Part shown: positions 1 to 42,928 of the stretch, in pieces
How the letters are laid out: every line of letters starts with the position of its first letter
Position numbering within the stretch: position 1 is the first letter of the stretch
From: Acidimicrobiia bacterium
GTDB taxonomy: Bacteria > Actinomycetota > Acidimicrobiia > IMCC26256 > JAMXLJ01
Direction of reading: 5' to 3'
Length of the DNA: 42,928 nt
NCBI GenBank assembly: GCA_024281095.1
Contig: JAMXLJ010000049.1
Location: forward strand, 1 to 42,928
Notes under the pieces: model-generated
The model's input: only the letters and a program-made list of their open reading frames with translations
The model's database searches: none
What the model was told of the DNA's origin: nothing
Translations under genes and position numbers: made by a program

Positions 1-1
1 C

Positions 2-1552
2 GGGCCCAAGGGTCGCAACGTCGTACTGGAGAAGAAGTGGGGCGCCCCCACCATCACCAACGACGGCGTCTCGATCGCCAAGGAGATCGAGCTCGAGGAC
101 CCCTACGAGAAGATCGGGGCCGAGCTGGTCAAGGAGGTCGCCAAGAAGACCGACGACGTGGCCGGCGACGGGACCACCACTGCCACTGTCCTCGCGTGGG
201 CCATGGTGCGGGAGGGTCTGCGCAACGTGGCCGCCGGCGCCAACCCGATGTCGCTGAAGAAGGGCATCGAGGCGGCTGTGGACGCCGCCGTCGCCGCTCT
301 GAAGGACGTCTCCAAGGACGTCGAGTCGAAGAGCCAGATCTCGCAGGTGGCCGCCATCTCGGCCGCCGACTCCGAGATCGGTGAGATGATCTCCGAGGCG
401 ATCGACAAGGTCGGCAAGGACGGCGTGATCACCGTCGAGGAGTCCCAGACCTTCGGCATGGAGATGGACCTGGTCGAGGGCATGCGCTTCGACAAGGGCT
501 ACATCTCGCCCTACTTCGTCACCGACCCCGAGCGGATGGAGGCGGTGCTCGAGGACGCCTACGTCCTGCTGGTCGGCTCCAAAATCTCCGCCGTCCGTGA
601 CCTGCTGCCGGTCGTCGAGAAGGTGATGCAGTCGGGCCGGCCGCTCGTGATCATCGCGGAAGACGTCGAGGGCGAGGCGCTCGCCACCCTGGTCGTCAAC
701 AAGATCCGCGGCACCTTCAAGTCGGTGGCGGTGAAGGCCCCCGGCTTCGGTGAGCGCCGCAAGGCGATGCTGCAGGACATGGCCATCCTCACCGGCGGTC
801 AGGTCATCAGCGAAGAGGTCGGACTCAAGCTCGAGAACGTCGGAATCGACCTGCTCGGCCGGGCCCGCAAGGTCGTGGTCACGAAGGACGAGACCACGAT
901 CGTCGAGGGCGCCGGCTCCCGCGCCGACGTGCAGGGTCGCATCAACCAGATCCGCACCGAGATCGAGAACACCGACTCCGACTACGACCGCGAGAAGCTC
1001 CAGGAGCGCCTCGCGAAGCTGTCGGGTGGCGTCGCGATCATCAAGGTCGGCGCGGCCACCGAGGTCGAGCTCAAGGAGAAGAAGCACCGCATCGAGGACG
1101 CGGTCCAGACCACCAAGGCTGCGGTCGAGGAAGGCGTGGTGCCCGGTGGCGGCGTTGCGCTCCTGCGTTCGCAGGCCAAGGTGCTCGAGCTCGCGGGCAC
1201 GCTCGAGGGCGACGAGGCGACCGGTGCACGCATGGTGGCCCGGGCCGTCGAGGAGCCGCTCAAGCAGATCGCGGTCAACGCCGGCATGGAGGGCGGCGTG
1301 GTCGTCGAGAAGGTGCGCAGCCTCAAGGGTGCGAACGGGCTCAACGCCGCGACCGGCGAGTACGAGGATCTCGTGAAGGCCGGTGTCATCGACGCCGCGA
1401 AGGTGACCCGCTCGGCGCTGCAGAACGCGGCGTCGATCGCGGCCCTCTTCCTCACCACCGAGGCCGTCGTGGCCGACAAGCCGGAGGAGAAGGCGGCGAT
1501 GCCCGGCGGCGGCGGTATGCCCGGTGGCATGGGCGGCATGGAGGACTTCTAA
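2..1552 (+). CDS. groEL: 60 kDa chaperonin GroEL, 5' end cut off by the window
   Basis: This is the ATP-driven cytosolic chaperonin that folds client proteins inside a double ring, normally with GroES. The window opens at the GPKGRNV segment, which is about residue 32 in E. coli GroEL, so roughly 31 N-terminal residues are missing. The 516 visible residues plus that deficit match the usual length of about 548. The ATPase motif [11 protein letters not shown], the helix around [15 protein letters not shown] and the Gly-Met-rich tail ending GGMGGMEDF are all present. No groES lies in the window, so I cannot tell whether this is the groES-linked copy or a second stand-alone groEL, as many actinobacteria have two. 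A strong hairpin follows the stop. Codon use matches the neighbours. Confidence 0.98.
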
Positions 1553-1580
1553 CCGCTTCACCGAGAACGGATCCGTGACT

Positions 1581-1602
1581 GGGGCGCCCTTCGGGGCGCC
1601 CC
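1581..1602 (+). terminator. Hairpin terminator after groEL
   Basis: A perfect 9-bp GC stem (GGGGCGCCC with GGGCGCCCC) closes a TTCG tetraloop, an exceptionally stable loop, 28 bases after the groEL stop. There is no U-tract, which is common for actinobacterial terminators. Confidence 0.8.
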
Positions 1603-1674
1603 ACTCGCGTCCGCCAACAGCTCAACTGCTGCGCCCACCGGACGATGGAAGGTGCCGGGGAGGAAGGAGTCCCA

Positions 1675-2601
1675 GTGCATCGGTCGCGGCGTCTCGGGTT
1701 CGTGGCCGGCATCGCGGCGCTCGTCGTCGTGGCCGGCGCGTGTGGCGGCGGGTCGTCGTCTCCGTCGGCGAATGCCGGGGCGGCGCGCGTGGTGACCCGC
1801 GACCCGGTGCGGCTGCTCGCCGCGAGTGCGGACGCGGTCAGCGCGGCGAAGTCGGCGAAGATGTCGATCGCGATGACCCTCACCGTCAGCGGGAAGAGCG
1901 TGACCGTCACCGCGGACGGCGCCTTCGACTTCAAGGCCCGCGCGGGCGAGCTCACGATGGACATGTCGGCCATGGGTCTCCCCGGCGGGCGCGGACGCAT
2001 GCAGGCGCGCGTGCTCGGTGCCGTCGTCTACATGAACCTCGGTGATCTGATCGCGGCGAGCGACACCGCCGCGGCGCGCGAGCTCGGCGGGAAGCACTGG
2101 GTGAAGCTGGACTCGAGCACGCTCGCCGACCAAGGCGGTGCCGCCGGGTTCGGTACGCTCGGATCGAGCGACCCCACATCGACGCTCGACGCGCTGCGCG
2201 GTGTTGCGAGCGACGTGAAGGACCTCGGCCACGAATCGGTTCGCGGCGCCGACACGACGCACTATGCGGTGACCATCGATCTCACCAAGGCGCTCGACCA
2301 GCTCCCGGCCGCGAGCCGCGACGCGGCGGCCCAGAGCCTAAAGATGTTCGGCGCCGGCTCGGTCCCCGCCGACGTGTGGATCGATGGCGACGGGCGTCCC
2401 CGCAAGTTCATGATGAACCTCGACGCGACGCACGCGTCCGGTACGACGCTCGGCGCGCTGACGCTTGAGTTGTACGACTACGGGACGCCGGTCGACGTGC
2501 AGGCACCCCCCGACAGCGACACCTTCGACATGACGAGCATGCTCGGTGGCGCCGGCGGTCTCGGCGGGCTGGGCGGTGGCAACGCCGCCGGCTCGGCCTG
2601 A
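1675..2601 (+). CDS. Secreted lipoprotein, LppX/LprAFG-like
   Basis: This is a predicted membrane-anchored lipoprotein of 308 residues. An Arg-rich start (HRSRRLG), a hydrophobic stretch and a lipobox (VVAGAC followed by GGG) form a type II signal peptide; Cys at about residue 24 would be lipidated. The mature part has alternating beta-type segments (SIAMTLTVSGKSVTV, YAVTIDLTKALDQL, PADVWIDGDGRPRKF), the pattern of the LppX/LprG family, whose members bind or move lipids at the envelope. The end is Gly-rich (LGGLGGGNAAG). I chose GTG 1675 because AGGAAGGAG sits a few bases upstream; an in-frame ATG at 1645 would put charged residues ahead of the signal. Family membership rests on overall pattern, so the function is tentative. 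Confidence 0.8.
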   Translation: MHRSRRLGFVAGIAALVVVAGACGGGSSSPSANAGAARVVTRDPVRLLAASADAVSAAKSAKMSIAMTLTVSGKSVTVTADGAFDFKARAGELTMDMSAMGLPGGRGRMQARVLGAVVYMNLGDLIAASDTAAARELGGKHWVKLDSSTLADQGGAAGFGTLGSSDPTSTLDALRGVASDVKDLGHESVRGADTTHYAVTIDLTKALDQLPAASRDAAAQSLKMFGAGSVPADVWIDGDGRPRKFMMNLDATHASGTTLGALTLELYDYGTPVDVQAPPDSDTFDMTSMLGGAGGLGGLGGGNAAGSA

Positions 2602-2635
2602 GGCGTGCCCGGAACGCGGGGCTAGCCTCGCGTGC

Positions 2636-3415
2636 ATGGATCCTGTCGCGCCGTCGATCGGTTGGGGCGTGCTGCACCTGCTGTATCGCGTCGATCGCGC
2701 CCGGGCCGAGGCTGATCCCGAGGCGGCCAAGCGGGTCGTCGACGCGATCGACTCCCTCGAGAGCGACGGGCACCAGGCGCTCGTGTTCGCCGTCCTCGGT
2801 CACAAGGCGGACGTCGGCGTGATGGCGCTCGGCCCCGACCTCGCCCGGCTCCAGGCCTTCCAACAGGAGCTGCAGGGCGCGCCGCTCGAGCCGGTGTCGT
2901 CGTACGTCTCGCTCACCGAGCTGTCCGAATACACGTCCACCGAGGACGACGAGCGCGCGCGACTCTCGAGCGAGGAGGGTCTGTCGGGCGACGAGCTCGA
3001 GGCGAAGCTCGACGTATGGCGCGATCGAATGGCCCACTACGCCGAGCACCGGCTCCACCCGCAACTTCCCGCCAAGAAGCTCGTCGGTTTCTACCCGATG
3101 TCGAAACGGCGTGATGCCGGCGCGAACTGGTACGAGCTGTCGTTCGACGAGCGCAAGCGGCTCATGGCCGGCCATGCGCGCGTCGGCCGCCGCTACGCGG
3201 GTCGCATCCTGCAACTCATCACGGGTTCGGTCGGGCTCGACGACTGGGAATGGGGTGTCACCTTGCTTGCCGACGACCCGGTCGCGCTGAAGGAGATCGT
3301 CTACGAGATGCGCTTCGACCCGGTCTCGGCGCGCTACGCGGAGTTCGGGCCGTTCGTGACCGGTCTCGTCCTCGAACCCGAAGAGGCGTTGCGTCGCGTC
3401 GGGGTCGGCCGGTGA
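2636..3415 (+). CDS. chdC: Coproheme decarboxylase ChdC (HemQ)
   Basis: This enzyme makes heme b by oxidative decarboxylation of two propionates of Fe-coproporphyrin III, the last step of the coproporphyrin-dependent route of Gram-positive bacteria. The 259-residue protein has the chlorite-dismutase fold signature. It includes FYPMSKRR with the radical-forming Tyr (Tyr153), NWYELSFDERKRLMAGH with the heme-ligating His (His180), and the C-terminal block YEMRFDPVSARYAEFGPF. The distal Arg of true chlorite dismutases is not evident, which fits ChdC. The ATG is preceded by TAGCCT at seven bases and no Shine-Dalgarno, so a leaderless mRNA is likely. The stop overlaps the start of the next gene (GTGA). 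No other heme genes are present in the window. Confidence 0.93.
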   Translation: MDPVAPSIGWGVLHLLYRVDRARAEADPEAAKRVVDAIDSLESDGHQALVFAVLGHKADVGVMALGPDLARLQAFQQELQGAPLEPVSSYVSLTELSEYTSTEDDERARLSSEEGLSGDELEAKLDVWRDRMAHYAEHRLHPQLPAKKLVGFYPMSKRRDAGANWYELSFDERKRLMAGHARVGRRYAGRILQLITGSVGLDDWEWGVTLLADDPVALKEIVYEMRFDPVSARYAEFGPFVTGLVLEPEEALRRVGVGR

Positions 3416-3666
3416 GCGCGCCTGCGCCGAGCGTCCGGTTGTTCGTGTCGTTCCCGGAGGAGCTCGTCGAGCGGCCGATGATCTACGAGATCGTGCGCGG
3501 GTACGACGTCGTTCCGAACATCCGCCGGGCCAACGTCGAAGCGCATTCCGGCTGGGTGATCCTCGAGCTCACCGGGCCGCACGATCAACTCGACCGCGCG
3601 ATCGAATACCTCGAAGGCCTCGGCTGTCGCGTCAACCGGATGGAGGGCGACGTCGTCGAGGGTTAG
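3412..3666 (+). CDS. Stand-alone NIL-domain protein
   Basis: This 84-residue protein consists almost entirely of a NIL domain, the small ferredoxin-like ligand-binding fold found at the C-terminus of MetN-type ABC ATPases and in some iron-sulfur proteins. The segments VRLFVSFPEELVERPMIYEI, NIRRANVEAHSG and WVILELTGPHDQLDRAIEYL follow the beta-alpha-beta pattern of the domain. It starts at GTG inside the chdC stop (GTGA overlap), so it should be translated together with coproheme decarboxylase. No cysteine cluster is visible: a single Cys lies near the end. The pairing suggests sensing or handling of a small ligand linked to heme or iron, but that is inference; the family is known mainly from amino-acid transporters. 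Confidence 0.82.
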   Translation: MSAPAPSVRLFVSFPEELVERPMIYEIVRGYDVVPNIRRANVEAHSGWVILELTGPHDQLDRAIEYLEGLGCRVNRMEGDVVEG

Positions 3667-3938
3667 CGGCTGCGTTCCCAGACGGGAAACGTGATGTACT
3701 CGACGCCGTCGCGGGTCATGGTGCGTCCACCGGACCGCAGGCGGGGAAGGTTCGCGTCGACGACTTCGAAGCCGGCCATGCGTTTCCAGTCCGCGACGGG
3801 CAAGAGGAGCGGACCATCCGCGTCGCCTTCCCGCAACAGCGCGTCGACCTCGAGCACGAGGTGAGCCGGATCGGTGGGATCGATGCAGTGGCTGAAGTAC
3901 ACGATGCGCTCGAACACCGCGGTGACCAGCACTCGCAT
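3663..3938 (-). CDS. Small protein of unknown function
   Basis: This is a 91-residue acidic soluble protein I do not recognise (MRVLVTAVFERIVYF at the start, GVEYITFPVWERSR at the end). It has no membrane segment or metal motif apart from an isolated HC pair. Two things support it as real. A TAACCT hexamer lies six bases before the ATG, the same leaderless-start pattern seen at many clear genes here. Its stop also meets the NIL gene tail to tail with a 4-base overlap, leaving no unused DNA. The residue mix is protein-like rather than the Arg/Pro/Ala-rich mix of GC shadow frames. Confidence 0.62.
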   Translation of the reverse strand: MRVLVTAVFERIVYFSHCIDPTDPAHLVLEVDALLREGDADGPLLLPVADWKRMAGFEVVDANLPRLRSGGRTMTRDGVEYITFPVWERSR

Positions 3939-3973
3939 GAGCCGAGGTTAGGTGCGGGGCGCGTGTGGCATGA

Positions 3974-4528
3974 GTGACGAGTCGCGTGGGTGACGAACCG
4001 CGGCTGCCACCGGGCATCGGACCCGGCGCGCCGGATGCCGGCAGCGACCCGGCGGGCGCGGAGGCCCGCGGTCTCGCCATGGTCGACGAGGCGTCGCGGG
4101 GCATCCTGGCCGGGGTCGAGCGGGAGCTGCCGGGCTGGGTGGTGCGGCAGGTCAGCCGCCTGATCGAGGCGTGGGGAAGCGACCCGGCGATCCGGGCCCG
4201 GGCCGAGGCCGACGCGGTCGACGCCGGCCACCGGGCCGCGGCGCGGGTGCTCGAGGAGCTCCGCCGGCTGTTCTCCGTCGACGTCGAGCAGCAGTGGGCG
4301 ACGCCGCTCCAGATCGTCCGGACGGCGTACCGGGAGCCCACCGAGGTACTCGCCGGCGCCGGCGTCCCGTCCGTGCGGCGGGACGAGTTCGAGGAGGCGG
4401 CCCTGCCGGACGACCGCTACGGCCTCGCCATTCACAGCCTGGGCGAGCTCGGGGACGAGGACCTCGCCCCGCTGCTCCTCGCCTGGGGGATCGGCAAGGC
4501 CACCGTCGTGCGGGCCCGCCGAGCCTGA
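3974..4528 (+). CDS. Conserved-looking protein of unknown function
   Basis: This is a 184-residue soluble protein with a Pro/Gly-rich disordered first 35 residues and then a helical, acidic core (EASRGILAGVERELPGW, AIRARAEADAVDAGHRAA). It ends with EDLAPLLLAWGIGKATVV. I do not recognise the family. The start could be GTG 3974 or GTG 3986; neither has a good Shine-Dalgarno. It diverges from the small minus-strand gene and is followed by a perfect hairpin, so it is probably a single-gene transcript. Confidence 0.65.
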   Translation: MTSRVGDEPRLPPGIGPGAPDAGSDPAGAEARGLAMVDEASRGILAGVERELPGWVVRQVSRLIEAWGSDPAIRARAEADAVDAGHRAAARVLEELRRLFSVDVEQQWATPLQIVRTAYREPTEVLAGAGVPSVRRDEFEEAALPDDRYGLAIHSLGELGDEDLAPLLLAWGIGKATVVRARRA

Positions 4529-4529
4529 C

Positions 4530-4609
4530 CTCCGTCCGCACTGTTTCTTTTGGCTCCCTGCGCGGCGGCCTCCCGGGCGTCCGCCCAGGCCGCCGCTCCG
4601 TCCGCACTG
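4530..4609. repeat. 14-bp direct repeat flanking a perfect 10-bp hairpin
   Basis: CTCCGTCCGCACTG occurs at 4530-4543 and again at 4596-4609. Between them, GCGGCGGCCT (4562-4571) pairs perfectly with AGGCCGCCGC (4587-4596), leaving a 15-base loop. It follows the stop of the upstream gene by two bases, so a terminator is the simplest role, but the flanking repeat is unusual for a terminator. Confidence 0.7.
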
Positions 4610-4664
4610 GGGAAAACTGGGAAGCCGAATTCAACTCGCTGTCAGAACGACCGATAGCTGTGAC

Positions 4665-7600
4665 ATGCGTCTCAGTCCTGCCACGGCCGGCAGGGGCGAC
4701 CACACGGGCGCCGGCGGACCGGCCCAAGGCGAACCGGCCGGCGGTGGACGCGCGCGGCGAGCCCCGCTCGTGCCGCTCGACGATTCGGGACGTCTGCAGG
4801 CGCTGCGCCGGGCCGAAGAGCGGCTGCAGGCGCTCCTGCAGAACTCGGCCGACTTCGTGCTGGTCTGGGACGGCGACGGCGCGATCACGTACTTCACGCC
4901 GTCGGTGCGCCGGTTCATCGGTGACGCGCTCGATTCACGCGAGCCCGGCAAGGAGCTCGGCATCACCCATCCCGACGACCGTGGGCACGTGCTGGAGGCG
5001 ATCGCGCGAGTCCGGGCCCGGCGCGGACGGGTCGAACGGTTCCGGTTCCGCGGCAAGCGCACGGACGGTGAGTACCGCTGGCTCGACGCGACGCTGAGCA
5101 ACCTGCTGGACCACGCAACCGTCGGCGGCATCGTGCTCAACGCGCGCGACGTGACCGGCGAAGTCGAAGCGGAACGCGCGCTGCAGGAAACCAACGACGC
5201 GCTGCGTCGCTCGAACAACACGATGTCCGCGATCGTGGAGAACTCGCCGCTCGCGATCTATGCGCTCGATCGCGAGAGCAACGTCATGCTCTGGAATCCG
5301 GCGTGCGAGCAGCTCCTCGGCATTCCGGCCGCGGACATCGTCGGCTCGCGTCTGTGGATCGTCCCCGAGGAGCAACAGCCACAGTTCGAGTGGCTCCAGC
5401 GTCAGGTCGCACGCGGCCGCGTGCTGAACGGCATCGAGGCCCGGACGCGACGGCCCGACGGTCGGGAGATCGACGTCGCGTTCTCCGCCGCGCCACTGAT
5501 CGACGAAGGCGGCGAGCACACCGGCATGCTCATCGTGTGCGCGGACGTCACCGACAAGAAGCAGACCGAGCAGGCGCTGCGTCGCAGCGAGGCGACATTC
5601 CGCGGCGTGGTCCAGCATGCGTCGGATCTCATCCTCCTGCTCGACTCCGACGGTCTCATCCGGTATGCCAGCCCGGCCGTCGAGGAACTGTTGGGCTACA
5701 CGGAGGAGAGCGTCCTGGGCCTCGACCCGGTCGACTTCGTGCACCCCGACGACCTCGAGGCCGCAACTGGATGGTTCGAGGCCGACGTCACGAACGGCGG
5801 CCCGCGCTCCGAGATCCGGGTGAAACATGCCGACGGGTCGTGGCGCGTCGTGGAGGCGATCGGGAGCAATCTCCTCGACGATCCACTGATCCAGACCTTC
5901 GTCGTGACGGCCCGCGACATCACGTCGCGCCGCGAGGCCGAGGAGGCATTGCGACGGAGTGAGGCGCGATACCGGGCCATCGTCGAGGACCAGACGGAGT
6001 TCATCACCCGGGCCGACAGCCAGGGTCGCTACACGTTCGTCAACGACGCCTTCGCGCGGGCGATCGATCGGACCCCGGTTGAGCTGCTCGGCCTCAGTGT
6101 GCTCGAGCTGTTCGACGCGGGGGAGATCCAAGAGGTCCTCGACGTCATCGACGACCGCGGTCGCGGCACTGTCACCACCGAGCACCGCACCGTCTTGCCC
6201 GATGGTGAAGTGCGGTGGGCGCACTGGACGACCCGGCCCGTGCTCGACGACGACGGCGAGGTCGTGGAGTACCAGTCGGTCGGACGGGATGTCACCGATC
6301 GCAAGCGGGCCGAAGAACGGCTGGCCGCCCAGGCGGAGATCCTCGAGCTCGTCGCCAAGGGCCGCCCGCTGTCGGAGACGCTCGACGCGTTGTGCGCGGC
6401 GGTGGAGCAACACGTTCCCGGCGCTCGCACCGCGGTCCAGTTGCTCGACGAAGCCGGTAGGGGCCTGGTGTGCGCGGCCGCACCCGCGATGCCGGAGAGC
6501 TTCTCGCGCGCTGCGGCGACCCTCGCGGTCGGCCCGCAGGCCGGCGCGTCGGGCGCCGCGGTTGCGACGGGCTCGGAGGTGATCATCGCGGACGTCGCCT
6601 CGGATCCCGGCTTCCGCGCCCACCGTGACGGTTGTCTCGCCAACGACATCGCGGCCATCTGGGCGATCCCCATCCGCTCCGCTTCCGGTGGTGCAGTACT
6701 CGGCGCGTTCACCGTGTACCACCGGTTCGCGCGTGGCCCGCGCGACGACGAGCGCCAGCTACTCGGCCAGATCGTCCATCTCGCCGCGATCGCAGTCGAC
6801 CGCAAGGCGTTCGAGTCGCGCCTCGCCCATCAGGCACATCACGACCCGCTGACCGGCCTGCCCAACCGGAGTCTGTTCTTCGAGTTCCTCACCCACGCGC
6901 TCGCACGGTCGAGCCGCAGCGGCTCGGCGGTCGCCGTCTTGTTCCTCGATCTCGACCGGTTCAAGTACGTGAACGACAGCTTCGGGCACGACGCGGGCGA
7001 CGAGCTCCTCGGGACGCTCGCGGAACGGCTGCAACGCGTCGTCCGCCCCGGCGACACGATCGCGCGCTTCGGCGGCGACGAGTTCGTCGTGCTCTGCGAG
7101 GACCTGCCGGCCGACACTGCCAGCGAACGGGCAATCGAGGTCGCTGAGCGTCTCATCGACGTCGTGCAGTCGCCCTTCTCGTGTCAGGGTCAGGCCCACT
7201 TCCTGAGCACCAGTATCGGCATCGCGTGCTCGATGGGGGTTGACGCGCGCCCCGAGGCGTTGCTCCGCGACGCGGACGCTGCGATGTACCGCGCGAAGGA
7301 ACGCGGCAAGGGCCGATGGGAGGTGTTCGACGAGGCGATGCGCATGAGCGTCGTGCAACGGGTGGAGACCGAGAACGCATTGCACCGCGCCATTGAGCGT
7401 AACGAGTTCGACGTCTTCTACCAGCCCGTGCTCTCACTGCGCGATGGCCAGTGCGTCGGCGCCGAAGCGTTGGTGCGTTGGCGGCATCCGGAGCGCGGGC
7501 TCGTCTCGCCGACCGAGTTCATCACACTCGCGGAGGAGACCGGCCTCGTCGTGCCGCTCGGACAACTGGTGCTCGAACAGGCATGCCGGCAGGCGGAGGT

Positions 7601-8135
7601 GTGGCGACGGTCGCGCGGCGACGATCGCTTCACCATCTCGGTGAACCTGTCGGCTCGCCAGCTCGCGCGCACGGAGCTCGTCTCCGACGTTGCCGGCGCG
7701 TTGAGCAGCACGGGCCTCCCGCCTTCGATGCTGTGCCTCGAGATCACGGAGAGCGTGCTCATGGACGACGTCGAGATGTCGCTCGCGGCGATCCGATCGC
7801 TCAAAGCGCTCGGCATCCGTTTGAGCATCGACGACTTCGGTACCGGCTACTCGTCACTCGGCTACCTCAAGCGGCTACCGGTCGACGCGGTGAAGGTCGA
7901 CCGGTCCTTCGTCGACGGGCTCGGTACCGATCCCGAGGACTCGGCGATCGTTGCCGCGGTCGTGAACCTGGGTCATACCCTCGGCCTCACCGTCGTGGCT
8001 GAAGGCGTCGAAACCGGGGTACAGCTCGACGAGCTGGTTGCACTCGGCTGCGACCAGGCCCAGGGATTCCTCTTCTCGGCGGCAAAACCCGCAACGGAGC
8101 TCGGTGATCTCACCGGCCCGTTTACGCATCTGTAA
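4665..8135 (+). CDS. Multi-PAS-GAF-GGDEF-EAL c-di-GMP cyclase/phosphodiesterase
   Basis: This 1156-residue cytosolic protein can be read as a c-di-GMP turnover enzyme. Domains in order: a disordered start of about 35 residues, four PAS/PAC sensor units (about 50-165, 185-300, 310-425 and 432-550, each ending in a DVT/DIT-type PAC tail), a GAF domain (about 560-705), GGDEF (about 720-880) and EAL (about 890-1150). The cyclase site is intact (GGDEF at 803-807) and is preceded by RPGD exactly five residues upstream, the RxxD product-inhibition site. The EAL half keeps EAL (934-936), DDFGTGYSS and VVAEGVET, so both activities look possible. There is no transmembrane segment, so the signal should be cytosolic. 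The start is ATG 4665; GTG 4770 is an alternative that drops the low-complexity head. The stop codon lies within the GlnR-like site of the next gene. Confidence 0.95.
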   Translation: MRLSPATAGRGDHTGAGGPAQGEPAGGGRARRAPLVPLDDSGRLQALRRAEERLQALLQNSADFVLVWDGDGAITYFTPSVRRFIGDALDSREPGKELGITHPDDRGHVLEAIARVRARRGRVERFRFRGKRTDGEYRWLDATLSNLLDHATVGGIVLNARDVTGEVEAERALQETNDALRRSNNTMSAIVENSPLAIYALDRESNVMLWNPACEQLLGIPAADIVGSRLWIVPEEQQPQFEWLQRQVARGRVLNGIEARTRRPDGREIDVAFSAAPLIDEGGEHTGMLIVCADVTDKKQTEQALRRSEATFRGVVQHASDLILLLDSDGLIRYASPAVEELLGYTEESVLGLDPVDFVHPDDLEAATGWFEADVTNGGPRSEIRVKHADGSWRVVEAIGSNLLDDPLIQTFVVTARDITSRREAEEALRRSEARYRAIVEDQTEFITRADSQGRYTFVNDAFARAIDRTPVELLGLSVLELFDAGEIQEVLDVIDDRGRGTVTTEHRTVLPDGEVRWAHWTTRPVLDDDGEVVEYQSVGRDVTDRKRAEERLAAQAEILELVAKGRPLSETLDALCAAVEQHVPGARTAVQLLDEAGRGLVCAAAPAMPESFSRAAATLAVGPQAGASGAAVATGSEVIIADVASDPGFRAHRDGCLANDIAAIWAIPIRSASGGAVLGAFTVYHRFARGPRDDERQLLGQIVHLAAIAVDRKAFESRLAHQAHHDPLTGLPNRSLFFEFLTHALARSSRSGSAVAVLFLDLDRFKYVNDSFGHDAGDELLGTLAERLQRVVRPGDTIARFGGDEFVVLCEDLPADTASERAIEVAERLIDVVQSPFSCQGQAHFLSTSIGIACSMGVDARPEALLRDADAAMYRAKERGKGRWEVFDEAMRMSVVQRVETENALHRAIERNEFDVFYQPVLSLRDGQCVGAEALVRWRHPERGLVSPTEFITLAEETGLVVPLGQLVLEQACRQAEVWRRSRGDDRFTISVNLSARQLARTELVSDVAGALSSTGLPPSMLCLEITESVLMDDVEMSLAAIRSLKALGIRLSIDDFGTGYSSLGYLKRLPVDAVKVDRSFVDGLGTDPEDSAIVAAVVNLGHTLGLTVVAEGVETGVQLDELVALGCDQAQGFLFSAAKPATELGDLTGPFTHL

Positions 8136-8158
8136 CAGTTCAGCGACACAACCGAAAC
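8132..8158 (+). promoter_or_regulatory. GlnR-like operator in front of amtB
   Basis: Three half-site-like pentamers are spaced by exactly six bases: GTAAC, GCGAC and GAAAC, starting 11 bp apart. Actinobacterial GlnR boxes alternate GTnAC and GAAAC with six-base spacers. The pair GCGAC-N6-GAAAC matches nine of ten defined positions loosely counted, and GTAAC adds a third phased site. It ends 44 bases before the amtB start, where a nitrogen regulator would be expected. Confidence 0.55.
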
Positions 8159-8202
8159 ACGCCGTCCTCAGGATCCCGTCAGGTCTGATCCGGAGGTGAC
8201 GG

Positions 8203-9450
8203 GTGGCGGTGACCGTGAACACGGGCGACACGGCGTGGGTGCTCGTGTCGGCGGCGTTGGTGATGTTCATGACGCCGGGCCTCGCGCTGTTCTACGGCGG
8301 GATGGTCCGGTCGAAGAATGTCCTCGCCATGCTGATGCAGAACTTCTTCTCGCTCGGTCTCGTCAGCGTGCTCTGGGCCGTCGTTGCGTTCTCGCTTGCC
8401 TTCGCGGGCACGGGGAAATGGATCGGAAACTTCGATTTCGTCGGTCTCAAAGACGTCGTGCACCACGCCCCGCCGGGGCTCGTGCTCACGATCCCACCGT
8501 TGCTGTTCATGGCGTACCAGATGATGTTCGCGGTGATCACACCCGCGCTGATCACCGGCGCGATCGCGGACCGGATGCGGTTCGGCGCGTGGGTGTGGTT
8601 CCTCGGCTTCTGGGCGGTGCTCGTCTACGCGCCCGTCGCGCACTGGGTGTTCGCGCCCTCGGGTTGGTTGTTCAAGCGCGGTGCGCTCGACTTCGCCGGG
8701 GGCACCGTCGTGCACATCAACGCGGGCATCGCCGCGCTCGCGGTGGTGCTCGTGCTCGGCCGTCGAAGTGGCTGGCCGAAGTCGCCCATGCCACCGCACT
8801 CGCTGCCGCTGACCTTGGTCGGCACCGGCATTCTGTGGTTCGGGTGGTTCGGGTTCAACGGCGGTTCTGCGCTCGCGGGCAACGCAGTGGCGGCGCAGGC
8901 ATTCGTGAACACCCATCTCGCCGCTGCGGCGGCGTTGCTCGGATGGCTCGTCGTGGAGCGCGTGAAGGACGGTCATGCCACCACCCTCGGCGCGGCATCG
9001 GGCGCCGTCGCCGGACTCGTCGCGATCACGCCGTGCGCAGGCTTCGTCGGTGGGCTGTCCGCCGTGTGGATCGGCCTGATCGCCGGCGCAGTGTGCGCGT
9101 TCGCCGTGTCGTTGAAGTTCCGCTTCGGTTACGACGACTCGCTCGACGTCATCGGCGTGCATCTCGTCGGCGGCATCGTCGGTTCATTGCTGCTCGGGCT
9201 CTTCGCGGACACCGCCGTGAACCACGCGGGCCGCGACGGCCTGTTCATCGGTGGCGGCTTCGGGCTTCTCGGTGAGCAGGCCCTCGCCGTCGTCGCGACC
9301 TTGGTGTACTCGTTCGTCGTCACGCTCGTGCTGTGCCTGGTGTTGAACCGTGTGCTCCCCGGAGGCCTGCGCGTCTCCGAGGACGACGAGGAGACCGGGC
9401 TCGACCTCGCGTTGCACTCTGAGGTCGGCTACTCGCTCGAGCGGGCCTGA
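8203..9450 (+). CDS. amtB: Ammonium transporter AmtB
   Basis: This is a 415-residue polytopic inner-membrane ammonium channel, expected to have 11 helices and act as a trimer. Signatures include GLALFYGGMVRSKN near the N-terminus, FMAYQMMFAVITPALITGA, and the two pore histidines in GTVVHINAG and GVHLVGGIVG. GGAGGT six bases upstream of GTG 8203 fixes the start. The PII gene follows after 72 bases, the classical amtB-glnK arrangement in which PII plugs the channel when nitrogen is plentiful. Regulation by GlnR is suggested by the operator just upstream. The C-terminal tail is acidic and short (SEDDEETGLDLALHSEVG). Confidence 0.97.
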   Translation: MAVTVNTGDTAWVLVSAALVMFMTPGLALFYGGMVRSKNVLAMLMQNFFSLGLVSVLWAVVAFSLAFAGTGKWIGNFDFVGLKDVVHHAPPGLVLTIPPLLFMAYQMMFAVITPALITGAIADRMRFGAWVWFLGFWAVLVYAPVAHWVFAPSGWLFKRGALDFAGGTVVHINAGIAALAVVLVLGRRSGWPKSPMPPHSLPLTLVGTGILWFGWFGFNGGSALAGNAVAAQAFVNTHLAAAAALLGWLVVERVKDGHATTLGAASGAVAGLVAITPCAGFVGGLSAVWIGLIAGAVCAFAVSLKFRFGYDDSLDVIGVHLVGGIVGSLLLGLFADTAVNHAGRDGLFIGGGFGLLGEQALAVVATLVYSFVVTLVLCLVLNRVLPGGLRVSEDDEETGLDLALHSEVGYSLERA

Positions 9451-9861
<411 letters not shown>

Positions 9862-9873
9862 CATCGGTCGCCG

Positions 9874-10557
9874 ATGACCGAGCCGCACGTCGTATCCGCT
9901 GCCGACCTCCTGCGCTGGGCCGAGACGCTGTCGGGCGTCGCGCGCACCGGCCTCGGCTTCACGCAGAGCCTCTACGAGCGGGAGCGATTTGAAGAGGTCC
10001 TCAAGGTCGCGGCCGACATCCGGGCCGCGGCAGTGGAGGAGGCCGAGGCCGACGCGCTCTTCGACGAGTGGATCGACACCGTCGGTGAGGGTGTCGCGGG
10101 TTACGTCACGCCGAAGGTTGCGGTCGCCGCGGTGGTCGGCAACGAGGCCGGCGAGATCCTCCTCACGCAGCGGGCCGACTCGGGTGTGTGGCTGTATCCG
10201 GTCGGCTGGGCCGACGTCGGGTACTCGCCATCCGAGATCGCCGTGAAAGAGGTCTTCGAGGAGACCGGGATCGAGGTCGAGCCCAAGCGCCTCATCGCGG
10301 TTTTCGACGGCCTCCGCCTCGGGTTCGCGCGGGTGCCGATGTACTCGCTCGTGTTCCACTGCACGATGCTCGGCGGCGATCTCACCGGGCACCCACTGGA
10401 GACCGCCGCGGTCGGCTTCTTCGGCCGCGACACGCTGCCCTGGCCTCTTGCCGGCGCCGACCGTTGGGTCGATCTCGCGTTCGCGGCCATTAACGGCGAG
10501 GAGCGGCCGGTCGAGTTCGACCTCCCGCGCACGCCACCCTGGCGCGGCGACCACTGA
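9874..10557 (+). CDS. NUDIX hydrolase with N-terminal helical domain
   Basis: This 227-residue protein has an N-terminal helical domain (about 1-75; RFEEVLKVAADIRAAAVEEA) of the type that precedes one NUDIX subfamily. A NUDIX domain follows from about 85. The NUDIX box reads GWADVGYSPSEIAVKEVFEE followed by TG; the usual Arg of REUxEE is Lys, as is common in this subfamily. The substrate is probably a nucleoside diphosphate derivative such as ADP-ribose or NADH, which the sequence cannot decide. It begins 12 bases after the PII gene and could share its transcript, although TAGCAT overlapping the PII stop could also serve as a -10. A long perfect inverted repeat follows its stop. Confidence 0.88.
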   Translation: MTEPHVVSAADLLRWAETLSGVARTGLGFTQSLYERERFEEVLKVAADIRAAAVEEAEADALFDEWIDTVGEGVAGYVTPKVAVAAVVGNEAGEILLTQRADSGVWLYPVGWADVGYSPSEIAVKEVFEETGIEVEPKRLIAVFDGLRLGFARVPMYSLVFHCTMLGGDLTGHPLETAAVGFFGRDTLPWPLAGADRWVDLAFAAINGEERPVEFDLPRTPPWRGDH

Positions 10558-10610
10558 CGGTTCCGGCGTCACTTCCGTCGCACAGTGCGCGCAAAGTGAC
10601 GCCGGAACCG
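10558..10610. terminator. 17-bp perfect inverted repeat between convergent genes
   Basis: CGGTTCCGGCGTCACTT (10558-10574) and AAGTGACGCCGGAACCG (10594-10610) are perfectly complementary around a 19-base loop that contains TGCGCGCA. It starts right after the NUDIX stop and lies before the end of the convergent gene, so it can terminate both. There is no U-tract. Confidence 0.75.
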
Positions 10611-10636
10611 GGTCGTTCGGCGACGGGCCGCTCGTC

Positions 10637-11131
10637 TTACGTGCGCAGCTGCTGCTCGAGCAGGTCGATGATCGAAACCGTGCCCGCCGCCTGCTCCCAG
10701 GCGTCGCCGACGGAGCGGTGGTCGACGAGGCCGGCGACGTCGGGCGGAAGGCCGAGCGCTTCGGTTGCGGCCGAGGCGAGATTGGCCGGCTCCACGTCGT
10801 CACCGTAGGCAGGAAAGCACTCCAGCCCGTCCCAGAGGTCCGTCAACGGGCGGCGTTCGCCGCCGAGGGCGAGTGTGTCCGGATCGGCACCCGCGCTCAG
10901 CTCTGCCACGACCTGCTCCCACACGTCGTAGTGCGAAAGGCCGCGCGGGATGCGGTACCCGGCCACCGGGTGGAGACGCCATTCGAGCGTCGCGTCACCC
11001 GGCCCGTCGTCGGTGAGCCACGTCTGCGAACCGTTGACGTAGCTGTCGACGGGCGGCCCGAGCCGTTCGTCGAGAGCCAGGATCAACTCGGGGCGCACGC
11101 GCCAGATCGCGCTGGCGACCCGCTCGCTCAA
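10637..11131 (-). CDS. Protein of unknown function, partner of acyl-CoA dehydrogenase
   Basis: This is a 164-residue soluble protein I cannot place in a family (MSERVASAIWRVRPELILAL at the start; SIIDLLEQQLRT at the end). It has a Trp-rich middle (SQTWLTDDG, LEWRLHPVAGYRIP) and a helical end. It begins eight bases after the acyl-CoA dehydrogenase stop, so the two form an operon. The balanced composition and tight spacing argue that it is a real gene. Confidence 0.68.
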   Translation of the reverse strand: MSERVASAIWRVRPELILALDERLGPPVDSYVNGSQTWLTDDGPGDATLEWRLHPVAGYRIPRGLSHYDVWEQVVAELSAGADPDTLALGGERRPLTDLWDGLECFPAYGDDVEPANLASAATEALGLPPDVAGLVDHRSVGDAWEQAAGTVSIIDLLEQQLRT

Positions 11132-11139
11132 GGTCGGCG

Positions 11140-12909
11140 CTATGCCGCGACGTCGGCCGCGTCGAGCTGACCGTACCGGACGATCGGGTCGAACAGGTCG
11201 AGCGCGGTGCGGTCGTCGTCGAGGATCCCGCGCACCCGCGACGTCACGAGCCGCCGGTTGCTGAAGCGGCGGGCAACGACGGCCTTGCGTGCGTCACCGT
11301 CGCGCGCGAGCGACCACGATGCCTCGTCGAGGAGCAGCGCACCCTCGGCGAGATCCGCGAGGAGGTACGCGAACCGCCGAGCGTGCAGCAGCTGGACGTC
11401 GGTGGGCGCGGTCTCGAGATGGGCGATCGCCTCGCGCGCGTCCTTCAACGTCGCCGCGACCGCGTCCGCGGCCGGTGCCAGCACGCGGTGCGGCCCTGCG
11501 TCGTCGAGCGCGCGCTCGACACGGGCGAGCAACGCGTCGTGCGCGCCCTCGTTGCGCATGGCGCGGCGCACGTCGAGGCAGAGGATGTTCTCGGTCCCTT
11601 CCCAGATCGTGTGGCACTGCGCGTCGCGCAGCTGCCGGGCCATCGGCCAGTCCTCCATGTAGCCGTTGCCGCCGAAGATCTCGAGAGCCTGGCTCGCGGC
11701 GCCGATCGCCTCGCGTGTGGCCCGGATCTTCGCCAGAGGCACGAGAATCCGCCGCAACAGGCGACCGTCGTCTTCCGAGCTGGCCGCGCGAGTCGCGACC
11801 GCGCACTCGAAGGTGAGGGCCATGCCACCCTCGAGCTCGACGAGCAGGTCCACGAGCGTCTCGCGCACGAGCGGGTATTGGTCGATGCGCTGTCCCCATT
11901 GCTCGCGGTGCGCGGCGTAGATCGCGCCTTCGAGGAACGACCGCCGGTGAATGCCGAGCCCCATGAGCGCGACACCGAAGCGGCTGCCGTTCACCATCTC
12001 CATCATCTTGTTGATGCCGCGACGCGGCCCTTCCCTGGGGCCGTCGACCTGGCCCGGTGCGCCGCCGCGCGTATCGCCTGCCATCCATGCGCGCGCGCCT
12101 TCGAGTGTCACCTCCGCGGTCGGTACGCCGACCGTGCCGAGCTTCGGCTTCAGGCGCTTGATGCGGAATCCGTTGGGCGATCCGTCGGGAAGCACGCGCG
12201 GCACGATGAACGTCGCGAGACCGCCGGCGCCCGCGCTCGCGCCATCCGGGCGCGCGAGCACGATGAACACCTCGGCGTCGACGTTGGAGCAGAAGTGCTT
12301 GTCGCCGAAGATCCGCCATTCGTCGCCGTCGGGCACCGCGCGCGTCGTGTTCGCGCCGACGTCGCTGCCGCCCTGGCGTTCGGTGAGGAACATGCCCCCT
12401 TCCCAAGCCTCGTCGGGATCGAGGCTCGTGAGCCGGCGCAGGAAGTCGTCGCGCACCGAGTCCGGTGCGTACCGCTCGACGATGTCGGCCGCACCGGCGG
12501 TCATGCCGAGGCCGCAGTAGATCGCCGTCTCGGCTTGCGACACGAGGTACGAGAGCGAGGCGGTGACCACGGCCGGTACTGGACGGCCCGCGTGCCACGG
12601 CAGGCCGACGAACCCTGCCCGCACGAGGTCCGACTTGTTCGCCGTCCACGCCGGATGGTGCGCGACCTCGTCGACCTCGACCCCCCAGCGGTCGTAGCGG
12701 CGCAGTTCCGGGCCGTGCTTGTCGGTGATCTCGGCCCGGCGGGCGACGTCGCCGCCGACGAGGGTGCCGAACCGGCCGACGTGCTCCTCGGCGAAGGCCC
12801 GATCGGCCGGGTCGGGAAGGTGGCGGTCGAGGAGGAACCGCAGGTTCGGGTCGACGGCGTACCAGTCGAGCCCCAGGGCCTGGTCGTAGGTCGCGTAGTC
12901 GGGAAGCAC
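11140..12909 (-). CDS. Acyl-CoA dehydrogenase, AidB-like
   Basis: This is a 589-residue FAD enzyme of the acyl-CoA dehydrogenase superfamily. It has an N-terminal helical domain, a middle FAD/substrate block (GMFLTERQGGSDVGANTT, IFGDKHFCSNVDA) and a C-terminal helical domain with the segment GGNGYMEDWPMARQLRDAQ then IWEGTENILCLDVRRAM, which carries the catalytic Glu. The length and the IWEGTEN-type motif place it nearer AidB than the 380-residue beta-oxidation enzymes. AidB responds to DNA alkylation in E. coli; here the substrate is unknown. It starts with GTG, with TATCCT six bases before it and no Shine-Dalgarno. It is followed by a small gene in the same operon. Confidence 0.9.
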   Translation of the reverse strand: MLPDYATYDQALGLDWYAVDPNLRFLLDRHLPDPADRAFAEEHVGRFGTLVGGDVARRAEITDKHGPELRRYDRWGVEVDEVAHHPAWTANKSDLVRAGFVGLPWHAGRPVPAVVTASLSYLVSQAETAIYCGLGMTAGAADIVERYAPDSVRDDFLRRLTSLDPDEAWEGGMFLTERQGGSDVGANTTRAVPDGDEWRIFGDKHFCSNVDAEVFIVLARPDGASAGAGGLATFIVPRVLPDGSPNGFRIKRLKPKLGTVGVPTAEVTLEGARAWMAGDTRGGAPGQVDGPREGPRRGINKMMEMVNGSRFGVALMGLGIHRRSFLEGAIYAAHREQWGQRIDQYPLVRETLVDLLVELEGGMALTFECAVATRAASSEDDGRLLRRILVPLAKIRATREAIGAASQALEIFGGNGYMEDWPMARQLRDAQCHTIWEGTENILCLDVRRAMRNEGAHDALLARVERALDDAGPHRVLAPAADAVAATLKDAREAIAHLETAPTDVQLLHARRFAYLLADLAEGALLLDEASWSLARDGDARKAVVARRFSNRRLVTSRVRGILDDDRTALDLFDPIVRYGQLDAADVAA

Positions 12910-12989
12910 GCCACGAGGATACGACTCCCGCTCGGAAGTGCGCGAGTGCCCCGAACCACCCGATCGGTCCGGCTACCGTCGCCGTGCCC

Positions 12990-13505
12990 ATGACGACGGC
13001 ACGCCGACCATGCTGTGGATCCAGCCGCCCGCGTGCGCGGGGCCGCGCCATCACGCGTGGCATCGCGGGCATCGTGGCGCTGACGGTGCTGACGCTGCTG
13101 GCCGCGGCCTGCGGCGGTGGCGGCGGGACCTCGAAGTCCGACTACGTGAAGAAGGTCAACGACCTGTGCCGGCAGTCGGCCTCGATGCGCCGCACGCTCG
13201 TGCCGGCGTCCAACGCCACACCGCAGCAGTTGGTCGACGCGCTGAAACAAGCGGTGGCCGTCGACCAGCAGCTGCAGCAACGCATCACCGCGCTGAGCCC
13301 GCCCTCCGGCGACGCGGCGACGATCCGGCAGCTCCTCTCGCTGATGGCGCAGTCGGATCAGGTCACCCTGCAGCTGGCCGACGCGGTCAGGCAACAGAAC
13401 ACCAAGACCATGCAGGCGCTCTATCCGCGGCTCAGCGACCTCGGCTCGCAGACCCGGGATGTCGCGAACCACTACGGCTTGGACGCGTGCACGCAAAAGG
13501 TCTGA
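12990..13505 (+). CDS. Small secreted lipoprotein, first of a tandem pair
   Basis: This is a 171-residue predicted lipoprotein. An Arg-rich head is followed by the hydrophobic segment GIVALTVLTLLAAAC, with the lipidated Cys and a GGGGGTSKSDY linker. The mature part is helical (SKSDYVKKVNDLCRQ, LADAVRQQNTKTMQALYPRL) and ends GLDACTQKV, so one internal and one C-terminal Cys could form a disulfide. The next gene has the same plan, indicating duplication. ATG 12990 is preferred; GTG 12984 is possible. TACCGT lies ten bases upstream. Function unknown. Confidence 0.8.
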   Translation: MTTARRPCCGSSRPRARGRAITRGIAGIVALTVLTLLAAACGGGGGTSKSDYVKKVNDLCRQSASMRRTLVPASNATPQQLVDALKQAVAVDQQLQQRITALSPPSGDAATIRQLLSLMAQSDQVTLQLADAVRQQNTKTMQALYPRLSDLGSQTRDVANHYGLDACTQKV

Positions 13506-13990
13506 TGCGCACCGCGGTCCTCCTCGCCGCCGCCGGCAGCTGGTGCGTGGGCATCACGGCGTGCTCCGGTGGGTCCGCCGGTCTGTCGAGAACCGACTAC
13601 ATCGGCCGGGCCGGCGCGATCTGTCGTGACGCGAACGCCGCGCTGCGAAAGGTGAAGGGCGATTCGTCGACACCGGCGGCCGTGGCCGCCTCCATCAACG
13701 AGGTCGTCAGCATCGAGCGCGCCGCGGCGCAACAGTTGCGGGAGCTGCGACCGCCGTCTCCCGACGCACACGCCGTGTCCCAGTGGCTCACGCTCGTCGA
13801 CGGCTCCCTCGACGAGCTCGAAGCCGCCGGACGGGCCGCGGCCCTGGGTGACGGGTTAGGTGCCGCGGCGGCGAACGTACGCAGCGGCGCCCTGCAGCAA
13901 CAGGCGGATGCGGCCGCGCTGCAGTTCGGGGTGACCGCATGCGCGGCGGCGGTAGCGCCCACGACGCCGTCCACGACGCCGGCGCGCTGA
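13505..13990 (+). CDS. Small secreted lipoprotein, second of a tandem pair
   Basis: This is a 161-residue paralogue-like lipoprotein. Its signal segment MRTAVLLAAAGSWCVGITAC ends in a lipobox Cys. It then has SRTDYIGRAGAICRDANAAL, parallel to SKSDYVKKVNDLCRQ in the previous protein. A helical body and a C-terminal GVTACAAAV Cys follow, then a Pro/Thr tail (PTTPSTTPAR). The start overlaps the previous stop by one base (TGATG), so the two are translationally coupled. Function unknown; both may act as a pair on the outer face of the membrane. Confidence 0.8.
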   Translation: MRTAVLLAAAGSWCVGITACSGGSAGLSRTDYIGRAGAICRDANAALRKVKGDSSTPAAVAASINEVVSIERAAAQQLRELRPPSPDAHAVSQWLTLVDGSLDELEAAGRAAALGDGLGAAAANVRSGALQQQADAAALQFGVTACAAAVAPTTPSTTPAR

Positions 13991-14017
13991 CGACTGATCT
14001 GTCGTACCCTCCCGCTC

Positions 14018-15439
14018 ATGGGAGAACTGTGGCAGCGCGACGCTTGGGCCCTCGCGGACGCGGTCCGCTCGGGGAAGGTACGGGCGCGTGAAGTCGTGGA
14101 CGCGCATCTCGACCGGATCGAGGCGCGCAATCACGAGCTGAACGCGGTCATCGACGTCGACGCCGATGGCGCGCGTCGGCAGGCCGACGACGTCGATCGC
14201 CGCGTCGCGACAGGGTCCGATCCCGGTCCCTGGGCCGGGATACCCATCGGCGTGAAGGAGCTCGCACAGGTCGAGGGCTTTCCCGACACCCACGCGTCGC
14301 TGTTGCACGAAGCCAACGTCGCGGTCGCGGACGCGCACGAGGTCGCGCGGCTGCGCGCCCGCGGTGCGGTCGTCGTCGGACTCACGACGTCACCGGAGTT
14401 CGGCGCCGTGAGCTTCACCAACACACCGCTGCACGGCATCACGCGCAATCCGTGGAATCTCTCGCGCACACCCGGCGGATCGTCGGGGGGCTCCGCCGCC
14501 GCGGTCGCGGCAGGCCTGTTGCCCGCGTGCACCGGCAGTGACGGCGGTGGTTCCATCCGCATCCCGTGCTCGTACAGCGGATTGTTCGGGTGGAAGTGCA
14601 CGTTCGGGCGCATCGGCGCGGGGCCGGCTCCGTTCGACGGCTCACTCACGTCGGTCCATGGCCCGATCGTGAGATCGGTGCGCGACGCGGCGCGCTACAT
14701 CGACGCGACCGGCGGTCCCACGCTCACCGACCCGACGTCGTTGCCGATGCCCGCGGTGCCGTACGAGGAGCAGCTCGTGTCGGGCGCCGCGGTCGCGTCG
14801 CTCCGCGGCAAGCGCGCCGCGTGGAGCTCGACCCTCGGCTACGGCGTTGTCGATCCGCGCGTCGAGGCCGTCACGCGTGAGGCCGCGGAGATGCTGGTGC
14901 AACGGGCCGGGCTGGAGCTCGTCGACCTCGACGTGTCGTTGCCCGCGCCCGGGCGGTCCTGGGGGATTCTCGGCGCGGTCGAGCTCGCGGCGTGGAATCT
15001 CGACGCGGCGCGACGGAACTGGGATGCGCTCACACCGGTGGTGCGAGCAGGTCAGAGGCTGGTCGACAAGCTGCGTCCCGACGGCTTGCTCGAGGCGATC
15101 CGTCGCCGCCACGAACTGTTGCTCGCAACGGCCGCCGTGTTCGAACAGATCGATCTCCTGCTCACGCCGACGACGGCGACGCCCGCGCTTCCCGCGGAAG
15201 GCGCGTTCAACTTCGAGGTCGCGGGGCGTGAGGTGAACTTGTTCATCGCTTCGGCCGCGTTCACCGCGCCGTTCAACATGACGGGCCAACCCGCGGCGAG
15301 CATCCCGGCGGGCCTCGTCGACGGCATGCCGGTCGGCCTGCAGGTCGTCGCGCGCCGCCACGAAGACGAGCTGCCGCTCGCCGCGGGAGCGGTGCTCGAG
15401 GACGCGCGTCCCTGGCCGAAGCTGGCACCCGGCTGGTAG
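14018..15439 (+). CDS. Amidase, amidase-signature family
   Basis: This is a 473-residue amidase that hydrolyses a carboxamide by the Ser-cisSer-Lys mechanism. The triad is visible with canonical spacing: Lys80 in GIPIGVKE, cis-Ser155 in SRTPGGSSGGS and nucleophile Ser179 in TGSDGGGSIRIP. The substrate cannot be read from the sequence; family members include aryl-acylamidases, indoleacetamide hydrolases and GatA. There are no gatB or gatC neighbours, and the protein seems too divergent for GatA. The start is supported by TACCCT seven bases upstream. Two further hydrolases follow on the same strand, together a possible scavenging group. Confidence 0.93.
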   Translation: MGELWQRDAWALADAVRSGKVRAREVVDAHLDRIEARNHELNAVIDVDADGARRQADDVDRRVATGSDPGPWAGIPIGVKELAQVEGFPDTHASLLHEANVAVADAHEVARLRARGAVVVGLTTSPEFGAVSFTNTPLHGITRNPWNLSRTPGGSSGGSAAAVAAGLLPACTGSDGGGSIRIPCSYSGLFGWKCTFGRIGAGPAPFDGSLTSVHGPIVRSVRDAARYIDATGGPTLTDPTSLPMPAVPYEEQLVSGAAVASLRGKRAAWSSTLGYGVVDPRVEAVTREAAEMLVQRAGLELVDLDVSLPAPGRSWGILGAVELAAWNLDAARRNWDALTPVVRAGQRLVDKLRPDGLLEAIRRRHELLLATAAVFEQIDLLLTPTTATPALPAEGAFNFEVAGREVNLFIASAAFTAPFNMTGQPAASIPAGLVDGMPVGLQVVARRHEDELPLAAGAVLEDARPWPKLAPGW

Positions 15440-15488
15440 CGCGTCCGCCCGGGGCCGACCTGACGACCCCTCAGGTAACCTCGGTTTC

Positions 15489-16679
15489 GTGACCGACATC
15501 CAAGCGCCACCCCCCGCTGCGCCCGCATCGCGGCCCCACAAACAGGAGCAGGAGCGGGCGTCCGAGGAGGTGACCGAAGTCGCGCCGGGCGTGATCCGCA
15601 TGCAGCTGCCGATCTGGATGCCGGGTCTGGGCCACGTGAACATGTACGGCCTGCTCGACGATCGTGGGCTTGCGGTCGTCGACCCCGGGCTTCCGGGTCC
15701 GCAGTCGTGGAAGGCGTTGAAGACCCGCCTGCACCGCGCCGGGTACCGCGTGAAAGACGTCCACACCGTTCTCGTCACCCATTCGCATCCGGACCACTTC
15801 GGCGGCGCCGGGCGCCTCGCGCGCGAAGCCGGTGCCGCGCTCGTCGCGCACGCCGCGTTCACGACGTGGTCGTTGGAGCGCAAGCTGCGCCGGCGGCCGT
15901 CGAGCGAGCACCAAGCCGTCGAGGCGGAGCGCGACGCGGCGAGGGCGGCACAGCTGCTCGACGTCGGCCCGGATTCGGAGTTGTTCGACGACCCTCTGCG
16001 TGACGACCCCACGAGGGAACGCACCGCGCAGGCGGTTCCGTGGGGCGGTGAGACGCCGTGGGGCGGCAGCAAGCACCCGATGCCGCCCTGGCACCGGCGT
16101 CTGATGATCCGCGCCCTCGGCATGTTGTTCTCGCCGCCGGAGCCGACCGACAGAGTTCGTCACAACGACCGCATGCGCCTCGCCGGACGCGAATGGTCGG
16201 TGATCCACACGCCGGGTCACACGCTCGACCATCTGTGCCTGTACGACCCCGAGCACGGGGTGTTGTTGTCGGGCGATCACGTGCTGCCTTCGATCACGCC
16301 GCACGTCTCGGGCGTGGGCAACGGTGCCGACGCGCTGAAGTCGTACCTCGCCACCCTCGATCTCGTCGCGTCGCTCGACGGCGTGCGCCGCGGTCTTCCG
16401 GCCCACGGCCATCCCTTCGACGACGTGCCGGGACGCGTGGACGCCATCAAGGAGCACCACCGCGAACGCATGGAGCACCTGCGCGACGTGTCGCTCGCGC
16501 TCGGCCCGGCCACGGTCGTGCAGCTGAGTCACGAGGTGTTCCCGAAACGGCACTGGGGCGTGATGGCGGAGAGTGAGACCTTTGCCCACCTCGAGCACCT
16601 CGTGCTCGCGGGCGAGGCGGAGCGCTGGCGCGACGGCTCTCGGCTCCTGTACCGCGTGGCACCGGCCGCGACCGGCTAG
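15489..16679 (+). CDS. Metallo-beta-lactamase-fold hydrolase
   Basis: This is a 396-residue member of the MBL fold with a complete dinuclear metal site: THSHPDHFGG (His98, His100, Asp102, His103), HTPGHT (His244), SGDH (Asp263) and PAHGHP (His306). A flexible Pro/Ala head of about 25 residues precedes the fold. The C-terminal region after about 310 resembles the helical end seen in GloB- or LACTB2-like hydrolases, so a thioester or related substrate is plausible but unproven. GTG 15489 has TAACCT seven bases upstream and no Shine-Dalgarno. Confidence 0.9.
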   Translation: MTDIQAPPPAAPASRPHKQEQERASEEVTEVAPGVIRMQLPIWMPGLGHVNMYGLLDDRGLAVVDPGLPGPQSWKALKTRLHRAGYRVKDVHTVLVTHSHPDHFGGAGRLAREAGAALVAHAAFTTWSLERKLRRRPSSEHQAVEAERDAARAAQLLDVGPDSELFDDPLRDDPTRERTAQAVPWGGETPWGGSKHPMPPWHRRLMIRALGMLFSPPEPTDRVRHNDRMRLAGREWSVIHTPGHTLDHLCLYDPEHGVLLSGDHVLPSITPHVSGVGNGADALKSYLATLDLVASLDGVRRGLPAHGHPFDDVPGRVDAIKEHHRERMEHLRDVSLALGPATVVQLSHEVFPKRHWGVMAESETFAHLEHLVLAGEAERWRDGSRLLYRVAPAATG

Positions 16680-16703
16680 CCGTCGGGTCGCTATCGTGCG
16701 CGT

Positions 16704-18041
16704 ATGGCGACGAGCGACGATCCCACCGCGGAAGTCACCGACCTCCTCCAACAGCTGATCCGGAACCAGTGCGTCAACGACGGCACGGTCGCGTCCGGTG
16801 AGGAGGCGCGCAGCGTCGACCTGCTGCAGCAGTACCTGGGCTCGTCCGGTCTCGACGCCGAGGTGTACGAGCCGCAGCCGGGGCGCACCAGCATGGTGAG
16901 CCGCATCGAGGGATCCGACCCCGAGGCGCCGTCGCTGCTCCTGATGGGCCACACCGACGTCGTGCCGGTCAATCCCGACGGCTGGCACCGCGATCCGTTC
17001 GGCGGCGAGCTCATCGACGGAGAGGTGTGGGGTCGCGGCGCGGTCGACATGCTCAACATCACCGCGTCGATGGCGGTCGCGTTCAAGGAGCTCGTGCGCG
17101 AGGGGTTCAAGCCGAAGGGCACGCTCGCGTATCTCGCGGTCGCCGACGAGGAGGCACTGGGCACGTGGGGTGCGCGCTGGCTCGTGGACCACGAGCGCGA
17201 CGCGGTCGTCACTGATTACGTGATCACGGAGTCGGGCGGCTTCCAGATGCCGACGAAGGAAGGGCCCCGGCTTCCCGTCATGGTGGAGGAGAAGGGCACT
17301 TACTGGTCGACGCTGTCGGTGCGCGGCACGCCGGGTCACGGTTCGCAGCCGTTCCGTTCCGACAACGCGCTCGTCACCGCGGCCGAGGTGGTGCGCCGGC
17401 TCAACGAGTACAAGCCCGAGACGCGCATCGGCGACACGTGGCGCCGCTACGTGGAAGGCATGCACTTCCCGCCCGAGTTGACCGAGACGCTCCTGTCAGC
17501 CGAGCGGCTCGACGCGAGTCTGGAGACGATGCCACCCGGCCTCGCCCGCCTGACGCATGCGTGCACGCACATGACGATCGCACCGACCATGATGCGCGCG
17601 GGCACGAAGCAGAACGTGATCCCCGACTCCGTGGAACTGAAGATCGACGTGCGTACCCTCCCGGGCCAGACCGGCGAAGAAGTGCACGGGCTCCTGGTGG
17701 AAGCGCTCGGGGACCTCGCCGATCGCGTCGAGATCCAGCCCAACGACGATCCGTCGACGAGCTCAGCTGCCGACACCCGCCTGTGGGACGTGCTCAACAC
17801 CGTGTCGGGTCGTCTCGTCGAGGGCTCCGCGCTGGTGCCGTTCCTCATGACGGGCGGCACCGACAACCGGTTCTTCCGGCGCGCGGGGTCGGTCGGCTAC
17901 GGGTTCGCGCTGTTCAGCACCCGGCTGCGCTTCGAGGACTACGCGAGCATGTTCCACGGCAACGACGAACGGGTCGACCAGGAGTCGCTGCGCCTGTCGA
18001 CCGAGCTCTGGAAGGCAACCGCCCGGGAGCTCCTGTCCTGA
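16704..18041 (+). CDS. M20-family metallopeptidase / deacylase
   Basis: This is a 445-residue M20 (ArgE/DapE/CPG2-type) zinc hydrolase. Metal and catalytic residues are visible: GHTDVVP (His83, Asp85), GRGAVDM (Asp115) and ADEEALG (Glu149 and Glu150). The insertion (dimerisation) domain lies at about 205-320. The C-terminal MTGGTDNRFFRRAG segment and MFHGNDERV carry the last metal ligand. It removes an acyl or amino-acid group from a small amide; the substrate is not determinable. The start ATG has TATCGT six bases upstream. A hairpin with one G-U pair follows the stop. Confidence 0.92.
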   Translation: MATSDDPTAEVTDLLQQLIRNQCVNDGTVASGEEARSVDLLQQYLGSSGLDAEVYEPQPGRTSMVSRIEGSDPEAPSLLLMGHTDVVPVNPDGWHRDPFGGELIDGEVWGRGAVDMLNITASMAVAFKELVREGFKPKGTLAYLAVADEEALGTWGARWLVDHERDAVVTDYVITESGGFQMPTKEGPRLPVMVEEKGTYWSTLSVRGTPGHGSQPFRSDNALVTAAEVVRRLNEYKPETRIGDTWRRYVEGMHFPPELTETLLSAERLDASLETMPPGLARLTHACTHMTIAPTMMRAGTKQNVIPDSVELKIDVRTLPGQTGEEVHGLLVEALGDLADRVEIQPNDDPSTSSAADTRLWDVLNTVSGRLVEGSALVPFLMTGGTDNRFFRRAGSVGYGFALFSTRLRFEDYASMFHGNDERVDQESLRLSTELWKATARELLS

Positions 18042-18050
18042 GCTCGCCAC

Positions 18051-18096
18051 CGTTGGGACGTTTCTCCCGGCGCAGGAGCGGATGACCGTCCCGACG
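18051..18096. terminator. Possible bidirectional terminator
   Basis: CGTTGGGACG (18051-18060) can pair with CGTCCCGACG (18087-18096) with one G-U pair and a 26-base loop, between the convergent M20 and PAC2 genes. The loop is large, so this is a weak call. Confidence 0.35.
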
Positions 18097-18110
18097 GCGC
18101 GGAGTGCGGA

Positions 18111-18968
18111 TCAGTCGTCGCGGTGATCGCGGAGGTAGCGCTCGAGCTCCGCCGCGATCGCGTCGCCGCTCAACATCTCGAGCGCGGGCTCCGTCTCGTC
18201 GAGCTGTTGCTCGAGCTGGTGCACGTACGCGCGCACGTCGTCGTCGCCTTCCACCGCCGCGCTCACCTGAGCTCTCCACGTGGCCGCGGCGTCGTCGAGG
18301 TCGCCGAGGCGGGCGGGCATACGCGTCAGATCGGTGAGCCGTGCGAGAAGCTCGCGCGTCGCCGGAGGGTTCGGCGGAGATGCGACGTAGTGGGGCACCG
18401 GCGCCCACAGCGACACCGACGCGATGCCCGCGGCGCGGCACGCGTCATGGAGCACACCGACGATGCCCGTCGGGCCTTCGTACTGTGAGTGCTGCAGGTG
18501 GAGGCGTTCGATGAGGTCGGTGTCGGTGGCCGATCCGGTGATGCGCACGGGACGGGTGTGCGGCACGTCGGCGAGGAGCGCACCGAGCGTCACGACGAGT
18601 TCACACCCGGTCTGGGCGGCCACCTCGAGAACCGAGCCACAGAACGAGCGCCAACGGAGGTTCGGCTCGACGCCCTGCAACACGACGAGATCGTGCTCCG
18701 CGTCGACCGCGCGCACCGCGTGAAAGGTCGTCTCGGGCCAGAGGATCCGCCGGCTGATGCCGTCGACGAGCTCGACGCGGGGTCGGGTCGACTGGAAGTC
18801 GAAGTGCTCCTCGGGGTCGATCGAGGCGAATTCCGTGCCGCCGAAGATGCGCACCAGCCATGCCGCGGCGTCGGACGCGGCGTCGCCTGCGTCGTTCCAG
18901 CCCTCGAAGCCCGCGACCATCACCGGCCGCCGGAGCTTCGGACGCTCCTGCCACACGAGCCCGGCCAT
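18111..18968 (-). CDS. PAC2-family protein
   Basis: This is a 285-residue protein of the PAC2 (proteasome assembly chaperone 2) family as found in actinobacteria. The N-terminal signature is RPVMVAGFEGWNDAGDAAS, followed by VVTLGALLADVPHTRPV and a C-terminal helical tail (YVHQLEQQLDETEPALEMLS). In bacteria with proteasomes the family may help assembly or act as a phosphorylase-like fold; its biochemical role in actinobacteria is unsettled. No proteasome genes lie in the window. TAAGCT six bases before the ATG supports the start. Confidence 0.88.
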   Translation of the reverse strand: MAGLVWQERPKLRRPVMVAGFEGWNDAGDAASDAAAWLVRIFGGTEFASIDPEEHFDFQSTRPRVELVDGISRRILWPETTFHAVRAVDAEHDLVVLQGVEPNLRWRSFCGSVLEVAAQTGCELVVTLGALLADVPHTRPVRITGSATDTDLIERLHLQHSQYEGPTGIVGVLHDACRAAGIASVSLWAPVPHYVASPPNPPATRELLARLTDLTRMPARLGDLDDAAATWRAQVSAAVEGDDDVRAYVHQLEQQLDETEPALEMLSGDAIAAELERYLRDHRDD

Positions 18969-18977
18969 CCGTAGAGC

Positions 18978-19883
18978 TTACGACTGCGCCCCGGCGTCCC
19001 GACCGCCGCCGGCGGCGTCGCCGACGGCACTCGACGCACGCCCGAGCGAACCGGGGTCGACGGGATACCCGCCGCCCTCGACGACGGCGCGGGCCATGGG
19101 TGCGAGGAGCTCGAACAGCTCACCGGCCCGATCGCCCAGGCGCTCGACAGGCGCGCGCGCCGCCTCGTCCGTCGTGCGCTCCACCGTCTCGCGCGCCTCG
19201 CGCCCCGCCGGGGTGAGCACGTCACCGTCGACGAGGCCTCGCCGGGTCAGGCGATCGTACGCCGCGTCCACGTCCGCCTCGGTCCAGCCGCGCGTGAAGA
19301 CATAGCTGCGCGGCGGGATGCCCCAGTAGAGCTCGGTGAGCACGGTGATCTCCGTCGAGTCGAACGACGGCAGCCATGCCGCGATGTGCCCGTCGCCGCG
19401 GTGCTCACGCACCACGTCGGCCGCGCGCCACAGCGCGCCCATCGGCGTGTCGGGCCGAGGGAGCGCGCGCAGGCCGCCGGAGAGCGCGCGCCCCGATGGG
19501 TCGATGCCGTCGGTGATCGAGAACAGGATCTCGGTGGCCCGCTCGACATCGCGCGCGGGTGCGTCGACGAGCCGTGTGAGCTGTGCCGTCGCGCCCTCGA
19601 GTCGCGCTGCGAGCACCGTGTCGGGGTCCGTCTTCTGCCACCCCGCGGTGACGGCGGGCTCCACGACTGCCGGATTGAACGCGGCGAACGCGGCGCAGAT
19701 GACCGTCCACGGCGCCTTGCCCAAGCACGCGCCACGGCTGCAGAAGTAGCCCTCGACGTAGTTCAGTCCGAGGTCGCCGTAGCGTTCCATCGCTTCGGGC
19801 GCGAAGTACACGCCCGCAGCAATCGGCTCGACGAGCCGTCCGAGCCGCCGCGCCGTGCGGTGGAAATCGTCGATGTCTCTCAC
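18978..19883 (-). CDS. SCO6745-like protein with C-terminal winged-helix-like part
   Basis: This 301-residue protein resembles the actinobacterial SCO6745 family. The N-terminal block contains RLVEPIAAGVYFAPEAME and YFCSRGACLG, and the middle contains AAFAAFNPAVV. The C-terminal part (about 185-260; GWTEADVDAAYDRLTRRGLV then DVLTPAGREA) looks like a MarR-type winged helix. I start it at GTG 19883, inside the stop of the upstream phosphotransferase gene (GTGA overlap). An in-frame ATG farther upstream would overlap that gene by 52 bases. The function of the family is unknown; the coupling suggests a shared task with the phosphotransferase. Confidence 0.75.
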   Translation of the reverse strand: MRDIDDFHRTARRLGRLVEPIAAGVYFAPEAMERYGDLGLNYVEGYFCSRGACLGKAPWTVICAAFAAFNPAVVEPAVTAGWQKTDPDTVLAARLEGATAQLTRLVDAPARDVERATEILFSITDGIDPSGRALSGGLRALPRPDTPMGALWRAADVVREHRGDGHIAAWLPSFDSTEITVLTELYWGIPPRSYVFTRGWTEADVDAAYDRLTRRGLVDGDVLTPAGREARETVERTTDEAARAPVERLGDRAGELFELLAPMARAVVEGGGYPVDPGSLGRASSAVGDAAGGGRDAGAQS

Positions 19884-20932
19884 CCGCGCAGCGCGGTCAT
19901 CGACGATGCGTTCGCCGTGTCGAGTGCCCATTCCGCGAGCCGCTCGACCGCCTCACCCATCGTGTCGAATCCCTCCCCGAGCGTCTTGCCCATGAGGAAC
20001 CGTGCGTGGATGCCCTCGACGATGATCGCGAGCGTGTACGCCGCGAGCACGACGTAGAAGTCGAGGTTGTCGACCGCGCGCCCGCTGATGCGCGCGTAGT
20101 GCTCGATCACTTCGTCGCTGGTGAGGAAGCCGGCATCGGCGGGAATGTTGCGACCGGTCGCGATCACCTGTGCGTCGCCTTGGCCCCAGTAGAGGAGGAA
20201 CAGGCCGACGTCGGTGAGCGGGTCGCCGAGAGTCGCCATCTCCCAGTCGAGGACCGCGACGATCCGTCCGGGATCGTTCGGGTCGAGCATCGTGTTGTCG
20301 AGGCGGTAGTCGCCGTGGACGATCGTGGGGGGCGGCGACGCGGGCAGCGCGGCACGAAGCCGGCGGGCGATCTCGTCGATCGACGCGAGCGGCCGGGTCT
20401 GCGAACGCTCCCACTGCTGGCCCCAGCGCCGCACCTGACGCTCGACGAAGCCGTCGGGATGCCCGAAGTCGCCGAGGCCGACCGCTTGGTAGTCGACACC
20501 GTGTATCCGCGCGAGCACGTCGACGAGCTCGACGGAGCAGCGTTGCGCCTCCTCGGGCGTAAGTGACGCCGTGTCCGCAGGCGTGCGCAGGATGACGCCG
20601 TCGACCTTCTGCATCACGTAGAACGGCGCGCCGAGCACGTCGGTGTCGTCGCAGAAGGCGAGAGGTTGCGGAACCGGAACGTCGGTCGGTGCGAGCGCGC
20701 GCAGCACGCGGTACTCGCGCCCCATGTCGTGCGCGGTCGGCAGGACATGACCGAGGGGCGGCCGGCGCAGCACCCACTCGTGCTCGCCGTCGCCGATCAC
20801 GTAGGTGAGGTTCGACCGACCGCCCGCGATCAACGACGCAGTCAACGGGCGATCGGTCGCGCCTTCGACGTTGCGGGCGAAGTACGGGCGCAGCGCGTCG
20901 AGGTCGACGCCGGTCGTGTCAGTGGTCGCCAA
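19880..20932 (-). CDS. APH-type phosphotransferase (aminoglycoside phosphotransferase fold)
   Basis: This is a 350-residue kinase-like protein of the APH/choline-kinase superfamily. The nucleotide-binding start is GGRSNLTYVIGDGEHEWVLR. The catalytic loop VHGDYRLDNTMLD and the metal-binding VLDWEMATLGDPLTDVG are intact. This subgroup is common in actinobacteria and in the N-terminal part of eukaryotic ACAD10/11, which act on hydroxyacyl-CoA, so a 4-hydroxyacyl-CoA-type substrate is possible; antibiotic resistance is not implied. The start is TTG with AGGAGGAG directly upstream. The gene end overlaps the SCO6745-like start. Confidence 0.88.
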   Translation of the reverse strand: MATTDTTGVDLDALRPYFARNVEGATDRPLTASLIAGGRSNLTYVIGDGEHEWVLRRPPLGHVLPTAHDMGREYRVLRALAPTDVPVPQPLAFCDDTDVLGAPFYVMQKVDGVILRTPADTASLTPEEAQRCSVELVDVLARIHGVDYQAVGLGDFGHPDGFVERQVRRWGQQWERSQTRPLASIDEIARRLRAALPASPPPTIVHGDYRLDNTMLDPNDPGRIVAVLDWEMATLGDPLTDVGLFLLYWGQGDAQVIATGRNIPADAGFLTSDEVIEHYARISGRAVDNLDFYVVLAAYTLAIIVEGIHARFLMGKTLGEGFDTMGEAVERLAEWALDTANASSMTALRG

Positions 20933-20993
20933 CTCTCCTCCTGGTGCGGGAGCGGCAGCGACACTAAGCGACCGGTCTCACGTCGTGCTGTGC

Positions 20994-21008
20994 CCGGGCG
21001 TCGCCCGG
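20994..21008 (-). terminator. Short hairpin after whiB
   Basis: CCGGGC and GCCCGG pair around a three-base loop, 14 bases past the whiB stop on the minus strand. It is compact and GC-rich with no U-tract. Confidence 0.45.
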
Positions 21009-21021
21009 TACGGATGTTCGC

Positions 21022-21372
21022 TCAGGCGACGCGCGGTGTCCGCGGGCTCACGGGCTTGCCGTCGCCCTTGGGGTAGCGGGCGACCCGGCCGACCGGCATG
21101 TCGACACGGAACCCCGCGGCGGCGCGTTCCTCTTCGGATTCGCCACCCCAGAAGCCGTACTCCCGCTGCTCGCGCGCCCACTGCCGGCAGGGCTCGAGGA
21201 CAGGGCACGAGTGACAGATCGTGCGGGCCCGGGCCTCACGCACGACGCGGGCCTCGGGACGCTCCCCGGCGGGAGCGAAGAACAGGCTGGTCTGCCCCCG
21301 ACAGGCGGCAGTGCCCGTCCAAGCCAGCGGACCGGTGAACACCAGGTTCGAGATGATGGTTTCGGCGGCCAC
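21022..21372 (-). CDS. WhiB-family iron-sulfur transcription factor
   Basis: This is a 116-residue WhiB-like regulator. The four [4Fe-4S] ligands are Cys24 (TAACRGQ), Cys53, Cys56 and Cys62 (CHSCPVLEPC). They are followed by the beta-turn GFWGG (73-77) that contacts the primary sigma factor, and a basic DNA-binding tail (VGRVARYPKGDGKPV). These proteins work with sigma-70 region 4 and respond to redox or nitric oxide. GTG 21372 is chosen because AGGAGG lies four bases upstream; a longer frame adds a poor 26-residue head. The gene diverges from a LysR regulator over 230 bases. I cannot assign a paralogue (WhiB1-7). Confidence 0.93.
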   Translation of the reverse strand: MAAETIISNLVFTGPLAWTGTAACRGQTSLFFAPAGERPEARVVREARARTICHSCPVLEPCRQWAREQREYGFWGGESEEERAAAGFRVDMPVGRVARYPKGDGKPVSPRTPRVA

Positions 21373-21472
21373 GGAACCTCCTGTTGCGCAAGAACCGGGG
21401 GGACAGGCGGGGGAACCGGCCGCCCCGATGCCACCAATGTCGATATGCAACTACGGCTGAGCTTGATCTGTC

Positions 21473-21487
21473 CAACAGGTACTGTTG
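21473..21487. promoter_or_regulatory. Palindromic operator candidate between whiB and lysR
   Basis: CAACAGGTACTGTTG is an inverted repeat (CAACA/TGTTG around GGTAC) with the spacing of a LysR-type site. It overlaps TTGGAC, a possible -35 of whiB at 21470-21475 on the minus strand, and lies 116 bases before the lysR start. GATGTTG right after it repeats the half-site. Confidence 0.45.
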
Positions 21488-21602
21488 ATGTTGACGATCG
21501 GTTACGGCGATGCATCACCGCTCCGGCGCAGCGCCCGGGGCGGACGCCGGGCAAACAGCACCAATCGGTCGCGGTCTGCGGGCTTCGCTGGAGGACGGGA
21601 CG

Positions 21603-22487
21603 ATGGAACTTCGGCACCTGGACGTGTTGCTGGCGATCGAGTCGCAGGGCTCGTTCACCGCCGCCGCAGATGCCCTGAACACGGTTCAGTCAAACGTCTC
21701 GGAGCAGGTTCGCCAGTTGGAGGACGAGCTCGGCACCGAGCTCGTCGTGCGCGACCGCAAAGGTGCTCGTCCGACCGAGTGCGGGGCGATCGTGCTCGAG
21801 CGGGCCCGGCGGATCCGTCGTGAGATCGAAGGCATGCGCGAGGAGATCTCGATGGTCCTCGGGCTCGAGGCCGGCAGCGCGAGCTTCGGCGTGGTGGGGA
21901 CCGCCAGCCGGTGGCTCATCCCCGCGCTCGTCGCCGACCTTCGTCAGCGAGCGTCCGGCGTGTCGCTGCGGGTCGTGGAAGGCGCATCGGAGCGTCTCCT
22001 CGCCGAGGTGCTCGCGCACGAGGTCGCGCTGGCGCTCGTCACCGAGCCGGTGTTCGACGTGCGTGTGCACGTCGAACACCTGATGGAGGAGGCGCTGGTC
22101 GGCCTGGCCGCCGAGACGATCGCGTTGCCGCCCGAGCCGGTGCCGCTCTCGGCGCTCGAGGACCTTCCGATGATCCTCCCGCCGCCGAACAACCCGTTGC
22201 GCATCGAGGTCGACGCGGCGGCGCGGGCACAGGAGGTCACGCTCACCGTGCCGGTCGAGGTGGAAGGCATCCGTCTCATCTCCGATCTGGTGGCCGCGCA
22301 GGCCGGTGTCTCCGTGCTCCCCGAGACCGCGATCGCGCCGATCCCCGCGGGTGTGCGGCGGTTCGCGCTCGCGGGCATGCCGCCGCGCCGGCTCGCCCTG
22401 ATCGCGGCGCGCGACGCGCCGTTGACGATGGCCGACCGCGCGGTACGCGACGCCGTGCTGCGCATCGTCGGGCGCACCCTCGACTGA
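21603..22487 (+). CDS. LysR-family transcriptional regulator
   Basis: This is a 294-residue LTTR. The N-terminal winged helix (1-60) contains MELRHLDVLLAIESQGSFTA and the recognition region VQSNVSEQVRQLEDELG. A linker helix follows, then a two-lobed effector domain (about 90-290; FGVVGTASRWLIPALVADL at its start). Such proteins bind small-molecule inducers and usually control a divergent gene plus themselves; the divergent gene here is whiB. ATG 21603 is preceded by GGAGG and gives the standard N-terminus. Confidence 0.94.
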   Translation: MELRHLDVLLAIESQGSFTAAADALNTVQSNVSEQVRQLEDELGTELVVRDRKGARPTECGAIVLERARRIRREIEGMREEISMVLGLEAGSASFGVVGTASRWLIPALVADLRQRASGVSLRVVEGASERLLAEVLAHEVALALVTEPVFDVRVHVEHLMEEALVGLAAETIALPPEPVPLSALEDLPMILPPPNNPLRIEVDAAARAQEVTLTVPVEVEGIRLISDLVAAQAGVSVLPETAIAPIPAGVRRFALAGMPPRRLALIAARDAPLTMADRAVRDAVLRIVGRTLD

Positions 22488-22509
22488 TCGAAAGAGCGAG
22501 GGTTCCCGA

Positions 22510-22529
22510 GCGCGCGGTTCAGAGCGCGC
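22510..22529. terminator. Hairpin at the lysR/VOC convergence
   Basis: GCGCGC is repeated around an eight-base loop (GGTTCAGA) and is self-complementary. The stop codon of the minus-strand VOC gene lies in the loop. The position between convergent genes suits a shared terminator. Confidence 0.45.
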
Positions 22530-23304
22530 CGGCGTCGCGAGACGCCAGCACGAGCCGTGCACCGGCAACGTGCGTGTCGACGGCGGCGCCGAGCACGTCG
22601 CCCTCGAGCCGATCCACGTGCGCCGGCTCGCGCGGCCGCTCCTCGATACGGAGACGTGCGCCCGAGGGCCACACGAGCTGCACCCAGCCTTCGCCCTCGT
22701 CGTCGACGACCCCCTCGAGGAGACCGCCGAAGAGCGCGCGCGCACGGGGCGCGTCCGGCGCCGCGAGCACGACGCGACGCAGACGGGCCTCGCGTGCCCC
22801 GGCCGGAGGCGGATCGGGCCACCACTGCGGGTTCGCGTGCGGCCCGTTGGCCCGGACGTGGCCCACGAGACCGGCAACGTCGGGGAGCTCTTCGTGGGCC
22901 TCGGCGAGCTGCACGACGGTGCCGTGACCCTCCCTCGGATGGAGGAACGCCTCCTTCCAGAACGGGTCACCGAGGTTCACGTTCACGGGGTGGTATCCCG
23001 CGGCGGTGACCCGCTCGAGCATGTGCTCGATGTCGGGCACCTTGAAGGTCAGATGGTGCGGCCCGGCTCCGTGCCGGGCGAGGAAGCGGGCGAGGAAGTC
23101 GTTGCGCTCGGGCTCCCACGGCTCGAGCAGCTCGATCGTCATGCCCTCGCGCTCGTCGCCCAGACGCACCTGCATGGGCCGGAAACCCACGTTGTGGCCG
23201 CCCATCAGCACCATCCCGCCCAGCTCACCGACGAGGTAACGGACGGCGGCGCGCGCATCGGGGGTGCCGAGCGCGACGTGGTCGAGGTCAACGGATTCGG
23301 GCAT
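22519..23304 (-). CDS. VOC-superfamily (glyoxalase-like) protein
   Basis: This 261-residue protein has two vicinal-oxygen-chelate modules. The first starts with ESVDLDHVALGTPDARAAVR, with the metal-ligand-type His in LDHVALG, GPHHLTFKVPDIEHMLERV and a Glu-rich strand (MTIELLEP). The second, from about 170, starts with LRRVVLAAPDAPRARALFGG and lacks obvious ligands. This suits a metal-dependent lyase or dioxygenase-like enzyme or a binding protein. The substrate is unknown, and no pathway genes sit beside it. Confidence 0.85.
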   Translation of the reverse strand: MPESVDLDHVALGTPDARAAVRYLVGELGGMVLMGGHNVGFRPMQVRLGDEREGMTIELLEPWEPERNDFLARFLARHGAGPHHLTFKVPDIEHMLERVTAAGYHPVNVNLGDPFWKEAFLHPREGHGTVVQLAEAHEELPDVAGLVGHVRANGPHANPQWWPDPPPAGAREARLRRVVLAAPDAPRARALFGGLLEGVVDDEGEGWVQLVWPSGARLRIEERPREPAHVDRLEGDVLGAAVDTHVAGARLVLASRDAGAL

Positions 23305-23358
23305 CGTCGCTCAGGATCGGCGGCCCCCAGCGGCCCGGGCAAATCTTGGTTCGCCGCC

Positions 23359-24219
23359 TCAGCCGGTGCCGGCTCGCCGCTGCGGTTCGGGCTCCTTCGA
23401 ATGCTGCGCGGCCACGGCGGCCTCCGTGAGGTCGAGAACGTCGCTCGGGGCGCGGTGCCGGAACCGCTCGAACACCGTCGCGACGGCGTAGGCGATGCCG
23501 AGGGTCAGGAACCCGCCGACCGCGTCGAGGAAGTAGTGGTTACCGGTGAGCACGATCGCGGTCACCGTCAGCGCGGGGTAGGCACCCGCGAGGACCTTCC
23601 CCCAGCGCGGTCTCACCCTTGGCACGAGCACACACGCGCAGAACAGCGCCCACGCGCAATGCACGCTCGGCATCGCCGCGTACTGGTTCGACAGCTTGCT
23701 CATCTCACCCGAGTTGAACGACCAGATCGTCGGGTACTTGGCCAGCGTGTCGACGAACCCTGTGTGCATGCCGAAGTGGTCGAGCAGGCGGGGCGGCATG
23801 AGGGGCCACGTGAAGAAGCCGATCAGCGCGAGCCCTGTGGTGAGAGCGAGCGTGTTGCGCCATTTCGGATAATCGTCGCTCCACCGCCGGAAGAGATAGA
23901 TGGCGGCGCCCGCGGTGACGACGAAATGCAGCGAGCCGTACACGTAGTTCATCGCGATGACGAGCGGCCGGAAATGCAGCGCCCACCTCTGGAGCGTGAG
24001 CTCGTGGAAGATGCCGAGGTGCTGCTCCCAGTGGATCAGCTCACGCGCGTGATGCAACGGCGGGATCGGGTTGGTGCTCACGGAGTTCCGCACCGCGGAG
24101 TAGACCGCGTAGAACAAGAGGATCGCGAGGATCTCGACCCACCAATAGAGATGGCGTCCGTCGCGTAGCCTTCGGCCTCCCCGAAGGGGGCGCCGCTCTC
24201 GCCCGACCATCGTGCTCAT
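23359..24219 (-). CDS. PAP2-family membrane phosphatase/transferase
   Basis: This is a 286-residue polytopic membrane protein with about six helices. The PAP2 catalytic elements are PLMPPR, AAMPSVHCAWAL (with the catalytic His) and GNHYFLDAVGG. The arrangement resembles the inositol-phosphorylceramide-synthase-like branch, which moves or removes phospho-headgroups of lipids. A basic N-terminus (GRERRPLRGGRRLRDGRH) precedes the first helix. ATG 24219 overlaps the flippase stop (ATGA), so the two proteins are made together. The likely role is in membrane lipid or lipid-carrier processing; the substrate is unknown. Confidence 0.87.
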   Translation of the reverse strand: MSTMVGRERRPLRGGRRLRDGRHLYWWVEILAILLFYAVYSAVRNSVSTNPIPPLHHARELIHWEQHLGIFHELTLQRWALHFRPLVIAMNYVYGSLHFVVTAGAAIYLFRRWSDDYPKWRNTLALTTGLALIGFFTWPLMPPRLLDHFGMHTGFVDTLAKYPTIWSFNSGEMSKLSNQYAAMPSVHCAWALFCACVLVPRVRPRWGKVLAGAYPALTVTAIVLTGNHYFLDAVGGFLTLGIAYAVATVFERFRHRAPSDVLDLTEAAVAAQHSKEPEPQRRAGTG

Positions 24220-25244
24220 CCTCTGGACTCTTCGCCGTCGCCGCCGTCGTTGGACGACCTCGCCCCGTGGCTCGCACCAACGCGGTGCCCGATCGCGAAC
24301 GAGGGCGCACCGAGGAGGCTCACCACCAACAGCATGGCGTACCAGAGCAGGCCGATGGCGACAGCATGCCCGGAATGGATCCAGTGGTGGAGGAACAGGA
24401 CCAGCGCACCCTCTCGGACGCCGAGGCCGCTCAACGAGATGGGCAGCACCTGGATCATGGCGACAGCGGGCACGAATGCCAGCACCGCCGCGTTCGGAAC
24501 TTCCAGGTCGAGAAGGTGAATCGCGCACCACACCGCCAGCACGGTCGACAACTGGTACACGACCGCGGCGTAGAGCACGCTCAAGGCCAGCCGCGGCCGT
24601 CGGCGCAGACGGTCGACACCCAGGTGCACGGCGCCGATGAACCGCATCCAGTTCACGTGGTCGCGGAAGCGTCCGGCGAGCCGCGGGCTGCCGGCGAGCA
24701 CGAGGATCGCCACGAGGGCGACGAGACTCACGCCGTCGACGAGGAGCGCGAAGTGTGCGGCGCGTGCGGTGTCTCCCTCGACGAGCGACGGCATGGCGAG
24801 GAAGCCCACGAAGCTCAGGAGCGGCAGGGCGACGAAGCCGGTGAGACGCTCGAGCGCCACCGACGCAAACGCGGTGCTCGTCGAATCGGTGCTGTTCGAC
24901 ACGCGGCCGACGCGTAACACGTCGCCGCCGATGGTCGACGGCAGGACGTTCCCCACGAATTGCCCCGCGAGGTAGTGGGACAGCAATACGCGGACCGGCA
25001 CCCGTTGGTCGAACACGAGGAGCACCCGCTGCCAGCGCCACGCCGACAACACCAGGCCCCCGAACGTGACCGCGAGCCCGAGCGCCAGGTACGCGAGGGT
25101 CGCAACGTGCGGGTGCTCGGGAACGAGGCTGCCGAAATCGATGCGCGACACGAGCAACGCGAGAAGGCCGATGCTCACGACGATCCGCACCCAGAAGACC
25201 CAGGGGCGCGCACCGCCGCTCCGGGCCGTCTCGGTCGCCGCCAT
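24216..25244 (-). CDS. Flippase-like membrane protein (LPG-synthase TM domain family)
   Basis: This is a 342-residue integral membrane protein of the family named after the transmembrane part of lysylphosphatidylglycerol synthase (UPF0104/AglD-like). Characteristic segments are AWRWQRVLLVF, SHYLAGQFVGNVLPSTIGGD, SVALERLTGF and LPISLSGLGVREGALV. About eight helices are expected. There is no soluble lysyl-transferase domain, so it should act as a lipid flippase-like component, not an aminoacyl transferase. It starts with ATG, with TAGGCT seven bases before. The last bases overlap the PAP2 gene. Confidence 0.9.
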   Translation of the reverse strand: MAATETARSGGARPWVFWVRIVVSIGLLALLVSRIDFGSLVPEHPHVATLAYLALGLAVTFGGLVLSAWRWQRVLLVFDQRVPVRVLLSHYLAGQFVGNVLPSTIGGDVLRVGRVSNSTDSTSTAFASVALERLTGFVALPLLSFVGFLAMPSLVEGDTARAAHFALLVDGVSLVALVAILVLAGSPRLAGRFRDHVNWMRFIGAVHLGVDRLRRRPRLALSVLYAAVVYQLSTVLAVWCAIHLLDLEVPNAAVLAFVPAVAMIQVLPISLSGLGVREGALVLFLHHWIHSGHAVAIGLLWYAMLLVVSLLGAPSFAIGHRVGASHGARSSNDGGDGEESRG

Positions 25245-25336
25245 CCCTCGTAGCCTATGGGCCGTGTGCGGCCATCGAAGACCGGCCGCGATCGGGTATG
25301 CGCGTGGTGTCCGGTGACGGAGAAGGGGGGCGTTCC

Positions 25337-26164
25337 GTGCGGGTTGCCGTCGACGACGGTGTGGAGCTGCAGGTCGACGTGCGCGGTGAAGGGCCGGGCC
25401 TTGTGCTCGTCCACGGGTTCGGCGGCACGAAGGAGGACTTCGCGGATCACGTCGGGGCGCTGTCGGCGTCGCACCGCGTCGTCACCTTCGACCATCGAGG
25501 GCACGGAGCGAGCGGGCGCGGCGACGATCCCGCTGCGTACACGCTCGACCGCTATGCGGCCGACACGCTGCAGGTCGCGGATGCCACCGGCCTCTCGACG
25601 TTCCGCCTGCTCGGGCACTCCATGGGTGGCATGGTCGCCCGCCGTGTCGCGCTGGCCCATCCCGAGCGTGTCGAGGCGCTCGTGCTCATGGACACCTCGG
25701 CGGGGTGCCCCGACTCGCTCGACCCCGACCTGATGGACGCGGCCGCGAAGATCGCGCTCGAAGACGGCAAAGAGGTGTTGAAGTCGTTGCTCGACGCGGC
25801 CGCGACGCTCGACACCCCCGCACACCAGCGGCTCGTATCCGAGCGGCCCGGGTACCAGGAGCTCGAGGCACGGGCGTGGGACGCGTTGTCCGTGGTGATG
25901 TGGGCGGGCACGATCCGCGAGATCGCGCACCAGCCCGACGAGCTTGCCGCGTTGGCGCGTGTCTCGTGTCCGGTGCTCGTCATCGTCGGCGAGCAGGACG
26001 CCGCGTTCCTCGACGCGTGTCACGCGATCGCGTCGACGATTCCGGCCGCGCACCTCGCCGTCATCCCGGATGCCGGGCATTCGCCGCAGGTCGAGAACCC
26101 TGACGCGTGGAGGGCCGCGCTCGTCGGGTTCCTCGACACGCTCGGCACGAGGGTTGCGCCGTGA
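25337..26164 (+). CDS. Alpha/beta-hydrolase
   Basis: This is a 275-residue alpha/beta-hydrolase with the oxyanion segment LVHGFGGTKEDF, nucleophile Ser95 in GHSMGG, Asp221 in GEQDAAF and His248 in DAGHSP. The fold is that of esterases, C-C bond hydrolases and haloperoxidase-like enzymes. GTG 25337 is chosen because a GGAGAAGGGGGG run lies six bases upstream; ATG 25298 would add 13 residues. The stop overlaps the IlvG-like start (GTGA), so the two gene products may act in one pathway. The substrate cannot be inferred. Confidence 0.9.
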   Translation: MRVAVDDGVELQVDVRGEGPGLVLVHGFGGTKEDFADHVGALSASHRVVTFDHRGHGASGRGDDPAAYTLDRYAADTLQVADATGLSTFRLLGHSMGGMVARRVALAHPERVEALVLMDTSAGCPDSLDPDLMDAAAKIALEDGKEVLKSLLDAAATLDTPAHQRLVSERPGYQELEARAWDALSVVMWAGTIREIAHQPDELAALARVSCPVLVIVGEQDAAFLDACHAIASTIPAAHLAVIPDAGHSPQVENPDAWRAALVGFLDTLGTRVAP

Positions 26165-27828
26165 GCGACGGGTCGGGCCACGACGACGTTGTCAGCGGGG
26201 GTGTCCTGGCGGCCGAGGCGCTCGTGCGCCACGATGTCGACGTCGTGTTCACGCTCTCGGGCGGGCATCTCTTCCCGCTGTACGACGGCTGCGTGCAACG
26301 TGGCATCCGGCTCGTCGACACCCGCCACGAGCAGACCGCGGCGTTCGCAGCCGAGGGTTGGGCCAAGGTCACACGGCGGGTCGGCGCAGCCGCGCTCACC
26401 GCCGGGCCCGGCGTCACCAACGGCGTGAGCGCGATGACCGCAGCGCGGTTGAACGGATCGCCCGTCACCGTGATCGGTGGGCGCGCGCCGCAGGCGCGGT
26501 GGGGAAGCGGTTCGTTGCAGGAGCTCGACCACGTGCCGATCGTGGCGTCGATCACGAAGTCCGCTCGCACCGCGACCGACACGGCGTCCATCCCCCTCGA
26601 GCTCGATGCCGCATTGCGCGCGGCGGCGTCACCGCACCGGGGCCCGACGTTCGTGGACGTCCCGATGGACGTGTTCTTCGGCACGGCGCCGCGACCGGCA
26701 AGCCTCGGCGACACGGACCGAGCCGGCACGGGTCCCACGGCCGGCGTCGAGCCCGATCCCGAAGTCGTGGCCGCCATCGCGCGGCTGGTTCTCGACGCCG
26801 AGAAGCCGGTGATGATGGTGGGTGGCGACGTGTACTGGGCGGGCGCAGAACGGGCGATGTGCAGGGCCGCGGAGGTCGCGCGGCTGCCCGTGTTCGTCAA
26901 CGGACTCGGTCGCGGCACGATCCCCGCGGACCACGAGCTCGCCTACGCGCGTGCGCGCTCACTCGCACTGGGCGAGGCCGACCTCGTGGTCGTGGCGGGT
27001 ACGCCGCTCGACTTCCGTCTCGGGTTCGGGCGATTCGGCGACGCGCGTGTGGTGCACCTGGCCGACGCGCCCGAAAGCATCTCCAGCCATGCCGCGCTCG
27101 CCGCATCCGTTGCCGGCGATTTGGTACGGATCTTCGAGCTCCTCGGCGAGCACGCCGAACGCGCGAGCGGCACACGACGCGATCACGAGCCGTGGATCGC
27201 GCGGTTGCGGGACGAGGAGAAGGCGCGGAGGGCGAAGGAACGCGACGTGCTCGAAGCCGCCTCGACGCCGATCCACCCGGCACGGATCTACGGCGAGCTC
27301 ATTTCGCGCCTCGAGCGCGACGCGATCGTCATCGGCGACGGCGGCGACTTCGTGTCGTACGCGGGCAAGTTCGTCGACACGTACACGCCCGGTTGCTTCC
27401 TCGATCCGGGCCCGTACGGATGTCTCGGGATGGGCACCGGCCACGCGCTCGCAGCCGCGCTCGCGCACCCCGAGCGCCAGGTGGTCCTGCTGCTCGGTGA
27501 CGGCGCCGCGGGCTTCTCCCTCATGGACTTCGACACGCTCGTACGCTTTGGGGTCAACGTGGTTGCCATTGTGGGCAACAACGGCATCTGGGGGCTCGAG
27601 AAGCACCCGATGCAGATGGTCTACGGCTACGACGTCGCCGCCGAGCTTCGCCCGGAGACCCGCTACGACGAGGTGGTGCGCGCGTTGGGCGGCGAGGGCG
27701 AGCTCGTTCGCGACCCCGACGAGATCGGCGCCGCGCTCGACCGCGCGTTCGCCGCGATGGGTCCGGTGCTCGTCAACGTCATCACCGACCCCGCCGACGC
27801 GTATCCCCGGTCGAGCAACCTGGGCTGA
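26161..27828 (+). CDS. ilvG: IlvG-like thiamine-diphosphate enzyme (acetolactate synthase family)
   Basis: This 555-residue ThDP enzyme closely resembles mycobacterial IlvG (Rv1820), a predicted acetolactate synthase large subunit. The order is the PYR domain with catalytic Glu57 in DTRHEQTAAFAAEGW, the middle domain, and the PP domain with GDGAAG (446 on) and IVGNNGIWGLEKHP (Asn473 and Asn474), the 28-residue ThDP/Mg motif. Acetolactate synthases condense pyruvate with another 2-oxoacid; however, no ilvH regulatory subunit or other branched-chain genes are nearby, and oxalyl-CoA decarboxylase or 2-hydroxyacyl-CoA lyase activity cannot be excluded. It starts at GTG within the stop of the hydrolase gene. 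The symbol is by similarity. Confidence 0.87.
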   Translation: MSDGSGHDDVVSGGVLAAEALVRHDVDVVFTLSGGHLFPLYDGCVQRGIRLVDTRHEQTAAFAAEGWAKVTRRVGAAALTAGPGVTNGVSAMTAARLNGSPVTVIGGRAPQARWGSGSLQELDHVPIVASITKSARTATDTASIPLELDAALRAAASPHRGPTFVDVPMDVFFGTAPRPASLGDTDRAGTGPTAGVEPDPEVVAAIARLVLDAEKPVMMVGGDVYWAGAERAMCRAAEVARLPVFVNGLGRGTIPADHELAYARARSLALGEADLVVVAGTPLDFRLGFGRFGDARVVHLADAPESISSHAALAASVAGDLVRIFELLGEHAERASGTRRDHEPWIARLRDEEKARRAKERDVLEAASTPIHPARIYGELISRLERDAIVIGDGGDFVSYAGKFVDTYTPGCFLDPGPYGCLGMGTGHALAAALAHPERQVVLLLGDGAAGFSLMDFDTLVRFGVNVVAIVGNNGIWGLEKHPMQMVYGYDVAAELRPETRYDEVVRALGGEGELVRDPDEIGAALDRAFAAMGPVLVNVITDPADAYPRSSNLG

Positions 27829-27850
27829 TCACACCAGTGCTTCGTTCGCG

Positions 27851-28507
27851 TCAGCCGGAGACCATGCTGAAGTGGCACAGGCGGTACGCGTCGTGCTCCT
27901 TGACGAGATCGACGTGCCAGGTCTGGCGCGAGAGCGTGCGAACGAGGTCGTAGTCGACGCTTGCACGCCCGTTGCCGTGCACCTTCGAGTCGTAGACATT
28001 GAAGGAGAGGATCGCGCCCTCGGCCGTCGTGCGTTGCCGCTGGCCCGCGGCGAAGGCGAGCAGTGACGTCTCGCTGCGCCGGGCCGCGCACAGGTGGGCG
28101 TACGCCTGCGCGTAGCGGCCGTCGCGCACCGCACGCAGATACGCGTTCGTCTCGTTGGCCGGCCCGGTCAGCGTCACGACCATGATCACGATGCCGGCGA
28201 TCGCGGTGCCGGCGAGCACCACGAGCGAGGCGATCAGCGCCCACAGCCACGCCCACCCGCGCCGGCGCGCACCCGGCGCCGCGCTGCTGTGCGGACTCCA
28301 TGCCGGCGCCGGCGCCCCCCAGCCGGCGGAAGGAGCCGGCGCACCCCAGCCGGCGGAAGGAGCCGGCGGTTGTGGTTGCGATGGATGCGCGGCCCACGGC
28401 GGCGCGGCCGGTGGCTGTGGCGGCGGCGGCGCGCCCCATACGGGAGCGCCAGAGTCCGCGCGGTCGCCGTCGGGACGGCGTTCGTCGTCGCGTCCGGTCG
28501 AATCCAC
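27851..28507 (-). CDS. Proline-rich single-pass membrane protein
   Basis: This 218-residue protein has a cytosolic Pro/Ala/Trp-rich head (about 1-80, with repeats of APSAGWGAP), a basic stop (GARRRGWAW), one membrane helix (WALIASLVVLAGTAIAGIVI) and an external domain of about 105 residues. The latter contains YLRAVRDGRYAQAYAHLC and ends FSMVSG. The external part resembles the DUF4878-type small domains used in actinobacterial envelope proteins. Function unknown. The start GTG lies in the arm of a strong hairpin, and TAGGCT lies nine bases before it. Confidence 0.78.
   Translation of the reverse strand: MDSTGRDDERRPDGDRADSGAPVWGAPPPPQPPAAPPWAAHPSQPQPPAPSAGWGAPAPSAGWGAPAPAWSPHSSAAPGARRRGWAWLWALIASLVVLAGTAIAGIVIMVVTLTGPANETNAYLRAVRDGRYAQAYAHLCAARRSETSLLAFAAGQRQRTTAEGAILSFNVYDSKVHGNGRASVDYDLVRTLSRQTWHVDLVKEHDAYRLCHFSMVSG
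28317..28370. repeat. Two copies of a 27-bp in-frame repeat
   Basis: Two consecutive 27-bp units beginning CCCCAGCCGGCGGAAGGAG differ only at the last base. They encode the nine-residue repeat PSAGWGAPA in the disordered head of the membrane protein. The near-identity at DNA level indicates a recent slippage duplication. Confidence 0.85.
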
Positions 28508-28540
28508 GCGACCGGGAGCCTAGGCGTCCCGACCGCGTGG
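28504..28540 (-). terminator. Strong hairpin overlapping a start codon
   Basis: CCACGCG (28504-28510) pairs with CGCGTGG (28534-28540). A symmetric AC/AC internal loop and an inner five-base stem (CGGGA/TCCCG) follow. It sits nine bases past the thioesterase stop on the minus strand, so it looks like its terminator, but its 3' arm contains the GTG start of the next gene. Confidence 0.6.
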
Positions 28541-28548
28541 CGGATGCG

Positions 28549-28965
28549 TCAGCCTGCGGCGCGTTCGAGGAAGCGTTCGCGGTCGACGATCACACGGGTG
28601 ATCTTCCCCGCCGCGACGAGGCCGCGACGGTCGCTCACCGACACACGGAACGTGAGCCGGCGGCCCTCGACCGACTCGAGGATCGCCTCGGCCTCGACCG
28701 TGGCTCCCACCGGCGTGGGCGCGAGATGGTCCAGTTGCACGCGATAACCGACGGTCGTGAGGCCTTGGTCGAGGCGGCCTTCCACTGCGAGCACCGTCGC
28801 CTCCTCGGCGAGGATGACGATCCGCGGTGTCGCAAGCACAGGGACGTCACCCGTCGCGAGCGCGGCCGCAGTGTCTTCCTTGGCGACGGTCAGCGCGACG
28901 CGGGACGCCAGGCCAGGCTCGAGATCCACGGGCGTACCATAGGGATCGCGTCGCCGCGCCGTCAT
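28549..28965 (-). CDS. FlK-like hot-dog thioesterase
   Basis: This is a 138-residue hot-dog-fold protein similar to the fluoroacetyl-CoA thioesterase FlK family. The family triad Thr-Glu-His is present with the FlK spacing: Thr in VLATPR, Glu eight residues later in ILAEEA, and His 26 residues after that in QLDHLAPTPVG. It should hydrolyse a short acyl-CoA. There is no sign of fluorometabolite genes, and relatives are widespread in actinobacteria as generic acyl-CoA thioesterases. ATG 28965 is listed; GTG 28929 (starting VDLEPGLASRV) gives 126 residues, matches relatives better and may be the true start. It diverges from tldD. Confidence 0.85.
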   Translation of the reverse strand: MTARRRDPYGTPVDLEPGLASRVALTVAKEDTAAALATGDVPVLATPRIVILAEEATVLAVEGRLDQGLTTVGYRVQLDHLAPTPVGATVEAEAILESVEGRRLTFRVSVSDRRGLVAAGKITRVIVDRERFLERAAG

Positions 28966-29010
28966 GTCGTGGCGTGCAGTTCCCTCCCCGCACCTCCGTG
29001 AGGAGTCGCC

Positions 29011-30399
29011 GTGCTCGACGAAGCCGTCCTTCAACGCACCCTTGCCGCCGCGTTGCGCAACGGTGGTGACTTTGCAGAGGTGTTCGCCGAGGATCGCCGT
29101 ACCGGGACCGCCCGTCTCGACGACGGAAAGGTCGAGGAGTTCGTGTCCGGCCGCGACCGTGGCGCCGGAGTCCGCGTCGTCGTCGGCGACACGACCGGCT
29201 ACGCGCACACCGCCGACCTCACCGAAGAGGGCTTGCGCGACGCGGCGACGGCGGCGGCCGCCGCAGCGCGCAGCGGTGGCGGAGGTTCGCGGTTGATCGC
29301 CCTCGAGCGGCACCCCGTCGAACCGCCCCACTCCGTCGAGATCCTGCCGGAAACGGTCCCGAAAGCGCGCAAGGCCGAGCTGCTGCAGCGGGCCGACGAC
29401 GCGGCGCGCTCTGAGGGCGACTCGATCCGCCAGGTGAGCGTGGGCTACGCCGACTCGCGACGACACATCCTCGTCGCCAACTCCGACGGTCTCCTGGCGG
29501 AAGACGACCAGGTGCGCACGCGCTTGATGGTGCAATGCGTCGCGGTCGGCGACACCGGGCTGCAAACCGGCATGGAGGGCCCGGGCCGCACGGTCGGCTT
29601 CGAGATCTTCGACGAGATCGATCCCGAGGAAGTGGCGCGCACGGCAGCACGTCGGGCGCTCACGATGCTGCGAGCGCGTCCCGCGCCATCGGGAAAGCTG
29701 CCCGTGGTCCTCAAGCGTGGTGCCGGCGGCGTGCTGTTCCACGAAGCGTGTGGCCACGGTCTCGAAGCCGACCTCGTGGCCCGTGACGCGTCCGTCTTCC
29801 GCGGCCGCGTCGGCGAGCAGGTTGCCTCGCCGCTCGTCACGCTCGTCGACGACGGTCGGCTCGCGCGTGAGTGGGGCGCCTACGCGATCGACGACGAGGG
29901 CGCGCCCGCACAGCGCAACGTGCTGATCGAGAACGGCGTCCTCACCGACTACATGTGGGATCTGCTCCGAGCGCGCAAGGAAGGGCGGCAGGGGAGCGGC
30001 AACGGTCGTCGTGAGACGTATCAACACCTCCCGATGGTGCGCATGACCAACACGTATCTCGTGCAGGGCGACGAGGACCCCGACGAGATCATTCGCCAGA
30101 CGCCTTACGGCCTGTACTGCGTCGCGCTCGGTGGAGGTCAGGTCGACACGGCGTCGGGTGACTTCGTCTTCGGGATCACCGAGGCCTACATGATCGAGAA
30201 CGGCGAGATCACCGAGCCGGTGCGCGCCGCGCAGCTGATCGGCAACGGTCCGGAGACCCTGCAACGGGTCGACGTCGTCGGAAACGACTTCGACACATGG
30301 GCCGGCACGTGCGGCAAGGAAGGTCAGGGAGTGCCCGTGTCGTCGGGCCAGCCGACGCTGCGGGTGTCGGAGCTCACCGTCGGAGGCACGGCCAGTTGA
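29011..30399 (+). CDS. tldD: Metalloprotease TldD
   Basis: This is a 462-residue TldD subunit of the TldD/TldE heterodimeric zinc protease, which cleaves unfolded peptides and matures some RiPPs and the CcdA antitoxin in E. coli. The zinc site HEACGH (His244, Glu245, His249) and the third ligand in AGTCGKEG (Cys434) are present, as are GGGQVDTASGDFVFG and the C-terminal VRAAQLIGNG. GTG 29011 has GAGGAG upstream. The stop overlaps the TldE start, consistent with obligate co-expression. Confidence 0.95.
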   Translation: MLDEAVLQRTLAAALRNGGDFAEVFAEDRRTGTARLDDGKVEEFVSGRDRGAGVRVVVGDTTGYAHTADLTEEGLRDAATAAAAAARSGGGGSRLIALERHPVEPPHSVEILPETVPKARKAELLQRADDAARSEGDSIRQVSVGYADSRRHILVANSDGLLAEDDQVRTRLMVQCVAVGDTGLQTGMEGPGRTVGFEIFDEIDPEEVARTAARRALTMLRARPAPSGKLPVVLKRGAGGVLFHEACGHGLEADLVARDASVFRGRVGEQVASPLVTLVDDGRLAREWGAYAIDDEGAPAQRNVLIENGVLTDYMWDLLRARKEGRQGSGNGRRETYQHLPMVRMTNTYLVQGDEDPDEIIRQTPYGLYCVALGGGQVDTASGDFVFGITEAYMIENGEITEPVRAAQLIGNGPETLQRVDVVGNDFDTWAGTCGKEGQGVPVSSGQPTLRVSELTVGGTAS

Positions 30400-31751
30400 G
30401 CGCGCGAGAGCTCCCCGACATCGCTCGGCGCGTCGCAGGCGCGGCCCGCGACGGCGAACAGGTCGAGGCGTACGTCGTGCGCTCACGTGACACCGACGTG
30501 AAGGTCTTCGACGGAGAGGTCGAGTCGCTGTCGGTGGCCGAGGTGTCGGGCGTCGGCGTGCGCGTGATCGCGCGCGGCCGTCAGGGCTACGCGTGGGCCG
30601 GGTCGCTCGACGCCGACGTGGTCGACGACACGATCGCCGAAGCGCGCGACAACGCGTCGTTTGGCGCGCCCGACGAGTTCTTCGGATTGGCCACGCCGGC
30701 CGACTTCGCCGGCGTCCAGCCGGTGTCGCTCGACCTGTGGCGTGACGAGCTCCTCGCCGCACCGACCGACCAGAAGGTACGGATAGCGCTGGAGCTCGAA
30801 GCCGCGACGAGAGCGGCGGATGCGCGGGTCCGAGGCGTCGAATCGGCGGCGTACGGCGACGCCGCCATCGAGGCCGCGATCGCCAGTTCCACAGGCGTCG
30901 AGGCGGCCGTCCGCCGCACCGCGTGCTCCTGTTTCTCGTTCGCGATGGCGGGGGAGGGCATCGCGACGCAAACTGGTTACGGGTTCTCGGTCGGGCGGCG
31001 TCCCGCCGACCTCGAGCTCGCGACGGCGGCGCGTGTTGCAGCAGACCGGGCCACGCGCCTGCTCGGCGCCACGCAGCCGCCGTCGCGTCGGATCCCCGTG
31101 ATCTTCGACCCGCTCGTGACCGGTTCACTCCTCGGCATCGTGGGTGCGGCGCTGAGCGGCGAGGCGGTGCTCAAGGGTCGTTCGCTGTTCGTCGGGCGCG
31201 AAGGTGAACAGGTCGCAGCACCGTCGGTGACGATCGTCGACGATCCCACGTCGCCGGATGCGTACGGCGCCGCCACACACGACTCCGAGGGCGTCCCTAC
31301 ACGGCGCAACGAGTTGATCGTCGACGGCGCCCTGCGCAGGTTCCTGCACAACGTCTACACGGGCCGCCGCGCCGGCGTCGCGACCACCGGCTCCGCGGTC
31401 CGCGGCTTCAAGTCGACACCCGGTGTGGGCTCGCGCGCGCTGCACCTCCGCCCCGGCACGCTCGCGCCGGAGCAGATCCTCGCGTCGGTGCCCGAGGCGT
31501 TGTACGTCCAGTCCGTGAGCGGGCTGCATTCCGGCACGAATCCCGTCAGCGGCGACTTTTCCGTCGGTGCGACGGGCTTGATGGTGCGCGACGGCGCGTT
31601 CGCAGAGCCGGTGCGCGAGATCACGGTCGCGTCGACCATCCAACGGATGCTCAGTGACATCGTCCACGTCGGTGCCGACCTCACCTGGCTGCCCGGCGGG
31701 GCGGCCGGCCTCACGCTGCTCGTCGGCGAGATGCAGATGAGCGGCCGCTGA
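30396..31751 (+). CDS. tldE: TldE/PmbA, partner subunit of TldD
   Basis: This is a 451-residue TldE (PmbA) protein. It keeps the fold but, as usual, lacks the HExxxH zinc motif, here replaced by FDPLVTGSLLGIVG. Family blocks such as VSGLHSGTNPVSGDFSVGA and the C-terminal LTWLPGG are present. It starts at TTG 30396, inside the tldD stop (TTGA overlap), with GGAGG ten bases upstream; no ATG or GTG gives a sensible N-terminus. I see no RiPP precursor nearby, so a general peptide-degradation role is more likely than toxin maturation. Confidence 0.94.
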   Translation: MSARELPDIARRVAGAARDGEQVEAYVVRSRDTDVKVFDGEVESLSVAEVSGVGVRVIARGRQGYAWAGSLDADVVDDTIAEARDNASFGAPDEFFGLATPADFAGVQPVSLDLWRDELLAAPTDQKVRIALELEAATRAADARVRGVESAAYGDAAIEAAIASSTGVEAAVRRTACSCFSFAMAGEGIATQTGYGFSVGRRPADLELATAARVAADRATRLLGATQPPSRRIPVIFDPLVTGSLLGIVGAALSGEAVLKGRSLFVGREGEQVAAPSVTIVDDPTSPDAYGAATHDSEGVPTRRNELIVDGALRRFLHNVYTGRRAGVATTGSAVRGFKSTPGVGSRALHLRPGTLAPEQILASVPEALYVQSVSGLHSGTNPVSGDFSVGATGLMVRDGAFAEPVREITVASTIQRMLSDIVHVGADLTWLPGGAAGLTLLVGEMQMSGR

Positions 31752-31823
31752 CCAACCGGCCCTCTCCATCCGTCGACACGATCGCGCCCGCGACGTGATG
31801 CGTGAACGTCCAGCGGCGCGGGG

Positions 31824-32564
31824 TCAGGCGGTGGCGACGGTGCCGCGACGGCGGAGGATCGCGTCGAGCTCCGCGAGTGCGGCCCAGGGGTCGTCGCCGA
31901 ACAGGACGACCTCCATGCCCAGATGGCGTGCCGCGGCGACATTGTCGGTGTTGTCGTCGACGAAGGCGGCGCTTTGCGGCGCGACGTCGAGACGGTCACA
32001 CGTGAGTTGGTAGATGCGCGGATCGGGTTTGCGCATGCCGACCTCGCTCGAGTCGACGACCACCTCGAACAGCTCGTCGACGGGAAACGTGGTGCGCCAG
32101 CTGTCGCCCCACTCCTTCACGTTGTTCGTGAGCAGCGCAACCTTCAGCCCGTCGGCCTTGAGCTCGCGCACGCGGTGCACGACGGGCCAGTGGACGCCCA
32201 TGGGCATGCTCGCGGTGAAGCGGCGGTAGGCGTCGAAATCGATCGGCGCGCCGAGGACCTCGGGGGCGCGCTGCGCGACGCCCGCGAAGTACTCCTCGAG
32301 CGTCAGCTCACCCACCTCGAGGCGGTGCCAATCGTGGGTGACCGCATGGGCCGCCTCGGGCACGACGTCGAGCGTGACGGGCGGGCCGTCGCGCAGCACC
32401 TCGCGGCCTTCGACTCCGATGTAGTGCGTCTCGCCGAACAGCAGCTCGAGCACGGAGCCCTGCGGGTATCCCATGTCGGCCTCGAATCGGCCGATCCCGC
32501 GGAACAGCGGACTCGAGATCACGCCTCCGTAGTCGAAGACGACGCCTTCGATCGGATGCTGCAT
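31824..32564 (-). CDS. HAD-superfamily hydrolase
   Basis: This is a 246-residue HAD subfamily IA hydrolase. Motif I is VVFDYGGVI, in which the second acidic residue of DxD is Gly, as in YihX-like and epoxide-hydrolase-N-domain-like members. Motif II is VALLTNN, motif III Lys lies in GMRKPDPRIY and motif IV is FVDDNTDN. The alpha-helical cap is at about 20-110. Sugar-phosphate phosphatase activity is plausible. The start overlaps the uppP stop by one base (TGATG), suggesting coupling with lipid-carrier recycling. Confidence 0.88.
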   Translation of the reverse strand: MQHPIEGVVFDYGGVISSPLFRGIGRFEADMGYPQGSVLELLFGETHYIGVEGREVLRDGPPVTLDVVPEAAHAVTHDWHRLEVGELTLEEYFAGVAQRAPEVLGAPIDFDAYRRFTASMPMGVHWPVVHRVRELKADGLKVALLTNNVKEWGDSWRTTFPVDELFEVVVDSSEVGMRKPDPRIYQLTCDRLDVAPQSAAFVDDNTDNVAAARHLGMEVVLFGDDPWAALAELDAILRRRGTVATA

Positions 32565-33460
32565 CAAACGAAGCGGATGATGCTGACGACGCCGGCGACG
32601 ATGCAGTAGATGCCGAACGGCCACAGGGTGCGCGTCTCGAAGAAGCGCATGAGGAACCGCACCGAGACGTAGGCGGCAATGCCGGCACAGATGGCGCCGA
32701 CGAGCGACTGGCCCCGCACGTGCTGGCCGAGATGACCGAACAGGTCGGGGATCTTGTAGACGCCCGCGGCGAGGATGATCGGTGTGGCGAGCAGGAACGA
32801 GAAGCGCGCGGCGTCTTCGTGATCGAGGCCGCGCACGAGGCCGGCGATCATGGTGATCCCCGAGCGGCTGATGCCGGCGAACAAGGCGCCGATCTGTGCG
32901 ATACCGATCACGCCGGCTTCCTTGAACTCCAGCGTGTCGAGACGTCGCCCGGGCTCCTGCGACGACTCGGACTGCGGGTACCGCGCCGCGAGCTCGTGCA
33001 CGGTCTCGCTCTGACGCCGGACCCGCTCGCCGGCAAGGAGGATCAGGCCGTTGACCGTCAGGAAGCAGGCCGCCGCTACCGGCTTTGCGAACACCACCCG
33101 CAGCTCGTGCTCGAGCACCAGACCGGTGAGCCCGGCCGGGATCGTCGCCGTGATGAGCAGCCACGCAAGCCGCTCGTCGGGTGTCTCGATGCGGCGGGTC
33201 GACAGCGTGCGGAAGAACCCGCGGATGATGCGGATCCACTCCTCGCGGAAGTAGACGAGCAGCGCGATCGCGGTGCCGACGTGCAACGCGACGAGAAAGG
33301 CGAGGAAGAAGCTCTCGGTCGACTGGGCCTTCACGAGGTTGTCCCAACCGAGCCAACCGGGCAGCAGCACCGAGTGACCGAGGCTCGAGATGGGGAAGAG
33401 CTCGGTGACGCCCTGGAGCAGACCCATGACGATGGCCTGGAAGTAGCTCACCTCGGGCAT
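32564..33460 (-). CDS. uppP: Undecaprenyl-diphosphatase UppP (BacA)
   Basis: This is a 298-residue polytopic membrane enzyme that dephosphorylates undecaprenyl diphosphate, releasing the carrier lipid for peptidoglycan and polysaccharide synthesis. Signature segments are LLQGVTELFPISSLGHS near the N-terminus and GALFAGISRSGITMIAGL, including the GxSRSG loop. About eight helices are expected. An internal cytosolic loop at about 150-180 (RYPQSESSQEPGRRLD) is longer than in E. coli BacA. AAGGGAG directly abuts the ATG, closer than usual, so a start at Met12 cannot be excluded. Confidence 0.94.
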   Translation of the reverse strand: MPEVSYFQAIVMGLLQGVTELFPISSLGHSVLLPGWLGWDNLVKAQSTESFFLAFLVALHVGTAIALLVYFREEWIRIIRGFFRTLSTRRIETPDERLAWLLITATIPAGLTGLVLEHELRVVFAKPVAAACFLTVNGLILLAGERVRRQSETVHELAARYPQSESSQEPGRRLDTLEFKEAGVIGIAQIGALFAGISRSGITMIAGLVRGLDHEDAARFSFLLATPIILAAGVYKIPDLFGHLGQHVRGQSLVGAICAGIAAYVSVRFLMRFFETRTLWPFGIYCIVAGVVSIIRFV

Positions 33461-33573
33461 CTCCCTTCGACGTGCCCGAGGCGCCGCCGCGCCGGGCCGG
33501 AACGGTCCGCGAATGCTAGGCCGCCCCCGCTGCCGCCCCGCGCTCCGGCCGGGACGGCGCGTTCAGCGCCGAT

Positions 33574-34254
33574 TCAGCCCGGAGCGGCGACGGCGGGTGC
33601 GTCCTCCGGAGGCGTGGACGCGAGGGCCACGGTCCCGGTCGCGGCTGCGAAGGCGAGGCGCTTCGCGTGCTCCGCCGGCACGAGGAGCGTGACGCCGACC
33701 TTCTCGGCGCGGATTCCTGCGTCGGCGGGTTGCGTGTCGGTGTCGACCGCGATGACGGGCACGCGTTCGGCGACGGTGAGCGTGGGGTCGGCGTCGCCCG
33801 GCACCGACCCGGCGGGCAACGTGACGAACACGTCGACGACGTCGCCTGCTCGAGGGTGCAAGCCGTCCGCGACGACGACGCGCATCGCGCGCCGCCCGGG
33901 CGGCACCACACCGTCGCGGCCGTCGCGCACTCGCCCGGTGACGTGCCGTCTGGTGACGACCGAGCCCGAGAGCACGGGCACCGCGACGACCCGGCCGACC
34001 GCGGCGTCGCGGTTCGTGATCGCGTCACGCGGCGCGCCGTCGCCGCGAATCTTGACTACGCGCAAGTCGGACGGGCCGACCACGACGCCGAGTGTGAGGT
34101 CGCGGGCGGCGACCACGAACGCGCGCACGCGTCCGTAGCGGCGGTCTTGACGCTGCAGTGACGCCAACGTGCCGCCGACCGAGACCGTCGTGACGATCGC
34201 GACGACGGCGGCAGCCGACCACAACAGGACGGCACGAGGGGAACGGCGGAACAT
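33574..34254 (-). CDS. SAF-domain / CpaB-like protein
   Basis: This is a 226-residue protein with one N-terminal membrane helix (VLLWSAAAVVAIVTTVSVGG), then a SAF domain (about 45-110; FVVAARDLTLGVVVGPSDLR, GRVVAVPVLSGSVVTRRHV) and a beta-rich C-terminal half (GDVVDVFVTLPAG, VGVTLLVPAEHAKRLAFAA). This is the layout of CpaB/RcpC, the periplasmic component of Flp/Tad pili. No other tad/cpa gene is in the window, so this is either an orphan or a repurposed relative. AGGAG lies eight bases before ATG 34254. Confidence 0.82.
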   Translation of the reverse strand: MFRRSPRAVLLWSAAAVVAIVTTVSVGGTLASLQRQDRRYGRVRAFVVAARDLTLGVVVGPSDLRVVKIRGDGAPRDAITNRDAAVGRVVAVPVLSGSVVTRRHVTGRVRDGRDGVVPPGRRAMRVVVADGLHPRAGDVVDVFVTLPAGSVPGDADPTLTVAERVPVIAVDTDTQPADAGIRAEKVGVTLLVPAEHAKRLAFAAATGTVALASTPPEDAPAVAAPG

Positions 34255-34337
34255 CGGTGGCACTCCTGGGCGCGACGAAGCCAAGAGGGGAAGCCGGTGG
34301 GAAGTGGCGACGCGCGCCCGAGGGCGGCGAAGGCAGG

Positions 34338-35159
34338 TTAGTCCGGTCGTTCCACAGCGGGAAGTGGCCCGCGCGCATCCGCGCAATGGCATCCACGCTC
34401 GTGCGGCACCCGCGGCACCAGCGCGAAGAGCAGGCTGCGGATGCGTTCGAGGTTGCGATCGAAGAACGAGAACACGGCTTCCTGCGTGACCGGCTCCACC
34501 GCGGGGTCGTCTTCGACGCCGGTGTCGTAGTCGGTGATGAGCGCGATCCCCGTGTAACACAGGCCCAGCTCGCGAGCGAGGAACGCCTCGGGGTACTGGG
34601 TCATGTTCACGACTTCCCAGCCTTGAGCGCGGTACCAGCGCGATTCGGCCCGGGTGGAGAACCGCGGCCCTTGGACGACGACGACGGTGCCCGTCGGGTG
34701 CACGGGCACACCGATGTCGCTCGCCGCCTTCACGGCGAGGCCGGAGAGCTCCGCGCAGTATGGATCGGCTGCGGTGGGGTGGTACGGCAGTGGACCCTCA
34801 TAGAACGTGTCGGCGCGGCCCCACGTCCGATCGACGAACTGGTCGACGACGACGAAGTCGCCGGGGTGCACATGTGGCTGCAACGACCCCGCGGCGAAGG
34901 GACCCACGACGCGGTTCACGCCGAGCGAGCTCATCGCCCACAAGTTGGCCCGGTAGTTCACCCGGTGGGGCGGGAACTCGTGGGCCGGACCGTGGCGGGG
35001 GAGGAACGCGACGCGGCGGCCGTCGACCACCCCCAGATGCACGGGCGCGCTCGGCGCACCGTAGGGCGTGTCGACGACGACCTCTTCGACGTCGTCGAGG
35101 AAGGCGTAGAACCCCGAACCACCGAAGATCCCGATGTCGGCCCGGGGCCGGGGAGTCAC
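34338..35159 (-). CDS. mtnP: S-methyl-5'-thioadenosine phosphorylase
   Basis: This 273-residue purine phosphorylase splits methylthioadenosine into adenine and 5-methylthioribose-1-phosphate in methionine salvage. The phosphate loop IFGGSGFY, the RHGPAHEFPPHRVNYRAN block, GPRFSTRAESRWY and NMTQYPEAFLAREL are present. TDYD near residue 215 carries the two Asp residues that favour 6-aminopurines, so MTA rather than inosine or guanosine is the expected substrate. GTG 35159 follows the fmdB stop by seven bases, so both belong to the transcript driven from the CIRCE-bearing promoter. No mtnA or other salvage genes are adjacent. Confidence 0.92.
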   Translation of the reverse strand: MTPRPRADIGIFGGSGFYAFLDDVEEVVVDTPYGAPSAPVHLGVVDGRRVAFLPRHGPAHEFPPHRVNYRANLWAMSSLGVNRVVGPFAAGSLQPHVHPGDFVVVDQFVDRTWGRADTFYEGPLPYHPTAADPYCAELSGLAVKAASDIGVPVHPTGTVVVVQGPRFSTRAESRWYRAQGWEVVNMTQYPEAFLARELGLCYTGIALITDYDTGVEDDPAVEPVTQEAVFSFFDRNLERIRSLLFALVPRVPHERGCHCADARGPLPAVERPD

Positions 35160-35166
35160 GGCCGCC

Positions 35167-35478
35167 TCAGGCCGACTTCGCCTCGGCTGACTTCGTGGCC
35201 GGCTTGGGCTCGGACTTCTTCTCGGACTTCGACGACGAGTCGCCGCCGGAGTCCTTTGCGCCGTCCTTGGTCGTCTCCTTCGCCGGCTTGGAGCCCCCAC
35301 CGCCACGGTTGTCGGTGCGGTAGAAGCCCGAGCCCTTGAAGACGATCCCGACCGAGCCCAGCACCTTGTTCAGCTTGCCGCCGCACACGTCGTGCTTCTT
35401 GAGCGGCTCGTCGCTGAACGACTGGTACACCTCGATGTGCTCGCCACACTTGGTGCACCGGTATTCGTACGTCGGCAT
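35167..35478 (-). CDS. FmdB-family zinc-ribbon protein
   Basis: This is a 103-residue protein with an FmdB-type zinc ribbon: MPTYEYRCTKCGE (Cys8, Cys11) and KKHDVCGGKL (His29, Cys32). It is a CCHC site where the textbook family has four Cys. The conserved FKGSGFYRTDNRGGG follows, then a Lys/Ser/Glu-rich disordered tail. The molecular function of the family is unknown; some members were named regulators. GAGGAAA seven bases upstream fixes the start. A CIRCE operator lies 37 bases upstream, predicting control by the heat-shock repressor HrcA. Confidence 0.92.
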   Translation of the reverse strand: MPTYEYRCTKCGEHIEVYQSFSDEPLKKHDVCGGKLNKVLGSVGIVFKGSGFYRTDNRGGGGSKPAKETTKDGAKDSGGDSSSKSEKKSEPKPATKSAEAKSA

Positions 35479-35514
35479 GGCAAGTTTCCTCGGGCTCGGC
35501 GGTGTGTCGGGCGG

Positions 35515-35541
35515 TTAGCACTCGCCCCACACGACTGCTAA
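35515..35541 (-). promoter_or_regulatory. CIRCE operator (HrcA-binding site)
   Basis: On the plus strand TTAGCACTC, nine bases, then GACTGCTAA. The CIRCE consensus is TTAGCACTC-N9-GAGTGCTAA, so 17 of 18 arm positions and the exact spacing match. TACCAT just upstream on the minus strand is a possible -10. HrcA bound here would block transcription of fmdB-mtnP. Confidence 0.88.
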
Positions 35542-35700
35542 ATGGTATCCGCTGGTAGAACGGGCCACCACGCCTCGTGATTCCCCACCGGGCCCGGATT
35601 GACGCCACGGAAGTTCGGGTGAACCAATGAAGACCCGCGGACGGAGCTGCGCCGTGGGCGGATGCCCCGGGAGGGCGCAGCGGAGGGAGCCATCAGGAGC

Positions 35701-36324
35701 GTGGTCGTCGTCGTACTGGCGTTGATACCCGTCGCGTATCTCCTCGGGACCTTCCCGAGCGCCGTCCTCGTCGCGCGCGCCGGCGGCCACGACGTGACGC
35801 GCGAGGGCTCCGGGAATCCGGGCGCATCGAACGTCGCCCGCCTCATGGGCTGGCGCGCCGGAGTGCTCGTGATGCTGGCCGACTTCGCCAAGGGCGCGCT
35901 CGCCGCGGGCGTGGGGTTGGCGCTCGACGGTCATGCGGGCGCCTACCTGCTCGGCATCGCGGCCGTCGTGGGCCACATGCTCCCGGTCACCCGGCGGTTC
36001 AAGGGCGGCAAGGGTGTGGCGACGGGTGGCGGCGTGCTCGTCGTGCTCTTCCCGTTGATCGTCGTCGCGCTCGGTGTGGTCTGGTTCGTCGTGGCGCGTG
36101 TGCTCAAGCGGGCCTCGATCGCGTCCCTGCTCATCGCAGTGGCCTTCCCGATCGCGGTCTGGCTCACCGGCAGCAGCGCGCTCGACATCGCGGTCACGTC
36201 CGCGCTCGCCGTCGTCGTGATCCTGCGGCACGCGTCGAACGTCCGTCGCCTTGTCCGGGGCGAAGAGCACACGCTCGGCGGTGCCACCGCGCCCGATGGC
36301 GACCCACCGCGCGACCACGGGTAG
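35701..36324 (+). CDS. plsY: Glycerol-3-phosphate acyltransferase PlsY
   Basis: This is a 207-residue membrane acyltransferase that uses acyl-phosphate to acylate glycerol-3-phosphate, the first step of phospholipid synthesis. The family's three cytosolic motifs are visible: REGSGNPGASNVAR, HMLPVTRRFKGGKGVATGGG and the C-terminal ILRHASNVRRLVRG. Five helices are expected. GTG 35701 is preferred because it leaves the usual short helix before YLLGTFPSAV, with GGAGGGAG 11 bases upstream; ATG 35662 adds 13 residues. It diverges from fmdB. No plsX is nearby. Confidence 0.93.
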   Translation: MVVVVLALIPVAYLLGTFPSAVLVARAGGHDVTREGSGNPGASNVARLMGWRAGVLVMLADFAKGALAAGVGLALDGHAGAYLLGIAAVVGHMLPVTRRFKGGKGVATGGGVLVVLFPLIVVALGVVWFVVARVLKRASIASLLIAVAFPIAVWLTGSSALDIAVTSALAVVVILRHASNVRRLVRGEEHTLGGATAPDGDPPRDHG

Positions 36325-36460
36325 CCCGGTGGGTAGACCATCAATCCCCGGGGCGGCACGGCCGATGCACTGGGGGAGGTACGGTTCATCCGGGCAAATG
36401 GGGCGGGTGGCCGGCGCGTGCTCGACGGCGCGCCACGGCCCGCTCCCATGAGGAGGACGC

Positions 36461-37348
36461 GTGAGCGACAAGCCGGTGCGCAAGGCGGTGATCCCGGCCG
36501 CGGGGTTGGGAACGAGGTTCCTTCCGGCGACCAAGAGCATGCCCAAGGAGATGCTCCCCGTCGTCGACAAGCCGTCGATCCAGTACGTCGTCGAAGAAGC
36601 GGTGGCCGCGGGCATCACCGACATCCTGGTGATCACCGGCCGCGGCAAGCGCGCGATCGAAGACCATTTCGACCGCAACTTCGAGCTCGAGTTCTACCTC
36701 GAGCAGAAAAGCAAGCACGACCTCCTCAAAGAGGTGCAGACCACTGCGGAGATGGCCGCGATCCACTACATCCGCCAGACGGATCCGCTCGGCCTCGGTC
36801 ACGCGGTGCGGGTCGCGAAGGAGCATGTAGGCGACGAGCCGTTCGCGGTATTGCTCGGCGACGACATCATGGTCGACGACGCCCAGCTGCTCCGTTCCAT
36901 GATCGACGTGCACGCGCGATACGGCCGATCGGTTCTGGCGCTCAAGGACGTGCCGCGCGAGCAGATCTGCTTCTACGGCTGCGCCGAGCAGGAGCCTTTG
37001 GAGCAGGGGCTCGTGCGCGTCCGTTCGGTGGTCGAGAAGCCGCGACCCGAGGACGCGCCGTCGACGCTCGCCGTGATGGGTCGCTACGTGTTCACGCCGG
37101 AGATCTTCGACGCGATCGACGGCATCGAGCCGGGCGCCGGCGGCGAGCTGCAGCTCACCGACGCGATCGGCCTGTTGCTCGAGTCGCAGACGGTCTACGG
37201 GCGCACGTTCGAGCATGGCCGTTACGACATCGGCCAGAAGATCGACTTCCTGCGCGCGAACATCGAGCTCGCGCTCGACCGCTCCGATCTGGGCCCCGAG
37301 CTCGAGGCGTTCCTCGTCGACATCGTGCAGCAGCGCAAGCTGCTGTGA
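36461..37348 (+). CDS. galU: UTP-glucose-1-phosphate uridylyltransferase GalU
   Basis: This is a 295-residue nucleotidyltransferase that makes UDP-glucose for cell-wall and capsule sugars. The nucleotide loop AVIPAAGLGTRFLPATKS, the KPSIQYVVEEA segment, LGLGHAVRVAKEHVG, LGDDIMVDD and VEKPRPEDAPS are typical of GalU. GTG 36461 has AGGAGGA five bases upstream. It lies 31 bases before moeA, an arrangement also found in mycobacteria, where galU and moeA1 are neighbours. Confidence 0.96.
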   Translation: MSDKPVRKAVIPAAGLGTRFLPATKSMPKEMLPVVDKPSIQYVVEEAVAAGITDILVITGRGKRAIEDHFDRNFELEFYLEQKSKHDLLKEVQTTAEMAAIHYIRQTDPLGLGHAVRVAKEHVGDEPFAVLLGDDIMVDDAQLLRSMIDVHARYGRSVLALKDVPREQICFYGCAEQEPLEQGLVRVRSVVEKPRPEDAPSTLAVMGRYVFTPEIFDAIDGIEPGAGGELQLTDAIGLLLESQTVYGRTFEHGRYDIGQKIDFLRANIELALDRSDLGPELEAFLVDIVQQRKLL

Positions 37349-37379
37349 AAGGCCGGACGGTCATCCGGGAAGCGTGCAG

Positions 37380-38600
37380 ATGATCTCGCTCGACGACGCA
37401 CGCAAGGCGGTGCTCGACGCGGTACCTCGCCTCGATGTTCGTTCCGTGCCGATCCGGCGCGCGAGCGGTCTCGTGCTCGCGGAGCGCGTGGTCGCGCGCG
37501 AACAGGTCCCGCCGTTCGCGAACTCCGCGATGGACGGATACGCAGTGCGCGCCGCCGACACGGAGGACGCGTCGATGTCGGCGCCGGTTCGTCTACGCGT
37601 CGTCGGTGAGCTCCCGGCCGGCCGCGCGCCAACGCGCGCCGTGTCGGCGGGCGAAGCCATCCGCATCATGACGGGCGCGCCGGTTCCCGAGGGTGCCGAC
37701 GCGATCGTGATGGTCGAGCGAACCGAGCGCGACGGCGACGGTGTGCTCGTGCACCATGCCGCGATGGTGGGGGACCACGTGCGGGGCGCCGGCGGCGATC
37801 TGCAGGCGGGGCAGCCGGTCTTCGAGCCCGGTACGGTCATCACGCCGGCTCACGTCGGCGTGCTCGCGAGCCTCGGGTATCCGGAGATTGCGGTGGTGCC
37901 GCGCGCGCGTGTGGGCGTGCTGGCGACGGGAGACGAGCTCGTCGAGGGGGAAGATCCCTTGTCGCCGGGCCAGATCCGCGACGCGAACCGGCCGATGTTG
38001 CTCGCGCTGGTCGAGGAAGCCGGTTGCGAGGCACGCGATCTCGGCATCGCCCGCGACGACGAGAGTCTCATCCACCGCACCCTCGAGGACGCGTTCGCGA
38101 GTTGCGATGCGGTGATCACGAGTGGCGGAGTGTCGGTCGGCGACTACGACTACGTGAAGGCCGCGCTCGACCGTTTCGGCGTGCTGCAGTCGTGGCAGGT
38201 CGCGATCAAGCCGGCAAAGCCGTTCGCGTTCGGCGTCGTGCGCGGCATCCCGGTGTTCGGCCTTCCCGGCAATCCCGTGTCGGCGCACGTGAGCTTCGAG
38301 CTGTTCGCGCGGCCCGCGCTGTTGCAGATGATGGGGCACGCGGCGCGCTTCCGCCCCGAGATCCGTGCGGTCGCGCCCGAGGGCATGACGCGCAAGCCCG
38401 ACGGCAAGCTGCATCTCGACCGTGTACGCGTGGATCGGCGCGACGGCGGGTACGTCGCGGCTCGAACCGGCTCGCAGGCGAGCAACGTGCTGTCGGCCAT
38501 GGCCCTCGCGAACGGGCTCGCGCTGCTCGCCGACGGCGACGGTGTGTCCGAGGGCGGCGAGGTGACGGTCGTGCGCCTCGACTGGCCCGCCGATCACTGA
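37380..38600 (+). CDS. moeA: MoeA-family molybdopterin molybdotransferase (or Glp-like)
   Basis: This 406-residue protein has the four-domain MoeA/gephyrin-E fold. Hallmarks are PPFANSAMDGYAVRA, IMTGAPVPEGADAIVMVE, ATGDELVE, GQIRDANRPML, ITSGGVSVGDYDYVKAAL and FGLPGNPVSAHVSFEL. MoeA inserts molybdate into adenylated molybdopterin. The presence of moaA and moaC downstream supports a Moco role. However, in corynebacteria and mycobacteria the galU-linked MoeA paralogue (Glp) binds FtsZ and a membrane receptor, and a receptor-like gene lies 2.5 kb downstream here. The start is ATG 37380, with GTG 37374 possible. A strong terminator follows. Confidence 0.93.
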   Translation: MISLDDARKAVLDAVPRLDVRSVPIRRASGLVLAERVVAREQVPPFANSAMDGYAVRAADTEDASMSAPVRLRVVGELPAGRAPTRAVSAGEAIRIMTGAPVPEGADAIVMVERTERDGDGVLVHHAAMVGDHVRGAGGDLQAGQPVFEPGTVITPAHVGVLASLGYPEIAVVPRARVGVLATGDELVEGEDPLSPGQIRDANRPMLLALVEEAGCEARDLGIARDDESLIHRTLEDAFASCDAVITSGGVSVGDYDYVKAALDRFGVLQSWQVAIKPAKPFAFGVVRGIPVFGLPGNPVSAHVSFELFARPALLQMMGHAARFRPEIRAVAPEGMTRKPDGKLHLDRVRVDRRDGGYVAARTGSQASNVLSAMALANGLALLADGDGVSEGGEVTVVRLDWPADH

Positions 38601-38617
38601 ACGCTTCGAGACGCAGG

Positions 38618-38654
38618 AGCGCCCGGGAACCCTTGATCGAGGTCCCCGGGCGCT
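38618..38654 (+). terminator. Hairpin terminator after moeA
   Basis: AGCGCCCGGG and CCCGGGCGCT form a perfect 10-bp stem, extended after one A-C mismatch by ACC/GGT, around a nine-base loop. TTCT follows. It lies 17 bases past the moeA stop and before the convergent lipoprotein gene. Confidence 0.85.
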
Positions 38655-38709
38655 TCTACCGCAGCCCCAGCGCGAGCTGTATGAGATCTGTTGTGTGGCG
38701 TCGCCAGTG

Positions 38710-39186
38710 TTAGGCGGCGGCCCCGGCGACGAGGCCGACCGTCACGGTGGCCCCGCCGTCGACGGTGGTGCGGACGCCGGCGAGATGGCCGTCTTCGATG
38801 ACGGGTTCGCCGCCCGAGACTGCGTGCAGGATGGCCGGCGGTGCCGGGCGGTCGACCGCGGTGCACGTGGACCCGGCCGCGACGTCGAGCGATCCGATCC
38901 AGTCGTGTCCGGGCGTCGCGCGGGTCTCGAAGCGCTGCAGCACGCTCGCGCCGACCGTTGCGTGGGCCGCGGTGGTGATCGGGCTCTCGCACGTCACGTC
39001 CACGGTGCCCGTCACCGGCGCATCGGTGGCCTGCACGCGCAGGATCAGGCGGGTGACCGGCGCGGCCTTCGAGCCCCCGATGCCACCCGGGCCGCATGCG
39101 CCGAGCACGGCGACGAACGCGACGGCCGCGGCGGCGGCGCCTGCCGAAGCTCTCCGTGTGCCCTGTGCTTCGTGGATTGCGCGCAT
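38710..39186 (-). CDS. Small secreted lipoprotein with structured leader
   Basis: This 158-residue predicted lipoprotein has a head MRAIHEAQGTRRASAG, a hydrophobic stretch and a lipobox AVLGAC followed by GPGG. The mature domain of about 125 residues is beta-rich (VTRLILRVQATDAPVTGTVD, GATVTVGLVAGAAA) with two Cys (VTCESP, STCTAV) that could form a disulfide. No family recognised. AGGGA lies six bases before the ATG, directly after the closing stem of the predicted RNA junction, and a plausible promoter lies 145 bases upstream, so the leader is about 138 bases long. Confidence 0.75.
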   Translation of the reverse strand: MRAIHEAQGTRRASAGAAAAAVAFVAVLGACGPGGIGGSKAAPVTRLILRVQATDAPVTGTVDVTCESPITTAAHATVGASVLQRFETRATPGHDWIGSLDVAAGSTCTAVDRPAPPAILHAVSGGEPVIEDGHLAGVRTTVDGGATVTVGLVAGAAA

Positions 39187-39209
39187 GTCGGTCCCTCGTG
39201 CTGTGGCTG

Positions 39210-39311
39210 GGGCCGGTTTCGCGCTGACTCCCCGCAGGCTCCGCGACCAACTGCCGCCTGCGGATCGTTGCCTTTCCCCGAGACGATGGGTCCGGCCCGC
39301 GGGGGCGACCC
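39210..39311 (-). ncRNA. Candidate structured leader RNA (three-way junction)
   Basis: On the minus strand GGGCCGG (39298-39292) pairs with CCGGCCC (39216-39210) and encloses two adjacent perfect hairpins: ATCGT/ACGAT (39287-39264) and CCGCAGGC/GCCTGCGG (39263-39232). A 15-base purine-rich joining strand, GGAGTCAGCGCGAAA, follows. An alternative helix GGGTC/GACCC (39311-39307 with 39292-39288) would compete with the closing stem. I match it to no known riboswitch class by eye. The complement can fold the same way, so the strand is not certain; the promoter and ribosome site favour minus. Confidence 0.45.
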
Positions 39312-39319
39312 GGCGCCAT

Positions 39320-39359
39320 GTCTCGTGCGCATGAGACCACGTTCATACCCGCGTGACAA
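39320..39359 (-). promoter_or_regulatory. Promoter with overlapping palindrome
   Basis: On the minus strand TTGTCA (39359-39354), a 17-base spacer and TCTCAT (39336-39331) form a sigma-70-like promoter reading into the leader. GTCTCGTGCGCATGAGAC (39320-39337) is an 18-bp near-perfect palindrome, with one mismatched pair, covering the -10 and the likely start point; it could be an operator. Confidence 0.4.
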
Positions 39360-39402
39360 CCGGGCCATTCGACCTAGGCGTCGGGCGATCTAGCCTGTGC
39401 CC

Positions 39403-40422
39403 ATGACCGCGTCGTCCGCACCGCTCGTCGACCCCTATGGACGGCGCGTGAAGGACTTGCGGATCTCGGTCACGGACCGTTGCAATTTCCGCTGCACGTA
39501 CTGCATGCCCGAGGAGGGCATGAAGTGGCTGCCACGCAACGAGGTCCTCACCTACGAGGAGTTGGCTCGGGTGGCCACGCTCTGTGTCGATCGCTTCGGC
39601 TTCGAAGCGATCCGCATCACGGGCGGTGAACCGACGATCCGTTCCCATCTTTCCCGCCTCGTCGAGATGCTGTCGCGCCTCGACGTCGATCTGGCGATGA
39701 CCACGAACGGCGTCAAGCTGCCCGAACTGGCCCACGACCTCGCCGCGGCGGGTCTTCGGCGGGTGAACATCTCGCTCGACAGCCTCCGGCGCGACGTGTT
39801 CCACCGCCTCACGCGACGCGACGACCTGCACCGCGTGCTCGCGGGCGTCGACGCCGCACTCGACGCCGGCCTGACCCCCGTCAAGGTGAACTGCGTCGTG
39901 ATGCGGGGCGTGAACGACGACGAGGTCGTCGACCTGGCCGCGTTCGGTCGCGACAAGGGCGTCGGAATGCGGTTCATCGAGTTCATGCCACTCGACGGCG
40001 ACGACTCCTGGTCGATGGCCGACGTCGTGCCCGCGCAGGAGATCCTCGACCGGATCGACGCGGTCTTCCCGCTCGTGCGCGGAACGGGTGGCGAGGTTGC
40101 CGGCGGGGCCGAGCCGGCCGACACCTACCGATACGCGGACGGTGCCGGCGACGTCGGCGTGATCGCGAGCGTCACGCAACCGTTCTGCGGTGACTGCGAC
40201 CGTGTTCGCCTCACCGCCGAGGGCCGGTTCCGCACGTGTCTGTTCGCGCTCGACGAGCACGACCTGCGACCGGTGCTCCGCGGCGGGCTGGCGGCCGGCG
40301 AGCTGGACGACGCGCTCGCGGCGGCGATCGAGGCGGCTGTCGGCACGAAGTGGGCCGGGCATTCGATCGGCCGGGTCGAATTCGTGCGGCCGCCGCGGTC
40401 GATGAGCCAGATCGGCGGATAG
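39403..40422 (+). CDS. moaA: GTP 3',8-cyclase MoaA
   Basis: This is a 339-residue radical-SAM enzyme, first step of molybdenum-cofactor synthesis, converting GTP to 3',8-cyclo-7,8-dihydro-GTP. The N-terminal cluster is CNFRCTYC (Cys27, Cys31, Cys34); the GTP-binding C-terminal cluster is CGDCDRVRLTAEGRFRTC. ITGGEP and MTTNG are present, and the chain ends in the conserved double Gly (SQIGG). ATG 39403 has TAGCCT six bases upstream; GTG 39397 would directly abut that hexamer. It pairs with moaC 77 bases downstream, which has its own TACACT box. Confidence 0.97.
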   Translation: MTASSAPLVDPYGRRVKDLRISVTDRCNFRCTYCMPEEGMKWLPRNEVLTYEELARVATLCVDRFGFEAIRITGGEPTIRSHLSRLVEMLSRLDVDLAMTTNGVKLPELAHDLAAAGLRRVNISLDSLRRDVFHRLTRRDDLHRVLAGVDAALDAGLTPVKVNCVVMRGVNDDEVVDLAAFGRDKGVGMRFIEFMPLDGDDSWSMADVVPAQEILDRIDAVFPLVRGTGGEVAGGAEPADTYRYADGAGDVGVIASVTQPFCGDCDRVRLTAEGRFRTCLFALDEHDLRPVLRGGLAAGELDDALAAAIEAAVGTKWAGHSIGRVEFVRPPRSMSQIGG

Positions 40423-40499
40423 CCGCAGCGCGCCTCCGGTCGTCCACGGCCGGAACCCGTGGAAACGACCCAGCTCACCTCGGGCCTACACTCTGCGTC

Positions 40500-41000
40500 A
40501 TGGCGTCGGAGTTCACGCACCTGGACCCGCTCGGTCGCGCCCGTATGGTCGACGTCACGGCGAAGGAAGCCACCCACCGGCGCGCCGTGGCACGCTGCCG
40601 GGTCCACATGGCGCCCGAGACCGCCCAGAAGATCGCGTCGGGTCAGATCAGCAAGGGCGACGTGCTCGCCGTGGCCCGTGTGGCGGGAATCCAGGCGGCG
40701 AAGCAGACGCCCAACCTTCTGCCGCTGTGCCATCCGCTCCTCGTCGGGTCGGTCTTCGTGAACTTCCGCATCGAGGACAGCTACGTCGAGATCGAGGCCC
40801 AGGTCGACACGGTGGACCGCACCGGGGTGGAGATGGAGGCCCTCACAGCCTGTTCGATCGCCGCTCTCACGGTCTACGACATGTGCAAGTCGATCGACCG
40901 CGAGATGACGATCGGCGAACTTGCGCTGTGGGAGAAGACGGGCGGCCGCTCCGGCACATTCCGACGGCCACGGTCGTTCGAGGACGAATTCGGCCTCTGA
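40500..41000 (+). CDS. moaC: Cyclic pyranopterin monophosphate synthase MoaC
   Basis: This is a 166-residue hexameric enzyme that turns the MoaA product into cyclic pyranopterin monophosphate. Conserved blocks are MVDVTAKEATHRRAVA, QTPNLLPLCHPL and GVEMEALTACSIAALTVYDM with CKSIDREM. Length and motifs are standard. TACACT seven bases before the ATG and no Shine-Dalgarno suggest a leaderless mRNA. MoaA, MoaC and MoeA in this window cover early and late Moco steps; moaD, moaE and mogA are absent here. Confidence 0.96.
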   Translation: MASEFTHLDPLGRARMVDVTAKEATHRRAVARCRVHMAPETAQKIASGQISKGDVLAVARVAGIQAAKQTPNLLPLCHPLLVGSVFVNFRIEDSYVEIEAQVDTVDRTGVEMEALTACSIAALTVYDMCKSIDREMTIGELALWEKTGGRSGTFRRPRSFEDEFGL

Positions 41001-41039
41001 CCTGGCCCGCGCCACCCCAACGGTCCGGCGCCAGAACTT

Positions 41040-41056
41040 GACCCCGGCCCCGGGTC
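41040..41056 (+). terminator. Short hairpin after moaC
   Basis: GACCC and GGGTC pair around a seven-base CG-rich loop 40 bases past the moaC stop. The stem is only five pairs, so the call is weak. Confidence 0.3.
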
Positions 41057-41147
41057 GCTGGCTAGCGTTCCTGTGCGGCGGATCGAAATCCACCCGCTCG
41101 TGCGACCACGCTGTTAGCTTCCGCGACAGAAAAGGCGGCCGAGGAGC

Positions 41148-41633
41148 TTGGCGATTCCCGTACTCGTGATCCTTGCTGTGCTGTGGGCGGTCGTGCTGGT
41201 CCCGCCCCTGCTTCGCTCCCGGAGCGAGGCCCGGCGCAGCGACTCCGTAGGCGACTTCACGTACCGCCTCGGTGTGCTCAGCAAGACCGGCGGCCACTCG
41301 ACCTCGGTTCCGCGGCGCGCCGGCACGCGTCCTGCCCGCCCGCTCGGCGCTCCCGGCGCGCCGGCCTACCGGCCGATGACCGCGGCCCAGCGCCGCCGCC
41401 GTGACGTGCTGCTCACGTTGGCGGTGGGCGCGATGCTCACGCTCGGGCTCGCGGCAGGAACGGGCCTCGGTGCGGTCTGGGTCGCGCACTTGCTGATCGA
41501 CGCGCTCCTGCTCGTCTACGTGGTGGCCCTCGCGCGCATGCGCAGCGTCGCGGGCGAGCGGCACGCGAAGGTGGCGTATCTGCCCAACCGCGGTCGCCCC
41601 GAGCTGTTGCTGCGCCGCACCGGCTCGTCGTAG
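41148..41633 (+). CDS. Three-helix membrane protein, GlpR/SepX-like
   Basis: This is a 161-residue membrane protein with an N-terminal helix (IPVLVILAVLWAVVLVPPLL), a basic Pro/Arg-rich cytosolic segment (about 23-85; SRSEARRSDSVGDFTYR), and two close C-terminal helices (LLTLAVGAMLTLGLAAG and AHLLIDALLLVYVVAL). It ends with KVAYLPNRGRPELLLRR. The topology, and the IPVLVILAVLWAVVLVPPLL opening, resemble Rv0996-type proteins (GlpR in corynebacteria, SepX in Streptomyces), which tether the divisome and sit near galU-moeA. TTG 41148 lies one base after GAGGAG; ATT 41154 would have ideal spacing, so the start is uncertain. The division role is an inference. Confidence 0.75.
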   Translation: MAIPVLVILAVLWAVVLVPPLLRSRSEARRSDSVGDFTYRLGVLSKTGGHSTSVPRRAGTRPARPLGAPGAPAYRPMTAAQRRRRDVLLTLAVGAMLTLGLAAGTGLGAVWVAHLLIDALLLVYVVALARMRSVAGERHAKVAYLPNRGRPELLLRRTGSS

Positions 41634-41646
41634 GCGCGCGGCGTAC

Positions 41647-42321
41647 GTGGCCACACCCGCGGCCGACGGCGAGCGCGTCGTCGACCGGGCCGGCGAGATC
41701 GCCGACGTCGGCCGCCGCGCCCGTGAGGTGCTCGACGAGAAGCACAAGGCGCGGGAGACGACGCTCGGGGCGTCGCGTCGCACCATCCAGGCCTGCGCGG
41801 CCGCGATCCGCGCTGTGCACCGGGGCGAGTTCGACGTCGCGGAGGAACGCATCAGCGAGGCGTCCGGGTTGCTCGCCGAGGCCGACGCCGAGGTGGCGGC
41901 GCACCCCGACGTGCGCCACGGCGGGTACCTGCACGACGCGAAGAAGGAGTTCGCCGAGGCGAACCTGACCCTCGCGTTCGTGCGCGGCGATCCCTTGCCC
42001 GCACCCGACGCGCTGAAGGTCGAGATCCCCGCGTATCTCAATGGCATGGCCGAGGCCGCGAGTGAGATGCGGCGCCACTTGCTCGACTGCCTGCGCGCCG
42101 GTCAGCTGCAACGGGCCGAGGGCCTGTTGCGCGTGATGGACGACGTCTACGGGTTGCTCGTGACCGTCGACTATCCCGACGCGCTGACCGGTGGCCTGCG
42201 GCGTACCACCGACGCCCTGCGCGCGGTGTTGGAACGCAGTCGCGGCGACCTCACGACCACGATCGTCGCCGACCGCCTCCAGACGACGATCGACCGGGTC
42301 AGCCGCGAGACCGGCGCCTGA
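41647..42321 (+). CDS. Translin-family protein
   Basis: This is a 224-residue all-helical protein matching the translin family, mainly known from eukaryotes and archaea, where translin and TRAX bind or cleave RNA and single-stranded DNA. Diagnostic stretches are ASRRTIQACAAAIRAVHRGE, KKEFAEANLTLAFVRGDPLP, EIPAYLNGMAEAASEMRRHL, and LRVMDDVYGLLVTVDYPDAL with TGGLRRTTDALRAVLE. No Asp/Glu active-site set of TRAX is obvious to me. GTG 41647 starts 13 bases after the membrane-protein gene, so the two are probably co-transcribed. Function in bacteria is unknown. Confidence 0.82.
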   Translation: MATPAADGERVVDRAGEIADVGRRAREVLDEKHKARETTLGASRRTIQACAAAIRAVHRGEFDVAEERISEASGLLAEADAEVAAHPDVRHGGYLHDAKKEFAEANLTLAFVRGDPLPAPDALKVEIPAYLNGMAEAASEMRRHLLDCLRAGQLQRAEGLLRVMDDVYGLLVTVDYPDALTGGLRRTTDALRAVLERSRGDLTTTIVADRLQTTIDRVSRETGA

Positions 42322-42369
42322 CCCGGCCCGCGGTCCCGCAGCCGTCGGGTGGTAACTTGGCGCGTTCCC

Positions 42370-42443
42370 GGGGGTGTAGCTCAGTCCGGTAGAGCGCTAC
42401 GTTCGCAACGTAGAAGTCGTGGGTTCAAGTCCCATCACCTCCA
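42370..42443 (+). tRNA. tRNA-Ala (anticodon CGC)
   Basis: A complete 74-base cloverleaf: acceptor GGGGGTG with CACCTCC, D stem GCTC/GAGC, anticodon stem CTACG/CGTAG with loop TTCGCAA (anticodon CGC, reads GCG), T stem GTGGG/CCCAT with TTCAAGT, discriminator A. The G3-U70 wobble pair, the alanine identity element, is present. The 3' CCA is not encoded. Confidence 0.97.
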
Positions 42444-42578
42444 CCCTGTTGTGATTTGCACAACCTCGTGGTCATAGCGCGGACCTGGCGATCACGGGCC
42501 GGATACCGCCATGCGTTGCGGCGGCGGCTGAACCCGTGCCTGATCATCGACGCCTGGCTGACGTCGCTGGTCCGCGGA

Positions 42579-42928
42579 TCAGGGCAGGTCCGCGGGTCTC
42601 ATGTCGCGACTGCGGAGTTGGCGAAGGACGTCGAGGAGGTCTTCGTAGATCTCCAATTCGATGATCCGGCCGTTTGCGTCGAATCGGAACACGTTGCAGA
42701 CGTCGTTCGTGATCACGGTTCCGGTGGGGTCGATGCCGTGGAAGCGGCCCACGTGGCGGGCGGTCTCGACGTACTGCAGTACGACTCAGTTCGAACCGCC
42801 GATCGGCCCATACGACGTCGGCTGCGATCGCCTCCGCATGCTCGGCTTCGGTGCGGTACGTCTTGCGCTCGGGATGGTCGATCAATGTGAAGTTCTCGCC
42901 GGCCAAGCTCAGCAGGGTGTCGTAGTCG
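42579..42928 (-). pseudogene. NTF2-like (SnoaL-type) domain gene with a frameshift, cut by the window end
   Basis: Two frames together read as one NTF2-like domain. The first, entering from beyond the window, gives DYDTLLSLAGENFTLIDHP and AIAADVVWADRRFEL. The second continues VVLQYVETARHVGRFHG, then NVFRFDANGRIIELEIYEDL and ends MRPADLP. The switch is near 42786; deleting one base there would join FEL to VVLQ in a single frame. It could be a true mutation or a sequencing error. Relatives often form the C-terminal part of larger actinobacterial proteins; the N-terminal part is not visible. No function can be assigned. Confidence 0.72.

What the first reader, a model, noticed from the sequence alone, without database searches (positions are those of the whole stretch)
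35159..35541. HrcA/CIRCE operator in front of fmdB-mtnP, not a chaperone operon
The site matches CIRCE in 17 of 18 arm positions with the exact nine-base spacer, 37 bases before fmdB, and fmdB is seven bases from mtnP. CIRCE is known almost only from groESL, groEL and dnaK operons. A zinc-ribbon protein of unknown function and MTA phosphorylase under the heat-shock repressor would give FmdB a role in protein quality control. It would also tie methionine salvage or polyamine by-product removal to heat stress.
Basis: partly seen in the sequence, partly recalled or inferred. Interest (0 to 1): 0.72.

Follow-up and report, generated by a model that had tools for sequence, protein, structure and literature searches.

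The report
Heat-shock operator before chaperone gene ruc/fmdB
The site is a real binding sequence for the heat-shock repressor HrcA in front of a small zinc-ribbon gene; the same repressor-gene pairing is already proven in Mycobacterium tuberculosis, where the protein (Ruc) is a redox-activated chaperone, so the main point is known and only the attached methionine-salvage gene mtnP is a modest new twist.

Summary
Window 35515-35541 matches CIRCE at 17 of 18 arm positions with the nine-base spacer, 36 bases before fmdB; mtnP follows fmdB by a few bases. The genome has hrcA, and its other CIRCE sites lie before groES, groEL (double) and hrcA-dnaJ. The site is conserved in 18 of 27 fmdB genes of the same order, and a strict CIRCE-fmdB pattern recurs in over 100 GTDB contigs, mostly actinobacterial. 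A -10-like TAnnnT is fused to the operator on the fmdB strand (74 of 134 loci; 2 on the other strand). But the idea is not new: M. tuberculosis HrcA directly represses the homologue Rv0991c (Ruc), which is heat-induced and a redox-activated chaperone (PMC7448276). The four CIRCE operons here match the published M. tuberculosis HrcA regulon, with mtnP in the place of rv0990c. I found no earlier record of the mtnP link: among 31 genomes of this order, 10 of 11 close mtnP orthologues sit directly behind CIRCE-fmdB (the eleventh is at a contig end). Its heat induction is inferred, not shown. Cysteine-free FmdB proteins behind CIRCE in Solirubrobacterales-type contigs also look unreported.

The parts
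35515..35541 (.). CIRCE operator (HrcA binding site), 17 of 18 arm positions, spacer 9
   Evidence: conserved in relatives
35542..35547 (-). -10-like box TACCAT, flush with the operator, on the fmdB strand
   Evidence: TAnnnT fused to CIRCE in 17 of 18 CIRCE-bearing fmdB genes of the order; strand-asymmetric, 74 against 2 of 134
35559..35584 (-). tentative SigH/ECF-like promoter GGAATC...CGTT, kept in the same-genus genome
   Evidence: absent from most other relatives, so weak
35167..35478 (-). fmdB / ruc homologue, zinc-ribbon protein of 103 aa with hydrophilic tail; zinc ligand positions C8, C11, H29, C32
34338..35162 (-). mtnP, S-methyl-5'-thioadenosine phosphorylase, apparent second gene of the operon
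35662..36324 (+). divergent plsY-like gene (glycerol-3-phosphate acyltransferase), neighbour, not the likely target

Best explanation
A genuine CIRCE operator on which HrcA represses the fmdB(ruc)-mtnP transcript at normal temperature, by covering a start site expected inside the operator, next to a -10 box fused to it. On heat or folding stress HrcA loses its hold (in M. tuberculosis full induction needs the Pup-proteasome; a pup gene is present here) and the operon comes on together with groES, groEL and hrcA-dnaJ. FmdB is the local Ruc: a zinc-ribbon protein with a disordered tail that becomes an aggregation-preventing chaperone when its cysteines are oxidised and zinc is lost. MtnP is co-transcribed and so co-induced, clearing methylthioadenosine. 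Shown here: site, promoter-like signature, regulon, conservation, gene order. Shown elsewhere, in M. tuberculosis: HrcA repression, heat induction, chaperone activity. Inferred: all activity in this organism, and mtnP induction.
For: Near-perfect site, none in shuffles. hrcA present; the other CIRCE sites of the genome lie before groES, groEL and hrcA-dnaJ, matching the M. tuberculosis HrcA regulon groEL2, groES-groEL1, rv0991c-rv0990c, hrcA-dnaJ2. -10-like box fused to the operator. Experimental precedent for Ruc. mtnP behind CIRCE-fmdB in 10 of 11 genomes with a close mtnP. pup present.
Against: 9 of 27 fmdB genes of the order lack the site although most of those genomes have hrcA. No consensus -35 was found. 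H29 replaces one of the four Ruc cysteines, so the redox switch may differ. No expression data for this organism; mtnP could have its own promoter inside fmdB.
Confidence: 0.93

Rival explanations
1. HrcA controls fmdB only; mtnP is a neighbour with its own promoter or is cut off from the heat response.
For: In the wider set only 14 of 116 CIRCE-fmdB loci have mtnP next; no functional link between MTA and folding stress is established.
Against: Gap of a few bases, several pairs overlapping by 4 bases; no terminator-like site found in 34200-35700; 10 of 11 close mtnP orthologues in the order are behind CIRCE-fmdB.
Confidence: 0.2
2. The operator serves the divergent plsY-like gene.
For: The site lies between the two genes and is palindromic; plsY is often the divergent neighbour in the order.
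Against: The fused -10-like box is on the fmdB strand in 74 of 134 loci and on the other in 2; the site is closer to fmdB than to plsY in the window (36 against about 120 bases); most wider CIRCE-fmdB loci show no plsY homologue.
Confidence: 0.03
3. Chance or decayed palindrome without function.
For: One arm mismatch (GACTGCTAA).
Against: Conserved position and sequence across the order; the same C/G variant (GCAGTC) recurs at fmdB sites of relatives, so it is a usual form there and not decay; no match in shuffles.
Confidence: 0.01

Closest known systems
Mycobacterium tuberculosis ruc (Rv0991c)-Rv0990c operon under HrcA
   Same: FmdB-type zinc-ribbon gene directly repressed by HrcA, in a regulon with groES, groEL and hrcA-dnaJ (PMC7448276, PMC8557902); zinc ribbon and VFKG block in register
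   Different: Second gene is mtnP, not rv0990c; one zinc cysteine is His29; SigH co-control not established here
HrcA/CIRCE control of groESL and dnaK operons
   Same: Operator sequence, spacer and overlap with the promoter
   Different: Target is fmdB-mtnP
Hsp33 (redox-regulated chaperone)
   Same: Works alike by analogy reported for Ruc: zinc-bound and inactive when reduced, active when oxidised (PMC7448276)
   Different: Unrelated sequence; FmdB is not a member of the Hsp33 family

Membership tests
CIRCE operator / HrcA regulon | TTAGCACTC-N9-GAGTGCTAA | tested here: met
   17 of 18, spacer 9
CIRCE operator / HrcA regulon | hrcA in the same genome | tested here: met
   PF01628 E 1.5e-48, itself behind a CIRCE
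CIRCE operator / HrcA regulon | site lies in the promoter of the target | tested here: met
   fused -10-like box on the fmdB strand; start site not mapped
CIRCE operator / HrcA regulon | HrcA binding and heat induction | not testable with these tools
   shown for the M. tuberculosis homologue only
Ruc/FmdB zinc-ribbon chaperones | N-terminal zinc ribbon of the FmdB family | tested here: met
   TIGR02605 62.7 bits, cut-off 31.3; PF09723
Ruc/FmdB zinc-ribbon chaperones | four zinc cysteines | tested here: not met
   C8, C11, C32 kept, position 29 is His, a C3H ribbon common in the order; membership of the FmdB family stands, the redox switch is inferred
Ruc/FmdB zinc-ribbon chaperones | hydrophilic, disordered C-terminal tail | tested here: inconclusive
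   residues from about 58 on are Gly/Ser/Lys/Glu-rich by sequence; disorder not computed
Ruc/FmdB zinc-ribbon chaperones | chaperone activity on oxidation | not testable with these tools
   shown for Ruc
MTA phosphorylase (MtnP) | equivalog profile above cut-off | tested here: met
   NF005876 349.6 bits, cut-off 306; TIGR01694 just below its cut-off, 273.5 against 274.85

The most novel reading that the evidence does not exclude
In part of one actinobacterial class MTA salvage has become a stable part of the HrcA heat-shock regulon, so that methylthioadenosine removal is switched on with the chaperones. In another branch (Solirubrobacterales-type) the HrcA-controlled FmdB has lost all zinc-ribbon cysteines and should be a redox-blind, always active chaperone controlled by transcription alone.
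Probability: 0.4. Interest if true: 0.45.

Novelty: new member of a known kind. Interest (0 to 1): 0.3.

Why it matters
It shows that HrcA control of the Ruc/FmdB chaperone, demonstrated in M. tuberculosis, is a widespread actinobacterial arrangement, seen also in Chloroflexi-labelled contigs. This supports a protein-quality-control role for the many proteins annotated only as 'FmdB family zinc ribbon'. The mtnP link makes a simple prediction: MTA phosphorylase rises on heat shock in this order. The natural cysteine-free FmdB proteins are a ready test of whether redox switching is essential to the family.

Tried and rejected
Chance palindrome: rejected. plsY as the target: disfavoured by strand asymmetry. 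SigH-like promoter: GGAATC...CGTT is kept in the same-genus pair but absent from most relatives, left as tentative. Consensus -35: no clear TTGACA at any spacing, and the sigma-70 scan found nothing. Literature: no held paper names both MTA phosphorylase and HrcA or FmdB with CIRCE and HrcA; the precedent is indexed under Rv0991c/Ruc, not FmdB. Link between loss of hrcA and loss of the fmdB site: not clean; most relatives lacking the site still have hrcA, and G021 has the site but no hrcA found. One protein alignment failed for a bad coordinate. PDB by sequence: no relative of FmdB. No structure prediction was run: the protein is short, probably half disordered, and nothing hung on it.

Full report
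OBSERVATION. A CIRCE search allowing up to three mismatches gives one match in the window, 35515-35541, TTAGCACTC-GCCCCACAC-GACTGCTAA, one mismatch in 18 arm positions; 100 shuffles gave none. On the minus strand fmdB starts at 35478, 36 bases beyond the site, and ends at 35167; mtnP follows within a few bases. FmdB matches Pfam Zn_ribbon_8 and NCBIfam TIGR02605 'FmdB family zinc ribbon protein'; MtnP matches the MTA phosphorylase equivalog PRK07823 above its cut-off.

THE GENOME. The assembly (4.39 Mb, 98% complete) has one hrcA, profile E 1.5e-48. Allowing three mismatches, it has five CIRCE places and none for the reversed control: before groES (Cpn10), two in tandem before groEL (Cpn60, cut by the contig end), before hrcA-dnaJ, and before fmdB. 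A pup gene is present, as is mtnA on another contig.

PRECEDENT. This is the published HrcA regulon of Mycobacterium tuberculosis: groEL2, groES-groEL1, rv0991c-rv0990c and hrcA-dnaJ2 (PMC8557902). Rv0991c, named Ruc, is directly repressed by HrcA, induced at 45 degrees and also driven by SigH, and its full heat induction needs the Pup-proteasome system, thought to remove HrcA (PMC7448276). Purified Ruc binds one zinc through cysteines, is disordered, and prevents luciferase aggregation only when oxidised; Cys-to-Ser double mutants lack zinc and are active even when reduced; the disordered tail is needed. The paper never uses the name FmdB or CIRCE, which explains why a reader would think FmdB unstudied. 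Translating the mutagenesis primers printed in the paper gives PTYSYE-x-TQ-x-ANRFDVV, DDALTT-x-ER-x-SGRLRKLF and AVGVVFKG (x marks the mutated cysteines), in register with the window protein.

CONSERVATION. Of 31 genomes (the window's own and 30 relatives, all of one order), 27 gave an fmdB. Eighteen of these have a CIRCE of 14 to 18 arm matches 14 to 81 bases before the start codon; the other nine score 11 or less. Shuffled 203-base stretches reach 14 in only 4 of 5,400 trials. hrcA was found in 29 of the 31 genomes, including most that lack the fmdB site, so the site is common but not obligatory. Across the class, a strict pattern (exact core, limited spacing, and FmdB start) is in 29 of 295 genomes from 25 genera, with no match for the reversed control; this is a lower bound because core and spacing were fixed. 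Some labels look like binning errors (see Noticed in passing), so the breadth beyond Actinomycetota rests mainly on the Chloroflexi set.

PROMOTER. A -10-like TAnnnT ends at the first T of CIRCE, or one base before it, in 17 of 18 CIRCE-bearing fmdB genes of the order, against a background of about 0.1% per position; among 113 other loci 45 have it at the first T and 10 one base further on. Over 134 loci it is present on the fmdB strand in 74 and on the opposite strand in 2. The first T belongs to CIRCE itself, so only the TA is independent evidence, but the asymmetry is clear. Hence the transcription start should lie within the operator, where HrcA would block it, and the operator points to fmdB and not to the divergent plsY-like gene. 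In the window the box is TACCAT. A SigH-like GGAATC...CGTT further upstream is kept in the same-genus genome but is tentative.

THE mtnP PART. In the order, 10 of 18 CIRCE-bearing fmdB genes have mtnP directly behind them, against 0 of 9 without CIRCE; the species are not independent, so this is not a clean statistical test. A search with MtnP found 11 close orthologues (55% identity or more) among these genomes: those 10, and one in G023, whose contig ends about 110 bases upstream (locus L185 is 2,405 bases long), so its neighbour is unknown. A more distant one (43%) is in G009. Several fmdB-mtnP pairs overlap by four bases, as in translationally coupled genes. In the wider set 14 of 116 CIRCE-fmdB loci have mtnP next, while the commonest next-gene cluster is of the SAF/RcpC type that in the window lies just after mtnP. 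The simplest reading is that mtnP came in between fmdB and that gene in one part of the class and has stayed. That it is co-induced by heat is inferred from gene order. No paper in the held library names both MTA phosphorylase and HrcA.

THE PROTEIN. The window's FmdB has C8, C11, H29 and C32 where Ruc has four cysteines; the His form is typical of this order, at least 20 of 27. Three thiols remain, so a redox switch is possible but not shown. Six Solirubrobacterales-type loci have CIRCE before an FmdB with no cysteine in the first 48 residues; by the Ruc mutant data these would be active without oxidation.

VERDICT. A real operator, correctly read, with a mechanism already demonstrated in M. 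tuberculosis. New here are the extent of conservation, the promoter-operator fusion, the mtnP extension and the cysteine variants; these are modest additions and none is a new kind of system.

Noticed in passing
L035, L053, L055, L096, L106, L148: CIRCE stands before an FmdB with no cysteine in the zinc-ribbon part (MPIYEYRRPDGT...); L148 has a second such gene right behind the first. A redox-blind relative of Ruc under HrcA.
   Followed up: partly
window 35392-35394 (FmdB residue 29): His replaces the third zinc cysteine of Ruc; the C3H form is common throughout the order.
   Followed up: partly
L089, L095, L134: FmdB proteins in contigs labelled Acidobacteriota, Rubrivirga and Bifidobacterium breve closely resemble those of other, actinobacterial contigs (L089 with L113; L095 with L045/L059/L137): probably mis-binned or mislabelled contigs.
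   Followed up: no
L063, L087, L117, L135: In Chloroflexi-labelled contigs the gene after CIRCE-fmdB resembles D-aminoacyl-tRNA deacylase (MRALLQRV...), an unexplained further passenger.
   Followed up: no
window 33574-34560, minus strand: SAF/RcpC (Flp pilus CpaB-like) gene next to mtnP; in loci without mtnP the same kind of gene often follows fmdB.
   Followed up: partly
G021: A 93% complete genome with CIRCE sites, including one before fmdB, but no hrcA found: assembly gap or real loss.
   Followed up: no

Follow-up and report, generated by a model that had tools for sequence, protein, structure and literature searches.

The closest described systems are three Rfam families, c-di-GMP-II (RF01786), c-di-GMP-II-GAG (RF03169) and c-di-GMP-II-GCG (RF03170), whose consensus strings differ at two adjacent bases, reading AA, GA and GC, respectively. 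Together with a nearby G, these bases (A39218, A39217 and G39214 in the copy described below) are presumably the ligand-contacting positions, and the labels GAG and GCG are read here from the Rfam consensus strings. Three papers (PMC9943018, PMC12452182, PMC10043782) list the GAG and GCG models or cover riboswitch classes generally.

The locus compared with these families lies in a window, i.e., the whole analysed stretch of 42,928 nucleotides from an Acidimicrobiia bacterium (contig JAMXLJ010000049.1), in which the initial annotation had proposed a leader RNA of no known class between a lipoprotein gene and moaA. At curated cutoffs, Rfam detected only a tRNA in the whole window. The Rfam scan recommended in that annotation, done permissively over 39150-39420, aligned the full RF01786 model to minus-strand positions 39205-39284 (30.2 bits, E 9e-5 in 271 bases), and since the clan is visible in such a scan, the leader does not belong to an unknown class. 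By score it stays outside RF01786 (30.2 against a cutoff of 53.5 bits), while the alignment gives it the A-A and G pocket of this family; RF03169 had no match over its cutoff at the aptamer, and neither its G-A pocket nor the G-C pocket of RF03170 is present, the window reading A-A. The features of the clan (CL00127) were found: P1, P2 and the long hairpin are backed by covariation, and the pseudoknot hairpin loop and 3' strand change in concert from GGUCGC/GCGA to GGUCAC/GUGA. With RF01786 the window copy shares P1, P2, the long hairpin, the pseudoknot and the A-A / G pocket over a full-length alignment, while it differs in the pseudoknot letters (GGUCGC with GCGA instead of GGGCAC with GUGC), in a short P1 of only 4 bp and in extra A between P1 and P2. 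The GC-rich scaffold and the GGUCGC-type pseudoknot resemble RF03169, to which the nearest relatives of the window score 48-53 bits, above its cutoff of 40; in contrast, the window copy itself is below that cutoff and has A, not G, as the first pocket base. RF03170 has a similar scaffold, and the scores of A-C-pocket relatives lie close to its 47.9-bit cutoff (56.2 for L217, 47.9 for L231 and 47.4 for L209), although the window pocket is A-A, not G-C. As a kind the RNA is thus known, a member of the c-di-GMP-II clan, and the window copy is a putative sensor below the score cutoff.

Table 1. Coordinates of the candidate leader, its aptamer, the neighboring genes and the stems of the initial annotation in the window.
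Feature	Position	Strand	Basis
-35-like hexamer TTGTCA, predicted promoter element	39354..39359	-	sequence; 17 nt to the -10-like hexamer
-10-like hexamer TCTCAT	39331..39336	-	sequence; weak match to consensus
5' leader of the lipoprotein gene	39187..39325	-	from the predicted start site up to the last base ahead of the start codon
Upstream hairpin CGAGACAUGG (39325-39316) / CCAUCGUCUCG (39289-39279), touching P1	39279..39325	-	predicted, minimum-energy fold
Divergent c-di-GMP-II-clan aptamer	39207..39282	-	RF01786 30.2 bits; R1 78.4 bits
P1 5' strand GGGG, pairs with 39212-39209	39276..39279	-	covariation
P1 3' strand CCCC	39209..39212	-	covariation
P2 5' strand GGC, preceded by two A extra relative to relatives	39270..39272	-	register and covariation
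P2 3' strand GUC	39226..39228	-	register and covariation
Long hairpin 5' strand CCGCAGGC	39256..39263	-	99.3% paired in 17 sequences; two-sided changes at all 8 pairs in 84 sequences
Long hairpin 3' strand GCCUGCGG	39232..39239	-	covariation and conservation
Pseudoknot loop strand GGUCGC	39243..39248	-	changes in concert with the return strand
Pseudoknot return strand GCGA..CC (39222-39219, 39216-39215) with pocket A39218, A39217, G39214	39214..39222	-	alignment to Rfam consensus strings
Shine-Dalgarno GAGG	39194..39197	-	sequence
Lipoprotein ORF, 158 aa, presumed target	38710..39186	-	lipoprotein nature from signal sequence
moaA, divergent neighbor	39397..40422	+	ORF; homologues in relatives by tblastn
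Closing stem of the initial annotation, GGGCCGG / CCGGCCC	39298-39292 / 39216-39210	-	7 bp
5-bp hairpin of the initial annotation, AUCGU / ACGAU	39287-39283 / 39268-39264	-	
8-bp hairpin of the initial annotation, CCGCAGGC / GCCUGCGG	39263-39256 / 39239-39232	-	
15-base purine strand of the initial annotation	39231-39217	-	

All elements from which the initial annotation had built a three-way junction were located on the minus strand, and their combination occurred in none of 2000 dinucleotide shuffles of 39187-39325, the pattern having been defined post hoc. The folding energy was ordinary (z -0.59 on the minus strand, with 58 of 200 shuffles folding at least as well, and z 0.15 on the plus strand) and was rejected as a measure of significance. 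Among 17 aligned sequences the 8-bp hairpin was paired in 99.3% of cells, with 4 of its 8 pairs changed on both sides; it is the long hairpin of the aptamer, and the purine joining strand is the aptamer core strand, so that both stand as real RNA features. The closing stem, on the other hand, was paired in 36.1% of cells with 0 of 7 pairs changed on both sides, which is the outcome (substitutions without compensation) that had been named as refuting, and it was rejected as a conserved element; since it is not conserved, the three-way junction is not real either, the actual layout consisting of P1, P2, the long hairpin and the pseudoknot. The 5-bp hairpin was paired in 63.1% of cells.

The check by covariation, suggested in the same annotation, had a positive outcome: homologous leaders were gathered and a covariance model, R1, was built from 25 sequences whose rows were found by similarity to the window, and the core helices together with the pseudoknot covary. 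In 23 distinct sequences 97.1% of cells were paired and two-sided changes were seen in 9 of 21 pairs, exceeding all 500 shuffles. A set of 84 sequences that includes true GAG copies, and at least two weak rows that are probably chance matches, gave 97.2% paired cells and 17 of 21 pairs changed on both sides, with slid controls at 27-47%. In the pseudoknot, where 39248-39243 pair with 39222-39219 and 39216-39215, GGUCGC goes with GCGA in most sequences and GGUCAC with GUGA in 24. Alignments A3, A6 and A9 were fitted to the structure of R1; in alignment A2 locus L026 was left out as a near-duplicate of L019 and a second copy from L025 was taken in.

The TTGTCA and TCTCAT hexamers form a sigma-70-like promoter; their spacing equals that of a TTGNNN-17-TACAAC motif in the relatives by sequence comparison, and together with the GAGG site they fit a 5' leader of the lipoprotein gene, as the initial annotation had proposed; its reading of an aptamer-like lipoprotein leader on the minus strand is retained, while the assignment to a new class gives way to clan c-di-GMP-II. 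The aptamer ends 20 nt before the lipoprotein start codon. The lipoprotein ORF had no Pfam match at E 1, and of the 60 relatives four have a homologue, weak and partial in two cases; in genome G017 the RNA lies 37 nt upstream of such a homologue. The search covered one further genome of the genus, G001; there the order moeA, lipoprotein gene, moaA is kept, and no aptamer was detectable in the 2.4-kb locus spanning these genes with filters off (best score 10.4 bits). This genome has the lipoprotein without the aptamer, which speaks against an essential role of the RNA here. A GGDEF domain is encoded elsewhere in the window (6834-7313, plus strand). A BldD-like operator, suggested by eye, was sought by a pattern search in the window alone, giving 2 matches against 4.5 expected.

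Matches to the DNA of the leader region, at 76-88% identity, occurred in 21 of 60 other genomes (22 of 61 when the present genome is counted), and all 18 scanned relatives carried a clan match, c-di-GMP-II or c-di-GMP-II-GAG, at the same place, the GAG cutoff being exceeded in nine. Within the class, R1 matched 75 of 395 genomes and the RF03169 model 97 of 390, 90 of these above cutoff, including a second copy in the present genome. The latter (C148:30942-31017) scored 67.8 bits with R1, compared to 78.4 bits for the window and 18.1 bits for the next unrelated match, and 63.6 bits with RF03169, above the GAG cutoff, and is located 30 nt before a gene for a signal-peptide protein. Given the matches of the Rfam GAG model and of R1, the family is partly covered by Rfam in this class and the window is a diverged member of it. 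The protein behind the second copy (L061 1607-2041, G000:C148) has 145 aa, shows no Pfam match over cutoff and resembles the small secreted proteins behind many relatives. Genome G206 carries six aptamer copies on contigs C3 and C6 (L220, L221, L222, L261), five of them on one contig, and one of the six precedes an EAL gene. In L206 (G014:C110, 3501-3928) two aptamers in back-to-back arrangement are separated by about 280 bases; the A-C-G copy precedes a glycosyltransferase gene and the A-A-G copy a gene for a small secreted protein. A contig titled Bifidobacterium breve (L096, CAMBEL010000078.1) has a moaA-side aptamer with the same coordinates as G022:C78 of the order and is probably a mislabelled metagenome bin.

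The window pocket is A-A-G, canonical for c-di-GMP-II. Among 160 RNAs, as far as matches were listed, 112 had A-A-G, 40 A-C-G, 4 A-C-A and one each four other combinations, in a tally biased against G at the first position and with six loci dropped as duplicates of the G-numbered genomes; the named scan (at least 80 loci) required GCGAA, and its pocket tally therefore leaves out GAG and GCG. The 29 RF03169 matches checked comprised 28 G-A-G and one A-C-G. Genome G014 holds A-A-G, A-C-G and G-A-G copies together; elsewhere L217 is A-C-G, L249 A-A-G and L265 G-A-G. Similar kinds of genes followed these variants. Pfam domains behind 67 A-A-G copies included subtilases (9), LPXTG anchors (6) and glycosyltransferases (5), and those behind 29 other copies (mostly A-C-G, plus one A-C-A, one A-A-C and one G-A-G) included subtilases (5), MoaA (3), glycosyltransferases (2) and one EAL domain, the gene of which starts 45 nt past its A-C aptamer, an in-frame stop codon lying in the interval. 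Gene calls labelled ANTI or none were kept out of this analysis. The G-A-G copies, as judged by eye, mostly stand before genes of signal-peptide proteins, and those of G046 and G048 have a protein with a type IV pilin-like start within about 310 nt. That AA, AC and GA copies are followed by genes of the same kinds favors a single ligand, c-di-GMP. The present genome has 19 GGDEF matches, and in 58 genomes of the order the median number (E 1e-20) was 14 with an R1 match (n = 43) against 6 without (n = 15), uncorrected for genome size and kinship. For c-di-GMP binding by the window RNA, the GGDEF matches and the kinds of genes are circumstantial pointers.

We consider it likely that the minus strand of 39187-39325 is a lipoprotein 5' leader with a divergent c-di-GMP-II-clan aptamer, and that binding of c-di-GMP most likely alters expression of the lipoprotein. 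The ligand, presumably c-di-GMP, would bind the aptamer (39282-39207) and lock P1 and the pseudoknot, and the locked aptamer would change expression of the lipoprotein, its presumed target. Activation of expression by binding is a guess drawn from kinship, namely from anti-aptamer hairpins seen in related loci and not in the window copy. Twenty-two RNAs, including that of the window, point away from moaA, and in 14 of them a stretch downstream shows strong complementarity to the aptamer 3' strand (z < -2, mean -2.28), compared to 10 of 94 other A-A-G copies and 5 of 44 A-C copies; in those loci pointing away from moaA such complementarity fits an anti-aptamer hairpin opposed by the ligand, i.e., an ON switch. 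The window copy showed no anti-aptamer helix beyond chance (z -0.37), and the modelled effect of its aptamer on the Shine-Dalgarno was nil (0.56 vs. 0.56). Over 94 leaders the exposure of the Shine-Dalgarno with and without the aptamer changed by a mean of +0.03 in native and +0.01 in swapped halves, up in 43% and down in 28%; with no anti-aptamer signal in the window and no common sign of this effect, the ON direction for the window stays such a guess. Pairing of the P1 5' strand with the ribosome site scored 18.9 in native and 17.5 in swapped form over 17 loci, the window being worse than nearly all shuffles.

The lack of a recognisable expression platform in the window copy, its scores below the cutoffs of all Rfam families, the extra bases between P1 and P2 and the missing aptamer in G001 despite the kept gene order would all fit a decaying relic, in which an aptamer that worked in the moeA-moaA spacer of the ancestors is losing function in this genus. 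This has a small but real chance of being right, given that all 21 pairs still form in the window copy (one of them a G-U in P2) and the pocket bases are intact in the register of the model.

The surroundings of moeA and moaA were compared in 86 RNAs from 80 fetched loci (of 111 class-wide R1 matches written out, 86 fell within fetched regions, and weaker matches are outside the set). Thirty-two of them, from 32 other genomes of the order, adjoin moaA or moeA in either orientation. Seventeen face away from moaA, with moeA at least 344 nt downstream or out of range (16 A-A-G and one A-C-G); ten, each with C as its second pocket base, lie between moeA and moaA in the direction of the genes, the contig stopping at the moaA start in two; and five are directed toward the end of moeA at a distance of 30-95 nt (two A-A-G and three A-C-G), the moaA side being off the contig in one. 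G054 (L217) and G052 (L231) belong to the same genus and have moeA and moaA in the same order, while the block of about 420 bases that carries hairpin, promoter and RNA is oppositely oriented in the two, giving a reverse alignment (72.6% over 427). The promoter-like TTGNNN-17-TACAAC precedes the RNA in several moeA/moaA loci. A conserved stretch 40-175 nt before the aptamer beside moaA (L209, L210, L214, L217, L229, L252 and others) consists of this promoter with a CCAC-N5-GTGG-like palindrome, GGGCGGGCGG and GTGGC, for which the scanned loci gave no listed Rfam match. An outer stem scored 20.3 in native and 18.4 in swapped form over 16 loci beside moaA, at a consistent place, with few single loci beating shuffles and compensating letters in L209, L226 and L232; in 17 divergent loci the values were 14.4 and 14.5. 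A terminator after the RNA in the spacer had a mean z of -1.1 over 16 loci and was strong only in L211 and L212. It is conceivable, if doubtful, that in one order the c-di-GMP-II-type RNA is a self-contained unit of the moeA-moaA spacer, with its own conserved promoter and outer stem, in either orientation and sometimes geneless, which might link c-di-GMP with the synthesis of molybdenum cofactor or function as an independent small RNA, the A-C and A-C-A pockets found at that place being tuned or respecified sensors.

A variant recognizing a different ligand, for example another cyclic dinucleotide, could be suspected from the resemblance of the scaffold to the GAG and GCG variants, which Rfam divides by their pocket bases, and from the unusual A-C and A-C-A pockets of moaA-side relatives. 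It appears improbable, however, with the canonical A-A / G pocket of the window and with A-A, A-C and G-A copies preceding the same kinds of surface genes, one A-C copy standing before an EAL gene. A role of the RNA in controlling moaA or the synthesis of molybdenum cofactor, either across strands or as a free transcript, draws on the 32 of 86 RNAs that adjoin moaA or moeA, ten of which run in the direction of these genes, and is highly improbable: the window RNA diverges from moaA and ends at the lipoprotein start, and moaA of the sense loci mostly has its own -10-like motif, seen by eye shortly before its start in 7 of 8 sense loci viewed. The Rfam Moco family (molybdenum cofactor riboswitch) had no match over the window at cutoff and none over 39150-39420 at E 10, and this or another Rfam class was rejected at the same scope. 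The link to moaA pointed out in the initial annotation is hence only positional in this genome, where a plus-strand moaA leader was rejected, although RNAs sense-upstream of moaA do occur elsewhere in the order. Chance hairpins in GC-rich DNA, with which the ordinary folding energy (z -0.59) would agree, are refuted for practical purposes by conservation across the class and by covariation in 23 and 84 sequences.

The literature search found no description of the moeA/moaA placement, the A-C pocket or this diverged copy, papers on the GAG and GCG variants being outside its reach; as far as could be seen, these three aspects, the A-C pocket combination included, are new. What looked like an orphan leader is thus a divergent representative of a known sensor family, and RNAs of the c-di-GMP-II type occur commonly in the class. 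The pocket letters that divide the Rfam families (AA, AC, GA, GC) intermix on one scaffold, within one class and before the same kinds of surface genes, so that natural copies allow a direct test of ligand specificity. With the recurrent position of the RNA next to moeA and moaA, a possible connection between c-di-GMP and the synthesis of molybdenum cofactor can also be put to the test.
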